From an uncultured Bacilli bacterium (lineage in GTDB: Bacteria > Bacillota_I > Bacilli_A > RF39 > UBA660): a DNA stretch of 64,000 nt. This document shows, piece after piece, positions 1 to 64,000 of the stretch. How positions within the stretch are numbered: the stretch's first letter is position 1; every line of letters starts with the position of its first letter. A model generated the notes under the pieces. It did no database searches and was not told the DNA's origin. It was given only the letters and a program-made list of their open reading frames with translations. A program made the position numbers and the translations under genes. The DNA is taken from positions 124,001 to 188,000 of the forward strand of contig CANRAH010000001.1 of NCBI GenBank assembly GCA_947628565.1, in the 5' to 3' direction.

Positions 1-1252
1 TACTGAGAACTATCACAACGATACAACAGGATGGTTACTTGGTGAAGATTCTGCTTATGGTTTGCCAAATTTCTTTGATCCATACTATTTGAGTAAGAAT
101 AGAACTAATCATAATGTAAGTGTAATAGGTACATCAGGAAGTGGCAAAAGTTATTTATTAAAATTGATGATTATAAATGAGTTTGCTAGAGGAACAAAAC
201 TTTTTCTATTTGATATAGAAAATGAACTTCAGAAATTATGTGAAAGGTGTGGTGGGGAATATATAGACTTATCAAGTAAAAGTTTAGTAAATCCACTACA
301 GGTAAGATATGTTATTACGGATGATGATGAAGAAACCTCTATATTAGGTAAGCATTTAGGTTTTTTAGAGAACTTTTTTACTACTGCATTTGAAGATATT
401 TCAGAAAAAGAATTAGTAGTATTAATGGATATAGTAGAAAAATTTTATAATAGTAGGGGCATAAATAAAGGTACTACTTTAGAAGAATTTGAACAAATGA
501 CTGCTAAAGATTATCCAATATTTTCGGATTTGTATGCTTATTTATTAGAAACTCAAAAAACTTGTGATAGTAAGGATCTATCAAGGATATTAGTAAATAT
601 AGAAGTCCTATTAAAAAGATTATGTATAGGTCAAGATGCAAATTTATTTAATGGCATTACTACTATTGATTTAACCAATAATCTAATAGTATTTAATTTA
701 CAAGAATTATTGTTTAATTCAAGTAGAAGATTAATCAATACACAGATGATTAATCTTTTAACATATTTAAGTAACGAGATAGTAGATAATAAAAAGAGAA
801 ATACTAGATTTGGAGAAGAACAAAAAATAATGATTGCTCTTGATGAATTTCATAATTATATTGATGAGGATAATCCAACTTTATTAAAATATTTCGACCA
901 ATTAAATAGACGAGCAAGAAAATATAAATTATCAATAGTAATTGCAAGTCAACAACCAAATGATTTTACAAGTAGAGCAAATATTTTAAGACACGCATCT
1001 GCAATATTTAATAATTGTCAGTATCAATTTACTGGTATGTTAAAAGATACTGATATAGAATCTGTTGAAAAATTGTACTCTAATAGTCCACTAACTGAAA
1101 CACAAAAGATGTTCTTAAGTCGTTGTAGTCAAGGTCAATTTTTACTCAATATAACTAATAAGAATAGATTAAGGGTAAATGTTTTTGCAACACCAATCCA
1201 AACCTATTTTATGGGTGAGAGTGATGATGTGCCAGAACTATTAGAGATATAA
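1..1252 (+). CDS. VirB4/TraE-type conjugation ATPase, C-terminal part (5' end outside window)
   Basis: The frame is open to base 2, so the gene begins upstream and only the motor domain is seen. Walker A (GTSGSGKS) lies near 128-151. Walker B (MIALDEF, near 831-851) is followed by a RRARKYKLSIVIASQQP stretch typical of VirB4/TraC ATPases that power type IV secretion. The phrase DSAYGLPNFFDPY just before Walker A fits Gram-positive VirB4/TrsE proteins. An ATP-dependent role in pilus or channel assembly at the membrane is known for the family. The next gene starts 2 bases after the stop, so the two are probably co-translated. The protein ends LLEI. Confidence 0.85.
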   Translation, partial: TENYHNDTTGWLLGEDSAYGLPNFFDPYYLSKNRTNHNVSVIGTSGSGKSYLLKLMIINEFARGTKLFLFDIENELQKLCERCGGEYIDLSSKSLVNPLQVRYVITDDDEETSILGKHLGFLENFFTTAFEDISEKELVVLMDIVEKFYNSRGINKGTTLEEFEQMTAKDYPIFSDLYAYLLETQKTCDSKDLSRILVNIEVLLKRLCIGQDANLFNGITTIDLTNNLIVFNLQELLFNSSRRLINTQMINLLTYLSNEIVDNKKRNTRFGEEQKIMIALDEFHNYIDEDNPTLLKYFDQLNRRARKYKLSIVIASQQPNDFTSRANILRHASAIFNNCQYQFTGMLKDTDIESVEKLYSNSPLTETQKMFLSRCSQGQFLLNITNKNRLRVNVFATPIQTYFMGESDDVPELLEI

Positions 1253-1253
1253 T

Positions 1254-2246
1254 ATGAAATTATTAAAGAAATTATTAATGACAAAGATAGGTATAATTGT
1301 CCTATGTGTTGGTGGACTTTTAGTGCTTATCCTTTGTTTAGTATGTGCGATAACAGGAGCATCAATAGGTGCAGATTCAGCTTATGGTAATGAAACTTTT
1401 GAGCAAATAGAAACACCAAATAAAGAAGTTGATAATTGCGGTTTATATGTAGATAGATATAAGGAAATTTTAAATAAACATTTACTTTCAGATGGATATG
1501 TAACATTAGAAAGGCTTATATTTTATTTACAACACGATAATGGGGTATTAGATACTAGAAATTTGTCATATGAAGTTTGGGAAGAGGCTTATTTGGCAAA
1601 TCTTGATTTAGAAAGAAAGCAAATGATACCAATAAAAACTATTTGTAAAACAAAAAACTTTCAACCATTTGAACAATGGATTGAAATAAGTGATGACAAT
1701 AATGAATTTCTCGAAATAAATTTATGTAAGGTAGATGGAGTTGACATCACCACATCAAATAATTTTTCAGAAGATTTTAAAAATATGCCATACATATTTC
1801 CTATAAAAGATGACTTTACTATAACATCTTTTATTTTTGAAAGTAGAAATGTTATATTAATGGCAGATCAGTTTTTAGAAGATGTTCATGATGCTTGGGA
1901 TTTAGCAGTTCCAATAGGTACAGATTTTTATAGTATTTGTACTGGAACTATTACTGATATAGTTAATACGCAATTTGATGATAATTCATATGATGTTTCA
2001 AAAAATGATGTAGGTAATTATGTAACAGTTGCTTGTGAGAATGGACCAACAGTAACATATAGACATATTAAAGCAAATAGTGTTCCTAGTGAATATAAGG
2101 TTAATAGTAGTATTGCAAGGGGAGATTTATTAGGTAAAACATCAACAACAGGTATGTCAACAGGTCCACATTTGCATTTAGAAATGAAAAGTGCTGAAGG
2201 AGAAACTTTGGATGCACTAGAATATATAAATTTAAATATAGATTAA
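1254..2246 (+). CDS. Membrane-anchored M23-family peptidase of the conjugation machinery
   Basis: 330 residues. A short basic N-terminus and one hydrophobic segment (about residues 10-35) suggest a membrane anchor with the rest outside. The C-terminal third is an M23 (lysostaphin-like) domain: zinc ligands are visible as His212 and Asp216 in VHDAWD and as His306/His308 in PHLHLE. The middle (about 60-190) is unrecognised. Gram-positive conjugation systems usually encode a wall hydrolase beside virB4 to open peptidoglycan for the channel, and this gene follows virB4 by one base. A hairpin terminator follows its stop. Confidence 0.8.
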   Translation: MKLLKKLLMTKIGIIVLCVGGLLVLILCLVCAITGASIGADSAYGNETFEQIETPNKEVDNCGLYVDRYKEILNKHLLSDGYVTLERLIFYLQHDNGVLDTRNLSYEVWEEAYLANLDLERKQMIPIKTICKTKNFQPFEQWIEISDDNNEFLEINLCKVDGVDITTSNNFSEDFKNMPYIFPIKDDFTITSFIFESRNVILMADQFLEDVHDAWDLAVPIGTDFYSICTGTITDIVNTQFDDNSYDVSKNDVGNYVTVACENGPTVTYRHIKANSVPSEYKVNSSIARGDLLGKTSTTGMSTGPHLHLEMKSAEGETLDALEYINLNID

Positions 2247-2272
2247 GGAAACAAAATCGTGTTTCCTTTTTC
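2245..2272 (+). terminator. Rho-independent terminator after the M23 gene
   Basis: AAGGAAAC (2245-2252) pairs with GTTTCCTT (2261-2268) across an 8-base loop and runs into a T tract. It separates virB4/M23 from the SSB transcription unit. Confidence 0.75.
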
Positions 2273-2299
2273 TTATAAGTGAAAAAGGGGGTGAGAAAT

Positions 2300-2638
2300 A
2301 TGTTGAATCAAACAGTTTTAGTTGGTAGATTAGTACGTGATCCAGAAATTAAAGAAATTGATGATGGAACTAAAGTAAGTAATATTACAATAGCAGTACC
2401 AAGACCATACAAGAATAGCAATGGAGGATATGATACTGATTTTATTAATTGTTCTTTATGGAGAGGTATTGCTGAAAACACAGTAGAGTATTGTAAAAAA
2501 GGTGATTTAATTGGAATTAAAGGTTGTTTAAGACAAGATGATAATAAACTTACTGTCGTTGCAGAAAGAGTAACTTTTTTATCTACAAATAAAGAAACAG
2601 AATCTATAAAAGGTGAAAATAAAGATTTAGAAGTATAG
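2300..2638 (+). CDS. ssb: Single-stranded DNA-binding protein of the element
   Basis: 112 residues with an SSB OB-fold signature: N-terminal LNQTVLVGRLVRDPEI, central DFINCSLWRG, and IGIKGCLRQDDNK. It is shorter than chromosomal SSBs and lacks their long tail; the last residues are DLEV rather than the DIPF-type tail. I chose ATG 2300 over the in-frame GTG at 2279 because AAAAAGGGGGTGAG lies just before 2300. Element-borne SSBs coat the transferred strand in donor or recipient, which would suit its place upstream of the primase and relaxase genes. Confidence 0.88.
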   Translation: MLNQTVLVGRLVRDPEIKEIDDGTKVSNITIAVPRPYKNSNGGYDTDFINCSLWRGIAENTVEYCKKGDLIGIKGCLRQDDNKLTVVAERVTFLSTNKETESIKGENKDLEV

Positions 2639-2673
2639 GCTAACTATGCTTCTAAATTAAAAAGGGGGATAAA

Positions 2674-3024
2674 ATGTATAAAGAAGATTTTGGTTATAGA
2701 ATAATGATACAGAGAAAATATGTGTGTGGATATTCTCAAAAAAAGTTAGCAAAATTAGTTAATGAAGATATAGAAACAATAAGAATGCTTGAAGATGGAA
2801 GAATCAAAAATCCGCAACCTCAGTTAATTTTGAGAATTGCGGATGTACTTGATTCTTTTTATATGGAATTTGTTAATAAGGAATATGAAGATGAGTTTTT
2901 AACATATTTAGATTGGGGAACATCTGATTATGAATATATTAATACTTTAAAAAAATTAACATTATTAATAAGCGATATTGTTATTAAATCTCATATGTAT
3001 AGGAGAAAAAATGGGGAAAAATAA
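2674..3024 (+). CDS. XRE-type helix-turn-helix protein
   Basis: 116 residues. The first 65 resemble a Cro/C1-type helix-turn-helix (SQKKLAKLVNEDIETIRMLEDG). The rest is unrecognised. It probably binds DNA, perhaps as a regulator of the following operon. An AAAAAGGGGGAT Shine-Dalgarno lies at 2659-2670. The 3' end overlaps the next gene by 14 bases. Confidence 0.65.
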   Translation: MYKEDFGYRIMIQRKYVCGYSQKKLAKLVNEDIETIRMLEDGRIKNPQPQLILRIADVLDSFYMEFVNKEYEDEFLTYLDWGTSDYEYINTLKKLTLLISDIVIKSHMYRRKNGEK

Positions 3025-3208
3025 TAGACATTACGAATTATTAAAGCATTGTATTGAATATATAGATGAACATATCTCAAGTTATTCTGATATGATTGAT
3101 ACTTTTAAAAGATTAGGTTTTACAGATGATGAACTTATAGAATTTGATATAAGAGATTTTGATTTAGAATCTGAATTAACTAAAGAGGATGATGAAATTG
3201 AAAAATAA
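3011..3208 (+). CDS. Small acidic hypothetical protein
   Basis: 65 residues, rich in Asp and Glu, no family recognised. ATG 3011 is chosen because AGGAG (3001-3005) precedes it. The start lies inside the 3' end of the upstream HTH gene, and the stop lies inside the next gene's start region, so the three genes look translationally coupled. Confidence 0.6.
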   Translation: MGKNNRHYELLKHCIEYIDEHISSYSDMIDTFKRLGFTDDELIEFDIRDFDLESELTKEDDEIEK

Positions 3209-3950
3209 GTTAAGTTGTCAATTAGTAAATATTTTACTTGATAAGGATAATCAATTTAGTAATAAATATACTTCTGTTATTAGTGGAAATTTTGATTATG
3301 AAACACTTTTGAATGATTATTATGTTGGTAAAGATATGCGTTCTATAAAAATAGATAACAATACACAATCTATATGTTTTACTAATCAAAACAATTTAAT
3401 TAGTATTTATAACTCTGATACAAGAAAATCAGAGCAATATTATGAGGAAGTACATATTCATTGTAACAGTTTAACAATGTTTGAAAGTTTTGTTAATTAT
3501 TTAAAGAGTAGTGAATTTAGTAATGCAGTAAATGATACAGGTGATATACCACATTATGAATCTATAAATATTAACAATTTAAAAAATTGTGAGTTAGTAA
3601 TGGAACCGATGACAAATGAAGTAGCAAACACTAAAAGTTTACTTAATTTATTATCTAAAAATACCGATGAAACAATCTTTAGAGCTATTGCAATTCACTT
3701 TGGTAATTTAGTAAATAACAATTCAGAAATTGATTTTGATTTAATTCATAAACTAAATGATATTTATGAGAAAAATGTTGAGGGAAGTAAGTATTTATTC
3801 TTTTCGAATGATATAAGTAATAGATTTTTGAATATTCATAAAGATGAAAACGAGCACGAAAGTATGGTAGCAAGAATACCATCTCAAAATTATCAAGAAG
3901 AAGATAATAATATTATTTATTCGAGTGGTGATAACTATGAAATTTATTAA
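3189..3950 (+). CDS. Hypothetical protein of the ICE
   Basis: 253 residues, soluble, Asn/Asp-rich, with no motif I recognise and no membrane segment. Two adjacent ATGs (3189 and 3192) could start it, behind an AAAGAGG site. It overlaps the previous gene by 20 bases. Its place in the SSB-to-primase operon suggests a role in DNA processing or recipient establishment, but this rests on context only. Confidence 0.6.
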   Translation: MMKLKNKLSCQLVNILLDKDNQFSNKYTSVISGNFDYETLLNDYYVGKDMRSIKIDNNTQSICFTNQNNLISIYNSDTRKSEQYYEEVHIHCNSLTMFESFVNYLKSSEFSNAVNDTGDIPHYESININNLKNCELVMEPMTNEVANTKSLLNLLSKNTDETIFRAIAIHFGNLVNNNSEIDFDLIHKLNDIYEKNVEGSKYLFFSNDISNRFLNIHKDENEHESMVARIPSQNYQEEDNNIIYSSGDNYEIY

Positions 3951-3998
3951 TAAAGATTATTCAAAAGATTAAAATTAAGAAAGTGAGTTGAATTTGTA

Positions 3999-4301
3999 AT
4001 GATGTATGAAGATAGTTATAATGATTTTGAAGATATTTATAATGAATTAAAAGATAAAAAAATAGGAGAATTAGGTCGAGAAAATATTTGTAAATATATA
4101 CTTTTAGGTGAAGAATTGGATTGGTTGGATAATAATGTTGGGGATGATAAAAAATTTTATAAATTTGATAAAAATTTGTTAGAAAGACTATCAAAAAATT
4201 TTTCTGAATCAATCTTTTATTTAATTAACGAAGAATTGCTTTATGATAATAATTTACATAAAGAACTTAAATTGGAAGAAGATTGTGATTTTGAAAATTG
4301 A
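3999..4301 (+). CDS. Small acidic hypothetical protein
   Basis: 100 residues, strongly acidic with alternating Asp/Glu and Lys/Asn, no recognised family. It begins at ATG 3999 or 4002 after AAAGTGAG. Small acidic proteins are common in the early-transferred regions of conjugative elements, where some mimic DNA; nothing in this sequence proves that. Confidence 0.55.
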   Translation: MMYEDSYNDFEDIYNELKDKKIGELGRENICKYILLGEELDWLDNNVGDDKKFYKFDKNLLERLSKNFSESIFYLINEELLYDNNLHKELKLEEDCDFEN

Positions 4302-4327
4302 ATTATAAAAGTTGAGGTGTAATTATA

Positions 4328-4795
4328 GTGAATGATTTTAAGATAGAAAAATTTATTGAAGATGATGAATATACAAATTGCTTATGGAATAATGGGTTGT
4401 TAGCAACAATCCAAACTAAAAAGGGCACTTATTGTGTAATTGCAAATGGAGATGTTAAGTGTAACTTAAAAGCAAATACATATTTTAGTATAAACGATAA
4501 AGAAACAAAAAAAGGTGAAATTATTACCCATATAAGTGGTGATGGACATAGTTTTTATAAAAAAATGCGTAGTTACATAATAGATGATGAAGATTTAGAT
4601 AAAATTTTAAATGGAAAACATCCATTATATGAATTAGAATTTGAACATAATAATTGGTATGAACTTGATTTTTTAAATAAGGATGGAGAATATGAAGGTT
4701 TAGATATAGTCTTAGATTCTAATTTATTAGATGATGCCATTAAAGAAACTATTAAAATGATACCTGATTTAGAAGAAGAAAAGGAGTTGATATAA
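4328..4795 (+). CDS. Hypothetical protein, GTG start
   Basis: 155 residues, not recognised. The start is GTG 4328, with GAGGTG 9 bases upstream. The sequence suggests a beta-rich N-terminal half (TYCVIANGDVKCNLKANTYF) and an acidic C-terminal half. The next gene starts directly after its stop. Confidence 0.55.
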   Translation: MNDFKIEKFIEDDEYTNCLWNNGLLATIQTKKGTYCVIANGDVKCNLKANTYFSINDKETKKGEIITHISGDGHSFYKKMRSYIIDDEDLDKILNGKHPLYELEFEHNNWYELDFLNKDGEYEGLDIVLDSNLLDDAIKETIKMIPDLEEEKELI

Positions 4796-5773
4796 TTGAG
4801 TTTAAAGCAAGATTTTTTAGATTATTTAGAAAGTAAAGATATGTATCTTGGTGCACACGAGAATGATCGTATTTATAATTTTGTCAAAATTCCGTACAAT
4901 TCAACTATTGATTTAATATATACGACATACAATTTTTATCATTCAATACTTCCAAGTAATAAATTAGAAAATTGTGGGTTTTATGATAAGAAAAACAAAA
5001 AATTATATGATATAAGCTATCAAGTAAGAACTAATATTTTAGGATTGGACTGGGATGATAACACTTATCCTAGTAAAGAAAAAATTAAAGATGAATTAAA
5101 CGATAAAGTTAGTAATTGTGTAACAGATTATGTTTTAGATAACAAAAATGAGTTTTATGAAAGTGTAAAGGATTATGTTCCAAATATAGATGAATATGAT
5201 GTAAAGAAGAATTTTATATATGATATTAAGGAAATAATTTATAAGGCTAAATATAATTCTGATAATGAAAAAGATGTATTGGATTATATAACTAATGGAG
5301 ATAATTTTGTTCATAAGAAAGCATCAGAATACTGTATAAGGAATAAAGAACAAATTGGGAAAGAATTATATGATATTGATAAAAAGAATGAACTATTAAC
5401 TAATATATGGAATGATAAAAATAATTCTCTATATAAAGTAAAAGATATTGTAAATGCAATAAAAGATGGCAATTATGGGAATGTACATATTTTTATACAT
5501 AAGAATGGTTTAAATTTTGATTTTAAATATGATGCCTCTACACTTGAATATAGTTGGGATTGTGGTTATTTACCAAGTTATCATATGCCTGCTCAAGATA
5601 GAAATAATTTTGAGAGTCTTTTTGGTAGAAACGAGAATTTTAATTATAAAGATATAACTAAAATTGAATATAGAAATAATCCTATTTATATAGACAAAGA
5701 TTTTAGAATTGATGATGAAGAAAAAGATAATTTACTTAATACAGATAATGATAGTCAATTAGAAATGTGTTAG
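4796..5773 (+). CDS. Hypothetical protein, TTG start
   Basis: 325 residues, no recognised family, rich in Lys, Asp, Asn and Tyr. TTG 4796 follows the previous stop directly and has AAGGAG at 4780-4785, so the rare start is credible. A Gly/Tyr/Trp-rich patch near residues 245-265 (DASTLEYSWDCGYLPSY) hints at a folded C-terminal domain. It precedes the primase gene by 19 bases. Confidence 0.55.
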   Translation: MSLKQDFLDYLESKDMYLGAHENDRIYNFVKIPYNSTIDLIYTTYNFYHSILPSNKLENCGFYDKKNKKLYDISYQVRTNILGLDWDDNTYPSKEKIKDELNDKVSNCVTDYVLDNKNEFYESVKDYVPNIDEYDVKKNFIYDIKEIIYKAKYNSDNEKDVLDYITNGDNFVHKKASEYCIRNKEQIGKELYDIDKKNELLTNIWNDKNNSLYKVKDIVNAIKDGNYGNVHIFIHKNGLNFDFKYDASTLEYSWDCGYLPSYHMPAQDRNNFESLFGRNENFNYKDITKIEYRNNPIYIDKDFRIDDEEKDNLLNTDNDSQLEMC

Positions 5774-5792
5774 TGAATTATAGGTTTGAAGT

Positions 5793-6749
5793 ATGGATAC
5801 TGTTTTAAAATATAAATCATATTTAGCAGATTATTTATCAAAATATCATAATATTGGAAATTTAAAAAAATCTTTTCGCTGCTTGAATCCTGAACATATT
5901 GACAATCATCCAAGTATGAGTTATACAGACAAATATGACATATGTAAGTGTTTTGCGTGCGGTGTAAAATATGATATATTTGATTTAGTTGGTATGGATT
6001 TTAATTTAAATAATTTTAAAGATAAAGTGAATAAAGTAAAGGAGATATATTCAGATTATACATATGAAATACCTAATGCAACAAATGAAACTAAAGAGAT
6101 TAAACTAAAAGATTATACAAATTATTATAAATGGTGTATTAATAATTCATATAAAAGTACATACTTAAAAGAACGCGGAATAAGTGATATATTAAAGAAA
6201 AAATATAATATTGGATATGATGAAAAAAGAAAAATGATTATATTCCCAATTACTAAAAATTGTTATTTTGGTCGAAGTACCATAAATAAAGAGAAATTTA
6301 AAAGTGGTGGGGATAGTGAAATATGGAATAAAAAGCATTTAGAGAATAGTAGTAAAAATGATTTGATTTATGTAACAGAAAGTATAATTGATGCTTTATC
6401 TTTAGAAGAAATTGATCCTAGTATAAAAGTTATTAGCATTAATGGTGTAACTAATATTAATACATTAATTAAAGAGATTAAAAAAAATAATTTTATTGGA
6501 AATATTGTTATATCGTTCGATAATGATACTTATGGAATAAAGTTTCAAAATGAATTGAAAGAAGAATTAACCAAATTAAATGTTAATTCTTTTTGTAATA
6601 ATTTAATTGATAATTTTGATAGTAGTATATGTAAGGATTTAAATCAATCATTGATTTTAGATAAGGAAAAATTAAAAAGGAACTATGATTATTTTAATAG
6701 TAATTATAAAAATTTTATAAGGGGCAAAGGAGATGATTTATATTACTAA
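5793..6749 (+). CDS. DnaG-like primase (CHC2 zinc finger plus TOPRIM)
   Basis: 318 residues. A zinc-binding module appears as Cys30, His35 or His39, Cys53 and Cys56 (RCLNPEH, CKCFACG). The second half has TOPRIM features: YVTESIIDALSL with the conserved Glu, and the acidic cluster FDNDTYG. DnaG-type primases lay RNA primers on single-stranded DNA. Element versions probably convert the transferred strand to double strand. It is about half the length of chromosomal DnaG and lacks a helicase-binding tail. It overlaps the next gene by 17 bases. Confidence 0.78.
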   Translation: MDTVLKYKSYLADYLSKYHNIGNLKKSFRCLNPEHIDNHPSMSYTDKYDICKCFACGVKYDIFDLVGMDFNLNNFKDKVNKVKEIYSDYTYEIPNATNETKEIKLKDYTNYYKWCINNSYKSTYLKERGISDILKKKYNIGYDEKRKMIIFPITKNCYFGRSTINKEKFKSGGDSEIWNKKHLENSSKNDLIYVTESIIDALSLEEIDPSIKVISINGVTNINTLIKEIKKNNFIGNIVISFDNDTYGIKFQNELKEELTKLNVNSFCNNLIDNFDSSICKDLNQSLILDKEKLKRNYDYFNSNYKNFIRGKGDDLYY

Positions 6750-7203
6750 TAATGAAGAATTAATTAAAAAAAATATTGCGGAAAAGGACAGGGTTAAATT
6801 AGAATATAAACAAAGATTAAACAACATAAAACAGTATTATGGTGTAGAGTTTAATGTTGAACATTTAAAGGACAATAGTGTAAACAATATAAATTTTGTA
6901 AATTTAAAATATAAAGATGATTTTAATATTATGGAATTATCTTATGATAATAAAATAAAAAAATTAGACTGTATCAGTTATGAGTATTCTGATTCAAGAT
7001 TAGTTAAAGGAATGAATCATAAAAAGTTATTTTCAAATTTAGATAAACAATATAAATTATTATTAATAGTATCTGAGATTAATAAGGCAAATGAAAAATA
7101 TAGGTTTGAACTTTCAGAAATTGATAAGAATTATAGTATAGAAAATACAGATAATTTGGAATTAGAAAAAAGTATAAAAATTAATAAAAATGAAGAAAAT
7201 TAA
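6733..7203 (+). CDS. Hypothetical charged, probably coiled-coil protein
   Basis: 156 residues with many Lys, Glu and Asn and long predicted helices at both ends (residues 1-35 and 115-150). No family recognised. AAAGGAG precedes ATG 6733, inside the end of the primase gene, which implies coupled translation. It is the last gene before the putative oriT. Confidence 0.55.
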   Translation: MIYITNNEELIKKNIAEKDRVKLEYKQRLNNIKQYYGVEFNVEHLKDNSVNNINFVNLKYKDDFNIMELSYDNKIKKLDCISYEYSDSRLVKGMNHKKLFSNLDKQYKLLLIVSEINKANEKYRFELSEIDKNYSIENTDNLELEKSIKINKNEEN

Positions 7204-7204
7204 A

Positions 7205-7368
7205 AAAATGTAATACATTTTAGGTATTGAAAATAAAGGGAAAAATGGAAAAAGGTAATACAAAATGTGTCAGATTGTATTCATTTTCGCAAGTGCGAAA
7301 AAAGATTTGCACCAATTTTTTTGATGAAAAGCATTGAAAAATAAGGCTTTTTAAAAAATTTGGTGCAA
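7205..7368. other. Putative origin of transfer (oriT): clustered inverted repeats
   Basis: This non-coding stretch holds three inverted repeats in a row: AAAATGTAATACATTTT (7205-7221), TTTTCGCAAGTGCGAAAA (7284-7301), and TTGCACCA (7307-7314) with TGGTGCAA (7361-7368). GTAATACA also occurs twice (7210-7217 and about 7256-7263). The AAGTGCG core inside the second repeat resembles the AAGTGCGCCC nic region of IncQ/pSK41-type MOBP and MOBQ plasmids. It lies just upstream of the ribbon-helix-helix and relaxase genes, where oriT is expected. The nick site itself is not proven. Confidence 0.5.
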
Positions 7369-7428
7369 CTCCCATATCCTGTTGAAATTAAAAATATGTA
7401 GAAAATGAGTGAAAAGGAGGTTTTTTGG

Positions 7429-7575
7429 ATGGAAAAGGTTTTTGTAATATTGTTTACTGTTCTATCAATGGTTGTATTATTATTAGAAAAAAGTTCAGTA
7501 TTTGAAATATTAATTGTTGGAATATTATATTTGATTTTTATAGAATTATATACTAAAAATAGGGATGGTAAGTAA
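7429..7575 (+). CDS. 48-residue small membrane protein
   Basis: A short frame with AAAGGAGG (7413-7420) ideally placed before ATG 7429. It encodes two hydrophobic segments (about residues 3-18 and 22-40) followed by a polar tail. Its stop is one base from the next start. No family recognised. It could be a small membrane component or immunity-type peptide of the mobilisation operon. Confidence 0.6.
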   Translation: MEKVFVILFTVLSMVVLLLEKSSVFEILIVGILYLIFIELYTKNRDGK

Positions 7576-7576
7576 G

Positions 7577-7987
7577 ATGAAGAAAGCATATTTTTTTATG
7601 AATGGAACAATATTTACAGATAAAAATATTGATGAGAAGTACCTAACAGAGTTTATTTTAAATGATAGGTATTATTATGAATGTGAGAATTATGGTGTAA
7701 AAAAATCTTTTGACAAATGTAAGAAAAGTTCAATAGAAGATATTAATACAACGGTTTCAGGTTATAAAAATTTACTTCCAAATACTTATGTTGCCATATA
7801 TGAAATTGAACTAAATAATGATGAGTATAAAATGATAGATGATGATATAGATTATGTCGATTTTGATATGTTCGATAAAATAATAAAGAATAAGGATAAG
7901 ATGATGTATATTGGAGCTTATGATAATAACTGTAATTTTGTAGAGCACTTTTTGAAAGATAAAGAATTAAGTTATAGTTCTGCATAG
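7577..7987 (+). CDS. Hypothetical protein of the mobilisation operon
   Basis: 136 residues, soluble, mixed alpha/beta character, no recognised family. ATG 7577 is preferred to an upstream GTG at 7565 because it follows the 48-residue gene by one base. It is the second gene after the putative oriT and precedes the ribbon-helix-helix proteins. Confidence 0.55.
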   Translation: MKKAYFFMNGTIFTDKNIDEKYLTEFILNDRYYYECENYGVKKSFDKCKKSSIEDINTTVSGYKNLLPNTYVAIYEIELNNDEYKMIDDDIDYVDFDMFDKIIKNKDKMMYIGAYDNNCNFVEHFLKDKELSYSSA

Positions 7988-7999
7988 AGGTTTTAAAAA

Positions 8000-8320
8000 A
8001 TGGGTAGGCATACAATTTATTTAGATGATAATTTAGAAAAGAGACTTAAAATGTATGCACGTAAAAATAAGTTTAAATCTACAAGTGCTGCTACAAGAGA
8101 TTGTTTAACTAAAACATTATTAAGTGAAGAATATGATGAATCATCTCATAACATTTCTCAAAAATTAAATAGAATTTTATATCGTCAAAACATAACTACA
8201 AAATTAATAGAACAAATCTTTGCCAATATGGGATTTAGAATTAATGAGAATGTAGATAAGGATGAATTATTAAAAGAATTTTATGATAGTATAAATAAAT
8301 ATTCAGGGTGGTTTGATTAA
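8000..8320 (+). CDS. Ribbon-helix-helix protein, probable relaxosome accessory factor
   Basis: 106 residues. The N-terminus (GRHTIYLDDNLEKRLKMYARKN) looks like a ribbon-helix-helix DNA-binding fold: a short basic strand and two helices. The remainder is helical and may dimerise. MobC-like ribbon-helix-helix proteins bind oriT and help relaxases open the strand. This gene ends on the first base of the next gene and sits two genes before the relaxase. Confidence 0.65.
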   Translation: MGRHTIYLDDNLEKRLKMYARKNKFKSTSAATRDCLTKTLLSEEYDESSHNISQKLNRILYRQNITTKLIEQIFANMGFRINENVDKDELLKEFYDSINKYSGWFD

Positions 8321-8541
8321 TGAAGAATATAATAAGAAGAAGTATCTCTATCCCAAAAGAATTAGATGATAAAATAAATGTAATGTCTAATGAATATTCA
8401 TATAGTATAAAGAATGAATTATATCTTGAATTATTAGAACTTGGTATGATTAAGTTTGATGAAGATATTGCATTAAAAAATTTAATAGTAAATTTATTAT
8501 CTAGGTTAGATGAACTTCTAAACAAGTTAGAGAATAAATAA
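8320..8541 (+). CDS. Second small ribbon-helix-helix protein
   Basis: 73 residues beginning with RRSISIPKELDDKINVMSNE, a typical ribbon-helix-helix pattern, and ending in a short leucine-rich helix. Its start overlaps the stop of the previous gene, and its stop overlaps the relaxase start (TAATG), so dose is probably coupled to the relaxase. It is likely an oriT-binding or autoregulatory partner. Confidence 0.65.
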   Translation: MKNIIRRSISIPKELDDKINVMSNEYSYSIKNELYLELLELGMIKFDEDIALKNLIVNLLSRLDELLNKLENK

Positions 8542-10010
8542 TGTTTGATGATTCTAAATCAGTTTTCATAACACACCCATATTATGCTGTTAATAATCCA
8601 ACTAATAATTTAAGAATATATTTTAAAGCAAAAAATTCTAGTAAGTGGACTTATATTCAATGTAAGTCTAAAGATGAGTATAGAAGTAAAATAAAAGAAT
8701 ATATTACAGGTTCATTTGATTATGGTAGAAATGAAGAAAAGTCTTATACATCATCAAATGAATATATAAATAAAGATGGTGATAGTGATTTATTTGATTA
8801 TTTTATGGGTGGTAAAAAAACTGATGAAATAATGAAAGAAAATCAAATGAAAAGGGAAGAAATGGCAATGGTTAAAAATGGTAGTTATTTATTAGATAAA
8901 GATGTTAAAGCAATGAAAAAAAGATGGAGCAATTATATAGAAGATAGTAATATTCAATTAACAGTATTATCTTTTTATCAGAATTATATAGATAGTAATA
9001 TATCTATAAAAGAACTACAAAAGAAAATTGCTACTGATGTTATGCCAAAATTTTTATGTTATTGTGGATATGAAAATCCTAAAGAAAACTTAGAGTGGGT
9101 GGTAGCACTTCATTGTGATAGAAAAAATAATTATCATTTTCATATATCTTGGATAGAAAAAAACAAGTGTTATAAAAAATATAATAATACTTTGGATCAT
9201 AGAATTAAATTAAAAATTTCAGATGAAGAAAGGAATTTTTTAAAAAGGCAAGTTGCCCTAACTATTGAAAGAAGTAAATTATATACACCAGCACTTATAA
9301 AATTAAATGAAGATATGGAAAGTTTAAAATCATATTTTAATCCTAAAGACTGTAATTTTACACTAAAAAATTTAAAGGATATTGAATTTGAAGAAAAAAT
9401 AATTAAGTTAGGATATTTACTTAATCAAGTAAGAACGACTGATAATAAATATATAAAGTACAATTCATTACCTAAAAATGAAATAGGAAAGGAAATAAGA
9501 AAATTAACTCAAGATATAAAAAGGAATATATTTAAGAATGAGAAAGTAAAAAGTATAAAACAAGATATATATAAATCTATTGATAAAATTAATGATATTT
9601 TAATAGATATAGATAAAAGAAATAACATATCTAATGTAGGTTTTGAATCAGCTCTTGAAAACAAAATGATTAAAGATAAATTAGAAAAGTATGATAATTA
9701 TGTATTAAATTCTATAGTAAATCATGCTTTATATAATTATAAATATCAAGCAAAAAAAATAGATAAAAAAGATTTTAAAATAGAGGATTTAATTAATCAA
9801 ATTTGTTATGAAAGTTATAAGAAGGATTTTAAAAAGCATAAAATAGTTAAAGTTAGAAAATATAAATCAAAAATATTATCTAATTTTTTTGGTGGTAATA
9901 CCTATAAAGGTAAAGTTATTTATGCACTAGAAAGATTAGGATATGAACAAGATCAGGCTGCAAATAAATTTTATGAAATGTTTGAAGAAGAAAATAATTA
10001 TGAAAAATAA
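8541..10010 (+). CDS. Relaxase (MobL/MOBP-like, HxH type)
   Basis: 489 residues. The metal-binding relaxase motif appears as His191 in WVVALHCDRKN and His199/His201 in YHFHISW, which matches the H-x7-HxH pattern of MOBP/MOBQ-type relaxases. Such enzymes nick oriT with a tyrosine and lead the strand through the channel. The catalytic Tyr is not certain by eye; the Tyr-rich N-terminus holds candidates such as HPYYAV. The C-terminal half is Lys-rich and helical. It follows two ribbon-helix-helix genes with a one-base overlap and ends at a strong terminator. Confidence 0.75.
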   Translation: MFDDSKSVFITHPYYAVNNPTNNLRIYFKAKNSSKWTYIQCKSKDEYRSKIKEYITGSFDYGRNEEKSYTSSNEYINKDGDSDLFDYFMGGKKTDEIMKENQMKREEMAMVKNGSYLLDKDVKAMKKRWSNYIEDSNIQLTVLSFYQNYIDSNISIKELQKKIATDVMPKFLCYCGYENPKENLEWVVALHCDRKNNYHFHISWIEKNKCYKKYNNTLDHRIKLKISDEERNFLKRQVALTIERSKLYTPALIKLNEDMESLKSYFNPKDCNFTLKNLKDIEFEEKIIKLGYLLNQVRTTDNKYIKYNSLPKNEIGKEIRKLTQDIKRNIFKNEKVKSIKQDIYKSIDKINDILIDIDKRNNISNVGFESALENKMIKDKLEKYDNYVLNSIVNHALYNYKYQAKKIDKKDFKIEDLINQICYESYKKDFKKHKIVKVRKYKSKILSNFFGGNTYKGKVIYALERLGYEQDQAANKFYEMFEEENNYEK

Positions 10011-10037
10011 AAAGTATGATGTTGATGTCATACTTTT
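10010..10037. terminator. Bidirectional terminator between relaxase and the minus-strand gene
   Basis: AAAAGTATGA (10010-10019) pairs with TCATACTTTT (10028-10037). The stem is flanked by A and T tracts, so it can stop transcription from both convergent genes. Confidence 0.75.
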
Positions 10038-10057
10038 AAAAGGTAGGTATTACAAAT

Positions 10058-10546
10058 TTATATGTTATTATTTTGACTTAAGAAACTATAAACAGTAGCA
10101 AGTCTTAATATTATCCACATAATAGTTTTTTGTATATCTTTTATATTTATTATGCTTTTAATCCAATATTCTTTTATGTATTCTAATTTTACGGGAAGAT
10201 TTAATTCTCTATCATTAGTGTTTACTAGTTTATCCATTAAATCTTCTGCAATATCATCACCTTCAGCTATTATATAGTCATTATTATCCAAAACGAAGAA
10301 GTCAGTTATGTTATCTACTTGTTTTGAAATTTTAGAATATTCTTTTCTAGTATATACTGGCTTTAATAGTTCTAAATACATATTTAATAGTTTTTCTAAT
10401 ATTGCATCAGAATCTTTAGGTGATAAATCTTTTATATTTGAAAGTAAACTACATAATTTGTAGTCTGTTTCAATTTTTTTGATGTTTTCAATTTTTGATT
10501 CAATGTTTTTTGAAATATCTTTTACATAGTTATCAATATTATCCAT
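10058..10546 (-). CDS. Hypothetical protein, the only minus-strand gene of the element here
   Basis: 162 residues, largely helical and charged, with a more hydrophobic C-terminal segment (about 135-158) that could be an amphipathic or membrane helix. No family recognised. A Shine-Dalgarno (AAGGAG on the minus strand, about 10557-10562) precedes it. It is divergent from the XRE regulator at 10680, an arrangement typical of a regulated maintenance or immunity gene. Confidence 0.6.
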   Translation of the reverse strand: MDNIDNYVKDISKNIESKIENIKKIETDYKLCSLLSNIKDLSPKDSDAILEKLLNMYLELLKPVYTRKEYSKISKQVDNITDFFVLDNNDYIIAEGDDIAEDLMDKLVNTNDRELNLPVKLEYIKEYWIKSIINIKDIQKTIMWIILRLATVYSFLSQNNNI

Positions 10547-10638
10547 TTTTTACATCTCCTTTAAACCTACCTTAGTACAAATTCTTAGCACTTAATTCAT
10601 TTTAACTTTTTCATAGTTGGTATGGTTATGAAGAAATA

Positions 10639-10662
10639 AACTTATTATAATAATGATAAGTT
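10639..10662. promoter_or_regulatory. Inverted repeat overlapping a -10-like box (candidate operator)
   Basis: AACTTAT (10639-10645) and ATAAGTT (10656-10662) form a 7-bp inverted repeat around TATAATAAT, 18 bases before the XRE gene. This is the layout expected for an autoregulated repressor. Binding is inferred. Confidence 0.5.
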
Positions 10663-10679
10663 AAAGTGAAAAGAGTGTG

Positions 10680-10952
10680 ATGATTATTAACAGTTATTCA
10701 AATAAAGTTCGTAAGATACTATCAAATAATATTACTCGTTTTAGATTAAATAATAAATGGTCTCAAGAAGATTTTGCAGATAAACTTGGGGCTAAATCGA
10801 CTTATATTTCAGGTATAGAAAATTGTAAAAGAAATATAAGATTAGATTATATTAGTAGAATAGCTGAAACATTAGGTGTTCCAATTCACGAACTTTTTAT
10901 TGAAAGTGAAACAGTTGCAAATCATCGTATCACAAGACGCAAGAATAAATAA
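10680..10952 (+). CDS. XRE/Cro-C1-family repressor-like regulator
   Basis: About 91 residues, almost entirely one helix-turn-helix domain: NNKWSQEDFADKLGAKSTYISGIENCKRNIRLDYISRIAETL is a canonical XRE fold, followed by a basic tail. GTG 10677 lies directly before ATG 10680 and either could start it. Single-domain XRE proteins often keep ICE transfer and excision genes silent. The divergent gene and upstream inverted repeat support that role. Confidence 0.8.
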   Translation: MIINSYSNKVRKILSNNITRFRLNNKWSQEDFADKLGAKSTYISGIENCKRNIRLDYISRIAETLGVPIHELFIESETVANHRITRRKNK

Positions 10953-11105
10953 ATTATTCTTTTTTTGTACCATTTTTATTATATCATGTATCAGTATTTT
11001 TTAGTTTATTGTTTAATACTCATAATAGGGTATTTCATACATTATAAAAACAGAAAGCCGCATATCTATAAGCGATTTTTTTAAAAATAAAAAGGGGGAT
11101 TTAAG

Positions 11106-11426
11106 ATGCAAATTAAAGATTGGAATATAGAAGAATTAACTGGTTATAAACCTATAACAACATTTTATCGTGATTTTAGTATTGCTGATTTATTTGGCAA
11201 AGATGCAATAAATGATACTTATAATAGAGCATTTAAAGAATGGAAAGATGATTATAAATTTTTAACAGAATTAGTTATGGTTTTAAATTGGAAAATTTTT
11301 GAACATTTTAATACAAACAAGGATTATGCTAAACTTTATAACAAATTATGGGAAGAAACCGATAAGTATGCAGAAAATAATTTGAATGGAGAAGAGGCAC
11401 ATTATTTTTATAGAACAACTGATTAA
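11106..11426 (+). CDS. Conserved ICE hypothetical protein
   Basis: 106 residues beginning QIKDWNIEELTGYKP, with an aromatic-rich middle (LVMVLNWKIFEHF) and an end at YRTTD. From memory this matches a conserved hypothetical protein found in Tn1549-type conjugative transposons of gut Firmicutes; its function is unknown. AAAAAGGGGGAT (11089-11100) precedes it, and it opens a new transcription unit after a 150-base gap. Confidence 0.6.
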   Translation: MQIKDWNIEELTGYKPITTFYRDFSIADLFGKDAINDTYNRAFKEWKDDYKFLTELVMVLNWKIFEHFNTNKDYAKLYNKLWEETDKYAENNLNGEEAHYFYRTTD

Positions 11427-11441
11427 AAGGAGGGTGAAAAT

Positions 11442-12347
11442 ATGAAAAAATTAAAAGATAAATTGGTTGATTATATTTATAAAGTATTTACAGAATATGA
11501 TAAAAGTGAAGGTAACACTAATATAGATAATAAAGAACTATTAAAAAATATAATAGAATATGTATCAAATGATGATGTTGAATCTATATTAGATTGGTGT
11601 CGAGATGAGTTCGACAAATTAAGAACAAATTATAATGTTGATAGTTTAGATGAAATGGAGGAACAAGTAAAAGAGGAGCATCCATGTTATGAGGATTTAA
11701 ATAATCTTTGGAATGTTTTAAATGAATATAAGGATGGGGAAAAATCAATAAAATATTTTATCGATTTACTTAATGAATATAGTAAAAAAAATAATATAGA
11801 TGAGGAGGAAAAAGATATGGAAGAAAAAAGAGAAGTAGAAATAATAAATATATATGGTACAGAAGATGATATAAGATGTCAAGCATTGTTAAAGATAAAT
11901 AATGAAGAGGTAGCAAGTGTTATTGCTAGTTATGATGAAAGTGATTTAAGATATTCTATTGGCGATAGTGAGTCAGAGATGGATGAAGAATTTGTAAAGA
12001 ATGCATTTACTTTTCTTATAACAGGTGATTTTGATACATATTTATCTTTACCAAGAATAAGTGAATGTTCTAAACTTTTACAAGAAATTTTTGATGGTGT
12101 TAGTTATTCAGAATCTTCAATGTTTCATATAACTAAGGATGAATGGGAAAAAATTTATTCAGATAAATTTAATGAAAGTGATATTCAAATGCTAAAAGAT
12201 GAGATTGAAAAATTTAACTTAAAAGATAGTATTGAATTAGATAATTCTGAATATAAAATTGTAGGATATAGCAGATTAGAAACTGAGTTTAATGATGATA
12301 GGTATCTTAATATTGATAATAGTTATGAACCTGAAATGGAAGTGTAA
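11442..12347 (+). CDS. Two-part acidic hypothetical protein with a possible internal start
   Basis: 301 residues in two apparent halves: a helical acidic part (1-125) and a mixed alpha/beta part (126-301). The join is a very acidic run (DEEEKDMEE). That run contains GAGGAGG (11802-11808) eight bases before an in-frame ATG at 11817, so a shorter 176-residue product could be made from the same gene. No family recognised. The protein ends EMEV, like several others in the element. Confidence 0.6.
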   Translation: MKKLKDKLVDYIYKVFTEYDKSEGNTNIDNKELLKNIIEYVSNDDVESILDWCRDEFDKLRTNYNVDSLDEMEEQVKEEHPCYEDLNNLWNVLNEYKDGEKSIKYFIDLLNEYSKKNNIDEEEKDMEEKREVEIINIYGTEDDIRCQALLKINNEEVASVIASYDESDLRYSIGDSESEMDEEFVKNAFTFLITGDFDTYLSLPRISECSKLLQEIFDGVSYSESSMFHITKDEWEKIYSDKFNESDIQMLKDEIEKFNLKDSIELDNSEYKIVGYSRLETEFNDDRYLNIDNSYEPEMEV

Positions 12348-12349
12348 TA

Positions 12350-13390
12350 ATGCTTGGTTTACCAACAAAATATACAATTTATATTAATAGTGTTGATAAA
12401 GATAATAGTGTAATGATTACCGATGATTTTGATGATAGTGATGCAAAATATATTTTTGATAATTACGATTGTGATAAAGCAATAGTAACAGAAAATAATG
12501 TGTTCGTTAAAGAAATTACTAGGAGAGAATTTGAAATTAAAGAAATAGATAAAATATGTGATACTATCGATAAAAAATTTAAAAGTTGTGAATTAAGAAA
12601 TTATGCTAGTTTGGAATGTATTTGTAAAAATAATAATATGAATATTGATGATTACTTGTATAATCAAGGATATAATAATTATCTTGAATATAAAGATGAT
12701 TTAAGATTTTTAGCAAGAAAAGAATTACCAATAAATGAAATATTAAATATTATTCCTAGAACAATAAAAGAACTTATAGATTATTCTGTTGATGATATGG
12801 AAAAGGAAAGTAAGTTAAATAATTCAATGTGTTATTCGCAGGATGACTTAGTATATGCTGATAATGAAGTATGTTACTATGATTGTCATGATGGTGATTA
12901 TATATTTATAGATACTCAAGAAATTATGGGATTAAAAGAAAAAACAGATCATTCCTATTTAAAAGAACAAGTCTTATATGTTAATAGTTTATCAGAGAAT
13001 CTTTTACAAGTTGATAATAACAAAAGTCTATATAATGATATTAGTATTAAGTATAATTTATATGATTGTATAAAGGAAAATTGTTATATAGATGAAGAAT
13101 TTAAAAAAAATATAGAAGGTATACAAGAAATTAAAAATTATAAAGTTTTGTCTAATTGTGTTGATTATCAAATATTAAAAGAAAATCTTTCAAAGAAGAA
13201 ATTAGAGCAACTAGAAAAAGGTCTTGAAAGCTATGAATATTATCAAAGTATGTATTATAATGATGGCGACATTATTGGAGAATATCAAAGTAAATATGGT
13301 AATGTAGATTTAATAGATTGGTATGAAGGTTTGTTGGATACAGATGAATTGATAAAAACACTAAATTGTGATATTGAAAATGAAATATAG
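12350..13390 (+). CDS. Acidic hypothetical protein
   Basis: 346 residues, rich in Asp, Asn, Tyr and Glu. The N-terminus (TKYTIYINSV) looks beta-stranded, and a Cys/Tyr/Asp-rich patch (NEVCYYDCHDGDYIF) lies near residues 178-192. No family recognised. The gene starts 2 bases after the previous stop, so co-translation is likely. Charge and length are compatible with a DNA-mimic antirestriction protein, but no ArdA signature is visible. Confidence 0.55.
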   Translation: MLGLPTKYTIYINSVDKDNSVMITDDFDDSDAKYIFDNYDCDKAIVTENNVFVKEITRREFEIKEIDKICDTIDKKFKSCELRNYASLECICKNNNMNIDDYLYNQGYNNYLEYKDDLRFLARKELPINEILNIIPRTIKELIDYSVDDMEKESKLNNSMCYSQDDLVYADNEVCYYDCHDGDYIFIDTQEIMGLKEKTDHSYLKEQVLYVNSLSENLLQVDNNKSLYNDISIKYNLYDCIKENCYIDEEFKKNIEGIQEIKNYKVLSNCVDYQILKENLSKKKLEQLEKGLESYEYYQSMYYNDGDIIGEYQSKYGNVDLIDWYEGLLDTDELIKTLNCDIENEI

Positions 13391-13485
13391 ATATTTATAC
13401 AGATTAAATTGGTAAAAATGTAATGACTTTTTATTTTATATATGGTATATTAATAAAGGATTATACATAAAGGTAGGTTTATATT

Positions 13486-13863
13486 ATGAATGATAAAAGA
13501 GAAATAATAGATAAAATAATTTTGGAAATAACTGATAAATCATTAAATTATTATTTAAGCAATGTGGATGAAAAACAAAGTAGTGGTTCTATTGAAGATT
13601 GGAAGAATGGATGTCGTGTTAATTTTACTAGTTATGATGGTTATAATAAATCTCCAATAAGATATTCAGATTTTGAAAATTTATATTCCAATATTAAAAA
13701 TGATTTAAACAATCCAAATATAACAGAACAAGTTTTAGATAAGATTATTAATTATTTGGAAAAAGAAAAACAATATGATGACTATTTTGATTTGGATAAT
13801 GAAAATTATTCGATAAATGAAATTATTGAATTATTATCTAAAGATGAAAATTATAATTTATAA
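13486..13863 (+). CDS. Small acidic hypothetical protein
   Basis: 125 residues, Asn/Asp/Glu-rich, no recognised family. A GGTAGG site precedes ATG 13486. A hairpin after the stop closes the unit. Its upstream gap of about 95 bases carries TATATGGTAT, a possible weak promoter. Confidence 0.5.
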   Translation: MNDKREIIDKIILEITDKSLNYYLSNVDEKQSSGSIEDWKNGCRVNFTSYDGYNKSPIRYSDFENLYSNIKNDLNNPNITEQVLDKIINYLEKEKQYDDYFDLDNENYSINEIIELLSKDENYNL

Positions 13864-13888
13864 GTTATACATATTAATTAATATTGTT

Positions 13889-13909
13889 AGGCTATTTAGT
13901 GGCCTTTTT
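13889..13909 (+). terminator. Weak terminator-like hairpin
   Basis: AGGC (13889-13892) can pair with GCCT (13902-13905), followed by a T run. The stem is only 4 bp, so efficiency is uncertain. Confidence 0.4.
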
Positions 13910-13932
13910 ATATATTTTTTTTATAAAAATGG

Positions 13933-13938
13933 TATAAT
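13933..13938 (+). promoter_or_regulatory. -10 box before the lipoprotein gene
   Basis: A perfect TATAAT lies 40 bases before the lipoprotein start, after the preceding terminator-like hairpin. No convincing -35 is visible in the surrounding T tract. Confidence 0.45.
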
Positions 13939-13977
13939 GTTTAGTGAAACAAAAAGTAATTTATAGGAGGTAAGCAG

Positions 13978-14448
13978 ATGAAAAAAGTTTTACTTTGTTT
14001 ATTAGGTGTGTTATGCCTACTTGGTATTACAGGTTGTAATAATAAATTAGAATCAACAAATTTATCAAATATATATTTAGACAATATGACTATTGGAACA
14101 AAAATTTCAAGTGAAGATTTATCAAATTATACAAATACTGATAGATATTCTGGTAATTATAAATATAAATTTGAAGAAATAATTGTTGATACAAATGATG
14201 ATAATGAAATAAATTATCTTTTTGCTAGGTTTGATGAAAATTATATTGATATAAAGATAAATAAAACCCAAGTTAAAACGACAGATGATTTAAAAGAAGT
14301 TTTAGGCAATAATTATCAAGATGAAAATTACGATAAAGAGCAACAATTAAAAGAGTACATTTATAAAGACAATGAAAAAAATATAAAAGCAGAATTTATA
14401 TATTCTAGTAATGATAATATTTTGAAATGGATTATTTTAAGCAAGTAA
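13978..14448 (+). CDS. Small lipoprotein
   Basis: 156 residues. The N-terminus KKVLLCLLGVLCLLGITGC is a lipoprotein signal with the lipobox ITGC, so the mature protein would be lipid-anchored on Cys20. The mature part is acidic and unrecognised. It has its own TATAAT and a TAGGAGG Shine-Dalgarno. Surface lipoproteins on conjugative elements sometimes act in exclusion or mating-pair effects; that is speculation here. Confidence 0.75.
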   Translation: MKKVLLCLLGVLCLLGITGCNNKLESTNLSNIYLDNMTIGTKISSEDLSNYTNTDRYSGNYKYKFEEIIVDTNDDNEINYLFARFDENYIDIKINKTQVKTTDDLKEVLGNNYQDENYDKEQQLKEYIYKDNEKNIKAEFIYSSNDNILKWIILSK

Positions 14449-14464
14449 AAATTACAATTTGTAT
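14449..14464. repeat. Direct repeat copy 1, AAATTACAATTTGTAT (palindromic core)
   Basis: An exact 16-base copy recurs at 15285-15300. The core TACAATTTGTA is an odd-length palindrome, which suits a dimeric DNA-binding protein. The two copies flank the HTH-membrane gene that may bind them. Related sequences (CAATTTGT near 14481, TAATTTGTA near 15354) lie nearby. Confidence 0.55.
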
Positions 14465-14557
14465 GAGTAAAATAAATAGCAATTTGTTAAACTCCACACC
14501 CTGTTTGGTTACTTTTAAATGATTAAATATTATAATTGTATGTGAAAGGAGCAAATT

Positions 14558-15286
14558 ATGAGTCAAGAAAAAATAGGAAAGTTTATTGCAAAATGTCGTA
14601 AAGAAAAAAATATGACACAACAAGAACTTGCTTTAAAACTTGATGTTACTGATCGTGCTATTTCTAATTGGGAAAATGGTAGAAGATTACCTGATTATTC
14701 TATCATTGAAAAATTATGTAACGAACTTGATATTACAATAAACGAACTATTTGCTTGTGAAAAAATTAGTAATAAAGATTATAAAGAAAAGTCTGATAAG
14801 AATGTTGTTAATATTTTGAAAAATAATGAATTATACAGCAAGAAAAAACAAAGATTACATTTATTAGATTTTTATGTTTCTATTATACTAATATTATTCT
14901 TGCTTATATATTCATTTTATAAGGGTATAAAAGAATTAGAATATACATTTATAATTGCATTATTTATTTTAATAATAAATGAGGTTATAGTTCGTAAATT
15001 ATTAGGAGGTAAACAAATTATGAGTAATGAAGAAACAATAGGAAAAATAATTAAAGTTAAAAAATTATGGTGGTTAAAAATCAATAAAAAACCTATTAGA
15101 ACTACATCTTTAGATGGTGCTATATTTCCATCATCATTACAAGTCCAATATAGTGTCAATGATAATGAATATGTTGGAAAGAAAATAGTTGCTTGGGATG
15201 ATAGTTTTACACAAGTAGGACAAGATGTTATTGTTTCGTATAAAGAAGATAAACCACAAAAAATATTAAGTTTAAGAAGAAAATAA
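14558..15286 (+). CDS. XRE-family regulator with two membrane helices
   Basis: 242 residues. Residues 1-68 form a clear XRE helix-turn-helix (MTQQELALKLDVTDRAISNWENGRRLPDYSIIEKL). Two hydrophobic segments follow at about 104-122 and 130-146, then a soluble C-terminal domain of about 90 residues with a beta-rich DUF3592-like look. AAAGGAG precedes ATG 14558. Such membrane-bound HTH proteins are common in Firmicutes, and their signals are mostly unknown. It is flanked by exact 16-base repeats that could be its operators, and it lies upstream of the polymerase gene. Confidence 0.75.
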   Translation: MSQEKIGKFIAKCRKEKNMTQQELALKLDVTDRAISNWENGRRLPDYSIIEKLCNELDITINELFACEKISNKDYKEKSDKNVVNILKNNELYSKKKQRLHLLDFYVSIILILFLLIYSFYKGIKELEYTFIIALFILIINEVIVRKLLGGKQIMSNEETIGKIIKVKKLWWLKINKKPIRTTSLDGAIFPSSLQVQYSVNDNEYVGKKIVAWDDSFTQVGQDVIVSYKEDKPQKILSLRRK

Positions 15287-15300
15287 ATTACAATTTGTAT
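15285..15300. repeat. Direct repeat copy 2, AAATTACAATTTGTAT
   Basis: Identical to 14449-14464 and again placed at the 3' end of a gene. It lies between the HTH-membrane gene and the Y-family polymerase gene, so it could be an operator for the polymerase unit. Confidence 0.55.
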
Positions 15301-15453
15301 AGCAAACAATATATATAGTTTGTTTTTTTGATATAATATTTAAAGAGAAAATAGTAATTTGTAGTATAATATAAGTTATTATTTGAGTGTGAAAAAAATT
15401 TGGTGTTTTGTTTTTTTCATAATGTAATTATTTACGAAGGGTGATGAGATATT

Positions 15454-16953
15454 ATGGAAAGAATTTATGCTTGTATAGATTTAAAAAGTTTTTATGCATC
15501 TGTAGAATGTGTTGAAAGAAAGCTTAATCCATTAACAACATATTTAGTAGTTGCAGATGAAACAAGGACTGAAAAGACAGTTTGTTTGGCTGTTACACCT
15601 TCACTAAAACAATATGGACTGTCAGGAAGATCAAGATTGTATGAAGTTGTTCAAAAGGTAAAGGAGATTAATAGACAAAGAAGATATAAAATAAAAAAAG
15701 ATTTTATTGATAAATCATATGATGACATTGAAATAAAAAAGAATCCAATGTTAGAAATTGATTATATAGTTGCTCCACCTAGAATGAGATATTATATGAA
15801 ATATAGTAATAATGTATATAATGTATATTTAAAATATTTAGCACCAGAAGATATTTATGTATATTCAATAGATGAAGTTTTTATGGATATTACTAATTAT
15901 TTAAATATGTATAAAATGAAACCAAAAGAACTTGTTACTAAAATAATTCAAGAAGTTTATAGGACAACTGGAATAACTGCGACAGGTGGTATTGGAACAA
16001 ATATGTATTTGGCAAAAATTGCTATGGATATAGTTGCAAAACATGTTCAAGCAGATGAACAAGGTGTAAGAATTGCTGAATTAGATGAGATGACTTATAG
16101 AAAGAAATTATGGGAACATAGACCTTTAACAGATTTTTGGAGAGTAGGAAAAGGTATTGCAAAAAAATTAGAAGAATATGGAATGTACACAATGGGAGAT
16201 GTTGCATTATGTTCTATTCAAGATGAAAATAAACTTTTTAAGTTGTTTGGGGTAAATGCAGAATTATTAATCGATCATTCTTGGGGTTGGGAACCTGTAA
16301 CTATAAAAGATGTCATAAAATATAAACCAACCACGAATAGTTTATCATCTGGGCAAGTTTTACACGAGCCATATGATTATAAAAAAACAAAACTAATTGT
16401 TAAGGAAATGACAGAGTTACTTACTTTAGATATGGTAGATAAACATTTTGTAACAGATCAAATTGTATTGACAATAGGATATGATACTTCTAACTTAGAA
16501 AATCCAAAAATTGCTAGTAAATACTCTGGAGAAATAAAAAAAGATTTTTACGGAAGAGAAGTCCCAAAATCAGCTCACGGAACAATTAGATTAGATCATC
16601 AAACTTCTTCTACTAAATTAATTATGGATTCAGTATTGAAACTTTATGATGAAATTATTAATCCACTACTATTAACAAGAAGAATAAATATTGCTGTATG
16701 TAATTTAATAAACGAAGATACATCAAAAAGAAAAATGATATACAAACAATTTGATATTTTTTCAGATATAGAAGAAGAATCAAATACTAAAGAAAAAGAA
16801 CTTGAAGATGAAAAAAATGAAAGAAAAGTTCAAAAAACTATATTAGATATAAAAAACAAATATGGTAAAAATGCGATTTTAAAAGGAATGAATCTTGAAG
16901 AGGGAGCAACAACAATCGATAGGAATAGACAAGTAGGTGGACATAAAGAATGA
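15454..16953 (+). CDS. Y-family DNA polymerase (UmuC/YqjW-like translesion polymerase)
   Basis: 499 residues. The N-terminus CIDLKSFYASVECVERKLNP has the first catalytic Asp and the steric-gate Phe/Tyr pair. YSIDEVFMDIT near residues 137-147 supplies the second acidic pair. A palm, fingers and little-finger layout with HhH-like motifs (WRVGKGIAKKLEEYG) follows. The charged C-terminus (440-499) is an extension. These enzymes copy past DNA damage at the cost of mutation. The gene overlaps a YolD-like gene by 4 bases, the pairing seen for YqjW/YqjX and UvrX on Bacillus chromosomes and phages. Confidence 0.9.
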   Translation: MERIYACIDLKSFYASVECVERKLNPLTTYLVVADETRTEKTVCLAVTPSLKQYGLSGRSRLYEVVQKVKEINRQRRYKIKKDFIDKSYDDIEIKKNPMLEIDYIVAPPRMRYYMKYSNNVYNVYLKYLAPEDIYVYSIDEVFMDITNYLNMYKMKPKELVTKIIQEVYRTTGITATGGIGTNMYLAKIAMDIVAKHVQADEQGVRIAELDEMTYRKKLWEHRPLTDFWRVGKGIAKKLEEYGMYTMGDVALCSIQDENKLFKLFGVNAELLIDHSWGWEPVTIKDVIKYKPTTNSLSSGQVLHEPYDYKKTKLIVKEMTELLTLDMVDKHFVTDQIVLTIGYDTSNLENPKIASKYSGEIKKDFYGREVPKSAHGTIRLDHQTSSTKLIMDSVLKLYDEIINPLLLTRRINIAVCNLINEDTSKRKMIYKQFDIFSDIEEESNTKEKELEDEKNERKVQKTILDIKNKYGKNAILKGMNLEEGATTIDRNRQVGGHKE

Positions 16954-17369
16954 GTAAGTATGATAATATAATTAATCTTCCACATTTCGAATTAAAGAAT
17001 CATAAAAGAATGACTATGGAATCGCGTGCTGCGCAATTTTCACCTTTTGCTGCTTTAACAGGTTATTCTGAATCAGTAAAAGAAACATCAAGAGTAACAA
17101 AAGAAAAGATTATTTTATCAGAAGATATGAAGTCAAAATTAAATATGAAATTACAGATGATAGAAGAACATATAAAAGAACTACCAGAGATAAATGTTTT
17201 ATATTTCGTTAAAGATAAGAAAAAAACTGGTGGGGAATATAAAGAATATAATGGAAAAGTAAGAAGAATAGATATAGTTGAAAAGAAAATACTTTTTGTC
17301 GATAAAACGGTAATACCAATATATGATATTTTAAATATTAAAGCAGATTTTATCAAGGAAGAGATATAA
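16950..17369 (+). CDS. YolD-like protein, partner of the Y-family polymerase
   Basis: 139 residues with the YolD-family N-terminus (DNIINLPHFELKNHKRMTMESRAAQFSPFAALTGY). YolD-like proteins are small and lie beside Y-family polymerases; they are proposed to play a UmuD-like role. It overlaps the polymerase stop by 4 bases (ATGA), so synthesis is coupled. A terminator follows. It ends in EEI. Confidence 0.82.
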   Translation: MSKYDNIINLPHFELKNHKRMTMESRAAQFSPFAALTGYSESVKETSRVTKEKIILSEDMKSKLNMKLQMIEEHIKELPEINVLYFVKDKKKTGGEYKEYNGKVRRIDIVEKKILFVDKTVIPIYDILNIKADFIKEEI

Positions 17370-17412
17370 AACAAATTATAAAAAAATATTATAAATATTT
17401 ACAAATATAAGT

Positions 17413-17439
17413 AAGATTATCATAATGATGATCTTTTTT
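17413..17439 (+). terminator. Terminator after the polymerase/YolD pair
   Basis: AAGATTATCAT and ATGATGATCTT form a stem with one bulge around AATG, followed by six Ts. Confidence 0.6.
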
Positions 17440-17470
17440 ATTTAAATAATTATATGATAGGAGGTGTCTT

Positions 17471-17986
17471 ACGAAAAAAATAAATAAAGTTGTAGATGAA
17501 TATTATGACTTTATAGTTGATTATGAAAAATATATAAATGAAAACAGATATATCAAACTAGAAATAAAAGATGAAAGGCAAAAGAAGTTGGTTGATTTAA
17601 TAAAAGATTGGTTTGATAAAGAATATTTGCCTTGGCGAAATATAGAAGGAGATATTAAAGAACATTTACTTAGTGTATTCTCATCAAGAAATAATAGTGT
17701 TATTCCGTATTTAAGAGTAGAAGATATTATTTGGGATGACTTATATGAGTTTGGTTACATGGATTTAGAAAAATTTTATAAAAATCAGGGATTTGATGTA
17801 AATGATGGTGATTTTATAGATAAAATTCAACAAAAAACTTTTGATTTAATTAATAAAGAAGTTTTAGATCCAAAAATATTTTCGGAAAATACATTAAAAT
17901 TACATCCAATAGCAAAAAAAATTGAAAATGTTTGCACTAACCTATGGGATATTTATAATAATTATGAGCAAGGAATGGAAATATAA
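17471..17986 (+). CDS. Acidic hypothetical protein with apparent ACG start
   Basis: About 171 residues if begun at ACG 17471, which has AGGAGGT (17459-17465) five bases upstream at ideal spacing. The frame is open from 17450 but contains no ATG, GTG or TTG until TTG 17588. The extra 39 residues (KKINKVVDEYYDFIVDYEK and onward) have the same coding character as the rest. So either translation starts at ACG, or an ATG was mutated and a shorter form is made from 17588. No family recognised. The protein ends GMEI. Confidence 0.55.
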   Translation, partial: TKKINKVVDEYYDFIVDYEKYINENRYIKLEIKDERQKKLVDLIKDWFDKEYLPWRNIEGDIKEHLLSVFSSRNNSVIPYLRVEDIIWDDLYEFGYMDLEKFYKNQGFDVNDGDFIDKIQQKTFDLINKEVLDPKIFSENTLKLHPIAKKIENVCTNLWDIYNNYEQGMEI

Positions 17987-18001
17987 GGTGGTGAAATAAA
18001 A

Positions 18002-18289
18002 ATGTATAATAATACGAAAGATAATAAAAAGAATATATTTGTTAAATGCAGAATAATTGAAGAACCTGTATTTAATAAACTTGAAGATACTAATGAAATT
18101 TATTTTTTAATAAAAGTAATGGATAAACATAATAATTATTTTGATGTAGGAATATCATCAAATGCAGATAATGATTATAGAAAATATTATAAAGGTAGAG
18201 AAATAAAAATAAAAATGGATAATTCTGGTGATATTATTAAAGCTATCGACGTTAAATTCAACGAAAAAGATAGTGAATATGAATTATAG
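18002..18289 (+). CDS. Small protein with OB-fold-like pattern
   Basis: 95 residues. Strand-like segments (NIFVKCRIIEEPVF, IYFLIKVMDKHNNYFDVGIS, KGREIKIKMD) resemble an SSB/OB fold, but key SSB residues are not clear, so this is tentative. It could bind single-stranded DNA or be a small unrelated beta-barrel. GGTGGTGA precedes ATG 18002, 15 bases after the previous gene. It ends YEL. Confidence 0.5.
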   Translation: MYNNTKDNKKNIFVKCRIIEEPVFNKLEDTNEIYFLIKVMDKHNNYFDVGISSNADNDYRKYYKGREIKIKMDNSGDIIKAIDVKFNEKDSEYEL

Positions 18290-18308
18290 AAATTGAATGG
18301 TGGTAAGT

Positions 18309-19124
18309 ATGAGTAGGGAACTTATAAATCGTATAACTAAGAAAAAAGATGGAATATATATATCAACACATAGTTCTAATGATGATGTACCATATCATTC
18401 AGTTAAAGTAGATTTTTTAACTGATGTTTATAATGAAGAAGGACAAAAAGGACTAGATAGAGAAATAATTAGTATGTTATTTAATTTTGCAGAATTAAGA
18501 GGAACTCATCATAGTTTGCAAAGATATTTGTATGCTTATAATTCAAAATATACAGAAAATTTGCATAAAGAATATACAGATAAAATGAATTATTACTATA
18601 AAAAACTAGATGAGGTTGGTAAAAAAAGTTTATTGTCTTGTAATAAAACAGAAAATGCAAAGAATTATTATTTACATAAAAATACTTTAGAGAAAGAAAT
18701 GTATAATAAAATTGCAAAAAAATGTGATGAGTATGATTTAATAAACAGTTTAATGTCAGATAACCAAAATAATAAATCATTTTCATATTTTGAGAATATT
18801 ATTGATAAAATTTTAGATATATCAAATGAATATCATATTGATTTTGATAATAATTGTCCTTTTGATTCTTTTGGCTCAGATGATGAATCAAGGAATTTTG
18901 GAATGTATAGTTTTTCTGAATTTTATAAAGAAATTTTAGAAAAGAATAATATAGATATAAAAGATATATCAACAAGGGAAAAATCAGATGGTAAATATAT
19001 AGTTACCATCGATAATAATTATGAATTTGAAATAAATGCTTGGGAAAAGTTAGATAATGTTTTTGATAATATTGAATCAATGATAAATGTAATAAAAGAA
19101 AAGAATTTGGGAATGGAAGTATAA
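18309..19124 (+). CDS. Hypothetical protein of the ICE
   Basis: 271 residues, soluble, Asn/Lys/Asp-rich, no recognised family. ATG 18309 is preferred over a GTG/TTG cluster upstream because GGTGG (18299-18303) is 5 bases before it. The C-terminal 70 residues (DGKYIVTIDNNYEFEINAWEKLDN) may form a small beta domain. It ends GMEV. Confidence 0.55.
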   Translation: MSRELINRITKKKDGIYISTHSSNDDVPYHSVKVDFLTDVYNEEGQKGLDREIISMLFNFAELRGTHHSLQRYLYAYNSKYTENLHKEYTDKMNYYYKKLDEVGKKSLLSCNKTENAKNYYLHKNTLEKEMYNKIAKKCDEYDLINSLMSDNQNNKSFSYFENIIDKILDISNEYHIDFDNNCPFDSFGSDDESRNFGMYSFSEFYKEILEKNNIDIKDISTREKSDGKYIVTIDNNYEFEINAWEKLDNVFDNIESMINVIKEKNLGMEV

Positions 19125-19158
19125 ATGATAACTAATAGACAAAAGGTTGGTGGTTTTA

Positions 19159-19911
19159 ATGAATTTATGTGATTATATTATGGAATATTTAAAAAATAAT
19201 TTTAATTTTGAATATTCTAATTCTTTTGTTAGAAATACTTTTAGCAATTTTATAGATTATGCAATAGAAAATTTTAATAGTAGTGAAAATCAATTAGCAT
19301 ATTATTTGAGTGATATGATTGATGAATTAGAATTTAAAGAAATTAAAAAAGTAATATCAAATTTTGAAAAAGATAAAAATAAGTTTTATGAAAGAAAAGA
19401 GAAAAATGAAAAAATAGTAAATTATGAAAAAAATGAATTTAATATTCCAATTATTGAAAAAGTAGAAAAGGCAATAAAAAAAGAAGAAGATTATAGTTAC
19501 TATGATGAAATGAAAGTTAATTACATAATGATAGACAATAATAATCAATCTCAAAGCTATGCAGTTGTAGAATTAGACTACGATCAGTTAGTTATGGTAA
19601 ATTTAGAAAGTTTGGAAATGCACGACATAGCTGATTATGCCTATACAGTTGATGATGATATATACGGTGAACTCGAATCAGGGAAAAAGTTAGTTTATAT
19701 GAGTTTAGATTCTCATTATAGTATTTGGCAGGATGCACATTATTATTATCCAGAAGATATTGAGCATAAAGATGGATTGGAACTTTATTTACAATATTGT
19801 AAAGATAATCAAATTGATATGAATTTGTTAAATGAAGTAATGGATGCAGAAAAATTTGATGAAAATTTATGGGACTTTGTAAATTCAAAAAATAAAAATT
19901 TGGAAATATAG
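19159..19911 (+). CDS. Hypothetical protein with helical N-half and beta C-half
   Basis: 250 residues. Residues 1-110 are helical and charged; residues 118-250 (KVNYIMIDNNNQSQSYAVVEL and onward) look like a separate alpha/beta domain with many aromatic and acidic residues. No family recognised. ATG 19159 is chosen over an upstream in-frame start because TTGGTGG lies at the right distance. It ends NLEI. Confidence 0.55.
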   Translation: MNLCDYIMEYLKNNFNFEYSNSFVRNTFSNFIDYAIENFNSSENQLAYYLSDMIDELEFKEIKKVISNFEKDKNKFYERKEKNEKIVNYEKNEFNIPIIEKVEKAIKKEEDYSYYDEMKVNYIMIDNNNQSQSYAVVELDYDQLVMVNLESLEMHDIADYAYTVDDDIYGELESGKKLVYMSLDSHYSIWQDAHYYYPEDIEHKDGLELYLQYCKDNQIDMNLLNEVMDAEKFDENLWDFVNSKNKNLEI

Positions 19912-19925
19912 AAACGGGGGATTAT

Positions 19926-20282
19926 ATGACTGATAAAGAAATATTGGCAGGATTAAAATTAACTTATGAAAAATTATATGATATTAGAGAAAATGGTTGT
20001 GCAGATCATTGTTATGGACAATTAGAGAATAATTTAATAAAAAGACTTGAAGTAGCAAAACTTACTATTGAAGATATATATTCGGAGTTTTATAAAACAC
20101 TTGATAAAGAATCATTAAGAGTAAAACGATTAGAAAGTGAAGATAATAAAGTTTATATAGCAAGTGATGTTAGTGGCGATTATGAATCAGATGCATACGA
20201 TTTAACTTGTGCAGATACAGAATATTATTGGTATGAAGATCAAGATTTTTTAGATGATGAGGAATTGGGATATGACATGTAA
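19926..20282 (+). CDS. Very acidic hypothetical protein
   Basis: 118 residues. The second half is strongly acidic (DVSGDYESDAYD, YEDQDFLDDEE). No family recognised. An ACGGGGGAT site precedes ATG 19926. It overlaps the next gene by 11 bases. The charge would suit a DNA mimic such as an antirestriction protein, but this is unproven. It ends YDM. Confidence 0.55.
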   Translation: MTDKEILAGLKLTYEKLYDIRENGCADHCYGQLENNLIKRLEVAKLTIEDIYSEFYKTLDKESLRVKRLESEDNKVYIASDVSGDYESDAYDLTCADTEYYWYEDQDFLDDEELGYDM

Positions 20283-20724
20283 TGATTATTATGCAAAAAT
20301 ATGGACAACTGAATATAATCGAGATCAAGGTATAGCAGATAAATATTATAATAGTTTTAATAACCTTAAAGATGCCATTGAGGAATTAAGAGAATTTTTT
20401 GATGATGGTAATTGTGTATGTGTTGAAATATATGACTCTAATGATAAACTACAATATAGTTGTGATAAAGAATCAGAAGAGTTTTATGCAGGTACTTATA
20501 ATATAGCAAAAGTAAATGAAAAATTATTAGCACAGTATATCGGTTGTTGGATTCACCAAAAAGAACCTCCAATAAAAAATCGTTTATTATACTGCGAGAA
20601 TAGTGATGGAACATTTACAACAATAGATAATAGAAGTGGATATTGCTTTGTAGAAGATTTTGCTGATGAAGAAACAGCTTTTATGTGGTTATTAGATTAT
20701 GAAAAAGAAGAAATAGAATTGTAA
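20272..20724 (+). CDS. Acidic hypothetical protein
   Basis: About 150 residues from ATG 20272, which overlaps the previous stop; an in-frame ATG at 20254 is possible but lies deeper in the upstream gene. The sequence is rich in Cys, Asp, Glu and Tyr (FFDDGNCVCVEIYDSNDKL), and WIHQKEPPI sits mid-protein. No family recognised. It ends IEL. Confidence 0.55.
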   Translation: MTCNDYYAKIWTTEYNRDQGIADKYYNSFNNLKDAIEELREFFDDGNCVCVEIYDSNDKLQYSCDKESEEFYAGTYNIAKVNEKLLAQYIGCWIHQKEPPIKNRLLYCENSDGTFTTIDNRSGYCFVEDFADEETAFMWLLDYEKEEIEL

Positions 20725-20736
20725 AGGAGGGTACAA

Positions 20737-21699
20737 ATGCGTTATAGTGGAAAAATTAATAATATAAATCATATAGTAGTATCAGACCCATATTATGGTA
20801 AGGATACTAAATACAGATATGAAAAAGATAAGCTAAATTTAAAAGATTGGTTAGTTGATTTAGATATATATACAATAAAGACTTTTTATGATGATGTAGT
20901 ATTTGACAATGTAGAATTTTCTTTAATATTAAAAAAAGATAAAGATGTTTGTAATAATGGATTAGATAATAATATACATTATGATGAAAGCATAAAAGTT
21001 AAGGATTATGATATAGGTATGGATACATCTAGTATGGCATTAGGAATAAACAAATATGCAAAGGAAATTATTGATTCGAGAGATGACTATTTTCCAACTT
21101 GTGCAATAAAAACTGGCTTAGATGGATGGTTTGGACAGGTTACTGAGGGTAAAAAAAATAAAGAACTACAATTTATAAGAATAACAGGAGAAATGGATAA
21201 AGAAAGATGTGATGAAAACGAATTACTTTCTTATTTGACAAAACAATTAGAATTAGATAATTTACAAAAGGAACCTGAAATGTATTATAGAAATAATATG
21301 GAAATAAATGAAGGTGATATTGTTGAATTGGGAAATTGTTGGTTGCAAATATCTCCTAAATGCAATTATTTTATAGGAACAACAAAATATACGGATTTAT
21401 ATGAAAATACATATTCCGGCAAGGATAGATTAATTGATATGATTAGTTTTTATGTTAATGAACCTTTAAAAGTTAAAATTATTAAATGTACAAAAAAATG
21501 TGAAAATACAAGTACTTACGAAGGTGAAATATTAGATGACTCAATAATTAATACTTTTAAAGAAGTAGTGGAAAAGCAAGTTGCACTAGGGAAAATAAAA
21601 AAAGGCAAAGATGATTATAGTGAAGTCCATTTTTCTCAATTTAATATTATTAAAGTATTAGAAGAGGGTAATAATTTAGAAAATAATATGGAGATGTAA
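20737..21699 (+). CDS. Hypothetical protein with DUF4241-like beginning
   Basis: 320 residues. The pattern IVVSDPYYG near the N-terminus, MDTSSMALGIN near residues 88-98 and LDGWFGQVTEG near 118-128 recall the VSDPCY...G-x-Y motif of DUF4241-type proteins, but I am not certain of the family. AAAGGAGG precedes ATG 20737. Function unknown. It ends NMEM. Confidence 0.55.
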   Translation: MRYSGKINNINHIVVSDPYYGKDTKYRYEKDKLNLKDWLVDLDIYTIKTFYDDVVFDNVEFSLILKKDKDVCNNGLDNNIHYDESIKVKDYDIGMDTSSMALGINKYAKEIIDSRDDYFPTCAIKTGLDGWFGQVTEGKKNKELQFIRITGEMDKERCDENELLSYLTKQLELDNLQKEPEMYYRNNMEINEGDIVELGNCWLQISPKCNYFIGTTKYTDLYENTYSGKDRLIDMISFYVNEPLKVKIIKCTKKCENTSTYEGEILDDSIINTFKEVVEKQVALGKIKKGKDDYSEVHFSQFNIIKVLEEGNNLENNMEM

Positions 21700-21703
21700 C
21701 ATA

Positions 21704-22078
21704 ATGAAATTAAATGAGTATTTAATAAATATAAAAGATGATTTAGTTAATTTGTTATTAAGACTTCAAAATGATTATAACAGTGTAGATAAATTTGAGC
21801 AAAATGAGGAAGATAGACTTATTATAGGTAATATATTAGATATGATGGACTATGATTTTGAAGAGGATAATGAAAAATTATCTTCTTCTTTCAATCTTGA
21901 AATTGTTTATAATGATGATGAGAAAATTATGTATATTGGAACATCAGATAGTTCTGGTGAAAAATATAAATGCGAAAAATATTCTGATATAGTTAAGAAT
22001 GTAAAGTCTTACTGTGATAATTACTTAATTTTAGATGATGAAACAGAAAGTGATGTGAATTTAGAACATGAACTTTAA
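21704..22078 (+). CDS. Small acidic hypothetical protein
   Basis: 124 residues, Asp/Glu/Asn-rich with a central strand pattern (NLEIVYNDDEKIMYIGTSDSSGEKY). No family recognised. It starts 4 bases after the previous stop and lies just before the coupling protein gene. It ends HEL. Confidence 0.55.
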   Translation: MKLNEYLINIKDDLVNLLLRLQNDYNSVDKFEQNEEDRLIIGNILDMMDYDFEEDNEKLSSSFNLEIVYNDDEKIMYIGTSDSSGEKYKCEKYSDIVKNVKSYCDNYLILDDETESDVNLEHEL

Positions 22079-22115
22079 AAATTTAATTGATTTATATTGT
22101 ATGGGGTAATTAATA

Positions 22116-24410
22116 ATGAATAGTGTAAAGTTTGAATCAATGTCATATCCAATGTTTATTCTATTAGTAATTGTTATATGTTTAATTATATTTATACTAA
22201 TAATTGAACCTAGAATTTCTAAGAGGAAATTAACTAATAAAAATGAACATGGAAGTAGTAAATTTGCAAATTTTAAAGAAATAAAAAATAATTTTATTAA
22301 AGAATCTTTAGAAAATATAAATAAAGTCGGTTTTCCAGTTTGGTATGAAAAAATAAATGGTAAATTTGAAAATGTATATTTTGATACAAAATCACCACAT
22401 TACCTTTTAGTAGGTTCAACAGGAAGTGGTAAATCTGTTACAGTAAGTATTCCAGTAAGTATTCATTTTGCTACTGCAAAAGAAAAACATTCAGTAGTAT
22501 TAACAGATCCTAAAGGAGAACTTTTTAAAACAACAGGTAAAATATTCAAAGAAAATGGATATGATGTTGTTACGATAGATTTTAGAAATCCTACATTATC
22601 TACAAAAGTTAATGTTATGGATCCAATCATAGATGAATGGGTAGAACATTGTCATTATAATAAATGTATGATGTTTTTTTTATCTCATTTTCTTAAAATA
22701 AATAAAATATCTTTGAAAAAAATAAGTAATGATAAAAAATATGAAGAACAAATAAAAAATAAGTTTTTACTTGATAACTATATGATAGATATAATTAAAA
22801 GTAATAAAGAAGAATTAGAAAAAAATATAAAAAATAAAAAATTATATGAATTTAATGAATTAGAAGAATTAAAAAAATTAGATATTAAAGAGTATTTAGA
22901 AAGTAAGGATAATGAATATATATTAAATCTCATTAAAGATAATCAAAATGAAAGTGCTAAACATCAAGCTGAGGCAAATAGATTAGTTATTTCTTTAGCA
23001 AATTTAATCTTTGTAGAAAAGAACACAAAAGATCCTTTTTGGATAAATGCTTCAAGGCAACTTTTTATTGGTATTGTTGGTATATTTTTAGAGGATTATA
23101 AACTAGGTTTAATAGATAAAAATAAAATAAATATATCTAGCATTAAAAAATTTCAAAATTCATCACTTATTAAAGAAAATCAAAATTATCTTCAAAGAAA
23201 TTTAAATTCCAGACCATATGGAACATTATCAAAGGATTATTTAACATCAATAATTTCTGCTGCTGAAAACACATATAAATCCATAACTGCGGTATTTGGA
23301 GAAAAGATGTCTATATTTGATGACTTAAATGTAGAAAATATTACAAGTGTTAGTGAATTTAAATTTACAGATATTGGTAAAAAACCAACTGCATTATATA
23401 TAATTGTACCAGATGAAGATAGAGCATATTTTCAATTAGTAACAATTATTATTGGAATGTTAATTAAGGATTTAACCAAATTTGCAAATTTAAAAGAGAA
23501 TAATGGAACACTACCAGTAAAGGTAGAATGGATATTGGATGAGTTTGCTAACTGTCCACCACTGGATGCTATTGAAACTGTGGTATCTGTTGCAAGAAGT
23601 AGAGGAATGAGATTTTATTTCTTTATACAATCTTTCTCACAATTAGATCAAGTATATGGGAAAGAAATAGCAAACATAATTCAAGATAACTGTGCTTTAG
23701 TTTATTTAAAAACTAATACAGTAGAGACTGCTGAGATAATAGTAAAGAAGTTAGGTAAATCTACAATAGAAACTAATTCTATTAGTATGAATACAGATCC
23801 ATTTAAAATAGGTGCTAATCAAACAACTTCATTAATGGGTAAAGAATTACTAACTGCAAATGAAATAATTAATTTAAAATATAAAACTATAATCTTCCCC
23901 ACATTTGGGAATCCTATATTTAGAGATACATATTTGTATAGTGATTTATACCCTAAATATAAGAATTATCCTGTTTGTGAAAGGGAAACAAAAATCTTAA
24001 AGAGATTAACTGAAAACTATTATACGGTAGAAAAATTAAGAGAAAATTATGAGAGTGTATCTAGTGAGAGTATTAGACAAGTAACTAAGAGAATGGAACA
24101 AACATTTAATAAGAACGCAACGAATGTAATAAATAAAATTAAGCATGAAGTAGAAAGTGGTGCAAATAAAGATTTATTATTATTTATTCAATTATTAAGG
24201 AATCATTTTAAAGATAGAATTTTAAATGAAACTAAAACGAATGATGATGTTTATTTTATTGAATTATCTAATTTAATGAATAAATTTGAATTGGCTAAAC
24301 TAAGGAGAAATAAAGATAAAAATATTGTTTTAGAAATAGCGGAAAACTATAAATTAAAGAAAACAATTATAAGTGTATGGAATGAAATGGAAGTGGATAG
24401 AGAAATATGA
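22116..24410 (+). CDS. VirD4/TraG-type coupling ATPase
   Basis: 764 residues. An N-terminal hydrophobic segment (about 9-29) anchors it. Walker A GSTGSGKS is at residues 100-107, and Walker B with DEFAN near 474-479 sits in VEWILDEFANCPPLDAIE, a TraG/VirD4 signature. Coupling proteins bring the relaxase-DNA complex to the secretion channel. An insert of about 130 residues (roughly 165-290, Lys/Glu-rich) separates the motifs. The last 150 residues are helical. Its TGA stop overlaps the ATG of the sortase-like gene. Confidence 0.9.
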   Translation: MNSVKFESMSYPMFILLVIVICLIIFILIIEPRISKRKLTNKNEHGSSKFANFKEIKNNFIKESLENINKVGFPVWYEKINGKFENVYFDTKSPHYLLVGSTGSGKSVTVSIPVSIHFATAKEKHSVVLTDPKGELFKTTGKIFKENGYDVVTIDFRNPTLSTKVNVMDPIIDEWVEHCHYNKCMMFFLSHFLKINKISLKKISNDKKYEEQIKNKFLLDNYMIDIIKSNKEELEKNIKNKKLYEFNELEELKKLDIKEYLESKDNEYILNLIKDNQNESAKHQAEANRLVISLANLIFVEKNTKDPFWINASRQLFIGIVGIFLEDYKLGLIDKNKINISSIKKFQNSSLIKENQNYLQRNLNSRPYGTLSKDYLTSIISAAENTYKSITAVFGEKMSIFDDLNVENITSVSEFKFTDIGKKPTALYIIVPDEDRAYFQLVTIIIGMLIKDLTKFANLKENNGTLPVKVEWILDEFANCPPLDAIETVVSVARSRGMRFYFFIQSFSQLDQVYGKEIANIIQDNCALVYLKTNTVETAEIIVKKLGKSTIETNSISMNTDPFKIGANQTTSLMGKELLTANEIINLKYKTIIFPTFGNPIFRDTYLYSDLYPKYKNYPVCERETKILKRLTENYYTVEKLRENYESVSSESIRQVTKRMEQTFNKNATNVINKIKHEVESGANKDLLLFIQLLRNHFKDRILNETKTNDDVYFIELSNLMNKFELAKLRRNKDKNIVLEIAENYKLKKTIISVWNEMEVDREI

Positions 24411-25018
24411 TAAAAAAATTATCAATAATATTAATAATGTTATCTTTTTTGATAGCATTATTATTTTTTTTATATACATATATATCAAATAAAAAAATTG
24501 AAAAAAACATAAATGAATATATAGAACAAACAAGTGTTATAGAAAACGAAGAACAAAATGAAATTGTTGAAGTTCAGGATGATGATAAAGAAGAAACAAA
24601 AAAGAAAACTTTAAATTATAAAGCAATAATAGAAATACCTTCTATAAATTTGAAACAAGGTATAGTTGATGTAACAAAGAATTTTAATTCACTATATTAT
24701 GCGGTAAGTGCTGATAGTTCTAGTAATTATCCAGATGAAGTGGGGAATTTTATTTTATATGCTCACTCAGGGAATTGTAATTATTGTTATTTTAAAAAAT
24801 TAAAAAATGTTGAGGAAGGTGATACAGTTTATATCTATTATAATGGTGTAAAATACCATTATGAAATTTATGATATATATAATATTGATAAAACAGGAAA
24901 AGCAGGTGTTATAAGAACTGATACAGAACACTATGTAACACTAATAACTTGTTTGCAAGGAACAAATGATAAACAAGTTGTATATATTGGAAAATTAGTA
25001 GATTCAACTAATTATTAA
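24407..25018 (+). CDS. Sortase-family protein with Lys at the usual Arg position
   Basis: 203 residues. One N-terminal hydrophobic segment (about 5-25) and an acidic linker precede a sortase domain. His120 lies in LYAHSGN and Cys182 in VTLITC, the expected catalytic pair. The catalytic Arg that usually follows by about 7-9 residues appears replaced: the stretch is LQGTNDKQVV with Lys189. Sortases join surface proteins to peptidoglycan or polymerise pili. On an ICE it may anchor adhesins for mating. It overlaps virD4 by 4 bases. Confidence 0.75.
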   Translation: MIKKLSIILIMLSFLIALLFFLYTYISNKKIEKNINEYIEQTSVIENEEQNEIVEVQDDDKEETKKKTLNYKAIIEIPSINLKQGIVDVTKNFNSLYYAVSADSSSNYPDEVGNFILYAHSGNCNYCYFKKLKNVEEGDTVYIYYNGVKYHYEIYDIYNIDKTGKAGVIRTDTEHYVTLITCLQGTNDKQVVYIGKLVDSTNY

Positions 25019-25048
25019 AATATATAAAAATAAAAAGGGGGAATTATT

Positions 25049-25246
25049 TTGGAAAAAAACAAAAAAATTAGAAAGAAAACAAGAGATTGTATTTGGATCA
25101 GGAATGATATAATAGATCCAAATTTAACAGAAGAAGATTTAAAGAATATAATAAATCATAAATTAGCATATATCATTGTCGAAATGGAACATAGTCCTAT
25201 AAATTATATAAAATTAGGAAATGTTACAGAGGGCGTTGCAAGTTAA
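25049..25246 (+). CDS. Small protein upstream of the recombinase, TTG start
   Basis: 65 residues starting at TTG 25049, with AAAAAGGGGGA at 25032-25042. The first 15 residues are basic (KNKKIRKKTRD); the remainder is mixed. No family recognised. Small basic ORFs next to serine integrases sometimes act as recombination directionality factors; that is only a positional guess. Confidence 0.5.
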   Translation: MEKNKKIRKKTRDCIWIRNDIIDPNLTEEDLKNIINHKLAYIIVEMEHSPINYIKLGNVTEGVAS

Positions 25247-25321
25247 ATGAATGCGCGTTATAATTTATATAAAGTATTATTAAGACATTTAATAAGTAGA
25301 AACAAATTTCTGTTAAATTAG
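25247..25321 (+). CDS. Possible 24-residue leader peptide
   Basis: ATG 25247 follows directly on the TAA of the previous gene, and the short frame ends in a TAG that is part of the recombinase Shine-Dalgarno (TTAGGAG). The peptide is basic. Start and stop placement suggest termination-reinitiation that could set recombinase level, but it may be chance. Confidence 0.3.
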   Translation: MNARYNLYKVLLRHLISRNKFLLN

Positions 25322-25334
25322 GAGTTGTATATTT

Positions 25335-27323
25335 ATGATATTAAATGTTATAAGGGAGAGTGAATATACAGATAATAATACTATTGAATCAAATATCACT
25401 AATGATGAAAAAGTTGATAAAGTTCAATTAAAAAAAATTAAATCATTGATTGATGAAAGTCAGTTAAGATATGTATCTGAAAATGTTAGACATCTACTTG
25501 GAATAAAAAAGGAAAATGATAAAACTTGCTTTGATAAGCAACCTAAAGTAATAAAAAAGGTAGTTCAAGCCGGAGAAAAGTTTAGAGTTATTCTTTATAT
25601 TCGATTATCGCAAGAAGATGGAGACCTGGAAATAGGAGATGTTTCAGGTAGTATCAAAAATCAATTACTTTATTTACTTGATGAGTGTAGAAAAAGAGAT
25701 TGGATTGTAGTAGGTATTTTTTGCGAAGAAGATATCAGTGGTTGTGATGATAATAGACCAGAATGGTTAAAATCTATTCGATTTGCAGAAGTAGGAAATA
25801 CTGAAATAGTTTTATGTAAATCACAATCAAGATTTACTCGTAGTATGGAAATGGTTGAAAAATATTTACATACTTGTTTTCCTGAATGGAATGTTCGTTT
25901 CTTAGGATTAGTTGATAATGCAGATACAGATGTTGTTGAAAACAAAAAACAAAGACAAATAACTGGATTAACAAATGAATGGTTTGTAGAAGATACATCA
26001 AAAAGTACAAGGGCATCATTAAATTCTATGAAAAGGAATGGACAATTTACAGGTAGTTTTGCTCCATATGGTTATATAATAGATCCAAACGATAAACATC
26101 ATTTATTATCAGATCCATATGCGAGAGGTGCTATACAAATTATGGCAGGTATGTTAAAACACGGAAAGTCGATCAAATCTATAATCGAGGTGTTAATGAG
26201 AAAAAGATATTTGACACCTGCTGATTATAAAACTGCTCAAGGAAGTAAGATTTGTCGTGGTAAAAATCGTATAACTAAAGTAAATTATCAAGTAGAAGAA
26301 GGAGATACATTACAATCTATTGCAAACAAATTTTATATTACAAAAGAAGAGATAAAGCAAAACAATAATTTGGAAACAAATAAAGTAAAAGTAGGAGATG
26401 TTTTGGTACTTCCATATAGACAGAGATGGACTGCAAAAATGATAAAAACAATTTTAACTGATGAGACACAAATTGGTACACTAGTTCAAGGAAAGACAGA
26501 AAGGACAAGTTTTAAAAATAAGAAACCTATTCAAAAGTCAAAGGAAGAATGGATAAGAGTACCACATTGTCATGAGGCAAATTTGGATTTACAAACTTTT
26601 GAAACAGTAAGTGCTATGTTTAAAGATGGCAAAAATACAAGAAACTATCCACAAGCAAATGGAGAATTACCTTTGTTCAGTAAAAAGGTTTATTGTTCTT
26701 GCTGTGGAAAGACATTTAGCAAAAGTTATGTTCATTTAAAATCAGGAGACAAGATTTATTTAAAATGCAGAGGTTGTACAAATACATTAGGAAAAATTTG
26801 TGATAATACTGCTAGTGTAAATTTTCAGGATTTTAAAGAATATATATTAGATGCTATAAAAGAAAAAATTAGTGACTATTTTGATAAAACGAAATTAAGC
26901 AAAGAATATTATTTGCAAAATGTATATGAAAATATAGACAATGATATTAACGAAAAAGAAAAGATAAAGCTAAATACAGAAAATGAAATTCAAAAAAAGA
27001 AAAATATTTTAGTGCAATTATATAGTGATAAGGCATCAGGAACATTATCTTTAGAAGAATTTATGATAATAAAGAACAGTAATACTTTAGAAATAGAAAG
27101 ATTAGAAAATAGATTATCCGAATTAAATACTGATATAACTAATTTAAATTTAGAAAAGGCTAAACAAGTAGATAAAGAGGAAATATTTAATAAGTATAAA
27201 AATATTACTGACTTAAATAAAACTGTATTAGATGCTTTTATAGATAGAATTGAGATTGGAAAGAAAAACTTGGAAGATTCTACTAGATCTATTGATATAA
27301 AATGGAATTTGTATACTGCTTAA
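25335..27323 (+). CDS. Large serine recombinase with an internal LysM domain (ICE integrase)
   Basis: 662 residues. An unusual N-terminal extension of about 80 residues precedes the resolvase domain, whose nucleophile is Ser92 in YIRLSQEDG. The recombinase domain follows (SFAPYGYIIDP near 233-243). Residues 316-361 form a LysM motif (NYQVEEGDTLQSIANKF ... VKVGDVLVLPY), inserted where other integrases have a plain linker. Then come a recombinase-type segment, a zinc ribbon with Cys pairs (CSCCGKTF, CRGCTN), and a coiled coil (about 525-610). Such enzymes integrate and excise mobile elements at short att sites. It is the last element gene. Confidence 0.88.
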   Translation: MILNVIRESEYTDNNTIESNITNDEKVDKVQLKKIKSLIDESQLRYVSENVRHLLGIKKENDKTCFDKQPKVIKKVVQAGEKFRVILYIRLSQEDGDLEIGDVSGSIKNQLLYLLDECRKRDWIVVGIFCEEDISGCDDNRPEWLKSIRFAEVGNTEIVLCKSQSRFTRSMEMVEKYLHTCFPEWNVRFLGLVDNADTDVVENKKQRQITGLTNEWFVEDTSKSTRASLNSMKRNGQFTGSFAPYGYIIDPNDKHHLLSDPYARGAIQIMAGMLKHGKSIKSIIEVLMRKRYLTPADYKTAQGSKICRGKNRITKVNYQVEEGDTLQSIANKFYITKEEIKQNNNLETNKVKVGDVLVLPYRQRWTAKMIKTILTDETQIGTLVQGKTERTSFKNKKPIQKSKEEWIRVPHCHEANLDLQTFETVSAMFKDGKNTRNYPQANGELPLFSKKVYCSCCGKTFSKSYVHLKSGDKIYLKCRGCTNTLGKICDNTASVNFQDFKEYILDAIKEKISDYFDKTKLSKEYYLQNVYENIDNDINEKEKIKLNTENEIQKKKNILVQLYSDKASGTLSLEEFMIIKNSNTLEIERLENRLSELNTDITNLNLEKAKQVDKEEIFNKYKNITDLNKTVLDAFIDRIEIGKKNLEDSTRSIDIKWNLYTA

Positions 27324-27403
27324 TTATGTAAAACCTTTATTTATATGTCTGGTTTACCACCGAAGGAAAGAATTGCGTCTTTATTCTTTTAGGGGGGGGT
27401 ACC
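27324..27403. other. Probable right attachment region (attR) of the ICE
   Basis: This 80-base gap lies between the integrase stop and the pilin-like frame. It includes a hairpin (AAAGAA near 27367 with TTCTTT near 27384) and an eight-G tract (27392-27399). Serine integrases cross over at a central dinucleotide, often GG-like, and the other element in this window also has a G-rich core. The crossover point cannot be fixed without the left end. Confidence 0.45.
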
Positions 27404-29059
27404 TTATTAAATAAAAAAGGATTCACATTAGTAGAACTACTTTCTGTAATAGTAATACTAGGAATAATAGCTTTAATAGCAGTACCACAAATATTAAATG
27501 TTATAGAAGAATCAAGATTATCAAGTTTAAAATTAAGTACAAAAAATTATATAAGAGCAGTAGAAACTGCAATAGTAGCTCAAAGAGTAGATAATAAAGT
27601 TAAAGATGGGTTATATACAATAGATAAAAAAGGAAAAGTAATAACATTAGACGGATATAATATAAATATAGATTTTGATGGAAATAGTATAGAAAGTGGT
27701 ATGCTTTTAATAGAAGAAGGAAAAGTAAAAAGAATAATAAAAGGTAAGATAAAAGACTATTATGCCAGAATAGAACAAGACGAAATAAAATTATATAAAA
27801 ATATAGATATGAGTATATTATTTGCAGGATCAAAATTTAGTACAGGTATAAAAAAATTAGTTAATAAAAAAGATTTTAATCAATGGGATTCAGATGATTT
27901 AGTAGAACACATTGTCTTTTTACCAGAGGGATTACTACCAGAAGAATATACAAAAGAAGAATTAGAGGCTATGGAAAGTGTAGTAGTATCAGAAGATGGA
28001 AAAACAAAAGCATATTATGATGGAGCTGGTACTGTATACATATTAAGTGATAATATAATATCGGTTAATAAAGATAGTGGTCTTATGTTTATCTCGTTTA
28101 AATCATTAAAAGATATAACATTTAATTTATTAGATACTAGTATATCAACTAATATGGGTTGGATGTTTTGTGGTTGTTCAAATTTACTTGAATTAGATTT
28201 AAGTAATTTTAATACAAAAAATGTAACATCTATGAGAGAAATGTTTAATGGTTGCTCCAATTTGATAGATCTTGATGTAAGTAAATTTGATACAACAAGT
28301 GTAATAGATATGTATTATATGTTTAAGAACTGTTCCAGTTTAAAAGAATTAAATTTAAGCAGTTTTAATACTTTAAAAGCAACAAATATGGATAATATGT
28401 TTGCAAATTGTAAAAATTTAAAAAAATTAGATTTAAGTAGTTTTAATACATCAAAAACAACAAATATGGGAGGCATGTTTTCTGGCTGTTCCAGTTTAAC
28501 AGAACTAAATTTGGATAGTTTTGATACTTCAAAAGTAACAACTATGGCTGGAATGTTTAGTAACTGTACAAGTTTAACAGAACTAAATTTAAATAGTTTT
28601 AATATAGAAAGTGTAACAAATATGGATAATATGTTTTCTGGTTGTAAAAGTTTAACTGACTTAAATTTAAGTAGTTTTAATACAGAAAGTGTAACAAATA
28701 TGCATTCAATGTTTTCTGGCTGTTCCAGTTTAACAGACTTAAATTTAAGTAATTTTAATACAAAAAATGTAAAAAATATGGAGGCAATGTTTTATGGATG
28801 CACAAATTTAAAACAGTTAGATTTAAGTAATTTTGATACATTGAATGTAACAACAATATATGCTATGTTTTATGGATGTCAAGGTTTAAAACTTATTGAT
28901 TTAAGAAATGCTGATTTTACACAAATTAAAACTTTTGGTTATATGTTTTATAGTTTTTCAACTGATGCAACTATAATAGTTAAAGATCAAACAAGTAAAG
29001 AATGGATGGAAGCACGATTAAATGAACAAAATAAAACGGCAACAGTAGTTATAGCTTAA
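27404..29059 (+). CDS. Type IV pilin-like N-terminus fused to BspA-type leucine-rich repeats
   Basis: About 551 residues. The start carries a prepilin methylation/cleavage motif (NKKGFTLVELL followed by a hydrophobic helix), near 27410-27500. The middle is unrecognised. From about 28090 there are some ten DUF285/BspA-like repeats of 23-24 residues with the pattern MxxMFxGCxSLxxLxLSxFNT. Such repeats occur on surface adhesins of gut Firmicutes and trichomonads. No ATG, GTG or TTG precedes the pilin motif in the open frame (from 27332); TTA 27404/27407 sits behind the G tract. The true start may have been cut off by ICE insertion. Confidence 0.75.
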   Translation, partial: LLNKKGFTLVELLSVIVILGIIALIAVPQILNVIEESRLSSLKLSTKNYIRAVETAIVAQRVDNKVKDGLYTIDKKGKVITLDGYNINIDFDGNSIESGMLLIEEGKVKRIIKGKIKDYYARIEQDEIKLYKNIDMSILFAGSKFSTGIKKLVNKKDFNQWDSDDLVEHIVFLPEGLLPEEYTKEELEAMESVVVSEDGKTKAYYDGAGTVYILSDNIISVNKDSGLMFISFKSLKDITFNLLDTSISTNMGWMFCGCSNLLELDLSNFNTKNVTSMREMFNGCSNLIDLDVSKFDTTSVIDMYYMFKNCSSLKELNLSSFNTLKATNMDNMFANCKNLKKLDLSSFNTSKTTNMGGMFSGCSSLTELNLDSFDTSKVTTMAGMFSNCTSLTELNLNSFNIESVTNMDNMFSGCKSLTDLNLSSFNTESVTNMHSMFSGCSSLTDLNLSNFNTKNVKNMEAMFYGCTNLKQLDLSNFDTLNVTTIYAMFYGCQGLKLIDLRNADFTQIKTFGYMFYSFSTDATIIVKDQTSKEWMEARLNEQNKTATVVIA

Positions 29060-29064
29060 TATAA

Positions 29065-29092
29065 AAAAACACGAATTTTTGTTCGTGTTTTT
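29065..29092 (+). terminator. Terminator after the BspA-like gene
   Basis: AAAAACACGAA (29065-29075) pairs with TTCGTGTTTTT (29082-29092), six bases after the stop. Confidence 0.85.
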
Positions 29093-29093
29093 G

Positions 29094-29122
29094 TTGACTA
29101 AAAATTTTTAATATTATATAAT
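29094..29122 (+). promoter_or_regulatory. Promoter of DNA polymerase IV
   Basis: TTGACT (29094-29099) and TATAAT (29117-29122) are 17 bases apart, a near-consensus sigma-A promoter. The start codon is only 16 bases downstream of the -10 box, so the 5' leader is very short. No SOS box is visible. Confidence 0.7.
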
Positions 29123-29137
29123 TAAGTTGGTGATATT

Positions 29138-30328
29138 ATGGATATTATTATGCACATAGATGTTAATAATGCCTTTCTTTCTTGGACAGCAGTAGATTTA
29201 CTTAATAAAGGTTATAAAATTGATATAAGAAATATAGAATCCATAATAGGCGGAGATGAATCTAAAAGAAGGGGTATTGTGTTTGCTAAAAGTATGGTTG
29301 CCAAAAGAAAAGGTGTCAAAACAGCTGAAACTATAAGGGAAGCTAAAAGAAAATGTTATGACTTAAAAGTATTTCCACCCAACCATGCACTTTACAAGGA
29401 GATGTCTAATAAATTGTTCAATCTTATTAGTAAATATACACCCGATATAGAAAAACTTAGTATAGATGAATGTTTTATAGATTATACCAAAATAAAAAAT
29501 TTATATGGAGATCCTATAAAATTTGCATATAAATTAAAGCGTGAAATAAAACTTACTTTAGGTTTTACAGTTAATATAGGTATTGCTAATAATAAATTAT
29601 GTGCGAAAATGGCATCAGATTTTTTAAAACCGGATAGAGTTCATACTTTATTTCAAAACGAAGTTGAAAAGAAGATGTATCCTCTTGCTATAGAAGAATT
29701 ATATGGAGTGGGAAAAAGTACCAGTAAAAAATTGAGAGAACTTAAAATAAATACTATAGGGGATCTTGCAAATTCTGATTTTAATATGTTATATAAATAT
29801 TTTAAAAATCAAACTAAAAGATTAATAGAAAGTGCAAAAGGGATAGATAATGGCGCTATTATGATAAGAAAAAAAGAAACTGAAGGAATAAGCAATAGCA
29901 CTACTACTAGCCATAATTTAAATAGTTTGGATGAAATATATAAATATTTATATCCATTAGTAGAAAATGTAAGTACATCTTTAAGAAAAAAAAATAAATA
30001 CGCGAATCAAGTAGGGGTAGTATTAAAGGATAAAAAATTTAGAATGTATTCACATCAAAGAAAACTTAATAACGCAACGAACAATACAGATGAAATATTT
30101 AGTGTAGCAAAAGAATTAATAAAAGAGTTATGGAATGAGGAAGGAATAAGATTAGTGGGAGTATCTTTAAATAAGTTATCCAGTGAGGTTAATCATCAAA
30201 TTTCTTTATTTGAAGATGTTGCAGTTACAAAAAATAATAATGAACTTGATAAAATTATAGATAAATTAAAGGAAACCTATGGCAATAATATCGTTATAAG
30301 AGCTTCATCAATAAAAAAAGATAAATGA
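29138..30328 (+). CDS. dinB: DNA polymerase IV (Y family)
   Basis: 396 residues. The N-terminal MHIDVNNAFLSW holds the first catalytic Asp, and LSIDECFIDYT near residues 106-116 supplies the second acidic pair. IGIANNKLCAKMASDFLKPD and the HhH-like LYGVGKSTSKKL follow, then a little-finger domain. The length is normal for DinB. It performs translesion synthesis. GGTGAT precedes the ATG. It is a different branch from the ICE-borne polymerase at 15454 and appears chromosomal. Confidence 0.88.
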   Translation: MDIIMHIDVNNAFLSWTAVDLLNKGYKIDIRNIESIIGGDESKRRGIVFAKSMVAKRKGVKTAETIREAKRKCYDLKVFPPNHALYKEMSNKLFNLISKYTPDIEKLSIDECFIDYTKIKNLYGDPIKFAYKLKREIKLTLGFTVNIGIANNKLCAKMASDFLKPDRVHTLFQNEVEKKMYPLAIEELYGVGKSTSKKLRELKINTIGDLANSDFNMLYKYFKNQTKRLIESAKGIDNGAIMIRKKETEGISNSTTTSHNLNSLDEIYKYLYPLVENVSTSLRKKNKYANQVGVVLKDKKFRMYSHQRKLNNATNNTDEIFSVAKELIKELWNEEGIRLVGVSLNKLSSEVNHQISLFEDVAVTKNNNELDKIIDKLKETYGNNIVIRASSIKKDK

Positions 30329-30340
30329 TTATCTTTTTTT
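30313..30340. terminator. Bidirectional terminator between dinB and the FemAB-like gene
   Basis: A7-GATAA (30313-30324) pairs with TTATC-T7 (30329-30340) across a 4-base loop that contains the dinB TGA. It serves both convergent genes. Confidence 0.8.
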
Positions 30341-31582
30341 CAATATATATCTTATAGGTTTAGAATTTCTATATAAATTATAAAGTGGCATATTAGTGAT
30401 TAATTCAAGATCACCAATATATTCTACACATCTAGCATTGAAGCTTAGTTTAAATTCATTTAATCCATTATATTTTTCATTATTGATATTAGGATTAGTC
30501 ATTCCTCCTAAATTAAATCTTTTATATTTTTCTTTTGAATATTTTTCTATTAATTTCCAAGTCATTAAATGCTTAGCATTAAACCTTTTGTATTGTTTAT
30601 CAAATCCGTCCATATAGATGTATACTTCATCTTTATATTTAGTTATAAGCATACTTGCAAGAACAACACCATCAGGTTTATTTTTTAAAAGATTAGTAGC
30701 GTAGATAAGTTCATTTTTTATTTCATTTAATTTATTTTCTTGATATATTTTATTGTTAATTATTTTTGTGTTGCTTTTACCAGCATTTTTAAATAATTTA
30801 GCATTTATTTTATTGCAAATTTCTAATTGCTTTTGGTATTTTCTTTGAACATTTATTAGATATTCATTTGTGTCGAGTTTCGCATAATAATAATCAATCA
30901 TATTTCTTTTTTTGAAAAAATATAATACATTTTCAAAATATTCTTTGTCTCTAGGATATTTGCTTTTAACTTCATCATATAAATAATTTATTTCATTATC
31001 TAATCCCTTAATTATTCTAATGCCATTTTTATCAGCACCTTTTACTTTATTTTTGAAATTTTTATTCATTCTTCCAAATAGAGTAGTTATAGGTTCATTT
31101 AAATTTATAATTGCATCAAATCTTGGCTTGAAAGATTCAAATAAATTATTAAATCCTAGATGGTAGTAACCTAAACTTTTCAAAAATTCCATTTGTTCAT
31201 CGAAGTTTGGATTATTATGCATTATATTAGTTCTATAATCATATGAACTTTTTATAATCATAGGATTTATTTTAATAGCTATTATTTTTTTCTTATTTAA
31301 AAATTTTTTAATTTGGTTAGTAAATTCTTCTACTAATGGTTTATTGGAATAATCTATTAAAAAGCCTTTTGGTGCATATGCATATTTGAACATTTGATTT
31401 TTTTCAATTAATATCAAACTAGCTGCTAATATTTTATTATCATCTATTAATCCTAAAAACATAGATGAATAATTTTGAGTATTCATAATAAATCCATATT
31501 CACTAGTTTGGTATATAGATGAATCTTTAAATTTATCTGTAAAAAGATTAAATTCTGTGTTAGATAATTCTTTTATATACAT
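30329..31582 (-). CDS. FemAB/MurM-type peptidoglycan interpeptide-bridge transferase
   Basis: 417 residues from the ATG at 31582, which has AGGTGA upstream; an in-frame GTG nine bases earlier is less likely. The FemAB fold appears as two GNAT-like halves: YQTSEYGFIMNTQNY and YAPKGFLIDY in the first, MTWKLIEKYSKEKYKRFNLGGMTN in the second. A helical arm lies in between (about 245-300). The family adds amino acids from aminoacyl-tRNA to lipid II, building the cross-bridge at the membrane. It stands alone and convergent with dinB. Confidence 0.82.
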   Translation of the reverse strand: MYIKELSNTEFNLFTDKFKDSSIYQTSEYGFIMNTQNYSSMFLGLIDDNKILAASLILIEKNQMFKYAYAPKGFLIDYSNKPLVEEFTNQIKKFLNKKKIIAIKINPMIIKSSYDYRTNIMHNNPNFDEQMEFLKSLGYYHLGFNNLFESFKPRFDAIINLNEPITTLFGRMNKNFKNKVKGADKNGIRIIKGLDNEINYLYDEVKSKYPRDKEYFENVLYFFKKRNMIDYYYAKLDTNEYLINVQRKYQKQLEICNKINAKLFKNAGKSNTKIINNKIYQENKLNEIKNELIYATNLLKNKPDGVVLASMLITKYKDEVYIYMDGFDKQYKRFNAKHLMTWKLIEKYSKEKYKRFNLGGMTNPNINNEKYNGLNEFKLSFNARCVEYIGDLELITNMPLYNLYRNSKPIRYILKKR

Positions 31583-31698
31583 TAAAATCACCTACATTCG
31601 TGTTAGTATTATAACATACTTCACATAAAAAGTTTACTACAAATACAAAAAAAAGTAAATAATTTAAAATTTTAAACATATACCTTAATGGTGATGAA

Positions 31699-32586
31699 AT
31701 GAAAATAGGAATACCAAGGGCAATGTACTATTATTATTTTAAAGATTTATTTATAAATTTATTTAATGAATTAAATATTGATATTATAGTAAGTCCAGAG
31801 ACTACAAGGGAAATACTTGAATTGGGAGAAAAATATGCGAGTGATGAGATGTGTCTTGCTATGAAAGTATTTATAGGACATGTTGCTTATTTAGAAGGAA
31901 AATGTGATTATGTATTAATTCCAAGAGTAGAAAATTATGGGCTTTCTAGTCAAACATGTACAAATTTTTTAGCCATTTATGACATAATAAATAATTTATT
32001 TAATATGAGAATAATAAATTATAATATAAATTTAAGAAAAAAAGAAACAGAACTTAAAGGATTAATAAAAGAATTAAAAAAATTAGGTTTGAGTAAGAAG
32101 GAAATTAAGGATGCATATACTATTGCAAAAGTAAAAGAAAGTAAAATAAAAAAGAATAATGTTTTAAATAATTTAAGAAATTTAAGAAGTGAGAAATCAA
32201 AAATTTTAATAGTTGGACATCCCTATAATATAAATGATAAATTGATTGGTGGAGATGTTTTAAAAATATTAAAAAAATTAAATGTTGAAATTATTTATAG
32301 TGATCTTTTTTATACAAAAGATGAATATTTAAATTATTCTAAAGGGCTTTATTTTAAAGATAGCAAAGACAATATTAGTAGTATAAGTAAATGTTATAAC
32401 AAAATAAATGGTATTATTTTTATATCTAGTTTTCCATGTGGAACTGATAGTTTAATTTTTGAACTTGTAATGAGAAAATTAAACAAGCCATACTTAAATT
32501 TAGTTATTGATGATCAAGAAAGCAGTGTTGGGATAGAAACTAGAATAGAAAGTTTTATAGATATTATATCATCTATGATAAGATAA
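31699..32586 (+). CDS. 2-hydroxyacyl-CoA dehydratase/activase-related protein (DUF2229-like)
   Basis: 295 residues. KIGIPRAMYYYYFKDLF and VVSPETTREILELG-type features followed by DEMCLAMKVFIGHV match the DUF2229/HgdB-like family related to 2-hydroxyglutaryl-CoA dehydratase. Conserved Cys residues (DEMC, SQTC, FPCGTDS) could bind an iron-sulfur cluster. The C-terminus VIDDQESSVGIETRIESFID is typical too. Family members of this sort are widespread in Firmicutes, and their substrate is mostly unknown. The cognate activase genes lie at 36896-38894. GGTGAT precedes the start. Confidence 0.75.
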   Translation: MKIGIPRAMYYYYFKDLFINLFNELNIDIIVSPETTREILELGEKYASDEMCLAMKVFIGHVAYLEGKCDYVLIPRVENYGLSSQTCTNFLAIYDIINNLFNMRIINYNINLRKKETELKGLIKELKKLGLSKKEIKDAYTIAKVKESKIKKNNVLNNLRNLRSEKSKILIVGHPYNINDKLIGGDVLKILKKLNVEIIYSDLFYTKDEYLNYSKGLYFKDSKDNISSISKCYNKINGIIFISSFPCGTDSLIFELVMRKLNKPYLNLVIDDQESSVGIETRIESFIDIISSMIR

Positions 32587-32770
32587 AAAAGTGATCCCTT
32601 ATTATAAGTTATATAAAAATTTCAAATTTCACTTGATAAATATTGCCTAGTGTGGAAGTAAATTTATTTTTATTTTTATCTTTATATAAAGTTAACTAAA
32701 AATGATAAAATTGTAGCTTTTAAATATATAATTTGATATAATATATTTGTAGATACTAGGATGTGAAGCT

Positions 32771-35700
32771 ATGAATAAACTAATTTTGTTATTACCTAAA
32801 CCAATATTAAAAAATTACGTATTAGCTCATTTTTCTGAACTTACAGTTGAAGATTTCTTTGAAATAGCTGATAAAGTAAAATTTAGTAAATATTATTTTG
32901 AAAAGAATGATAAATTGAATAGTAGTAGCGATGTTCTTAGTTATATGTTAGATATCGATCCGTATTCATATGATTGGTTTGATAAAAATGCTTTTTCTGC
33001 TGAGTGCATAGATAAACTTGCTGCATTAGATGTAGTAATTCCTGCTGATATTGATAAATATCCTATATTATTAACAAATGACAAAATTTTAGAAAGTGTT
33101 ATAAAGGCAGAACCTAATATTGTAAAAAAATTGAGTGAAAATCAAATAACGGACAAAGTTATTTCTATATTAGAAAATTCAGCTTATATTCCAGATTATA
33201 ATGATATAATAAAAAGCCCTTTATTTTTGAATAGTGAAAAATTACTTAAAAGAGCAATTGAAAAAACACCAGAACTAATTTTAAAAATTGAAAAATTATC
33301 TGATACTCTTGTTTCAACGGCTTTAAAAAAAGGTTTTATACCAGAAAAAAATCATTTTTATACTATTCCACAATTTAAAAATTATGATGAATTATTAAAA
33401 ACAGCTTTTGCAAATGATCCTTCTGTAATTGTTTTCTTTAGTGGTGATAAATTATCCACATCCGTAATACAAGATGCTAGGGAAAGAGGATTTATAGCAA
33501 CAGAAGAAGATTTAATGGAAAATCCAAGTTTGTGTAATATTGACTGTATTATGGAAGATGCAATAAGAAATAATCCAAAATTAATAGTTTTTTTATCTAA
33601 AAATGTTTCTATTAGTGAAAATTTAATTATTGAAACATTAAAAAAATATGAAATTACTAAAGAAGATTTAGAAAACCATCCATCTTTAGCAACAACTTGT
33701 CTGATGAATTATCTTCCTGAATTTAAACTTTATTCATCAACATTAACCGATGAAGAGAAAAAAGCTACCTTAATAAGTTACTTAAAAAAAGATCAAACAT
33801 CAATACCTAAAGATTTACCTTTTTTTAATTATAAATTTGGAGGTAAATTTGATACAAAAAAATTGCCTGAATTATTAAATTATTTAACACTCTCTTTAAA
33901 TCAAAATGACATCAATGTGCAACAAAGCTATTTACAAATGTTAGATAAAGTGATTGATGGTATAGTTGATATAAGATATAAAAAAAATAAGCCTTCGTTT
34001 TTATATCCTGATTTAGTATCACTAAATGATGCTTTGATAGAATTATTTAAAAATGTATCTATTACGAATGATTTTGAATTAATATCTAAATTTGCAGATG
34101 AATTATCTTCATTTGTTGAAAAAACAATAGATAAAGAAGAAATTAAGAAAGAAATAGAAAATTTTTACGCAGCTTATGTTAATAATCAATCTGTTAATTT
34201 TCATATATCTAGTGAATTTTATAATAAAATTCTAAATCAGCATAAAAATATGTTTATGAGCATAGAAAAACAAAAAATTCTAAAAGAAATAGAAAATAAA
34301 ATGAAATTGACTCCAAAAAAAATGAATGTAATACTTAATGGGAGAAAATTACAAAAAATGCGTGTTCTTATTGCAAATAATGAATTTGAACAATTAGGTG
34401 TAACTAAAGAGCAATTTAATTTTGAAATAAAAAATATTAAAAATATTATTTTAAATAATAAAGATATAAAAAAATCAGGTAGTCAAATAACTATGGAACA
34501 ATTGGACTATCTTGTTGATAATTTTGTAAAAAATGGAGCTTTAGACGAAAACACAGTAATTGAACTTTTAGGAATTAAAAATTCTGAAGTAATAAAATAT
34601 ATTGTAAATAAATTTGAACAAATAAAAATAAAATTAGCGAATAATGTTATGTTATCAAACGAAGAATCTTTTATTTCAACTTTAGATAGGAGTAAATTAG
34701 GTGGGGTAAATTGCTCTAATTATTTAATTTTTGATAATGATAGATATATAGATAATTTGTCCGAACTATTACTAAAACTTGATGATGATACTTTGGATAA
34801 GATTTTAAGTAATAAACATTTACTTAAAGAGATAACTTGTTTACTACCACTTATCGATTTGATTGAAGAATTAGATGTTCAAACATTTATAAATATATTA
34901 TCAACTTACGATAGAATAAGAGATAAAATTTTTCAAAATTTAGATATAAGAGAAAATGTAGATTATAAGGATTTAATTTTAAAAAATATAGATAATTTAA
35001 TACAATTGGGAAATGCTTATAATTCAGTAGATAGTATACATTTAATAGCTTTAGGCCAAGAGGTTGTTTCTAAAATTGGGGAGGAGAACAGTTCAAGGTA
35101 TCTAGAATTTTATTTAAAAATGTTAAATAAGCAAAAAGGATTTATTCCACCAATTTCTATATATGATCAAGAACAGAATTATTTTTTAGAATCTGGAATA
35201 TATTCTGATCCTGAAAGATTACTTATTGGTAAAATTATAAAGGAAGGAAGTTGTGTGGATCTTTTTGGAGGAGTCAGCGGAACAAAAACGTATGAAGACG
35301 TTTTACTTGAAAATTCAGGGGATGTAATTCTTATAAGAGATAAAGATAAAAAACTTATTTCAAGAATCTTTATTTTTAGAAGAGGAAATGTTGTACAATT
35401 GGTAGCTAGTATTTATAAAAAACATTCGATTGATTTATATAAAAAAATAGCTGATCAAATAATCCAACAATCAATTTCAAATAATGATAATATTGACTAT
35501 GTATTTGTAAATACTGCTTCAATACAATCAAGAAATGAAAATTTTGTTGAAATTGATGATTCTAGATTTGTAACAAAATTTCCCCATGCTGATTTAAACT
35601 CTGCTGCTATATTACTAAGTTCAAAAAACAAAGTATCTGGCAATAATGGAATTGAATTAAATTTAAAATTTGATGAAATTCCTAAAGTTTCATATATGAA

Positions 35701-35998
35701 ACCAAGAAAAAAAATATTGCTTCAGCCAACAGAAAGTGACATAATGAGAATAAAAGCTCTTAATATAGTTATGGAAAATGATTTAGTAGAGAAAGAACGT
35801 ATGTCAAGAGATTTTGAACCAATTTATATAGAATCATATGAAAAAGTAATATGTGGTGAAGACTGGTATATAGCTATAAAAAAAGACGGTTCTTATGAAC
35901 AAGTGGTTTTACAATCTAAAGATCCTAGAACATATGAGGAAATAGAGCAAGTAAAAGGCTTATTAAATTTAAGTGATGATAATAGTAAATCATTATAG
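32771..35998 (+). CDS. Large helical-repeat protein of unknown function
   Basis: 1075 residues, no signal peptide. Residues about 75-320 contain at least four related units of roughly 62 residues, with a core like AIxxxPxLIxxL and an aromatic-Ile/Phe-Pro step (YIPDYNDI, FIPEKNHF, FIATEEDL), suggesting an alpha solenoid. Later parts are helical. A C-terminal domain (about 790-960) has DLFGGVSGTKTYEDVL and ISRIFIFRRGNVVQLVASIYKKH and looks enzymatic or nucleotide-related but is not recognised. TGATATAAT (extended -10) lies at 32734-32742. The next gene follows by 11 bases. Confidence 0.7.
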   Translation: MNKLILLLPKPILKNYVLAHFSELTVEDFFEIADKVKFSKYYFEKNDKLNSSSDVLSYMLDIDPYSYDWFDKNAFSAECIDKLAALDVVIPADIDKYPILLTNDKILESVIKAEPNIVKKLSENQITDKVISILENSAYIPDYNDIIKSPLFLNSEKLLKRAIEKTPELILKIEKLSDTLVSTALKKGFIPEKNHFYTIPQFKNYDELLKTAFANDPSVIVFFSGDKLSTSVIQDARERGFIATEEDLMENPSLCNIDCIMEDAIRNNPKLIVFLSKNVSISENLIIETLKKYEITKEDLENHPSLATTCLMNYLPEFKLYSSTLTDEEKKATLISYLKKDQTSIPKDLPFFNYKFGGKFDTKKLPELLNYLTLSLNQNDINVQQSYLQMLDKVIDGIVDIRYKKNKPSFLYPDLVSLNDALIELFKNVSITNDFELISKFADELSSFVEKTIDKEEIKKEIENFYAAYVNNQSVNFHISSEFYNKILNQHKNMFMSIEKQKILKEIENKMKLTPKKMNVILNGRKLQKMRVLIANNEFEQLGVTKEQFNFEIKNIKNIILNNKDIKKSGSQITMEQLDYLVDNFVKNGALDENTVIELLGIKNSEVIKYIVNKFEQIKIKLANNVMLSNEESFISTLDRSKLGGVNCSNYLIFDNDRYIDNLSELLLKLDDDTLDKILSNKHLLKEITCLLPLIDLIEELDVQTFINILSTYDRIRDKIFQNLDIRENVDYKDLILKNIDNLIQLGNAYNSVDSIHLIALGQEVVSKIGEENSSRYLEFYLKMLNKQKGFIPPISIYDQEQNYFLESGIYSDPERLLIGKIIKEGSCVDLFGGVSGTKTYEDVLLENSGDVILIRDKDKKLISRIFIFRRGNVVQLVASIYKKHSIDLYKKIADQIIQQSISNNDNIDYVFVNTASIQSRNENFVEIDDSRFVTKFPHADLNSAAILLSSKNKVSGNNGIELNLKFDEIPKVSYMKPRKKILLQPTESDIMRIKALNIVMENDLVEKERMSRDFEPIYIESYEKVICGEDWYIAIKKDGSYEQVVLQSKDPRTYEEIEQVKGLLNLSDDNSKSL

Positions 35999-36009
35999 AG
36001 GGGATGTTT

Positions 36010-36225
36010 ATGAAATCAATTGGTGTAGTTAATTTATATAATGGTAAATATGGAACAATATTGACAAAAGAAAATGAAATAGTTGATTTTGAATTTAAAG
36101 ATATTTCTTTTGGACAAAAAATTAATATAGGTGATATTGTTGAATTTAGAATAGATCAAAAATTTCCAGATATTAAATTAGCTAGAAATATAAATCCTAT
36201 ATCTTCTGATGAGATATATAAATAA
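36010..36225 (+). CDS. Small cold-shock-like (OB) protein
   Basis: 71 residues. KSIGVVNLYNGKYGTILTKENEIVDFEFKDI resembles a cold-shock domain layout with glycine turns and strands, though the RNP motifs are degenerate. ATG 36010 is preferred to ATG 36004 because GAGGGG (35998-36003) would otherwise touch the start. It is probably co-transcribed with the 1075-residue protein and may bind nucleic acid. Confidence 0.6.
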   Translation: MKSIGVVNLYNGKYGTILTKENEIVDFEFKDISFGQKINIGDIVEFRIDQKFPDIKLARNINPISSDEIYK

Positions 36226-36271
36226 ATTCGAAGAAATTATATTTGTATGTTGCGATATTTGGGGTGGTTAA

Positions 36272-36850
36272 ATGAAAGATAAATTTAATTTGAAGTTTTA
36301 TAATAATATTAAAAGTATTATAAATAGGCCATTTAGATTAATATTTAATCCTGTTGTTAGTGGACTAGAAAATATCAAAGGAAAACCATATATATTAATA
36401 GGTAATCATAAATCAATATGGGATATACCACTTTTAATATCAATTATAGATGATGATATACATTTTATGGCTAAAAGGGAATTATTCAACAATATAATTA
36501 TTAAAGATATTTTATATAAGATGGGAGCATTTCCAATATCTAGGGATGCTATTGATATTGATGCTATAAAAAAATCATTATCTTTATTAAGAAGCGGAAA
36601 TGTTTTATGTATATTCCCTGAAGGTACAAGGAATAAAACCGATGAAGTTTTATTACCATTTAAATCTGGAATAGAAAAGATTGCTTTAAAAACAAATTCT
36701 TTAATAATACCATTTGGAATAAGTGGGAACTATGGTATAAGATCAAATATAAAAATTAATATAGGATCTCCTATTGATGTAACAAAATTAGATATACATA
36801 ATCAAAATAATTTTTTAGAAGATAAAGTTAAGGAGCTAATTTTAAAATAA
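36272..36850 (+). CDS. plsC: 1-acyl-sn-glycerol-3-phosphate acyltransferase
   Basis: 192 residues. NHKSIWDIP near residues 46-54 is the catalytic HX4D motif, and FPEGTRNKT near 112-120 is the second PlsC motif. The family transfers an acyl chain to lysophosphatidic acid at the membrane to make phosphatidic acid. Length is slightly short but complete. GGGTGG precedes the start. A terminator overlaps its stop. Confidence 0.88.
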   Translation: MKDKFNLKFYNNIKSIINRPFRLIFNPVVSGLENIKGKPYILIGNHKSIWDIPLLISIIDDDIHFMAKRELFNNIIIKDILYKMGAFPISRDAIDIDAIKKSLSLLRSGNVLCIFPEGTRNKTDEVLLPFKSGIEKIALKTNSLIIPFGISGNYGIRSNIKINIGSPIDVTKLDIHNQNNFLEDKVKELILK

Positions 36851-36870
36851 GTTTAATACTTATTTTTTTT
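36846..36870 (+). terminator. Terminator overlapping the plsC stop
   Basis: AATAAGT (36846-36852) pairs with ACTTATT (36858-36864), followed by a run of Ts. The plsC TAA lies inside the stem. Confidence 0.75.
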
Positions 36871-36895
36871 ATTCATATAATTTAATGGTGATAAA

Positions 36896-37960
36896 ATGGA
36901 AAAAGTAATTGCATTCCCATTAATGGGTAATTATTTCTTACCTTGTAATTATCTATTTTCTAAATTATGTAATGCAAAAATATTAGTACCACCAAAGATA
37001 ACTAGTAAAACGGTTGAATTAGGAGGTAAGTATAGTCCTGAATTTATATGTACACCTTTTAAATATACATTAGGAACATATATAGAGTGTTTAGAAAATA
37101 ATGCTAATATATTAATACAAATGGGTGGGGGATGCAGATATGGATATTATTTTGAATTACAAGAAAAGATATTAAAAGATTTAGGGTATAATTTTAAATA
37201 TTATAATTTAGTCAGCAAAGGAAATACAGATTTAAAATTAATATATAAAATACTTAAAGAAATAAATCCTAAATTAAATATTATTAAAGCACTTTATTTT
37301 AGTTTTATTACGATTAAAATGGTTAATTATATGGATGACATTGATGATTATATTAGGTTAAACGCACCATATCAAAAGAATGTAGGATTACTAGAAAATA
37401 TAAACAAAGAAATGTTAGAAGAATTTAGAAATGTAAAAAGTTTTTATAAATTAAGAAAGTCATATAGAAAGTGTAAAAGAAAGATAAAAAATATTGAATT
37501 AAAAGATAAAAATAAAAAAATAAAAATAGGTATTATTGGTGAACTTTATACACTTATGGAACCATTTGCAAATAATAATATAGAAAAAATTCTAAAAGAT
37601 AGTGGTGTTTCAGTAAAAAGGTTTACTAATGTTACATATTTACTATTTGAAAAAGGTAAAAAAAGTAAAAAATATTTAAAAAATTTAAAAAATATTAAAT
37701 ATAAAATGGGTGCAGATGCTATGGATAATATTTACTATACAAAATATCTAATAGATCATAATTATGATGGAATAATACATATGAAATCTAGCTTTTGCAC
37801 ACCGGAAATTGGAAATATGGGCATAATAAGTAAAATGTGTGAAGAGAAAAATATGCCAGTAATGTTTCTTACAATGGATTTAAATACATCGAATGTTGGT
37901 TTTGAAACTAGGATAGAAGCGTTTTTAGATATGATTGAAATGAGGAAGAAAAATGAATAA
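36896..37960 (+). CDS. CoA-protein activase-like protein (DUF2229/HgdB relative)
   Basis: 354 residues. It starts VIAFPLMGNYFLPCNYLF and has GGKYSPEFICTPFKYTLGTYIECLENNANILIQMGGGCRYGYY, the Cys pattern of 2-hydroxyacyl-CoA dehydratase-related proteins. The end (TMDLNTSNVGFETRIEAFLDMIE) mirrors the end of the protein at 31699. It overlaps the next gene, an ATPase activase, by 8 bases, so the pair probably acts together. The substrate is unknown. Confidence 0.75.
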   Translation: MEKVIAFPLMGNYFLPCNYLFSKLCNAKILVPPKITSKTVELGGKYSPEFICTPFKYTLGTYIECLENNANILIQMGGGCRYGYYFELQEKILKDLGYNFKYYNLVSKGNTDLKLIYKILKEINPKLNIIKALYFSFITIKMVNYMDDIDDYIRLNAPYQKNVGLLENINKEMLEEFRNVKSFYKLRKSYRKCKRKIKNIELKDKNKKIKIGIIGELYTLMEPFANNNIEKILKDSGVSVKRFTNVTYLLFEKGKKSKKYLKNLKNIKYKMGADAMDNIYYTKYLIDHNYDGIIHMKSSFCTPEIGNMGIISKMCEEKNMPVMFLTMDLNTSNVGFETRIEAFLDMIEMRKKNE

Positions 37961-38894
37961 GTGTTATTTAGGAGTAGATATAGGCTCTATTTCTACCAAA
38001 GGAGTAATAATAGATGAAAATTATAATATATTGAAGTCTAATTATATATGGACAAAAGCAAGTCCTATTGATGCTGTTAAAGAATTAATTAACACATTAT
38101 CTATTCCGGATGGATATAAATTATCAGGTATAGGTACAACAGGAAGTGCAAGAAAATTAATTGGGCTTATGTTAGGTGCTAATGTGGTAAAAAATGAAAT
38201 AATATGCCATGCTACTGGTACGTTAAATTTTTATCCTGATTGTAAAACTATTTTAGAAATTGGTGGTCAAGACTCTAAAATAATAATATTAAATAATGGA
38301 ATAATAACAGATTATGCTATGAATACTTTATGCGCAGCAGGGACAGGTGCGTTTTTATCGAGTCAGTCTAAAAGAATAGGTGTCGATATATCAGATTTTG
38401 GATCTTTAGCTTTAAAAAGTACAAATCCAGTTAAAATAGCAGCTAGATGTACTGTATTTGCTGAATCGGATTTAATTCATAAAGCACAATTAGGATATAA
38501 AAAAGAAGATATAGTAGCAGGTTTATGTAAAAGCGTAGTTTTAAATTATTTAAATAATTTAGCAAAAGGTAAAAAATTAAAAGAACCTATTGTATTTCAA
38601 GGCGGTGTAAGTAAAAATGTTGGTGTTGTAAAATATTTTAATGAAGTTTTGAATACTAAGGTTATAGTTGATCCTAATAGTCATTTAATGGGAGCTATTG
38701 GAGTTGCTATTTTATCAGCTTTAGATAATTCTGATTCCAAGTTTAATTTAAATATAAATGATATAAAATTCGAAACAAAAGGATACGAATGTAAGGGATG
38801 TTCTAATAACTGTGAGGTAATCAGAATAATTAAAAATGATAAACTTATAGATTCATTTGGTAATAAATGTGAAAAAGGATCGGTCAATAATTAA
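37953..38894 (+). CDS. BadF/BadG/HgdC-type acyl-CoA dehydratase activase (ASKHA ATPase)
   Basis: 313 residues. LGVDIGSISTKGVIID is the phosphate-1 motif of the ASKHA fold; LEIGGQDSKIIIL and NTLCAAGTGAFL follow, with VFQGGVSKNVGV near the end. Conserved Cys in CAAGTG and AARCTVF normally hold a bridging [4Fe-4S] cluster that injects electrons into the dehydratase after ATP hydrolysis. An extra C-terminal Cys cluster (CKGCSNNC, then C in GNKCEKG) suggests a second metal site, as in larger YjiL-like proteins. Confidence 0.82.
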   Translation: MNKCYLGVDIGSISTKGVIIDENYNILKSNYIWTKASPIDAVKELINTLSIPDGYKLSGIGTTGSARKLIGLMLGANVVKNEIICHATGTLNFYPDCKTILEIGGQDSKIIILNNGIITDYAMNTLCAAGTGAFLSSQSKRIGVDISDFGSLALKSTNPVKIAARCTVFAESDLIHKAQLGYKKEDIVAGLCKSVVLNYLNNLAKGKKLKEPIVFQGGVSKNVGVVKYFNEVLNTKVIVDPNSHLMGAIGVAILSALDNSDSKFNLNINDIKFETKGYECKGCSNNCEVIRIIKNDKLIDSFGNKCEKGSVNN

Positions 38895-38902
38895 ATTTTT
38901 AT

Positions 38903-38930
38903 TTGAATTTTAATTATTATGTGATATAAT
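38903..38930 (+). promoter_or_regulatory. Promoter of the repeat membrane protein
   Basis: TTGAAT (38903-38908), a 16-base spacer, and TATAAT (38925-38930) with an upstream TG extended -10. It lies 25 bases before the start codon. Confidence 0.6.
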
Positions 38931-38954
38931 TATTATGATAGAAAGGGGCCTAAT

Positions 38955-40235
38955 ATGAATCAGGATAGCAATAATAAAATATTTAATTTTAATAATTTAG
39001 GAAAGGATAATAATATAAATTCAAATCAACAACCAAGTTTGAATCAACAACCAAGTTTGAATCAACAACCAAGTTTGAATCAACAACCAGGTTTGAATCA
39101 ACAACCAAGTTTGAATCAACAACCAGGTTTGAATCAGCAATCAAGTTTGAGCGGGCAACCAATCTTGAATCAACAACCAGGTTTGAGTGGGCAACCAATC
39201 TTGAATCAACAACCAAGTTTGAGTGGGCAACCAAGTTTGAATCAACAATCAGGTTTGAATCAGCAACCAAGTTTGAGTGAGCAACCAAGTTTGAATCAGC
39301 AATCAGGTTTGAGTGAGCAACCAAATTTAATTAATCAAAGCAGTCAAATACATTCTCAAAGTAATATTAATTTAGAAACAAATTCAAGTTTTAATAACGA
39401 TAATGAAAGTAACAAAATAGATTATAATAATATAAATGATGGTGGTTTTAGTGGTATTAGTATAGATAAAGGATTAGATACTAATAATTTGAATAGTAGT
39501 ATAGATATAGAAAAGCCTATTAATACATCTATAACTGAAGAAAATAATTCAAATAATAAAGCTAAAAAGGATAATAATAAGTTCTTAATAATAGTTATAG
39601 TAATTTTATTATTTGTTATTGCTTGTTTGACTGCATTTATTTTAATGAATAAGAAGGATAGTACAGATAATCTTAGTGCAAATAATAATTCAAATAATTT
39701 TGCAAGTGAAAATAATCAAGCTACTAGTGTGCTAAATTTTTTTACAGATAGTTTGGCTATTTTGAATGATGGAAATGTATATGTACATGTTGGACTTGGA
39801 ATGGCTGATATATTTAATTTATATAGTGAATTACCTCAAGAAGGATTAGATGCAAATGCTTATATAAATAACTTATATAAAAATTATAGTGAATATGAAT
39901 TTAATAATTTTGATTTTAAAAATGATTCTAATAATGAATTCAGTGGAATGAAATTAAATGTATCTAATGTAAAAGCGATTTATTCATATGCATATGGTCA
40001 AGATATTAATCCAAATGCTGGAATTTTGATCCTTACAAATGATAATACGCTAAAGGGAATATCATTTTATTCATTGATTTTAGGTAAAACTGATGTAACG
40101 GATATTGCTGATCTTAAAAATATCGTAAGCGTACATACAGAAAATACTACTTTGCTTACAACTTATGCACGTGATAATCTAGGAAAAGAATATAATATGA
40201 CTGATTATATACCAGCAAATTATACTGAGTGGTAA
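38955..40235 (+). CDS. Membrane protein with Gln/Pro/Ser/Leu/Asn hexapeptide repeats
   Basis: 426 residues. Residues about 24-122 are tandem hexapeptides of the type NQQPSL, with variants SGQPIL and SEQPSL. An Asn/Ser-rich linker leads to a Lys-rich stop and one transmembrane helix (about 211-231, FLIIVIVILLFVIACLTAFIL), then a C-terminal domain of about 195 residues. With no signal peptide, the repeats are probably cytoplasmic and the C-terminal domain external. The external part is unrecognised. AAAGGGG precedes the ATG, and a strong terminator follows. Confidence 0.7.
   Translation: MNQDSNNKIFNFNNLGKDNNINSNQQPSLNQQPSLNQQPSLNQQPGLNQQPSLNQQPGLNQQSSLSGQPILNQQPGLSGQPILNQQPSLSGQPSLNQQSGLNQQPSLSEQPSLNQQSGLSEQPNLINQSSQIHSQSNINLETNSSFNNDNESNKIDYNNINDGGFSGISIDKGLDTNNLNSSIDIEKPINTSITEENNSNNKAKKDNNKFLIIVIVILLFVIACLTAFILMNKKDSTDNLSANNNSNNFASENNQATSVLNFFTDSLAILNDGNVYVHVGLGMADIFNLYSELPQEGLDANAYINNLYKNYSEYEFNNFDFKNDSNNEFSGMKLNVSNVKAIYSYAYGQDINPNAGILILTNDNTLKGISFYSLILGKTDVTDIADLKNIVSVHTENTTLLTTYARDNLGKEYNMTDYIPANYTEW
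39024..39320 (+). repeat. Tandem 18-base coding repeat
   Basis: The unit AATCAACAACCAAGTTTG encodes NQQPSL and recurs about 16 times with point variants (PGL, PIL, SGQ, SEQ). The first four copies are nearly identical at DNA level, so length change by slippage or recombination is plausible. Confidence 0.9.
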
Positions 40236-40257
40236 AAGTGAGTTTTCTCACTTTTTA
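40234..40257 (+). terminator. Terminator after the repeat protein gene
   Basis: AAAAGTGAG (40234-40242), loop TTTT, and CTCACTTTT (40247-40255) plus Ts; it begins at the stop codon. Confidence 0.85.
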
Positions 40258-40301
40258 ATTTTCTTTAAATAATAACATATAATGTATTTGAAGTAATGAT
40301 A

Positions 40302-40330
40302 TTGACAAAAAAGAAAATCTAGTGTATAAA
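40302..40330 (+). promoter_or_regulatory. Promoter of topA
   Basis: TTGACA (40302-40307) and TATAAA (40325-40330) are 17 bases apart, 26 bases upstream of the topA ATG. Confidence 0.75.
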
Positions 40331-40355
40331 TTATAAATAGAAAAAGGAGGATATT

Positions 40356-42383
40356 ATGTCTAAGAATTTAGTTATAGTCGAATCTCCAAGTAAGACAAAA
40401 CCTATAGAAAAATATTTAGGTGAAGATTATAAAGTTTTATCAAGTAAAGGACATGTAAGAGATTTATCCACAAAAGGTAAATATGGACTAGGTGTTGATT
40501 TAGAAAATGATTTTAAACCTGACTATATTACAATGAAAGGTAAAAAGAAAGTAATAGATGAATTAAAAAGCGAAGCAAAAAAGTCTAAGCATGTATATCT
40601 TGCTACAGACCCAGACCGTGAAGGAGAAGCAATATCTTGGCATCTTATGAAAGTTCTTGATTTAAATGATTCTAATTATGATAGAGTAGTATTTAATGAA
40701 ATAACTAAAAATGCAGTAACAGAAGCATTTAAACATACAAGAAAAATTGATAATAACTTAGTAAATAGTCAAGAAACAAGAAGAATATTAGATAGAATAA
40801 TTGGTTTTAGATTATCAAGACTTATTCAATCTAAAACTGATGGTTCTTCAGCAGGTAGAGTGCAGAGTGTTGCTTTAAAATTAATTGTTGATAAAGAAAG
40901 AGAAATAAATGCTTTTGTAAAAGAAGAGTATTATACTATAGAGGCGATATTTCAAGATTTTAAAGCTGAACTTTTTACATATAATCATAAAGATTTTAAA
41001 ATAAACAATGAAATAGAAGCAAATAATGTATTAAGTAAATTAAATAATACGTTTGAGATTGAAAGTGTAGATAAAAAAACAAAGCAAAAGCAATCAAGAC
41101 CCCCATATACAACTAGTACTATGCAACAAGATGCATCTAATAAACTAGGTTTTAATGCTAAAAAAACTATGCAAATTGCACAAAAGTTATATGAAGGAAT
41201 AGAGCTTGAAGATGGACCAGTTGGATTAATTACTTATATGCGTACGGATTCAATTAGACTTTCAAATGATTTTATAAGTGCAACTTATAAATTTATAGAA
41301 TCAAAATATGGAAAAGAGTATATAGGTAATGTAAAAGTTTCTAAAAAAACAGAAAATGTTCAAGATGCTCATGAAGGAATTAGACCTACTAGCATTTTAA
41401 GAACACCAGAATCAATAAAGAAATTTTTAAGTAATGATGAATATAAACTTTATAAAATGATTTATTATAGGGCATTAGCTTCTTTAATGAAAAATGCAAC
41501 TACTATAAATACAACAATAATACTTGATAATAATAATTATCAATTTAAAACTACAGGTCAAGTAATAGATTTTGATGGATATTTAAAAGTTTATAGCGAT
41601 TATGAAGATACAAAAGATGTTGTACTTCCTCCTTTAGAAAATTATAAATCAAAAGTACTAATTTCAAAAGAAATAAATAAGGAACAACATTTTACTAATC
41701 CTCCAGCTAGATACACTGAAGCAAAACTAATAAAAGAAATGGAAGAGCTTGGTATAGGAAGACCAAGTACATATGCAACTACTATGGAAATAATAAAGAA
41801 AAGGGGATATGCTAATATAGTTGATAAAAAGTTTGTCCCAACTGAAATCGGTTTTGAAATTACGGATAAACTACAAGAATTCTTTAGTCATTTAATTAAT
41901 GTAGAATATACCGCAAATATGGAAACTGACCTAGATAAGATTGCTTTAGGTGCTGAAGATTATATAAAGGTTCTAAAAGAATTTTATAATGATTTTGAAC
42001 CTAGTGTAAAAAATGCGTTTGATGCAATGCCAAAAAAAGAACCTGTAAAAACAGGTGAAGATTGTCCAAATTGTGGTAGCCCTCTTGTAATAAGAAATGG
42101 TAAGTATGGACAATTTACAGCTTGTAGTAATTATCCTTCTTGTAAATATATTAAACAAGATGAAAAGCAGGTTATTGAAATTTGTGATTGTCCTAAATGT
42201 GGCGGAAAAATTATTGAAAAAAGAAGTAAAAAGGGTAAAATATTTTATGGATGTAATAATTATCCTAAATGTAAAGAAGCATATTGGGATAAACCAACAG
42301 GTGAATTATGCAAAAACTGTGGATCTATGCTTACTATAAAAAAAGATAAGGTAAAATGTAGTAATTGTGATACAAAAAAATAA
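40356..42383 (+). CDS. topA: DNA topoisomerase I
   Basis: 675 residues. The TOPRIM start SKNLVIVESPSKTKPIEKYLG and DPDREGEAISWHL are diagnostic. The active-site region GLITYMRTDSIRLS near residues 289-302 contains the nucleophilic Tyr. The C-terminus has Cys4 zinc fingers (CPNCGSPL, CPKCGGKI, CKNCGSML and their partners). The enzyme relaxes negative supercoils by single-strand passage. Length and domain order are normal. AAAGGAGG precedes the ATG. Confidence 0.95.
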   Translation: MSKNLVIVESPSKTKPIEKYLGEDYKVLSSKGHVRDLSTKGKYGLGVDLENDFKPDYITMKGKKKVIDELKSEAKKSKHVYLATDPDREGEAISWHLMKVLDLNDSNYDRVVFNEITKNAVTEAFKHTRKIDNNLVNSQETRRILDRIIGFRLSRLIQSKTDGSSAGRVQSVALKLIVDKEREINAFVKEEYYTIEAIFQDFKAELFTYNHKDFKINNEIEANNVLSKLNNTFEIESVDKKTKQKQSRPPYTTSTMQQDASNKLGFNAKKTMQIAQKLYEGIELEDGPVGLITYMRTDSIRLSNDFISATYKFIESKYGKEYIGNVKVSKKTENVQDAHEGIRPTSILRTPESIKKFLSNDEYKLYKMIYYRALASLMKNATTINTTIILDNNNYQFKTTGQVIDFDGYLKVYSDYEDTKDVVLPPLENYKSKVLISKEINKEQHFTNPPARYTEAKLIKEMEELGIGRPSTYATTMEIIKKRGYANIVDKKFVPTEIGFEITDKLQEFFSHLINVEYTANMETDLDKIALGAEDYIKVLKEFYNDFEPSVKNAFDAMPKKEPVKTGEDCPNCGSPLVIRNGKYGQFTACSNYPSCKYIKQDEKQVIEICDCPKCGGKIIEKRSKKGKIFYGCNNYPKCKEAYWDKPTGELCKNCGSMLTIKKDKVKCSNCDTKK

Positions 42384-42403
42384 TGCTAGTGCATTATTTT
42401 TTT
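42374..42403. terminator. Bidirectional terminator between topA and RNase J
   Basis: An A-rich arm with TAATGC (42381-42386) pairs with GCATTA (42391-42396) and a T run. It lies between the two convergent stop codons. Confidence 0.8.
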
Positions 42404-44064
42404 ATATCGTTTATTATCGTTAATATAATAGGATATCTTCCTGTTTTATCATATATAAATTGAGATAAATTATTAACTAAATCATTTTTAATATCACTAA
42501 ATACACAATTAATTTTAAGCCTATTATTTATGATATTAGTTGCTTCATTTTCTATTTCTTTCAATAATTCTATATTATCCTGGATAAGTACAAAACCTCT
42601 TGATGTAATATTAGCAGGTATTAATAATTGTTTTTTTGATGTGTCAATATTAGCTACGACAACAATAATACCATCGCTTGACATAATTTTTCTTTCACGC
42701 ATGACAGCATTTCCAATTTCACCGATTCTGTTACCATCTACATATACATCTCCAGATTGAATACTTTTATCCTTTTTTATATGACCTTTATATAGTGATA
42801 AAACTTCACCATTTTCTAGTATAAAAGTATTTTCTTTTGGTATACCACAAAGTACAGCTAAATCGGCATGGGATTTAAGCATTCTATATTCACCATGAAA
42901 TGGCATAAAGTATTTAGGCTTAATTAATCTTAACATAAGTTTTAATTCTTCTTGATTACCATGGCCTGATGTATGAACATCATTTAAAAGAGTATTTGTA
43001 TAAACTTTAACACCTTGTAAATATAGTTTATTTATAATTCTTGATATACTTAAAGCATTACCTGGTATAGCAGATGATGAAAATACAACTAAATCATCAT
43101 CCTGCAATTTGATTTGTCTATGAGAATTATTAGCTATTCTAGATAAAGCAGCAAGTGGCTCACCCTGTGATCCTGTACATAATAAACATACTTCATTTGG
43201 TGGAAGTTTTAATGATTCTTCTGGGGATATAAAAATATCTTTATGCTTTATGTATCCAGAATTAAGGGATATTTCAATATTATTTTCCATACTTCTACCA
43301 AATATTGCAATTTTTCTATGATTCCTCTTACAGGTATCTACTATATGTTTTAATCTATATATATTAGAAGCAAATGTAGCAATTATAATTCTACCATTAT
43401 GCTGTAAGAATATATTTGATAAAGCTGCATCCACTTTTGATTCACTCATACTCATACCTTCATTTAGTGCATTTGTACTATCACTTAGTAAAAGAGCAAC
43501 ACCTTCTTCACCAATTTTAGCCATTTTATGTATATTTGCCATAGGCCCAATAGGAGTTAAGTCGAATTTAAAATCTCCAGTTGTAACAATATTACCATTA
43601 GGTGTATGGATAATAATTCCATGTGAATCTGGTATTGAGTGTGTAGTTCTAAAAAATTCAACTGACATAGTTTTAAATTTTACTTTAGTATTTTCATCGT
43701 ATACAAATAAATTTTTATAGTTGATATTTTTATCTTCTAATTTTTTTCTAATTAATAATGTGGCTTGATTTGGTGCATATATTGCTGGAATATTCATTGT
43801 TTGAAGTAAAAATGGAATTCCACCTATATGATCTTCGTGCCCATGTGTTATAAATAATGCTTTTATTTTACTTTCATTTTTCTTTAAAAAAGTAAAATCT
43901 GGAATAATGTAATCAACGCCAGGTAGTTCTCCTGATGGGAATGTTATTCCAACATCAGTAATTATAATTTCATTTCCAGTCATAATACAATACATGTTTT
44001 TTCCAACTTCACCAAGTCCACCTAAAGCAAATATTTTGGTATCGTTATTATTTATAAATTTCAA
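42394..44064 (-). CDS. rnj: Ribonuclease J
   Basis: 556 residues. The metallo-beta-lactamase motif FITHGHEDHIGGIPF appears near residues 72-86, and the beta-CASP region and HTSGHGNQEELKLML near residue 366 are typical of RNase J. A C-terminal domain completes the protein. In Bacillota it degrades and processes mRNA and rRNA from 5' ends and also cuts internally. Only one paralogue is visible here, so J1 versus J2 is not assigned. AGGAGG lies just before its start on the minus strand. Confidence 0.92.
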   Translation of the reverse strand: MKFINNNDTKIFALGGLGEVGKNMYCIMTGNEIIITDVGITFPSGELPGVDYIIPDFTFLKKNESKIKALFITHGHEDHIGGIPFLLQTMNIPAIYAPNQATLLIRKKLEDKNINYKNLFVYDENTKVKFKTMSVEFFRTTHSIPDSHGIIIHTPNGNIVTTGDFKFDLTPIGPMANIHKMAKIGEEGVALLLSDSTNALNEGMSMSESKVDAALSNIFLQHNGRIIIATFASNIYRLKHIVDTCKRNHRKIAIFGRSMENNIEISLNSGYIKHKDIFISPEESLKLPPNEVCLLCTGSQGEPLAALSRIANNSHRQIKLQDDDLVVFSSSAIPGNALSISRIINKLYLQGVKVYTNTLLNDVHTSGHGNQEELKLMLRLIKPKYFMPFHGEYRMLKSHADLAVLCGIPKENTFILENGEVLSLYKGHIKKDKSIQSGDVYVDGNRIGEIGNAVMRERKIMSSDGIIVVVANIDTSKKQLLIPANITSRGFVLIQDNIELLKEIENEATNIINNRLKINCVFSDIKNDLVNNLSQFIYDKTGRYPIILTIINDIKK

Positions 44065-44140
44065 GTTTTACCTCCTTTCCTTAAGTTTAATTCGACTATA
44101 TCATTATACTATTAATTTTAATGTTTGTCTAGTCAAAGAA

Positions 44141-44158
44141 AAAAGCCCTAAGGCTTTT
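44141..44158 (-). terminator. Terminator of rpsD
   Basis: AAAAGCC and GGCTTTT form a 7-bp stem with a 4-base loop, followed on the minus strand by a T run. The stem overlaps the rpsD stop. Confidence 0.75.
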
Positions 44159-44759
44159 ATCTATTGTAATATTCAACAATTAGTGAGTCGTTGATTTCAC
44201 CATTTAATTCAGATCTTTCTGGATATCTTACATAAGTAGCAACCATTTTAGCATCATCATAAGTAATAAAATCAACACGCTTATTTAAAGCTTCTAAAGA
44301 AGACTTAACAATTTTAAGTTCTTTATCAGTTTCTTTAAGTGATATTAAATCTCCAGGTTTACATCTATAAGATGGAATATTAACTTTTTTACCATTAACA
44401 GTTATATGCCCATGGTTAACTAGTTGTCTTGCACCTTTTCTTGTAGTTGCAAATCCGATACGATATACTAAATTATCTAATCTACTTTCAAGTAATTTGA
44501 ATAAGTTTTCACCATGAACACCTTTCATTTTACCAGCATCTTCAAAAGTGCGTCTAAATTGCTTTTCGTTTAATCCATACATAAATCTAACTTTTTGTTT
44601 TTCTTGTAATTGAACACCATAGTTAGATAATTTTTTTGCTTTTTTACTTCCATGTATTCCAGGTGCATAAGGTTTTTTTGCAAGTTCTTTTCCTGTTTCC
44701 AAAGTAGAAAAGCCTAAACGACGACTAACACGATAACTTGAGTCTGTGTATCTTGACAT
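44157..44759 (-). CDS. rpsD: 30S ribosomal protein S4
   Basis: 200 residues. [34 protein letters not shown] and the S4 RNA-binding domain ([38 protein letters not shown]) are unmistakable. There is no Cys4 zinc site, so it is the zinc-free form. S4 nucleates small-subunit assembly and in Bacillota represses its own mRNA through the leader. It stands alone with its own promoter and long leader, as in Bacillus. Confidence 0.96.
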
Positions 44760-44903
44760 AAAATTCTCCTTTCTTACGAAAAGAATATCTTTGCCTAGTT
44801 ATAGGGTGTTTATTTTAATATGTTCGCTATAAAGCAAAAGTTACTAATAAACCAAATTGGAACAAACACGTTATAAAAATCAAAGATTGCTTCTTAATTC
44901 GTA
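44760..44903 (-). ncRNA. Long 5' leader of rpsD, probable S4 autoregulatory leader
   Basis: About 140 bases lie between a consensus promoter and the rpsD ATG. AATCTTTG near the 5' end can pair with CAAAGAT close to the Shine-Dalgarno, compatible with the pseudoknot-type Firmicutes S4 leader. The structure is inferred by eye only. Confidence 0.5.
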
Positions 44904-44908
44904 AACTT

Positions 44909-44937
44909 ATTATATTATTAATTTTATGTAATGTCAA
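44909..44937 (-). promoter_or_regulatory. Consensus promoter of rpsD
   Basis: On the minus strand TTGACA (44937-44932) and TATAAT (44914-44909) are both perfect and exactly 17 bases apart. This is the strongest promoter seen in the window, as expected for a ribosomal gene. Confidence 0.85.
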
Positions 44938-45007
44938 GATAAATATTATAATAATTAAGTATTTACAAAGGTATTTATAAATTGTTATAATTAAATAGGA
45001 GGTTACT

Positions 45008-46012
45008 ATGACACAATTTGATAAAGATTATTTAGATTTATGTAAAAAAATATTAAAAGAAGGAATTGAAGTTGAAAATAGAACAGGAACAAACACGGTA
45101 AAAATACCTAGTTATAATTTTCATTTTAATTTACAAGAAGAATTTCCAATACTTCAAAGTAAGCAATTATATTTTAAAAATGCCATTACAGAAATGCTTT
45201 GGATATATCAAGCAGCAAGTAATGATGTAAGTTTTCTTAATGAACGTAATAATCATATATGGGATAAGTGGAAAATTGATTCTGATGGATTTTATCGTGA
45301 ATATTATGAAAATACAGATATTATAAAAAGTGAAAAGTATTATGGGATAGAATATGCTGGAACTATTGGTTCTGCATATGGATATGTTGTACGTCTATAC
45401 AATTTAATGGAAAGAGTACTTAATTTAAAAGATAATCCTAACGATAGAAGAGTAGTTATATCATTGTGGCAAGAAAATTGTCTAGATAAAGGAGTATTAC
45501 CACCTTGTGTTTGGTCTAGTGAGTGGGATGTCACAGATGGAAAACTTAATTTACTTGTTCATCAAAGAAGTTGTGATGTAGCTTTAGGCCTTCCATTTAA
45601 TGTAACTCAGTATGCAACTCTTCTTACTTTAGTTGCAAATTGTTTAGGATATCTTCCCGGAACAATTGATTGGTCTATTAAGGATGCACATATATATGTA
45701 GATTGTATAGATAAAATAAAAGAACAAATTAGTAGATATGATACATATTTAGAATTAAAAAAGAAAACTAAAAGAGAGTTAATTGAACTTAAAAGAAAAT
45801 TAGAAGATGAACAATTTGAACATTCTATAACGGAGTATAATGATTTAATGTTGAGATGTATAGATTTACTTGAAACTAAAGAAAAACCTTACCTATGGAT
45901 AAATAAAGATATTAAAGATTTTTATAAGTATGATAATTCACGAGAATTAAAAGATATAAAAGTAAAACAATATAGACATTTAGGAAAACTAAAATTTCCT
46001 GATGCTCATTAG
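45008..46012 (+). CDS. thyA: Thymidylate synthase
   Basis: 334 residues. The start DLCKKILKEGIEVENRTGTNTVKIPSY, active-site LPPC (Cys167), and HQRSCDVALGLPFNVTQYATLLTLVA are ThyA signatures. The enzyme methylates dUMP to dTMP with methylene-tetrahydrofolate. The His that commonly follows the catalytic Cys is Val here (CVWSSEWDV). The protein is longer than the common 264-residue form, with a Lys/Glu-rich insert (about 248-285) near the C-terminus. folA follows after 5 bases, a standard pairing. TAGGAGG precedes the ATG. Confidence 0.92.
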   Translation: MTQFDKDYLDLCKKILKEGIEVENRTGTNTVKIPSYNFHFNLQEEFPILQSKQLYFKNAITEMLWIYQAASNDVSFLNERNNHIWDKWKIDSDGFYREYYENTDIIKSEKYYGIEYAGTIGSAYGYVVRLYNLMERVLNLKDNPNDRRVVISLWQENCLDKGVLPPCVWSSEWDVTDGKLNLLVHQRSCDVALGLPFNVTQYATLLTLVANCLGYLPGTIDWSIKDAHIYVDCIDKIKEQISRYDTYLELKKKTKRELIELKRKLEDEQFEHSITEYNDLMLRCIDLLETKEKPYLWINKDIKDFYKYDNSRELKDIKVKQYRHLGKLKFPDAH

Positions 46013-46017
46013 GTAAT

Positions 46018-46509
46018 ATGAATATAAGTTTAATAGCTGCAGTAGGTAAGAATTATGAATTAGGTAAAGATGGTAGCTTAATTTGGAAAATTAAAGAAGA
46101 TTTAAACTTTTTTAAAAATACTACAATTAATCATACAGTAGTAATGGGAAGAAAAACATTTGAGTCGTTAAATAAACCACTTAAAGATAGAGAAAATGTT
46201 GTAATAAGTAAGACTTTAAAATATAATGATAAAATAAAAATTTATAGAAGCATTAAAGAATTTTTAAACGCTTATAATGATTTTTTTGATGAAATATTTA
46301 TAATAGGTGGTGAAAGTATTTATAAATCTTTTATAGATATATCAAACAAAATATATTTAACGGAAATAGATAGTTCTTGTAAATCTGCCGATACGTTTTT
46401 TCCTAGATTTGATTTGCAAAATTGGGAAAAAGAAGAAAGCAATGTTTTAGTAGAAAATGGTATCAAATATAAGCATGTGTTGTATAAAAGAGATTATAAG
46501 AAAATATGA
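46018..46509 (+). CDS. folA: Dihydrofolate reductase
   Basis: 163 residues. SLIAAVGKNYELGKDGSLIWKIKEDLNFFK contains the substrate site, with Asp at the catalytic position (KEDL), and VVMGRKTFESL plus IIGGESIYKSF are NADPH-binding motifs. It regenerates tetrahydrofolate after the ThyA reaction, and the gene follows thyA directly. Its stop overlaps the next start by 4 bases (ATGA). Confidence 0.93.
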   Translation: MNISLIAAVGKNYELGKDGSLIWKIKEDLNFFKNTTINHTVVMGRKTFESLNKPLKDRENVVISKTLKYNDKIKIYRSIKEFLNAYNDFFDEIFIIGGESIYKSFIDISNKIYLTEIDSSCKSADTFFPRFDLQNWEKEESNVLVENGIKYKHVLYKRDYKKI

Positions 46510-47000
46510 ATGAATATAAAATTGTAACAAAAGTAGAATATAAAAAAAATAAGAATAAATATCTTAAAATGATAAAAGATTTGTTTGAAAATGATAATTC
46601 TAAAATTGCAAATTTAAAAGAAATAAAAAAACATTTAAATTTTATATTTAATATGGGAAATACAAATGATTCTATGCTTATTTTATATTTGCAAAATGGT
46701 AAAATTATTTCAATGGTTAATTTTTTACAATATGATACTATTAATAATTTTTGGTGCTTATTTAGTTTGTTTACATTAAAAGAAGAAAGAAAAAAAGGTT
46801 ATGGAAGTCAAATATTAAGGTATGGAATCAATGAAGTAAAAAAAAGAAAAGCTAAAATTCTTATATCTGGAATTGAAATAGATAACAAAGTATCAATTAT
46901 GTTACATGAGAAATTAGGTTTTTCTTTTTCAGGAAAAATGTGGGATGAATTAGCTATTGGATTTCCCAAAAATCATTTGGGATATATTCTTAAATTTTAA
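46506..47000 (+). CDS. GNAT-family N-acetyltransferase
   Basis: 164 residues. The acetyl-CoA-binding loop appears as LKEERKKGYGSQILRYGI (R-x-x-G-x-G/S type), and VSIMLHEKLGFSFSGKMW is the usual C-terminal strand-helix. The substrate is unknown. It is translationally coupled to folA, so it belongs to the thyA-folA unit. Confidence 0.75.
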   Translation: MNEYKIVTKVEYKKNKNKYLKMIKDLFENDNSKIANLKEIKKHLNFIFNMGNTNDSMLILYLQNGKIISMVNFLQYDTINNFWCLFSLFTLKEERKKGYGSQILRYGINEVKKRKAKILISGIEIDNKVSIMLHEKLGFSFSGKMWDELAIGFPKNHLGYILKF

Positions 47001-47032
47001 TTTACATTATAGAAACATTTAAAATTATTGAT

Positions 47033-47054
47033 AAAAGGGACATATGTCCCTTTT
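47033..47054. terminator. Perfect palindromic bidirectional terminator
   Basis: AAAAGGGACAT and ATGTCCCTTTT form an uninterrupted 11-bp inverted repeat between convergent genes. Confidence 0.85.
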
Positions 47055-47069
47055 ACTATAATAAAAAAA

Positions 47070-48281
47070 TTAATTATATATACTTTTAGTTAAATCACTA
47101 ACAGCTGTTAAAATATAAGATACTTTGTACCAAGTTTTATAATCTACTATACCCGTTTTGGGTAAATTAAATACTTCTTGAAAAGTTTCAACAGCTATTT
47201 TAGTTGATTTGTCAAAATATCCATTAGGATTTGATATTATGGGTATTCCAGGATAACTACTATGAATATAGTTTAATGCGTTTTGAAGAATATAAACATC
47301 CATACTGCAATCATTTAACGATAAGGATTTATTAAAAGAGTAGGGATAATTTTCTATAATTTTAGCTTCATATATATTAATATTTTCTCCATAATAATAT
47401 TTTAAAATTTCTATATCTGTTAATCCTTTATCCCCAAGATCTTTTGATCCCCATTGACTTAAATATCCTTCCTTATTTATATTACTTTTATAAAGAGCAA
47501 GTAAAGGTTCCATCCTAATTCCTTTTTTTATATAATTTCTAAAAATATCATCAACAATATTTGAAATAGGTTCAAATATTGTACCATTCACTGTATATTT
47601 TTGGTCATAAGTTGGAGAAGAAGTTATTGTAAAATCATATCCACGACTTTTATACCATTCTGTATATATACGATTTAAAGTAAAAGATATAATTGCTAAA
47701 ACATTAGCTTTTATAGTTTCTTTAGGCCAGGTACTATATATCTCACTGCTAGCTACATTTTTAATGTAATCTATAAATGGAACTTTATAATTTTTTGCGT
47801 TATCTGATGGTATGCCATCGTGAACTATAATTTCATTTGGAATTACCACCTCTTTTAAAACTATTGGAGATATATTTTGATTATTATCATTATCTACATT
47901 TTCCATTTGATTATAATTTCCCCAAAGTACATTAGGTGTTATTTTTGATGTATCAGTTATACCTTCATCTATAGATGTCATATATACATTTTGTATAGAT
48001 TTAATTCCATCAAAAATTTGAACACCATCTATATTAGTTGTTGTAAGACCTAAAGCTTCCACTTTAATATCATAAGTTTCATAAGGTCTAACTTCCTTTT
48101 GATTTTCTAGTGAATAATTTTTATCAACTGTATCTAAAGATATGATATCCGTTTTACCATCGCTGTTAGTTGTTCTTTCAGCAATTATATTATTATCCTT
48201 TAAAATTGTAACTAAAGCATTTTTTATTGGATTTGCTATAGTACCACTATAAACATTTACCTCTAAATATCCTTTTTTCAT
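47070..48281 (-). CDS. Cell-wall protein: carboxypeptidase-regulatory-like, SpoIID-like and peptidoglycan-binding domains
   Basis: 403 residues from the ATG at 48281, whose GAGGTG site would be covered by the upstream in-frame ATG. Residues 1-100 look like a CarboxypepD-reg beta-sandwich (KGYLEVNVYSGTIANPIKNALVTI). The middle (about 165-290) has SpoIID/LytB-like features (EIYSTWPKETIKANVLAIISFTLNRIYTEWY). The C-terminus is a PG_binding_1 domain (DVYILQNALNYIHSSYPGIP...FDKSTKIAVETFQEVFNLPKTGIVDYKTW). Similar proteins occur in Clostridia. It is divergent from the next gene, which has the same binding domain. Confidence 0.7.
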   Translation of the reverse strand: MKKGYLEVNVYSGTIANPIKNALVTILKDNNIIAERTTNSDGKTDIISLDTVDKNYSLENQKEVRPYETYDIKVEALGLTTTNIDGVQIFDGIKSIQNVYMTSIDEGITDTSKITPNVLWGNYNQMENVDNDNNQNISPIVLKEVVIPNEIIVHDGIPSDNAKNYKVPFIDYIKNVASSEIYSTWPKETIKANVLAIISFTLNRIYTEWYKSRGYDFTITSSPTYDQKYTVNGTIFEPISNIVDDIFRNYIKKGIRMEPLLALYKSNINKEGYLSQWGSKDLGDKGLTDIEILKYYYGENINIYEAKIIENYPYSFNKSLSLNDCSMDVYILQNALNYIHSSYPGIPIISNPNGYFDKSTKIAVETFQEVFNLPKTGIVDYKTWYKVSYILTAVSDLTKSIYN

Positions 48282-48346
48282 ATTACACCTCATTAAATTA
48301 TACTAATAAAATAAAAATAAATTAATATAATTTGGTGGGTGATTAT

Positions 48347-49048
48347 ATGTATAATAACTTATATTTCAATAATACTATTGAGGATATAAAAATTCTTCAA
48401 ACAAAACTAAAGGAATTAGGATTTTTTAATCCAGTTGTTAACGGTAAATTTGATCTTGCAACAAGCATAGGTGTTAAGGAATTTCAAAAATATGCAAATA
48501 TAGATGATACTGGAATAGTAAATAATGAAACTTGGAAATTGTTAAATGACTATACATCTAAAGCTGCTCCTATAATAAATATTTTTCCTACTTTAAAAAT
48601 AGGAGATAATAATTCATATGTTGCTGATTTGAAAACAAAATTAAAAGCTCTTTTATATTATACGGATAATATAAATAATACTTTTGATTTGGAACTTGAA
48701 AATGCCGTTAAAAGATTTCAGTATAATAATGATTTAACAGCTGATGGAATAGTAGGTAGTTTAACTTGGAATAGATTAAATTCATTATATGAAAATTTAA
48801 ATGAATGCGCAACAGAAAATAATGTGGATGATATCTTTGTAGATATATATACAGTAAAAAGTGGGGATACCCTTTATTCTATAGCCAAAAAATTTAATAC
48901 GACAGTAGATGATTTAAAAATATTAAATAATTTAACTAGTAATCTTTTAAATGTTGGAATGGTTTTAAAAATTCCAACACTTAATGACGATAATTATATT
49001 GAATATACTGTGAAAAGAGGGAATAGAGTTTTTATGGGGAATAAATAG
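48347..49048 (+). CDS. Peptidoglycan-binding/LysM protein, 3' end replaced by a mobile element
   Basis: 233 residues as it stands. Two PG_binding_1 domains (about residues 5-65 and 80-145) are followed by one LysM motif ([16 protein letters not shown]) and the first four residues of a second (YTVKRG), then ten foreign residues and a stop. ATG 48347 follows GGTGGGTG. The missing LysM repeats continue in the same frame at 51600. Joining codon 224 (AGA) to 51600 gives [11 protein letters not shown], a perfect LysM start. So this is the 5' part of a split gene; the truncated protein may still bind wall. Confidence 0.82.
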
Positions 49049-49073
49049 TATATTAAAAAATTATATTAAAACA

Positions 49074-49082
49074 TGATATAAT
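49074..49082 (+). promoter_or_regulatory. Extended -10 promoter of the RdgB gene
   Basis: TGATATAAT (49074-49082) is a TG-extended -10 box with no clear -35. It lies 19 bases before the start and inside the element, so the cargo gene brings its own promoter. Confidence 0.6.
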
Positions 49083-49101
49083 CTTTATAGGAGGAAATTT
49101 T

Positions 49102-49719
49102 ATGCAAATAATTTTTGGAACAACTAACCATCGAAAAACGGAGGATTTACAAAATATTATTAATGAAATGAATTTAGATTTAGAAGTATTAAGTATGAAA
49201 GACATTGGATGGGATAGAGGAGAAATAGAAGAAATTGGTTCCACTATTGAAGAAAATTCATTAATTAAAGCGAATGCTATTTTATCTTTTTGTAAAGATC
49301 ATAATATCAAAAATCCAATTATAACGGACGATGCAGGATTATTCGTGAATGCTTTGAATGGAGAACCAGGTGTTTATACAGCAAGATATGCTGATGATGA
49401 ACTTTCATTAAATCCTAATTTCCCAAAATATCAATGTGTTATAAAACTATTAAATAAATTAAATGGTGAAAAAAATAGAAACGCGACTTATAGATGTTGT
49501 GTTACTGTTATGCTACCAAATGGTGAATATCATCAAGAAATTGGAGAAAGTAAAGGTTCTATTTCAGAAAAAATAATCGGTGAATTAAAAAAGCCTTATT
49601 TTTATTCAGTATTTATTTTAAAAGGAACTAATGTTGCTTTTAATTCTTTAGAAGGAAAAGAGCTAAATAATACATATAGATACAATGCGTTAAGAAAATC
49701 TTTAAAGAAAATTAAATAA
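49102..49719 (+). CDS. RdgB/HAM1-type nucleoside triphosphate pyrophosphatase
   Basis: 205 residues. IIFGTTNHRKTEDLQNI is the N-terminal substrate motif, and TDDAGLFVNALNGEPGVYTARYA is the catalytic Asp-Asp region of ITPase/RdgB proteins. They hydrolyse ITP, dITP and XTP to monophosphates and keep damaged purines out of DNA. The C-terminus normally has a SHR motif; here NTYRYNALRKSL replaces it, so the substrate may differ. TAGGAGG precedes the ATG. It lies inside the serine-recombinase element, where a housekeeping-type pyrophosphatase is unexpected. Confidence 0.82.
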   Translation: MQIIFGTTNHRKTEDLQNIINEMNLDLEVLSMKDIGWDRGEIEEIGSTIEENSLIKANAILSFCKDHNIKNPIITDDAGLFVNALNGEPGVYTARYADDELSLNPNFPKYQCVIKLLNKLNGEKNRNATYRCCVTVMLPNGEYHQEIGESKGSISEKIIGELKKPYFYSVFILKGTNVAFNSLEGKELNNTYRYNALRKSLKKIK

Positions 49720-49730
49720 AAAAATTAATC

Positions 49731-49767
49731 ACATCCTAAAAAATTGGTATTTAGGATGTTTTTTTGT
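49731..49767 (+). terminator. Terminator of the RdgB gene
   Basis: ACATCCTAAA (49731-49740) pairs perfectly with TTTAGGATGT (49750-49759), followed by seven Ts. Confidence 0.88.
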
Positions 49768-49846
49768 TTTAATTTGTAGATATTATACATCAATATTACT
49801 AAGTTAAAAGTTAAAACCATAAAATTTATTGGAGGTATAAAATTCT

Positions 49847-50026
49847 ATGGTTAAATATAGTATTAATTTAAAATTTAAAGAAGAAGGAAAATCTTTAAAC
49901 GAAATAATAACTAATGTATTAAAAATAGAATTAGAAAAACATGTTTATACGACTTGCAATATTTTAAATAAGGAAGTACCATTAAAATCTACTCAATATT
50001 CACAAAGTGAAAGGAGTATGAATTAA
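49847..50026 (+). CDS. 59-residue protein upstream of the serine recombinase
   Basis: A short frame with GGAGG 11 bases before ATG 49847. The N-terminal half (KEEGKSLNEIITNVLKIELEKHV) is helical; the end is polar. No family recognised. Its stop is 5 bases from the recombinase ATG, and AAAGGAG inside its 3' end probably serves the recombinase. Small ORFs in this position occur in several TnpX-type elements; a directionality or regulatory role is possible. Confidence 0.6.
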   Translation: MVKYSINLKFKEEGKSLNEIITNVLKIELEKHVYTTCNILNKEVPLKSTQYSQSERSMN

Positions 50027-50031
50027 GACTT

Positions 50032-51588
50032 ATGAATAATAGTTTTAATGTAGGACTTTATATAAGATTATCAAGAGATGATGGAAATATAGAATCTGAT
50101 AGTATTGTAAGTCAAAGAAGTTTGCTTAAAAGATATATTAAAGAAAATAATTATAGTTTAATAGAAGAATATGTTGATGATGGATTTACAGGGACTAATT
50201 TTGAAAGGCCAGCATTTAAAAAAATGATTAAAGATATTGAACTTGGTAAAATAAATATGATTATTACAAAAGATATGTCAAGATTAGGTAGAGATTATAT
50301 TGGAACTGGTGAACTTATTGAAAAATATTTTCCAAATAACAATGTAAGATATATAGCAATTAATGATGGAATAGATACATTCATAGATAATACTAATAAT
50401 GATATAGCACCATTTAAAGCCATAATGAATGATATGTATGCAAAAGATATTTCTAAAAAGGTTAAAACTAGCTTACATTCAAGAATGAAAGATGGTTTAT
50501 ATGTATCTGGTAGATGTCCTTTTGGCTATATGAAAGATCCTAATAATAAAAATCATCTAATAATAAATGAAGAACAAGCTAAGACTGTTAGGCTAATATT
50601 TTCTTTAGCACTTAAAGGAAATACCTATCATTATATTGCCGATGAATTAACAAAACGAAAAATTAAAACACCTGCATCTTACTACAATTATGTTTGGAAT
50701 ACAAAGTGTAGTAGCAAATGTGTTTCACAGGAACAAGGTGTATGGGTTGATACAACAATAAAATCAATATTAATTAATCAAATTTATGTAGGTGACTCAG
50801 TTCAAGGAAAAACTAAAAAGATAAATTATAAACTTAAAAAGACAGTTAAAAATAATCCTAATGATTATATTATTGTTGAAAATACACATGAAGCAATTAT
50901 TGATAGGGATACTTTTGAGTTTGTTCAAACACTCCTTCCTAAAAATGTAAAAAGGCCAGAAAAGAAAAGATTTTATTTACTAGATGGACTTTTATATTGT
51001 GGAGATTGTAAACATAGAATAACAATAAGATATCAAAATAAGACAGGTAGAAGTTATACTACTTGTGATTATTATAGAACATATTCTAAGTATCATGTAT
51101 GTACAACTCATACTAATAATTATGAAATACTTGAAAAAATCATTTTAGATAATATTAAGGATGTATGTAGAAAATATTTAGATAAAAATAAAATAAAAAA
51201 TTCTATTGAAAATATAACTTTTGAAGATAATAGTTTAATCCTAAAAAAACAAATTGAAAGTCTAGAAGTAATCAACAACAAATTAACAGAAAATTTAGAT
51301 AAAACTTATATGGATATGTTAAAAGGTATATTAGACGAATCACAATATTTAAGAATCGGCGAAACCATAAAAAGAGAAATAGAAAACAATAAATCAAGTA
51401 TTGATAATCTAAAAAATGAACAAATAGATTCAAGCAAAATGGATAATAAAAAACTAGAAAAATCTATTGATAAATTTTTATCAATAGAAAATCCAACTCG
51501 AGAATTAATAATAAATTTAGTTGAAAAGATCTATATCTATCAAGATAAGAGGGTAGATGTTATATTTACATTTAAAAATACTACATAA
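50032..51588 (+). CDS. Large serine recombinase (TndX/CcrB-like) of the small element
   Basis: 518 residues. The resolvase domain begins VGLYIRLSRDDGN with nucleophile Ser14, and ITKDMSRLGRD and the recombinase domain (GRCPFGYMKDPNNKNHL) follow. A zinc ribbon (CGDCKHRI, then CDYYRTYSKYHVC) and a coiled coil (about 395-470) complete the usual large-serine-recombinase layout. It presumably inserted and can excise the element at the AGGG core. It lacks the N-terminal extension and LysM insert of the ICE recombinase. Confidence 0.9.
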   Translation: MNNSFNVGLYIRLSRDDGNIESDSIVSQRSLLKRYIKENNYSLIEEYVDDGFTGTNFERPAFKKMIKDIELGKINMIITKDMSRLGRDYIGTGELIEKYFPNNNVRYIAINDGIDTFIDNTNNDIAPFKAIMNDMYAKDISKKVKTSLHSRMKDGLYVSGRCPFGYMKDPNNKNHLIINEEQAKTVRLIFSLALKGNTYHYIADELTKRKIKTPASYYNYVWNTKCSSKCVSQEQGVWVDTTIKSILINQIYVGDSVQGKTKKINYKLKKTVKNNPNDYIIVENTHEAIIDRDTFEFVQTLLPKNVKRPEKKRFYLLDGLLYCGDCKHRITIRYQNKTGRSYTTCDYYRTYSKYHVCTTHTNNYEILEKIILDNIKDVCRKYLDKNKIKNSIENITFEDNSLILKKQIESLEVINNKLTENLDKTYMDMLKGILDESQYLRIGETIKREIENNKSSIDNLKNEQIDSSKMDNKKLEKSIDKFLSIENPTRELIINLVEKIYIYQDKRVDVIFTFKNTT

Positions 51589-51599
51589 AAAAAATATCA

Positions 51600-52031
51600 G
51601 GGGATACCCTTTATTCTATCGCGAATAAGTATAATATAGCAGTAAGTGATATTAAAAATTTAAATAACTTAACAAGCGATATTTTAAATATAGGACAAAT
51701 TTTGAAAACACCGACAAGTAGTAATGAAAATTACATTAATTATATTGTTTTAAATAATGATACCCTTTATTCTATTGCAAAAAAGTATAATGTGTCTATA
51801 GATACAATTAAGAGCCTAAATAATTTGTATACAAATTTAATTATACCTGGTCAAGTTTTAAAAATTCCAACATCATCAAGTGAAAATTATATCGAATATA
51901 CAGTAAAAAATAATGATACTCTTTACTCGATTGCAAAAAGATATAATACAACTGTAAATAATATAAAGTTATTAAATAATTTAACAAGTAATTTCTTAAG
52001 TGTAGGTATGTTATTAAAAATACCTGTTTAG
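51600..52031 (+). pseudogene. 3' part of the interrupted LysM-repeat gene
   Basis: Frame-continuous coding for three LysM motifs ([33 protein letters not shown]), each about 45 residues and each ending in LKIP or LKTP. There is no start codon or Shine-Dalgarno at its beginning. It is the missing end of the gene at 48347; together they would give about 367 residues. A shorter protein might be started at ATG/TTG 51700-51702, but without a ribosome site this is unlikely. Confidence 0.8.
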
Positions 52032-52311
52032 TATAAATAATGTGATTAAATTTAATGTAAAATTACGAATGCTTATATTATAAAACTTAATTTAATGTTA
52101 TAATAAATATAAGGTGAGTTAATAATTAATTTTAATATTATTTTTAACAAATTGTGGAATTTACAAAGAAACATATAAATATAAAAAATTGCATCTAATT
52201 TAGATTTTAATATATATTTAAAAACTTAATATCGGTTTAATGATCAAAATATAGTTTTTTATAATGATACTAAAAATGGAAAGAAAAATTTGTAAAAAGG
52301 AGAAAATTAAA

Positions 52312-52752
52312 ATGGAATTATATAAGAGTAAAAATTGGAATGTTATTTTTTGCGATTGGTGTCAAGAGTTTGTTGGATATTGTATTATAAGTAGTAATAA
52401 GGAAACATTAAGTGATTTATCTTATGAAGAATGGATAGAATTAGGAAAATTAGAAAAAGAGCTTGAAAGAGTGTGCAAAAAAGTTTTTAAAGCTACTATG
52501 TTTAATTTTGCTTGTTTAATGAATAATGCTTATAGGGATAATGAAACACCACACGTTCATTTTCACTTCATACCTAGATACAAGGAAGAAATTAATATTT
52601 TTAATAAAAAATATAAGGATAAGCATTTTGGATATAATATGTGGAAATGGGCATTAAGTAAAGAAGAAAGCCAAAAAGATATTTTTTCAAAAGAAGAAAG
52701 ATTAGAAATATTTAAAATGATGAAGAAAGAATTTAATATGGAGCGTGAATAA
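52312..52752 (+). CDS. HIT-family protein
   Basis: 146 residues. HVHFHFIPRY near residues 83-92 is the HIT motif (HxHxH), used to hydrolyse or transfer nucleotidyl groups. ATG 52312 is chosen because AAAGGAG lies at 52296-52302; an in-frame start 48 bases upstream lacks one. The N-terminus (YKSKNWNVIFCDWCQEFVGYCII) is typical of bacterial HIT hydrolases with unknown substrate. It heads a same-strand cluster. Confidence 0.78.
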   Translation: MELYKSKNWNVIFCDWCQEFVGYCIISSNKETLSDLSYEEWIELGKLEKELERVCKKVFKATMFNFACLMNNAYRDNETPHVHFHFIPRYKEEINIFNKKYKDKHFGYNMWKWALSKEESQKDIFSKEERLEIFKMMKKEFNMERE

Positions 52753-52755
52753 ATA

Positions 52756-53376
52756 ATGACAACAATATATTTAGTAAGACATTCAGAACCATTTGAAATT
52801 CATCGTGGCATTGAGGATGTAAACGAAAGTATTTTATTTTCAAATATAAAAACCCCATTATCAGTGAATGGTGAAAAACTTGCTGAAAAAGTAAGCAAAA
52901 ATAATGAGTTTGATAATCTTGATGTAGTATGGTCTAGTAATTATGTTAGGGCTATGTCAACTGCAAAATATTTTGCGTATAAAAATGATTTAAAAGTTAA
53001 TGTATCAGATAAGCTTGGAGAGAGAATACATGGTATAAATTCTTGGGATGATTTACCATCAGATTTTGAAGATCATCAATTCAAAGATGAAAACTATAAA
53101 ATTGGAAATGGTGAAAGTCAAAAACAAGTTAGAAAAAGATTATTAAATTTTATAAATAATTTATTAGATGAATATCAAGATAAAAGAATATTAATTGTTG
53201 GACATTCAACTGCTTTTTCGTTTTTATTAGGTAATTGGTGCGAGATTAATTATATAGACTATTATAAGTTTAATAATAAAGTTTTTTTCAATGGAAAATG
53301 GAACTATTGTGAAACTTTTAAATTAGAATTTGATAACAATAAATTAATTTCTATACAAAATATCAATTATAATTAA
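52756..53376 (+). CDS. Histidine phosphatase (phosphoglycerate-mutase-like) family protein
   Basis: 206 residues. IYLVRHSEPF carries the RH(G/S) catalytic His near residue 9, SSNYVRAMSTAKYFA is the second motif, and IVGHSTAFSFLLG holds the second His. The family dephosphorylates sugars, nucleotides or proteins; the substrate is not evident. It starts 3 bases after the HIT gene and is probably co-translated. Confidence 0.82.
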   Translation: MTTIYLVRHSEPFEIHRGIEDVNESILFSNIKTPLSVNGEKLAEKVSKNNEFDNLDVVWSSNYVRAMSTAKYFAYKNDLKVNVSDKLGERIHGINSWDDLPSDFEDHQFKDENYKIGNGESQKQVRKRLLNFINNLLDEYQDKRILIVGHSTAFSFLLGNWCEINYIDYYKFNNKVFFNGKWNYCETFKLEFDNNKLISIQNINYN

Positions 53377-53393
53377 AAACGATAGGTGATAAT

Positions 53394-55139
53394 ATGAAAA
53401 AAAAGAAAGTAAATAAATCTTATTTAAGAAGAAGCTTAAAATTTTTCAAAGATGTAAAATTTCAGTTATTAATTATTGCATTTTTTTATATTTTATTAAG
53501 TATTATTGGATTTGTATCACCAATTATTGAAGCACATTTAATAACTTCAATAACTAATACAATGTTTAAAAGTGTTATATTAATTGCAGTTTCGTTTTTG
53601 ATAATTAAAATACTAGAAGATTTATTATGGCATATTACATTAGGATTTTGGAAGAAAAAAATTAGGACAAAGATACTCTTTAATATAAGAAAAGAATTAG
53701 TTGATAATGTCTTTGAACTTAGAATATTTAATTTCGATAAGTACTCAACTGGTGTATTTCAGGAAAGAATTAAAAACGATCCGCAAACAATAGCAAGGGT
53801 TGTTAATGCTGGACAAAGATATTTTATGGAATGCATAACTAAAATAGGAGTAATTATTTATGTAATATGTATAAATTGGATAATCGGTTTAATATATATT
53901 GCTGGTGTTATAATAGTTGCGCTTATAGATAATTATACACAAGAAGTTAGTAAAGAAAAAAATAAAATCGTAAGAAAATCTGACGAAGGTGTAAATACAA
54001 TATTAAGTGAAGTAATACGAGGAATTAGAGATATAAAATTATTAAATTTCAAAAATTCTATTAAAAATTTAATTGGAGAAAAATTGGATGAAAATAATGA
54101 ACTTATAGTTGATAAAGATATATATGATAGTAAAATGAGCCGAATTAAAAGACTTGTACTTTTATTAACCGTGTTCTTAATTGTTGTTGTTGGTATTAAA
54201 TTTGTTAGTTTAGGTTTATTAACAGCAGCTAATTTAATTGTTTTATATTTGTATAATAGCAATATCTTTTCTTTAATGGATAATTTTTCTAGTTTAAGAA
54301 GTTGTATAAAAGAATATGAACTTGCGGTTGAAAGAATATTTGATTTATGTGATGATGAAAAATATCCAAAAGACTCATATGGAAAAATTAAGATTGATAA
54401 TTTTAAAGGTAAAATATCTTTTGATAATGTTTCATTCGGATATGATAAAAATAAATTAATTTTAAAAGATTTATCATTTAATGTTGAAGCAAAAGATACC
54501 GTTGCCATAGTAGGATCGAGTGGTGCAGGGAAAACAACAATATTTAATTTAATTACAAAAAGTTATGATGTAAATTCGGGAAAGTTATTATTTGATGATA
54601 TAAATATTAATAATTTAGATGAGGACACAATAAGAAAAAATGTATCTATAATAACGCAATCACCTTATATTTTTAATATGAGTATTAAAGATAATTTAAA
54701 ATTAGTAAAGCCTAATGCAACTAAAAAAGAATTAGAAACAGTTTGTAAAAAAGCATGTTTTTATGATTTTATTATGAGCTTACCAGATAAATATGATACT
54801 ATTATTGGTGAAGGTGGTGTTAATTTGTCTGGAGGTCAAAGACAAAGATTGGCTATTGCAAGAGCACTTCTTAAAGATTGTAAAATATTATTGTTTGATG
54901 AAGCTACATCATCATTAGATAATATTACACAACAAGAAATACAAGATTCAATAGATAATATTTCAAAAGATTACACTATTATTATAGTAGCTCATAGATT
55001 ATCAACTATTATTAATTGTAATAAAATTTATATGTTGGAAAATGGAAAAATTGCTGATAGTGGAACACATAAAGAACTATTAAAAAGTAATAAGGAATAT
55101 CAAAAATTGTATAATTCTTTTTCAAGATTGGAGAAATAG
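53394..55139 (+). CDS. ABC exporter, fused membrane and ATPase domains
   Basis: 581 residues. The N-terminal part has about six hydrophobic helices (roughly 24-290). The ATPase follows: Walker A GSSGAGKTT near 374-382, LSGGQRQRLA near 477-486, Walker B ILLFDEATS near 500, and the H-loop VAHRLST. Half-transporters of this type export lipids, peptides or drugs as dimers. The substrate is unknown. AGGTGAT precedes the ATG, and it lies in a unit with HIT and phosphatase genes. Confidence 0.88.
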   Translation: MKKKKVNKSYLRRSLKFFKDVKFQLLIIAFFYILLSIIGFVSPIIEAHLITSITNTMFKSVILIAVSFLIIKILEDLLWHITLGFWKKKIRTKILFNIRKELVDNVFELRIFNFDKYSTGVFQERIKNDPQTIARVVNAGQRYFMECITKIGVIIYVICINWIIGLIYIAGVIIVALIDNYTQEVSKEKNKIVRKSDEGVNTILSEVIRGIRDIKLLNFKNSIKNLIGEKLDENNELIVDKDIYDSKMSRIKRLVLLLTVFLIVVVGIKFVSLGLLTAANLIVLYLYNSNIFSLMDNFSSLRSCIKEYELAVERIFDLCDDEKYPKDSYGKIKIDNFKGKISFDNVSFGYDKNKLILKDLSFNVEAKDTVAIVGSSGAGKTTIFNLITKSYDVNSGKLLFDDININNLDEDTIRKNVSIITQSPYIFNMSIKDNLKLVKPNATKKELETVCKKACFYDFIMSLPDKYDTIIGEGGVNLSGGQRQRLAIARALLKDCKILLFDEATSSLDNITQQEIQDSIDNISKDYTIIIVAHRLSTIINCNKIYMLENGKIADSGTHKELLKSNKEYQKLYNSFSRLEK

Positions 55140-55141
55140 AA

Positions 55142-55495
55142 ATGAATAATATATTTAATTACAAAATAGCAGAACAAGTATATGAATGGATTACTAAAGG
55201 AACTAAAAATATCGAAATTAGACTTTATAATGAAAAATCAAGTAAAATTATGATAGATGATATAATTAATTTTACAGTTGTTGATAATGAAAGAAAAAAT
55301 ATTAAAGTAAAAGTAACAGGTATATTGATTTATAAAAATATTAATTCTTTATTGCAAGATATAGATATAAAATATATAGCAAATGTTAATAAAAATGAAT
55401 TGGAAAAAATGTTATATGAAATTTTTGGAGAAGAAAAAGTAAAAAATTCTAATATAATTGGTATTAAATTTAAAGTTATAGAGGTAAATGAATGA
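55142..55495 (+). CDS. ASCH-domain protein
   Basis: 117 residues. IAEQVYEWITKGTKNIEIRLYNEKSSKI is the start of an ASCH (PUA-like) domain: the usual pattern of Lys/Glu-Arg near a conserved basic groove, then DIINFTVVD and KVKVTGILIY. ASCH proteins bind RNA or act as small nucleoside amidohydrolases. It starts 2 bases after the ABC gene and overlaps the next frame by 4. Confidence 0.72.
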   Translation: MNNIFNYKIAEQVYEWITKGTKNIEIRLYNEKSSKIMIDDIINFTVVDNERKNIKVKVTGILIYKNINSLLQDIDIKYIANVNKNELEKMLYEIFGEEKVKNSNIIGIKFKVIEVNE

Positions 55496-55704
55496 AAGAT
55501 ATATTAATAGACTTAAATATAGATAAATCCCCTTATATTAAACAACTTACTAATGATAATGTAATTAATCTTACAGGACAAAGTGGTAGTGGTAAATCAA
55601 CTTATGCTAAAGAAAATTTTAACAATGATAATTATATTATTATTGATACTGATGAAATTTTTAATGAAATAACTCATGAAGTTATTTATAGCTTCGAATT
55701 TTAA
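55492..55704 (+). pseudogene. Truncated P-loop kinase
   Basis: The first 60 or so residues include Walker A GQSGSGKSTYAK and the next strand IIIDTDEIFNE, as in small AAA/uridine-kinase-like proteins. The frame then ends early (YSFEF stop), well short of a kinase fold. It appears cut by a deletion that also removed the front of the next gene. Confidence 0.7.
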
Positions 55705-55757
55705 TAAATCAAGAAATCTAAAATTTGATTCTTTAAAACTAAAAGTTTCAATAGTAA

Positions 55758-55904
55758 AATATCGCAATTGATGTAATGATTCATCATATGAAACAAGCAA
55801 TAGATTCTTTAACGAATGAAGAATTTGAAGTTTGGATGAAATATTATCTTAAAACTTGTGAAAGATATGATTTACATATGTTATATCTATGCAAAAAGAG
55901 GTGA
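55758..55904 (+). pseudogene. C-terminal remnant of a class I SAM-dependent methyltransferase
   Basis: The open stretch reads MIHHMKQAIDSLTNEEFEVW, then KYYLKTCERYDL and MLYLCKK, which matches the C-terminal end of a common small methyltransferase family (AIDSLTDEEFEKW...TCER...LYICRK), with a small internal deletion before the last strand. The N-terminal SAM-binding part is missing. Confidence 0.6.
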
Positions 55905-55909
55905 AAAGT

Positions 55910-56512
55910 ATGGAAAAATTAAAACATGTTATTCCAACTAAAGAATATGAATCACAAGCTATTGATTATATTAAAGAATTTTATGAATATAATTCTGAAA
56001 TAAATGGCTCTGGAGGATTGGACAGATATGTAGATAACTATGATGGATGGTTAGAAAAGTTAGAAAACGATCGTAAGTGTATTCCAAACGAAGAAAGAGT
56101 ACCTGCTGAAACATATTTTTTAGTAAGAGAAAGTGATAATAGAATAGTTGGTATGATCAATATAAGATTAACTTTAAATGATCGCTTAAAAAAATTTGGT
56201 GGGCATATAGGTTATAGTATAAGACCTACTGAAAGACAAAAAGGTTATAATAAAGTCAATCTTTATTTAGCATTATTATGTTGCCAAAAACATGGAATAG
56301 ACCAAGTTTTTATGGATTGCGATAAAGAAAATCTTGGATCAGCAAAAACTATGCAAGCATTAGGTGGAAAAATGATAAAAGAATATTATGATGATGTTAA
56401 TTCTCATTGCATAGTTCAAAATTATATTATAGATGTAAATGATTCGATTGAAAAAAATAAAGATATTTATGAACCTATGATCAGTAGAGATTCTAAATCA
56501 ATAAGTAAATAG
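55910..56512 (+). CDS. GNAT-family N-acetyltransferase
   Basis: 200 residues from ATG 55910 (GAGGTGA upstream, shared with the stop of the remnant gene). ETYFLVRESDNRIVGMINIRL and HIGYSIRPTERQKGYNKVNLYLALLCC carry the GNAT acetyl-CoA site, slightly changed (the glycine-rich loop reads RQKGYNKV). DQVFMDCDKENLGSAKTMQALGGKMI is the conserved C-terminal part. It resembles YesJ-type acetyltransferases; substrate unknown. Confidence 0.82.
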   Translation: MEKLKHVIPTKEYESQAIDYIKEFYEYNSEINGSGGLDRYVDNYDGWLEKLENDRKCIPNEERVPAETYFLVRESDNRIVGMINIRLTLNDRLKKFGGHIGYSIRPTERQKGYNKVNLYLALLCCQKHGIDQVFMDCDKENLGSAKTMQALGGKMIKEYYDDVNSHCIVQNYIIDVNDSIEKNKDIYEPMISRDSKSISK

Positions 56513-56866
56513 AATATTTATAGAATTAGGCATTAAAAGTTTACAAAAAAACGAAATGAGTAGAATTACTAATAAAGAAGTAAATATTTTAAAAGTAGAT
56601 TCAAATTAATTTAAAGGACTGTGTGTTATTTAAAAACTATTGATCTATTAAGAGTAATTTTTTACCAAAGACATGAAAAAAAGTGTATAATTAGAATTTT
56701 TCTAAATTTGGATAAAAAAATAGATTATTATTTCCTTTATAAGGAATTTAACATAATTTAAGGACGACTTAAATTTAGTTTTAAATTATAATGAGATAAT
56801 AAATTCTAATAATATTTATTAAGTTTAAAAACTAAAGCGATATACAAAAGTGAGAGTGAAATTATA
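56513..56866. other. Gene-free stretch with a short remnant frame
   Basis: A frame open at 56505-56609 encodes a peptide like RIFIELGIKSLQKNEM without a start, perhaps a gene remnant. The rest is AT-rich with TATAAT-like boxes (near 56689 and 56787) and no recognised gene. Confidence 0.35.
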
Positions 56867-57406
56867 GTGGAAATGGTTGATGTGTATAATGAAAGACATG
56901 AAAAATTGGGTTATGAAAAAGAAAGAAAATATTTAGATAAAGGTGAGTATAGATTATCTTGTTTTGTATGGATAATAAATGATAAAAATGAGATATTAAT
57001 TCAACAAAGAGTAGCAACAGCAAAGAAATATCCAAACATGTGGGAAACAGTGTCTGGTGGGGCCAAGGCTGGAGAAGATAGTATACAAGGTTCATTGACA
57101 GAAGTTCAAGAGGAATTAGGAATTTCATTAAAAAAAGAGCAATTAAAATACATAGGCTGCTTTACTAGATTTAATGATTTTGTTGAGGTATTTATTGCAA
57201 ATATAAATATTGATATAAATGATATAAATATGCAAGAAGATGAAGTTCAAAATGTAAAATGGATTAGTGTTGATGAGTATTCTAATATGATTCAAAATGG
57301 TACTGCAGTGGCAACAAGTTATTCGTTATTCTTGGATTATTATAATAATTATTATAAAAAACATTTAGAAATAATAGGAGGCAAACCTGTTTCAGGTTCT
57401 GATTAA
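56867..57406 (+). CDS. Nudix hydrolase (isopentenyl-diphosphate isomerase-like layout)
   Basis: 179 residues, GTG start with GAGAGTGA upstream. The Nudix box is read as GGAKAGEDSIQGSLTEVQEELGI: the Gly, Glu and EExG pattern is kept, but the usual Arg before the second Glu is Thr. EILIQQRVATAKKYPNMWETVSGG is typical of Nudix proteins of the YfcD/IDI subgroup. The last 20 residues (KHLEIIGGKPVSGSD) are an unusual tail. Substrate unknown. Confidence 0.8.
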   Translation: MEMVDVYNERHEKLGYEKERKYLDKGEYRLSCFVWIINDKNEILIQQRVATAKKYPNMWETVSGGAKAGEDSIQGSLTEVQEELGISLKKEQLKYIGCFTRFNDFVEVFIANINIDINDINMQEDEVQNVKWISVDEYSNMIQNGTAVATSYSLFLDYYNNYYKKHLEIIGGKPVSGSD

Positions 57407-57456
57407 AAATATTATTAAGAAAATATACTATAATAGTCCTATATTAGGAGGTTTAT

Positions 57457-57909
57457 ATGGAAATAATTAATACAGAGATAGTTGTATCATCATTATTTAA
57501 TGTTGGATTTGATAAAGTTGATGCAGTATTATTTACTTTTGTTTTAGCAAAAATTTCAATGGATGATAAAAAACATTTATTTAGATTTAAAGATCAAAAA
57601 ACAAGTTTAATATTTGATAAATATGTTGATTATAATGGATTAATCTTTAAATTAAAAAATGGCTTTCAAATAGATACTAATGTAAGTCAAAAGGAAGGAT
57701 TTAATATACCATTAGGTAAAGCTTTAATTACAAATCGCTATTTAATAGAATATTTAAATAATTTAGATTTTTATGAAATTGTATTAAAAAAAGCAGAGTT
57801 ATATGGTATGCAAAATATAGATGATAGTACATTTAGCCATAAAGAACTTAAAATTCTCAATCAATTAAATATGAATAATGTTAAAAATAAAACTTTAAAT
57901 AAAAAATAG
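57457..57909 (+). CDS. Hypothetical protein
   Basis: 150 residues, no recognised family. TAGGAGG precedes the ATG. The N-terminal 90 residues look alpha/beta (EIINTEIVVSSLFNVGFDKVDAVLFTFVLAKISM), and the end is Asn/Lys-rich. It lies alone between the Nudix and methyltransferase genes. Confidence 0.5.
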   Translation: MEIINTEIVVSSLFNVGFDKVDAVLFTFVLAKISMDDKKHLFRFKDQKTSLIFDKYVDYNGLIFKLKNGFQIDTNVSQKEGFNIPLGKALITNRYLIEYLNNLDFYEIVLKKAELYGMQNIDDSTFSHKELKILNQLNMNNVKNKTLNKK

Positions 57910-58040
57910 TAAATCTTAAAATTTTGATTTTTAAATATTATTCTTCTAAAGTAATTTTAGAATATTACAAAACAGTGTTTTATTTATTATAATTAGAAGA
58001 AAAAACAGTTAATCAATGATATAATGTTATCGGTGGTAGT

Positions 58041-59417
58041 ATGAGAGATGAAATACTTAAAAAGGTAGATATTTTATATACTATGTGGAAACAGGGAAGT
58101 CTCGGTGGAAAAATATTGCCAGAAGATGAAAATCCACATTTGGAAAAATCATCATTGGAAAATTATTTATATTTTACTTTGCCAATGGCACTTAATTATC
58201 AAAGAAATTCATATGCTTTGTGGGATAGTGCTAACAAAACTTATCAAGATGAAGAAACAAAATTTGTCTTTAATCCTAGTGAAGTTTTAAATAGAACTTT
58301 TGAAGAAGTACAGTATGCTTTAACAAAATATAAGGTTGTTCTACAAAAGATTAAGCAAACTGAAATTTGGATAAAGTTGTGTAATACATTTGTAGAGATG
58401 TTTAATGGAGATATTAGAAATTTATTTGATGGATTAGATAATGATGTTGATAAAATAAAAAATTTTATTCAAAAAGAAAATAAAACTAAGTTTCCATATT
58501 TATCAGGTACTAAGATTTGTAATTATTGGTTATATGTTATTTGGAAATATACTGATAGAAAATATAAAAATATTGAAAATCTAACAGTTGCTCCCGATAC
58601 TCATGTCTGTAAAGCAACATATAGACTAGGGTTAATTACTGAAGATGAATTAAATTCGAATAATGTTCAATTAATTGTAATAGATAGATGGAATGAATTA
58701 TTTAAAGGAACAAAATATAAACCTATTGATATACATACAGCATTATGGTTATGGAGCAGAAATGGCTTTAAAAAATTAGATGAAAGTATATTAGATAGCA
58801 AAAATATTAAAAATAGAATTAAAAATTCTTATGAAAAAAATAACTATATTGAAAAATTTAGGAAAAGAAATTTATTGCCTTTTGAAAAAATGATGTTTGA
58901 TAAGGTTATAAATTTGATACCAAAGCAAGGTAATATTTTAGACTTAGGTTGTGGTAACGGATATCCTTACGATTATTATTTTTGCTCTAAAAAATTTAAT
59001 TTAGTAGGTGTTGATTTTTGTAAAAAACATATTATACAGGCAAAAAGAATAAATCCTACCGCTACATACAGTATTGATGATATTGAAACATATGAAATTG
59101 ATAGTAAATATGATTTAGTATTAATGCTATTTTCTTTGCTACATCTTCCAAGAGAAAAACATAAAAAAATACTACAAAATGTATATAATTGCTTAAATGA
59201 TAAAGGAATATTATTACTTACACTTAGAGATGAAGATGTTGGAACTATAAAATATAAAAATAATTTTTGTAATGAAGAAATGTTTTGGAGTTATTATGAT
59301 TATGAAACTTATCTTAATTTTTTAAATGAAATAGGCTTTAGTTTACTTTTTAGTGAGAATCAAAACAAATATGGGATAGAAGAAAGCCATAATTGGGTTA
59401 TATTGAGAAAGAAATAA
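58041..59417 (+). CDS. Two-domain protein: HhH-GPD-like N-domain and SAM-dependent methyltransferase
   Basis: 458 residues. Residues 290-458 are a class I methyltransferase: motif I ILDLGCGNGYPYDYY, then DLVLMLFSLLHLP and GILLLTLRDED. The N-terminal 260 residues include FPYLSGTKICNYWLYVIWKYTD and VAPDTHVCKATYRLGL, which recall the Lys and Asp catalytic positions of HhH-GPD DNA glycosylases (GTK ... PDTHV) or the related queuosine nucleosidase fold. This part is a tentative reading. TGATATAAT (58017-58025) lies just upstream with GGTGG. Confidence 0.65.
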   Translation: MRDEILKKVDILYTMWKQGSLGGKILPEDENPHLEKSSLENYLYFTLPMALNYQRNSYALWDSANKTYQDEETKFVFNPSEVLNRTFEEVQYALTKYKVVLQKIKQTEIWIKLCNTFVEMFNGDIRNLFDGLDNDVDKIKNFIQKENKTKFPYLSGTKICNYWLYVIWKYTDRKYKNIENLTVAPDTHVCKATYRLGLITEDELNSNNVQLIVIDRWNELFKGTKYKPIDIHTALWLWSRNGFKKLDESILDSKNIKNRIKNSYEKNNYIEKFRKRNLLPFEKMMFDKVINLIPKQGNILDLGCGNGYPYDYYFCSKKFNLVGVDFCKKHIIQAKRINPTATYSIDDIETYEIDSKYDLVLMLFSLLHLPREKHKKILQNVYNCLNDKGILLLTLRDEDVGTIKYKNNFCNEEMFWSYYDYETYLNFLNEIGFSLLFSENQNKYGIEESHNWVILRKK

Positions 59418-59757
59418 AAAATTATCAAGTAAAAGTTTTATAAATATTAAAATATTTTCTTACACAAAAAAATTCATAATATCGAATATTATGAATTTTT
59501 ATAAACAATACTATTTAAAAATGTCCAAATAATTGCAACAATGGATTGTATAAAGAAGAAATGTAATAACTATCTTTAATCAATAATTAAGTAGTAATAA
59601 TTACTAGCTAATAAAATTATATTTACATTTTAAAAACAAAAAATATCTAACTTCATTTATGATAATAATATAAATTTCTTGAAAATATTATGCTTTTTTG
59701 ATAGAATATGAAATCATTAAATTTGATTTGTATTAGATTTGGAAGTGAAAAAGAAAA
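59418..59757. other. Intergenic stretch with one strong hairpin
   Basis: Holds a perfect 15-bp stem (59468-59482 with 59486-59500, CGA loop) that ends in Ts and probably terminates the methyltransferase gene. The remainder is AT-rich with no recognised coding frame. Confidence 0.6.
59468..59500. terminator. Perfect 15-bp hairpin terminator
   Basis: AAAAATTCATAATAT pairs with ATATTATGAATTTTT across CGA. The symmetrical A and T ends make it potentially bidirectional. Confidence 0.75.
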
Positions 59758-60867
59758 ATGAAAGAAAAAAAAGAAAAAAATACAGATGAAATAGAAAAGA
59801 AAATAGAAGAATTAAAACAAGAATTTAAATTTTTAACTAAAGCACAAAAAGAATTATTATTATATAGGAAAATTGTTGAAATAGGAAAGATAGAGGATAA
59901 TTCTAAAGGATTTAATAGTTTTCGTTATAGTCAAGATATAAATTCTGATGAATTATTGTGTTTAATCAAAGCTGCTGATATAGGTTCTATTAAACCTTTA
60001 GTAGTATATGTTATGCGTGATCATAAGTTAAAATATCAAGAAGTTTATGAAGAATCATTGATTCGTTACAATAATGTTTTAGAAAATTATAAAAAATTGG
60101 CTCAAGAACTTGATATAAACTCATCATTAGATTTATCTCACTTGTTAACTTATATGTTATGGAATGGCTATTTTTCAGTAAATAAAAAACATTTTTATAA
60201 ATTGCAAGAAAGATTAATGTTGCCAGGAATGTATTCTTTTGATGTCATAAAAGGAAAAGGTGTTTGTTTAGCTTATGCCGAACTTTTAAATAATTACTTA
60301 TCAATATGTGAAAAAGATTCTTCAATTTTAATTTGCAAAGTACCAACGAAGAAAAATGCTATTAGCTGTGATTATCGTCCAAAAATAGAAAGAAACACAA
60401 AAATTAATATAAGCAGTAGGGTTTTTAGTAGTCTTATGGGATTTTTTCTAGGCGGATTAATAAACAAATTTGGAAATCATGCTATAACTCTAATTGAAGA
60501 AAACGGAAATATGTATGCCTATGATCCAACAAATTTATATGTTTTAAATATTAAAAATTCTTCAACCGCTTCTATAATAAATGGAAAGGGAGAATTTCAA
60601 ATAAAACCTTTAATGACTTTTATAATAGATTCGAATTCTGATCCTAATCATTTATATGAAAAATTATTATCAGAAAATGTTAAATCAGCACTGTCTAGAA
60701 AAGAATTTATTTTTAGTTTTGAAAATTTAATTGAAATAATTAATAAAAATATAAGTTTATTAGATGACGCTTATGATAATATACACAAAGATTTAGAGTA
60801 TATTGATAGACAAACAGATGAAATTGGAGGTAGCTATAAAGCATTAAAAAAAAGAAAAACAATATAA
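59758..60867 (+). CDS. Transglutaminase-like cysteine protease-fold protein
   Basis: 369 residues. KGKGVCLAYAELLNNYLSI supplies a candidate catalytic Cys near residue 165, and FGNHAITLIEENGNMYAYDPTN the His and Asp, in the C-H-D order and local context of transglutaminase-like proteins. A glycine-rich hydrophobic patch (SSLMGFFLGGLINKFG) lies just before the His. The N-terminus (1-60) is a charged coiled coil. No signal peptide, so it is probably cytoplasmic. Weak AAGTGAAAAAG precedes the ATG. Confidence 0.65.
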   Translation: MKEKKEKNTDEIEKKIEELKQEFKFLTKAQKELLLYRKIVEIGKIEDNSKGFNSFRYSQDINSDELLCLIKAADIGSIKPLVVYVMRDHKLKYQEVYEESLIRYNNVLENYKKLAQELDINSSLDLSHLLTYMLWNGYFSVNKKHFYKLQERLMLPGMYSFDVIKGKGVCLAYAELLNNYLSICEKDSSILICKVPTKKNAISCDYRPKIERNTKINISSRVFSSLMGFFLGGLINKFGNHAITLIEENGNMYAYDPTNLYVLNIKNSSTASIINGKGEFQIKPLMTFIIDSNSDPNHLYEKLLSENVKSALSRKEFIFSFENLIEIINKNISLLDDAYDNIHKDLEYIDRQTDEIGGSYKALKKRKTI

Positions 60868-60944
60868 GAAGAGAAAATATGTTATAATTAAATTATACTT
60901 ATAGAAAAAGTTGATAATTTTAAAATAGAAAAGGATATAGTATT

Positions 60945-61496
60945 ATGTTTAGTGAAAAGAATAAAAAAAATTATTTAAATAGAAATGTTCTTATACATTC
61001 ATTTGATAGTGAAAAAATATGGTCAAAATCATTAAATATTGCTGATATTTTAGATTTGTTAAATCAATTGATTGATAAAATTTCTAGCTATGATTTCGAA
61101 TTAGATAATAATTTTATTATGAATGAGAGAAGAAATAATTTAAAAAATTCAATATTTGAAAGAATTAGTAATACAAATAATCAATATGAATATATCATTA
61201 AAGAATCGTTGTTTAATCTTTGGGAGTTTATAAACGATGAATATGATGGAGATTTAATGTCAATTTCAAAAAAATTAAATATACCTTTAAAAGATGTTAT
61301 AAGCATGTGTGATAAATATAGACTAAAGAATATAATTTCATTACAGGAAAAAGATATAATTGTAGATATTATAAACGAAATAAAAAAATACATAAACATT
61401 ATTACTAATGAAGATAGTTTTAATAAAGAAAATGAATTAGATATACAACTTAATAATAGTCTTTTTCAAATAGGGAAAACAGAAAGTAAAAACTAA
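60945..61496 (+). CDS. Hypothetical protein
   Basis: 183 residues, helical and charged, no recognised family. A segment LNIPLKDVISMCDKYRL resembles a helix-turn-helix rhythm but is not convincing. It follows the transglutaminase-like gene by 77 bases and may share its transcript. Confidence 0.5.
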   Translation: MFSEKNKKNYLNRNVLIHSFDSEKIWSKSLNIADILDLLNQLIDKISSYDFELDNNFIMNERRNNLKNSIFERISNTNNQYEYIIKESLFNLWEFINDEYDGDLMSISKKLNIPLKDVISMCDKYRLKNIISLQEKDIIVDIINEIKKYINIITNEDSFNKENELDIQLNNSLFQIGKTESKN

Positions 61497-61755
61497 AAAA
61501 ATAGAAAAATATAAAAAAAATAACAACATTTGATATCTTTATATGAAACAATGGATTAGAATAGCAATTAGTTGTAGACCAAGTAAAATGTAGAAAATAC
61601 ATTTTTTAAGAGTTATTACTAATATTATTAAAGTAATTTTTAATCATTATTAATTTATTTGTTTTAGTGCATATTTTGCTTTTGCTAAAATTATTAATCT
61701 CTTAGAGATTTTGACAATTATATCAAAATATTCTATTGGGATTTTTTATTGAAAT
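61497..61755. other. Gene-free stretch before the IS remnant
   Basis: AT-rich; contains AATCTCTTAGAGATT (about 61694-61708), a perfect odd palindrome followed by Ts that may terminate the upstream gene. No coding frame is recognised. Confidence 0.4.
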
Positions 61756-61873
61756 CATAACCACGCATAAAATACGTGGTTTGTGATAGCCCTATAAGGG
61801 CATATTACTTAGCTAGCCCTTTTAAAAAGGCTGGCTTTCATTTTATTCAAGCCTCAATGCTACTCACTCCTAG

Positions 61874-62305
61874 CTACCCTTTATGAAAAGGGTTCTTATA
61901 TTCTTTCTTTGTCATTTTATCTTCTATTTGATCTTCTTTTTCTTGTTCTTGTATATATTTTCTTATTGTTGCTTCATTTAGTCCTACTGTACTTACGTAA
62001 TATCCTGTTGCCCAAAAATTTCTATTTCCTAGTTTATATTTTAGATTTGCATGTCTTTCAAACGACAGCATTGTACTTTTCCCTTTTAGATATAAAACTC
62101 GATACACTCATCTTTGGTGGTATCATTATAAGCAAGTGAACGTGATTCCTTCTATTATTTTTACTCCCTTATACTTACATAATTTTCCTATTATTTCACT
62201 TAAATCTTCTCTTAACTTATGGTAGATCATTTTTCTTCTGTATTTTGGTATGAATACTATATGATACTTGCACATCCACTTTGTATGTGTTAAACTATTA
62301 CTCAT
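61874..62305 (-). pseudogene. tnpA: Broken IS200 TnpA (Y1 HUH transposase)
   Basis: The start MSNSLTHTKWMCKYHIVFIPKYRRK is a classic IS200 TnpA N-terminus. The HUH region that should read DHVHLL is damaged: only VHLLIMIPPKMSVSSF survives in another frame (about 62117-62150). After a second frame break, YLKGKST, FWATGYYVSTVGLNEATIRKYI completes the Tyr motif and normal end. At least two small deletions therefore kill the enzyme. Confidence 0.85.
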
Positions 62306-62367
62306 AGAGCGATACGTCTGATATAATTGAGGCCTGAACACCTAAATTATATCAGACGTGTCGCTCT
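62306..62367. promoter_or_regulatory. Long hairpin before IS200 tnpA
   Basis: About 23 bp (62306-62328 with 62345-62367) pair with one G-U wobble around a 16-base loop, ending at the tnpA start codon on the minus strand. IS200 elements are known to carry a 5' structure that hides the ribosome site and stops incoming transcripts. Confidence 0.7.
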
Positions 62368-62713
62368 TTTTTCTATATGACTTTAATCCCACACATATAA
62401 TATGTGGTTTTTCCTTCCTACGCTCTGCGTAGGAAGAATTCTAAAGATTTAATAAAAATCATCTCTAAATAGAGATGAAATATATTTAAAGTCCGAAAAG
62501 TTCGAACAGATCCGTCAATGGAGTGATAGATAAGATAATTTGAAACTAATCACTATATAAGTTAATACAACTAACTTCTATAAACATATTACCATATTTT
62601 TTAAAAATTTTAAATAAATGTATAAAATTAATGAAAATAATGTTATAATTATATATAATAGCAGTTCGGTATTATAATATTAGAACGTAAATTATTAGGA
62701 TGGTGTATTATAA

Positions 62714-64000
62714 ATGATTCAAAAACTAACTTTAGAGCAATTTAGAGAAATTAAAAATTCAATGTTAAATTTAATTAAATTAGAAGAACAAAGATATACT
62801 TCTGAAAGTCAAGATCAAAATGAAGAAGAAAGATTTTTAAGGGAATACAACATTTTACAAGATAGATTATTATCGTCAGATTTAAGTGATATACCTTTTG
62901 AGGAATGGCAAGGATTATATATTTTTTCTGATGGAGAACTAGATTTATCAAAAACACACGCTAATATTGATTTTTCTTTATTGGCAGATATAGATTATGA
63001 TAGCATTAATTTAGATGGTTGTAATATAAGAGGAATTCAAGCAATAAATTATGATGAAACCACATTTAATCCTGAATATGTGAAGGCACATCCTGAATAT
63101 TTTCCAGATGAATCAGTACCTACTGAAGTAAGACAATTGTTTTATGATAAAAAGTTGGCATTTTCTGATTTGATTGAATACCCAGCTTTAAGAAAATGTG
63201 TCAATGAATATTCATTTGAGAATGCGTATTCTAGCCCATCTCGTGAATTAGTTAAAGCAATAGGTTTTGAAAATGCAATTAGACTCTTTGATGAAAATCC
63301 TAAATTTGTTAATGCAATTACTTATGAAGAAAGAGATTCAAATTCATATAATACATTTAATTTTAGATTAGATAAACCTTTTGATGAATCAGGAACTTAT
63401 GAAGAAGCAAAACAATTTATATACGGACAAATAATAGATGGAGTTAAACATGGATATTTTATAAAATTTCCATCATTTGATATTCTTCCACAGGAAATGA
63501 TTGATAGTTTTCCAAATGTTTTTATAAAAGAAGGAGAACTACCAGAAAAAGTTGCTGAAGATTATTATAATGGTGATTTATCTATTCGTGAGATTAGATA
63601 TTATAGTGAAGTTTTAAAGACAAAAGATATAGAAATTGGTACACGTTCATCTAGTGAAATACGAGCAGTCAATAAAGTGTTTGGAGATGTTTGGAAGTTT
63701 ATTGAACAAGTCCCAAGAGAATATGATGGTATAGTCGGAAGATATTTATCAAGAAATTCTTATGATGATGAACAACTTGAACGAATATCACATCAAGAAC
63801 TACCAGATATAATATCTGATTCAATACGATATGCTTTGAATGGTGATCCTTGGAGAAGATATTATAATTTAGACGATTTATATGCTTTTTCTAAATATGT
63901 TCCTATTGAAGAAATTTTTGAAGAAGCAAGTCTAAGAGATTTTGTTCAAAGATGTGGGTTTGAAAATATAGTTGAATTCAATAGAAGAAACAATAGAATA
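62714..64000 (+). CDS. Large protein of unknown function (3' end outside window)
   Basis: At least 429 residues, open to the last base. The N-terminus is a charged helical part (EQFREIKNSMLNLIKLEEQRY). Residues about 85-120 have a pentapeptide-like, Asp/Asn-rich stretch (IDYDSINLDGCNIRGIQAI), followed by EYFPDESVPTEVRQLFYDKKLAFSDLIEYPAL. Similar wording recurs in large uncharacterised proteins of gut Bacilli as I remember them. A TATAAT-like box near 62642-62660 and AGGATGGTG (62698-62706) precede the ATG. No function assigned. Confidence 0.6.
   Translation, partial: MIQKLTLEQFREIKNSMLNLIKLEEQRYTSESQDQNEEERFLREYNILQDRLLSSDLSDIPFEEWQGLYIFSDGELDLSKTHANIDFSLLADIDYDSINLDGCNIRGIQAINYDETTFNPEYVKAHPEYFPDESVPTEVRQLFYDKKLAFSDLIEYPALRKCVNEYSFENAYSSPSRELVKAIGFENAIRLFDENPKFVNAITYEERDSNSYNTFNFRLDKPFDESGTYEEAKQFIYGQIIDGVKHGYFIKFPSFDILPQEMIDSFPNVFIKEGELPEKVAEDYYNGDLSIREIRYYSEVLKTKDIEIGTRSSSEIRAVNKVFGDVWKFIEQVPREYDGIVGRYLSRNSYDDEQLERISHQELPDIISDSIRYALNGDPWRRYYNLDDLYAFSKYVPIEEIFEEASLRDFVQRCGFENIVEFNRRNNRI

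Follow-up and report, generated by a model that had tools for sequence, protein, structure and literature searches.

How does a gene for a pilin-like surface protein come to stand in a genome without a start codon? In the window (the whole stretch of 64,000 nucleotides analyzed here, positions 124,001 to 188,000 of a contig that we call C1), a pilin-BspA frame is open from 27332 to 29059, over 575 codons. Its first ATG, GTG or TTG is the ATG at 27701, deep within the protein. The codon before an NKKGFTLVELL-type motif usually encodes methionine in pilin genes; here it is TTA (27407-27409). The frame matches the N_methyl family (PF07963, 27.9 bits against a cut-off of 21.2) and DUF285 (203.5 bits). 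We assign the start-less body (27400 to 29059, + strand; PF07963, TIGR02532, PF03382, TIGR02167) to the type IV prepilins with BspA/PARCEL repeats, because the GFxxxE N-methylation motif and the DUF285 repeats are both present. Processing of the product by a prepilin peptidase and its assembly into a fibre are putative. A sequence-only reading of the locus had described a pilin frame with no normal start beside a G8 tract, and the codons just listed confirm this. An in-frame ATT before the G tract was considered as an alternative pilin start and rejected, as it has no Shine-Dalgarno sequence.

The G8 tract (27392-27399, + strand) is the only run of seven or more Gs within the window, and it begins 68 nt after the stop of an integrase gene at 27323. 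Shuffling of the window gives 0.25 expected G7 matches; two overlapping matches are observed, a number reached in 4 out of 100 shuffles. Genome-wide, there are 6 runs of G8 or longer compared to ~1.7 expected by a first-order estimate, and 16 runs of G6 or longer compared to ~57 expected, shorter runs being rarer than expected. Taken alone, the tract is mildly improbable and the genome's excess of G8 or longer runs is modest. The meaning of the tract comes from its homologues.

To locate the missing 5' part, we scanned the window's own genome for runs of six or more Gs. On the same contig and strand, 54 kb leftward (C1:97541), we found a TATAAT box, a GAAGG Shine-Dalgarno sequence, an ATG, 6-7 leader codons and a G9 tract (C1:97541-97549), followed by TAATGGAACATTGACAC and no pilin. 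A paralogue on another contig (C22) has the same promoter and leader, then a G10 tract, then the pilin body, uninterrupted. Through the last G of the tract, C1:97.5 kb and C22 share 66 of 68 positions, and the window's pilin body, aligned from the tract over 1,670 nt, has 87% identity to C22. A single pilin-BspA gene is thus divided between the opposite ends of a 53,842-bp element (C1:97550-151391), with the G9 tract as the left junction and the G8 tract as the right junction (attR). The absence of a start codon from the pilin frame is explained by this ICE-like element, which interrupts the leader within its G tract.

The flanking ZIP, ATPase and dinB genes have no homologues on contig C22, which is therefore a second locus rather than the empty site. 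Information on the host locus comes from genus relatives. For two of these (G002 and G009), the left-flank ATPase-ZIP genes adjoin the right-flank dinB gene (DNA polymerase IV-like; 29138 to 30328 in the window, + strand), with neither pilin nor element between them. For the other 13 of the 15 relatives, no dinB occurred within the short stretch examined beside the left-flank genes, and no empty site with the pilin in place at the ZIP-dinB locus was found among the 15. Three observations support the suggestion that an ICE had inserted at the 5' end of the gene: the left junction at a distance of 54 kb, the C22 paralogue and the flank synteny. That junction had been proposed as a check, and the assembly itself supplied it, with promoter, Shine-Dalgarno sequence, ATG and leader. 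We consider it about 90% probable that an ICE-like element, by means of a large serine recombinase (LSR) of a clade using poly-G tracts as attB, entered a phase-switch-like tract and so split an adhesin gene.

The window contains the right half of the element (1 to 27391, + strand); the left end lies outside it. Genes on the + strand encode the C-terminal part of a VirB4-like conjugal transfer ATPase (62 to 1252; NF045975 at 341 bits, below the cut-off of 590, and PF19044 over its cut-off), a VirD4-like coupling protein (T4CP, 22116 to 24410; NF045973 at 264 bits, over the cut-off of 250), an element-borne sortase (24407 to 25018; TIGR01076 over cut-off) and the LSR (25335 to 27323). The right arm, one half of attP (27360 to 27391, + strand), repeats the left arm (C1:97550) imperfectly and in inverted orientation. 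Channel-type proteins were matched below the NCBIfam cut-offs, and further products include an M23 peptidase, a primase-type protein and a zeta-toxin-like protein. An integrase at one end, defined junctions, and T4CP and VirB4-type genes, all expected of an ICE, are present. No relaxase was recognized among the element proteins scanned, which covered part of the small ORFs and included some proteins that received no assignment, and we therefore call the element ICE-like. The first gene inside its left end encodes a C-5 cytosine methylase (L103:11690-12637). Besides the sortase, the element carries a surface protein of its own with thioester and SpaA domains (L104:11004-13346). Elsewhere in the window, a second serine recombinase (50032-51588) is distant from that of the ICE (27-29% identity) and has LysM-like stretches close to it (C1:172845-175872).

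Four domains of the LSR, resolvase, recombinase, zinc ribbon and DUF4368 (PF00239, PF07508, PF13408 and PF14287), score over their cut-offs. By these domains, and by the location of close relatives at different target genes (L144 and L145, below), the LSR is of the multi-targeting (DUF4368) kind, and recombination activity at poly-G sites is predicted. A LysM domain, normally peptidoglycan-binding, lies inside the protein (26286-26414, residues 318-360) and is conserved both in the poly-G clade and in an amidase-targeting sister clade. In a structure model of modest quality (mean pLDDT 65, pTM 0.44), this domain forms a strand-helix-helix-strand unit with pLDDT of about 84-89. The best match of the LSR among solved structures is TnpX.

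A scan of GTDB genomes with the window's LSR returned 18 loci. A maximum-likelihood tree built from 29 recombinases groups the window's LSR with L139 to L148 in a single clade (support 100/100). Two later additions outside that tree, L277 and L278, are at 68-70% identity. Sister recombinases, at 46-48% identity, belong to elements that end in the HGG motif of an amidase-like gene. This end occurs in L149/L162, L150, L158, L160, L161 and L281 and is absent in L159; an Amidase_3 domain was confirmed for L160 only. The genus genomes hold only distant LSR homologues (best 45%), IMG/VR holds a single relative at 28%, and the phage collection gave none at an E-value of 1e-60. All genomes are metagenome-assembled. 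One contig with a poly-G-clade recombinase (L148, CANQZY010000119.1) is in a bin labelled Methanobrevibacter, which is probably bin contamination.

The poly-G position of the right end is found across the clade. Among the 12 non-duplicate members with a readable right end, 10 have this end at a tract of G7-G10, about 50-75 nt past the LSR (L139, L140, L141, L142, L143, L144, L145 and L148, at 52-73% identity, together with L277 and the window). In this count, L157, L279 and L280 were left out as duplicates of L140, L143 and L146, respectively, and L146 was omitted since the contig breaks off within its LSR. The LSRs of L139 and L140, from two genomes, are almost identical and were counted as two; counted as one, the result is 9 of 11. 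The two other members are exceptions. In L278, the right end is a G9 about 205 nt past the recombinase; a G+C-rich stretch and a hairpin-like repeat lie between the LSR and this G9, as if something had inserted at the end. In L147, the tract is broken by a 1.95-kb transposase-bearing insertion sequence (PF05598/PF13751) that stands between GGGAGGGA and TGGAGGGGGGG-TATCATGATA; TGGAGGGGGGG-TATCATGATA is the -10 side of the genome's own promoters. Two element ends share a transposon-like end, GACTGACCGAAAATT, that borders directly on the G tract (L147:3827-5779, and L143 from 3403); in L147, this end delimits the transposase gene by which the tract is broken.

The ten genomes of L139-L148 contain 12 to 37 runs of G7 or longer each. 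Because there are so few such runs in 1.1-1.5 Mb, chance is no serious explanation of the poly-G right ends. Two of the elements, L144 and L145, have LSRs identical in protein sequence and identical element ends, which stand at G10 and G7, respectively, with different genes downstream. The elements also have a common gene order: a coupling protein and an adjoining sortase precede the LSR at the right ends of L140, L141, L142 and L145, as in the window.

Seven left ends likewise begin at a tract, of G7-G12: the window's, those in G423, G420 and G428, and three in G426. The host side is readable at six of them. Five have TTGAC[ACT] 1-10 nt before the tract, and the sixth is the window's leader. 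The C-5 cytosine methylase gene recurs inside the left ends L260 (G423), L239 (G428), L271 (G420) and L274 (G426). In G423, a single contig contains the two ends at a distance of 54 kb, the left reading TTGACA-N10-G7 and the right G8-TATAATTAACACATAG. Intact homologues in G424 read TTGACA-N10-G9-TATAATTAACGCATAG, a promoter without interruption. The G423 element thus sits between predicted -35 and -10 boxes.

We also compared the two arms within elements. For the window's element, the 25 positions adjoining the tract include 15 that match as an inverted repeat, a number reached in 91 of 20,000 shuffles. Over 32 positions, the window has 15 matches, G423 has 19 and G420 has 20, compared to 10-12 in mismatched pairs that involve the window and 16-18 between the two similar elements. 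Left ends for the elements of L140, L141 and L143 were not found in the tract stretches read or by pattern search. The pattern search spanned seven genomes and gave matches in three of these. The G7 or longer tracts read comprised all or nearly all of those in G421, G424 and G428, 13 loci of at most 37 tracts in G422, and three tracts each in G420 and G427. One candidate left end for the L141 element (L192) was rejected: it is an ordinary TTGACA-G8-TATAAT promoter and, by eye, its arm does not mirror the right end. The element end of L139/L140 has TTGACA two bases before the tract, like native promoters of G420. Some ends may therefore replace the lost -35 box; other ends lack this sequence.

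What do these tracts do in the host? Runs of G8 or longer occur in 11 of the 16 genomes of the genus, with up to 41 per genome. We sampled 31 distinct tracts from loci found by scanning for G runs, so these are not every tract in the genus. Nearly half (15 out of 31) have a -35-like and a -10-like box on either side, and 12 out of 31 have a prepilin motif within 180 nt. For seven other genomes, 36 of 51 tracts have a promoter-like setting, compared to 6.3% of random positions (731 of 11,600). This set includes a few element junctions; two tracts at contig ends were skipped, and G429 (a mixed-looking bin), G425 and G426 were left out. Judged from these boxes, the targeted tracts mostly lie between -35 and -10 boxes, and the leader type (the window and C22) is a second form. 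Another prepilin gene of the window's own genome (L071, G000:C21:181-189) has the promoter-spacer form, with a TTGACA-type box, a G10 tract and a TAGAAT-type box upstream.

Tract lengths differ among homologous copies. The predicted placement of the tracts is the architecture of slippage-driven phase variation, from which we infer switching itself, that is, changes in tract length and in expression. In this host family, slippage in promoter-spacer or leader tracts would switch the expression of surface proteins. The sequence-only reading had offered a G tract of variable length as an alternative to the insertion. The part concerning the switch finds support at the level of architecture, with homologous tracts in leaders and promoter spacers throughout the genus and the family, but the two do not compete, since the ICE entered the tract.

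The tract and the missing start could also be explained in other ways. The element end might supply a phase-variable start of its own: a possible TTG start (27373 to 27375, + strand) has AAGGA (27363-27367) five bases ahead as a Shine-Dalgarno sequence, transcription could read through from the integrase gene, and reading from this TTG crosses the tract into the pilin in one of three length registers. We regard this as unlikely, because at the assembled length the TTG is out of frame with the pilin and because it falls in the recombinase arm, where the Shine-Dalgarno match may be due to chance. On the sequence as assembled, the pilin-BspA gene is presently split and most likely silent unless this TTG is used.

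That the poly-G is merely the element's own terminal sequence, at an arbitrary target, would agree with the seven or more Gs at both junctions, of which the element probably brings some. However, the tract is already present in target homologues that have no insertion (C22 and the promoters of G424, G420 and G428), and on the host sides the sequence at the tract is organized as a promoter or a leader. We rejected a terminal signature alone on the basis of these homologues and consider it very improbable. The genomes are metagenome-assembled and the contigs of several relatives end at or near G tracts, so unrelated contigs might have been joined at a G run. Runs of 8-9 Gs are, however, short for assembly words, and independent genomes show this arrangement again. 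A single contig spans both ends in the window's genome (G000) and in G423, and G002 and G009 have the two flanks side by side; we give such a mis-assembly hardly any credence. Least credible of all is a decaying pseudogene that lost its start by mutation. It would fit the absence of a usable in-frame start, but we rejected simple decay because the left junction holds the missing 5' part intact, and the body is open over all its codons.

In the reading that we favour, the LSR integrated the 54-kb element into the poly-G tract in the leader of the prepilin-BspA adhesin. The promoter, Shine-Dalgarno sequence, ATG and leader remained at the left junction, and the body remained at the right junction without a start; excision would rebuild the gene. 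A poly-G core in attP probably recombines with the host tract as attB. LSRs exchange strands at a central dinucleotide. Both junctions carry at least seven Gs, native tracts here often have about 9-11, and the two junctions sum to 17 Gs in the window and 15 in G423. These sums suggest that attP brings several Gs of its own. We further propose that, because a GG crossover in two G runs can be aligned in several registers, integration and excision could change tract length.

Tentatively, and at odds that we would put below even, the recombinase may have evolved toward hypermutable poly-G switches. Integration and excision would then form a slower switch over slippage and reset the tract length, the -35 box of some ends would take over the promoter, and the element would steer host adhesins. 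Since the host has to retain its switches, the element family would not run out of landing sites.

Like Tn4451 (TnpX) and Tn5397 (TndX), this is an LSR-driven mobile element of Gram-positive anaerobes. For elements of that type, the core dinucleotide has been reported as GA, and we know of no G-tract target. DUF4368 marks a clade of multi-targeting LSRs (Durrant et al. 2022, PMC10083194), and the LSRs described there share with ours this domain and the occurrence of close recombinases at several target genes. Motifs described in that work are T/A-rich (TT core), or A-rich with an AA core and a T-rich side, whereas the common feature here is a G run in switch-like regions. In sortase pili of Bifidobacterium breve, also a gut commensal, expression is reportedly governed by the length of a G tract inside a pilus gene (PMC9187656). 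No mobile element takes part in that case; the tract described here stands ahead of a type IV prepilin and is also a site of insertion. A promoter G tract also alters expression of porA in Neisseria (PMC3639595), in the promoter-spacer position seen here; porA is in a Gram-negative pathogen, and the account cited describes no recombinase that targets the tract. Finally, the SPbeta prophage splits spsM in Bacillus subtilis, and precise excision rebuilds the gene during sporulation (PMC4191935). Here, too, an integrated element splits a gene, but instead of SPbeta's single described site there are many sites of one kind, at which excision would act similarly. No report of an LSR or ICE targeting poly-G or phase-variable tracts was recognized in our literature search, which took in few subscription papers and no bioRxiv preprints.

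The targeting of poly-G tracts is a new target specificity within a known, multi-targeting kind of LSR. It is a naturally occurring example of a recombinase clade linked to a homopolymer, and its natural attachment sites can be used in laboratory tests, for which the amidase-gene sister clade provides a clean comparison of shifts in recombinase specificity. Insertion at the poly-G tract explains the start-less adhesin gene. Contingency loci are usually studied as self-contained switches. A family of mobile elements appears to dock at the switch sequence itself; horizontal transfer would in this way be linked to surface variation in uncultured gut Bacilli.
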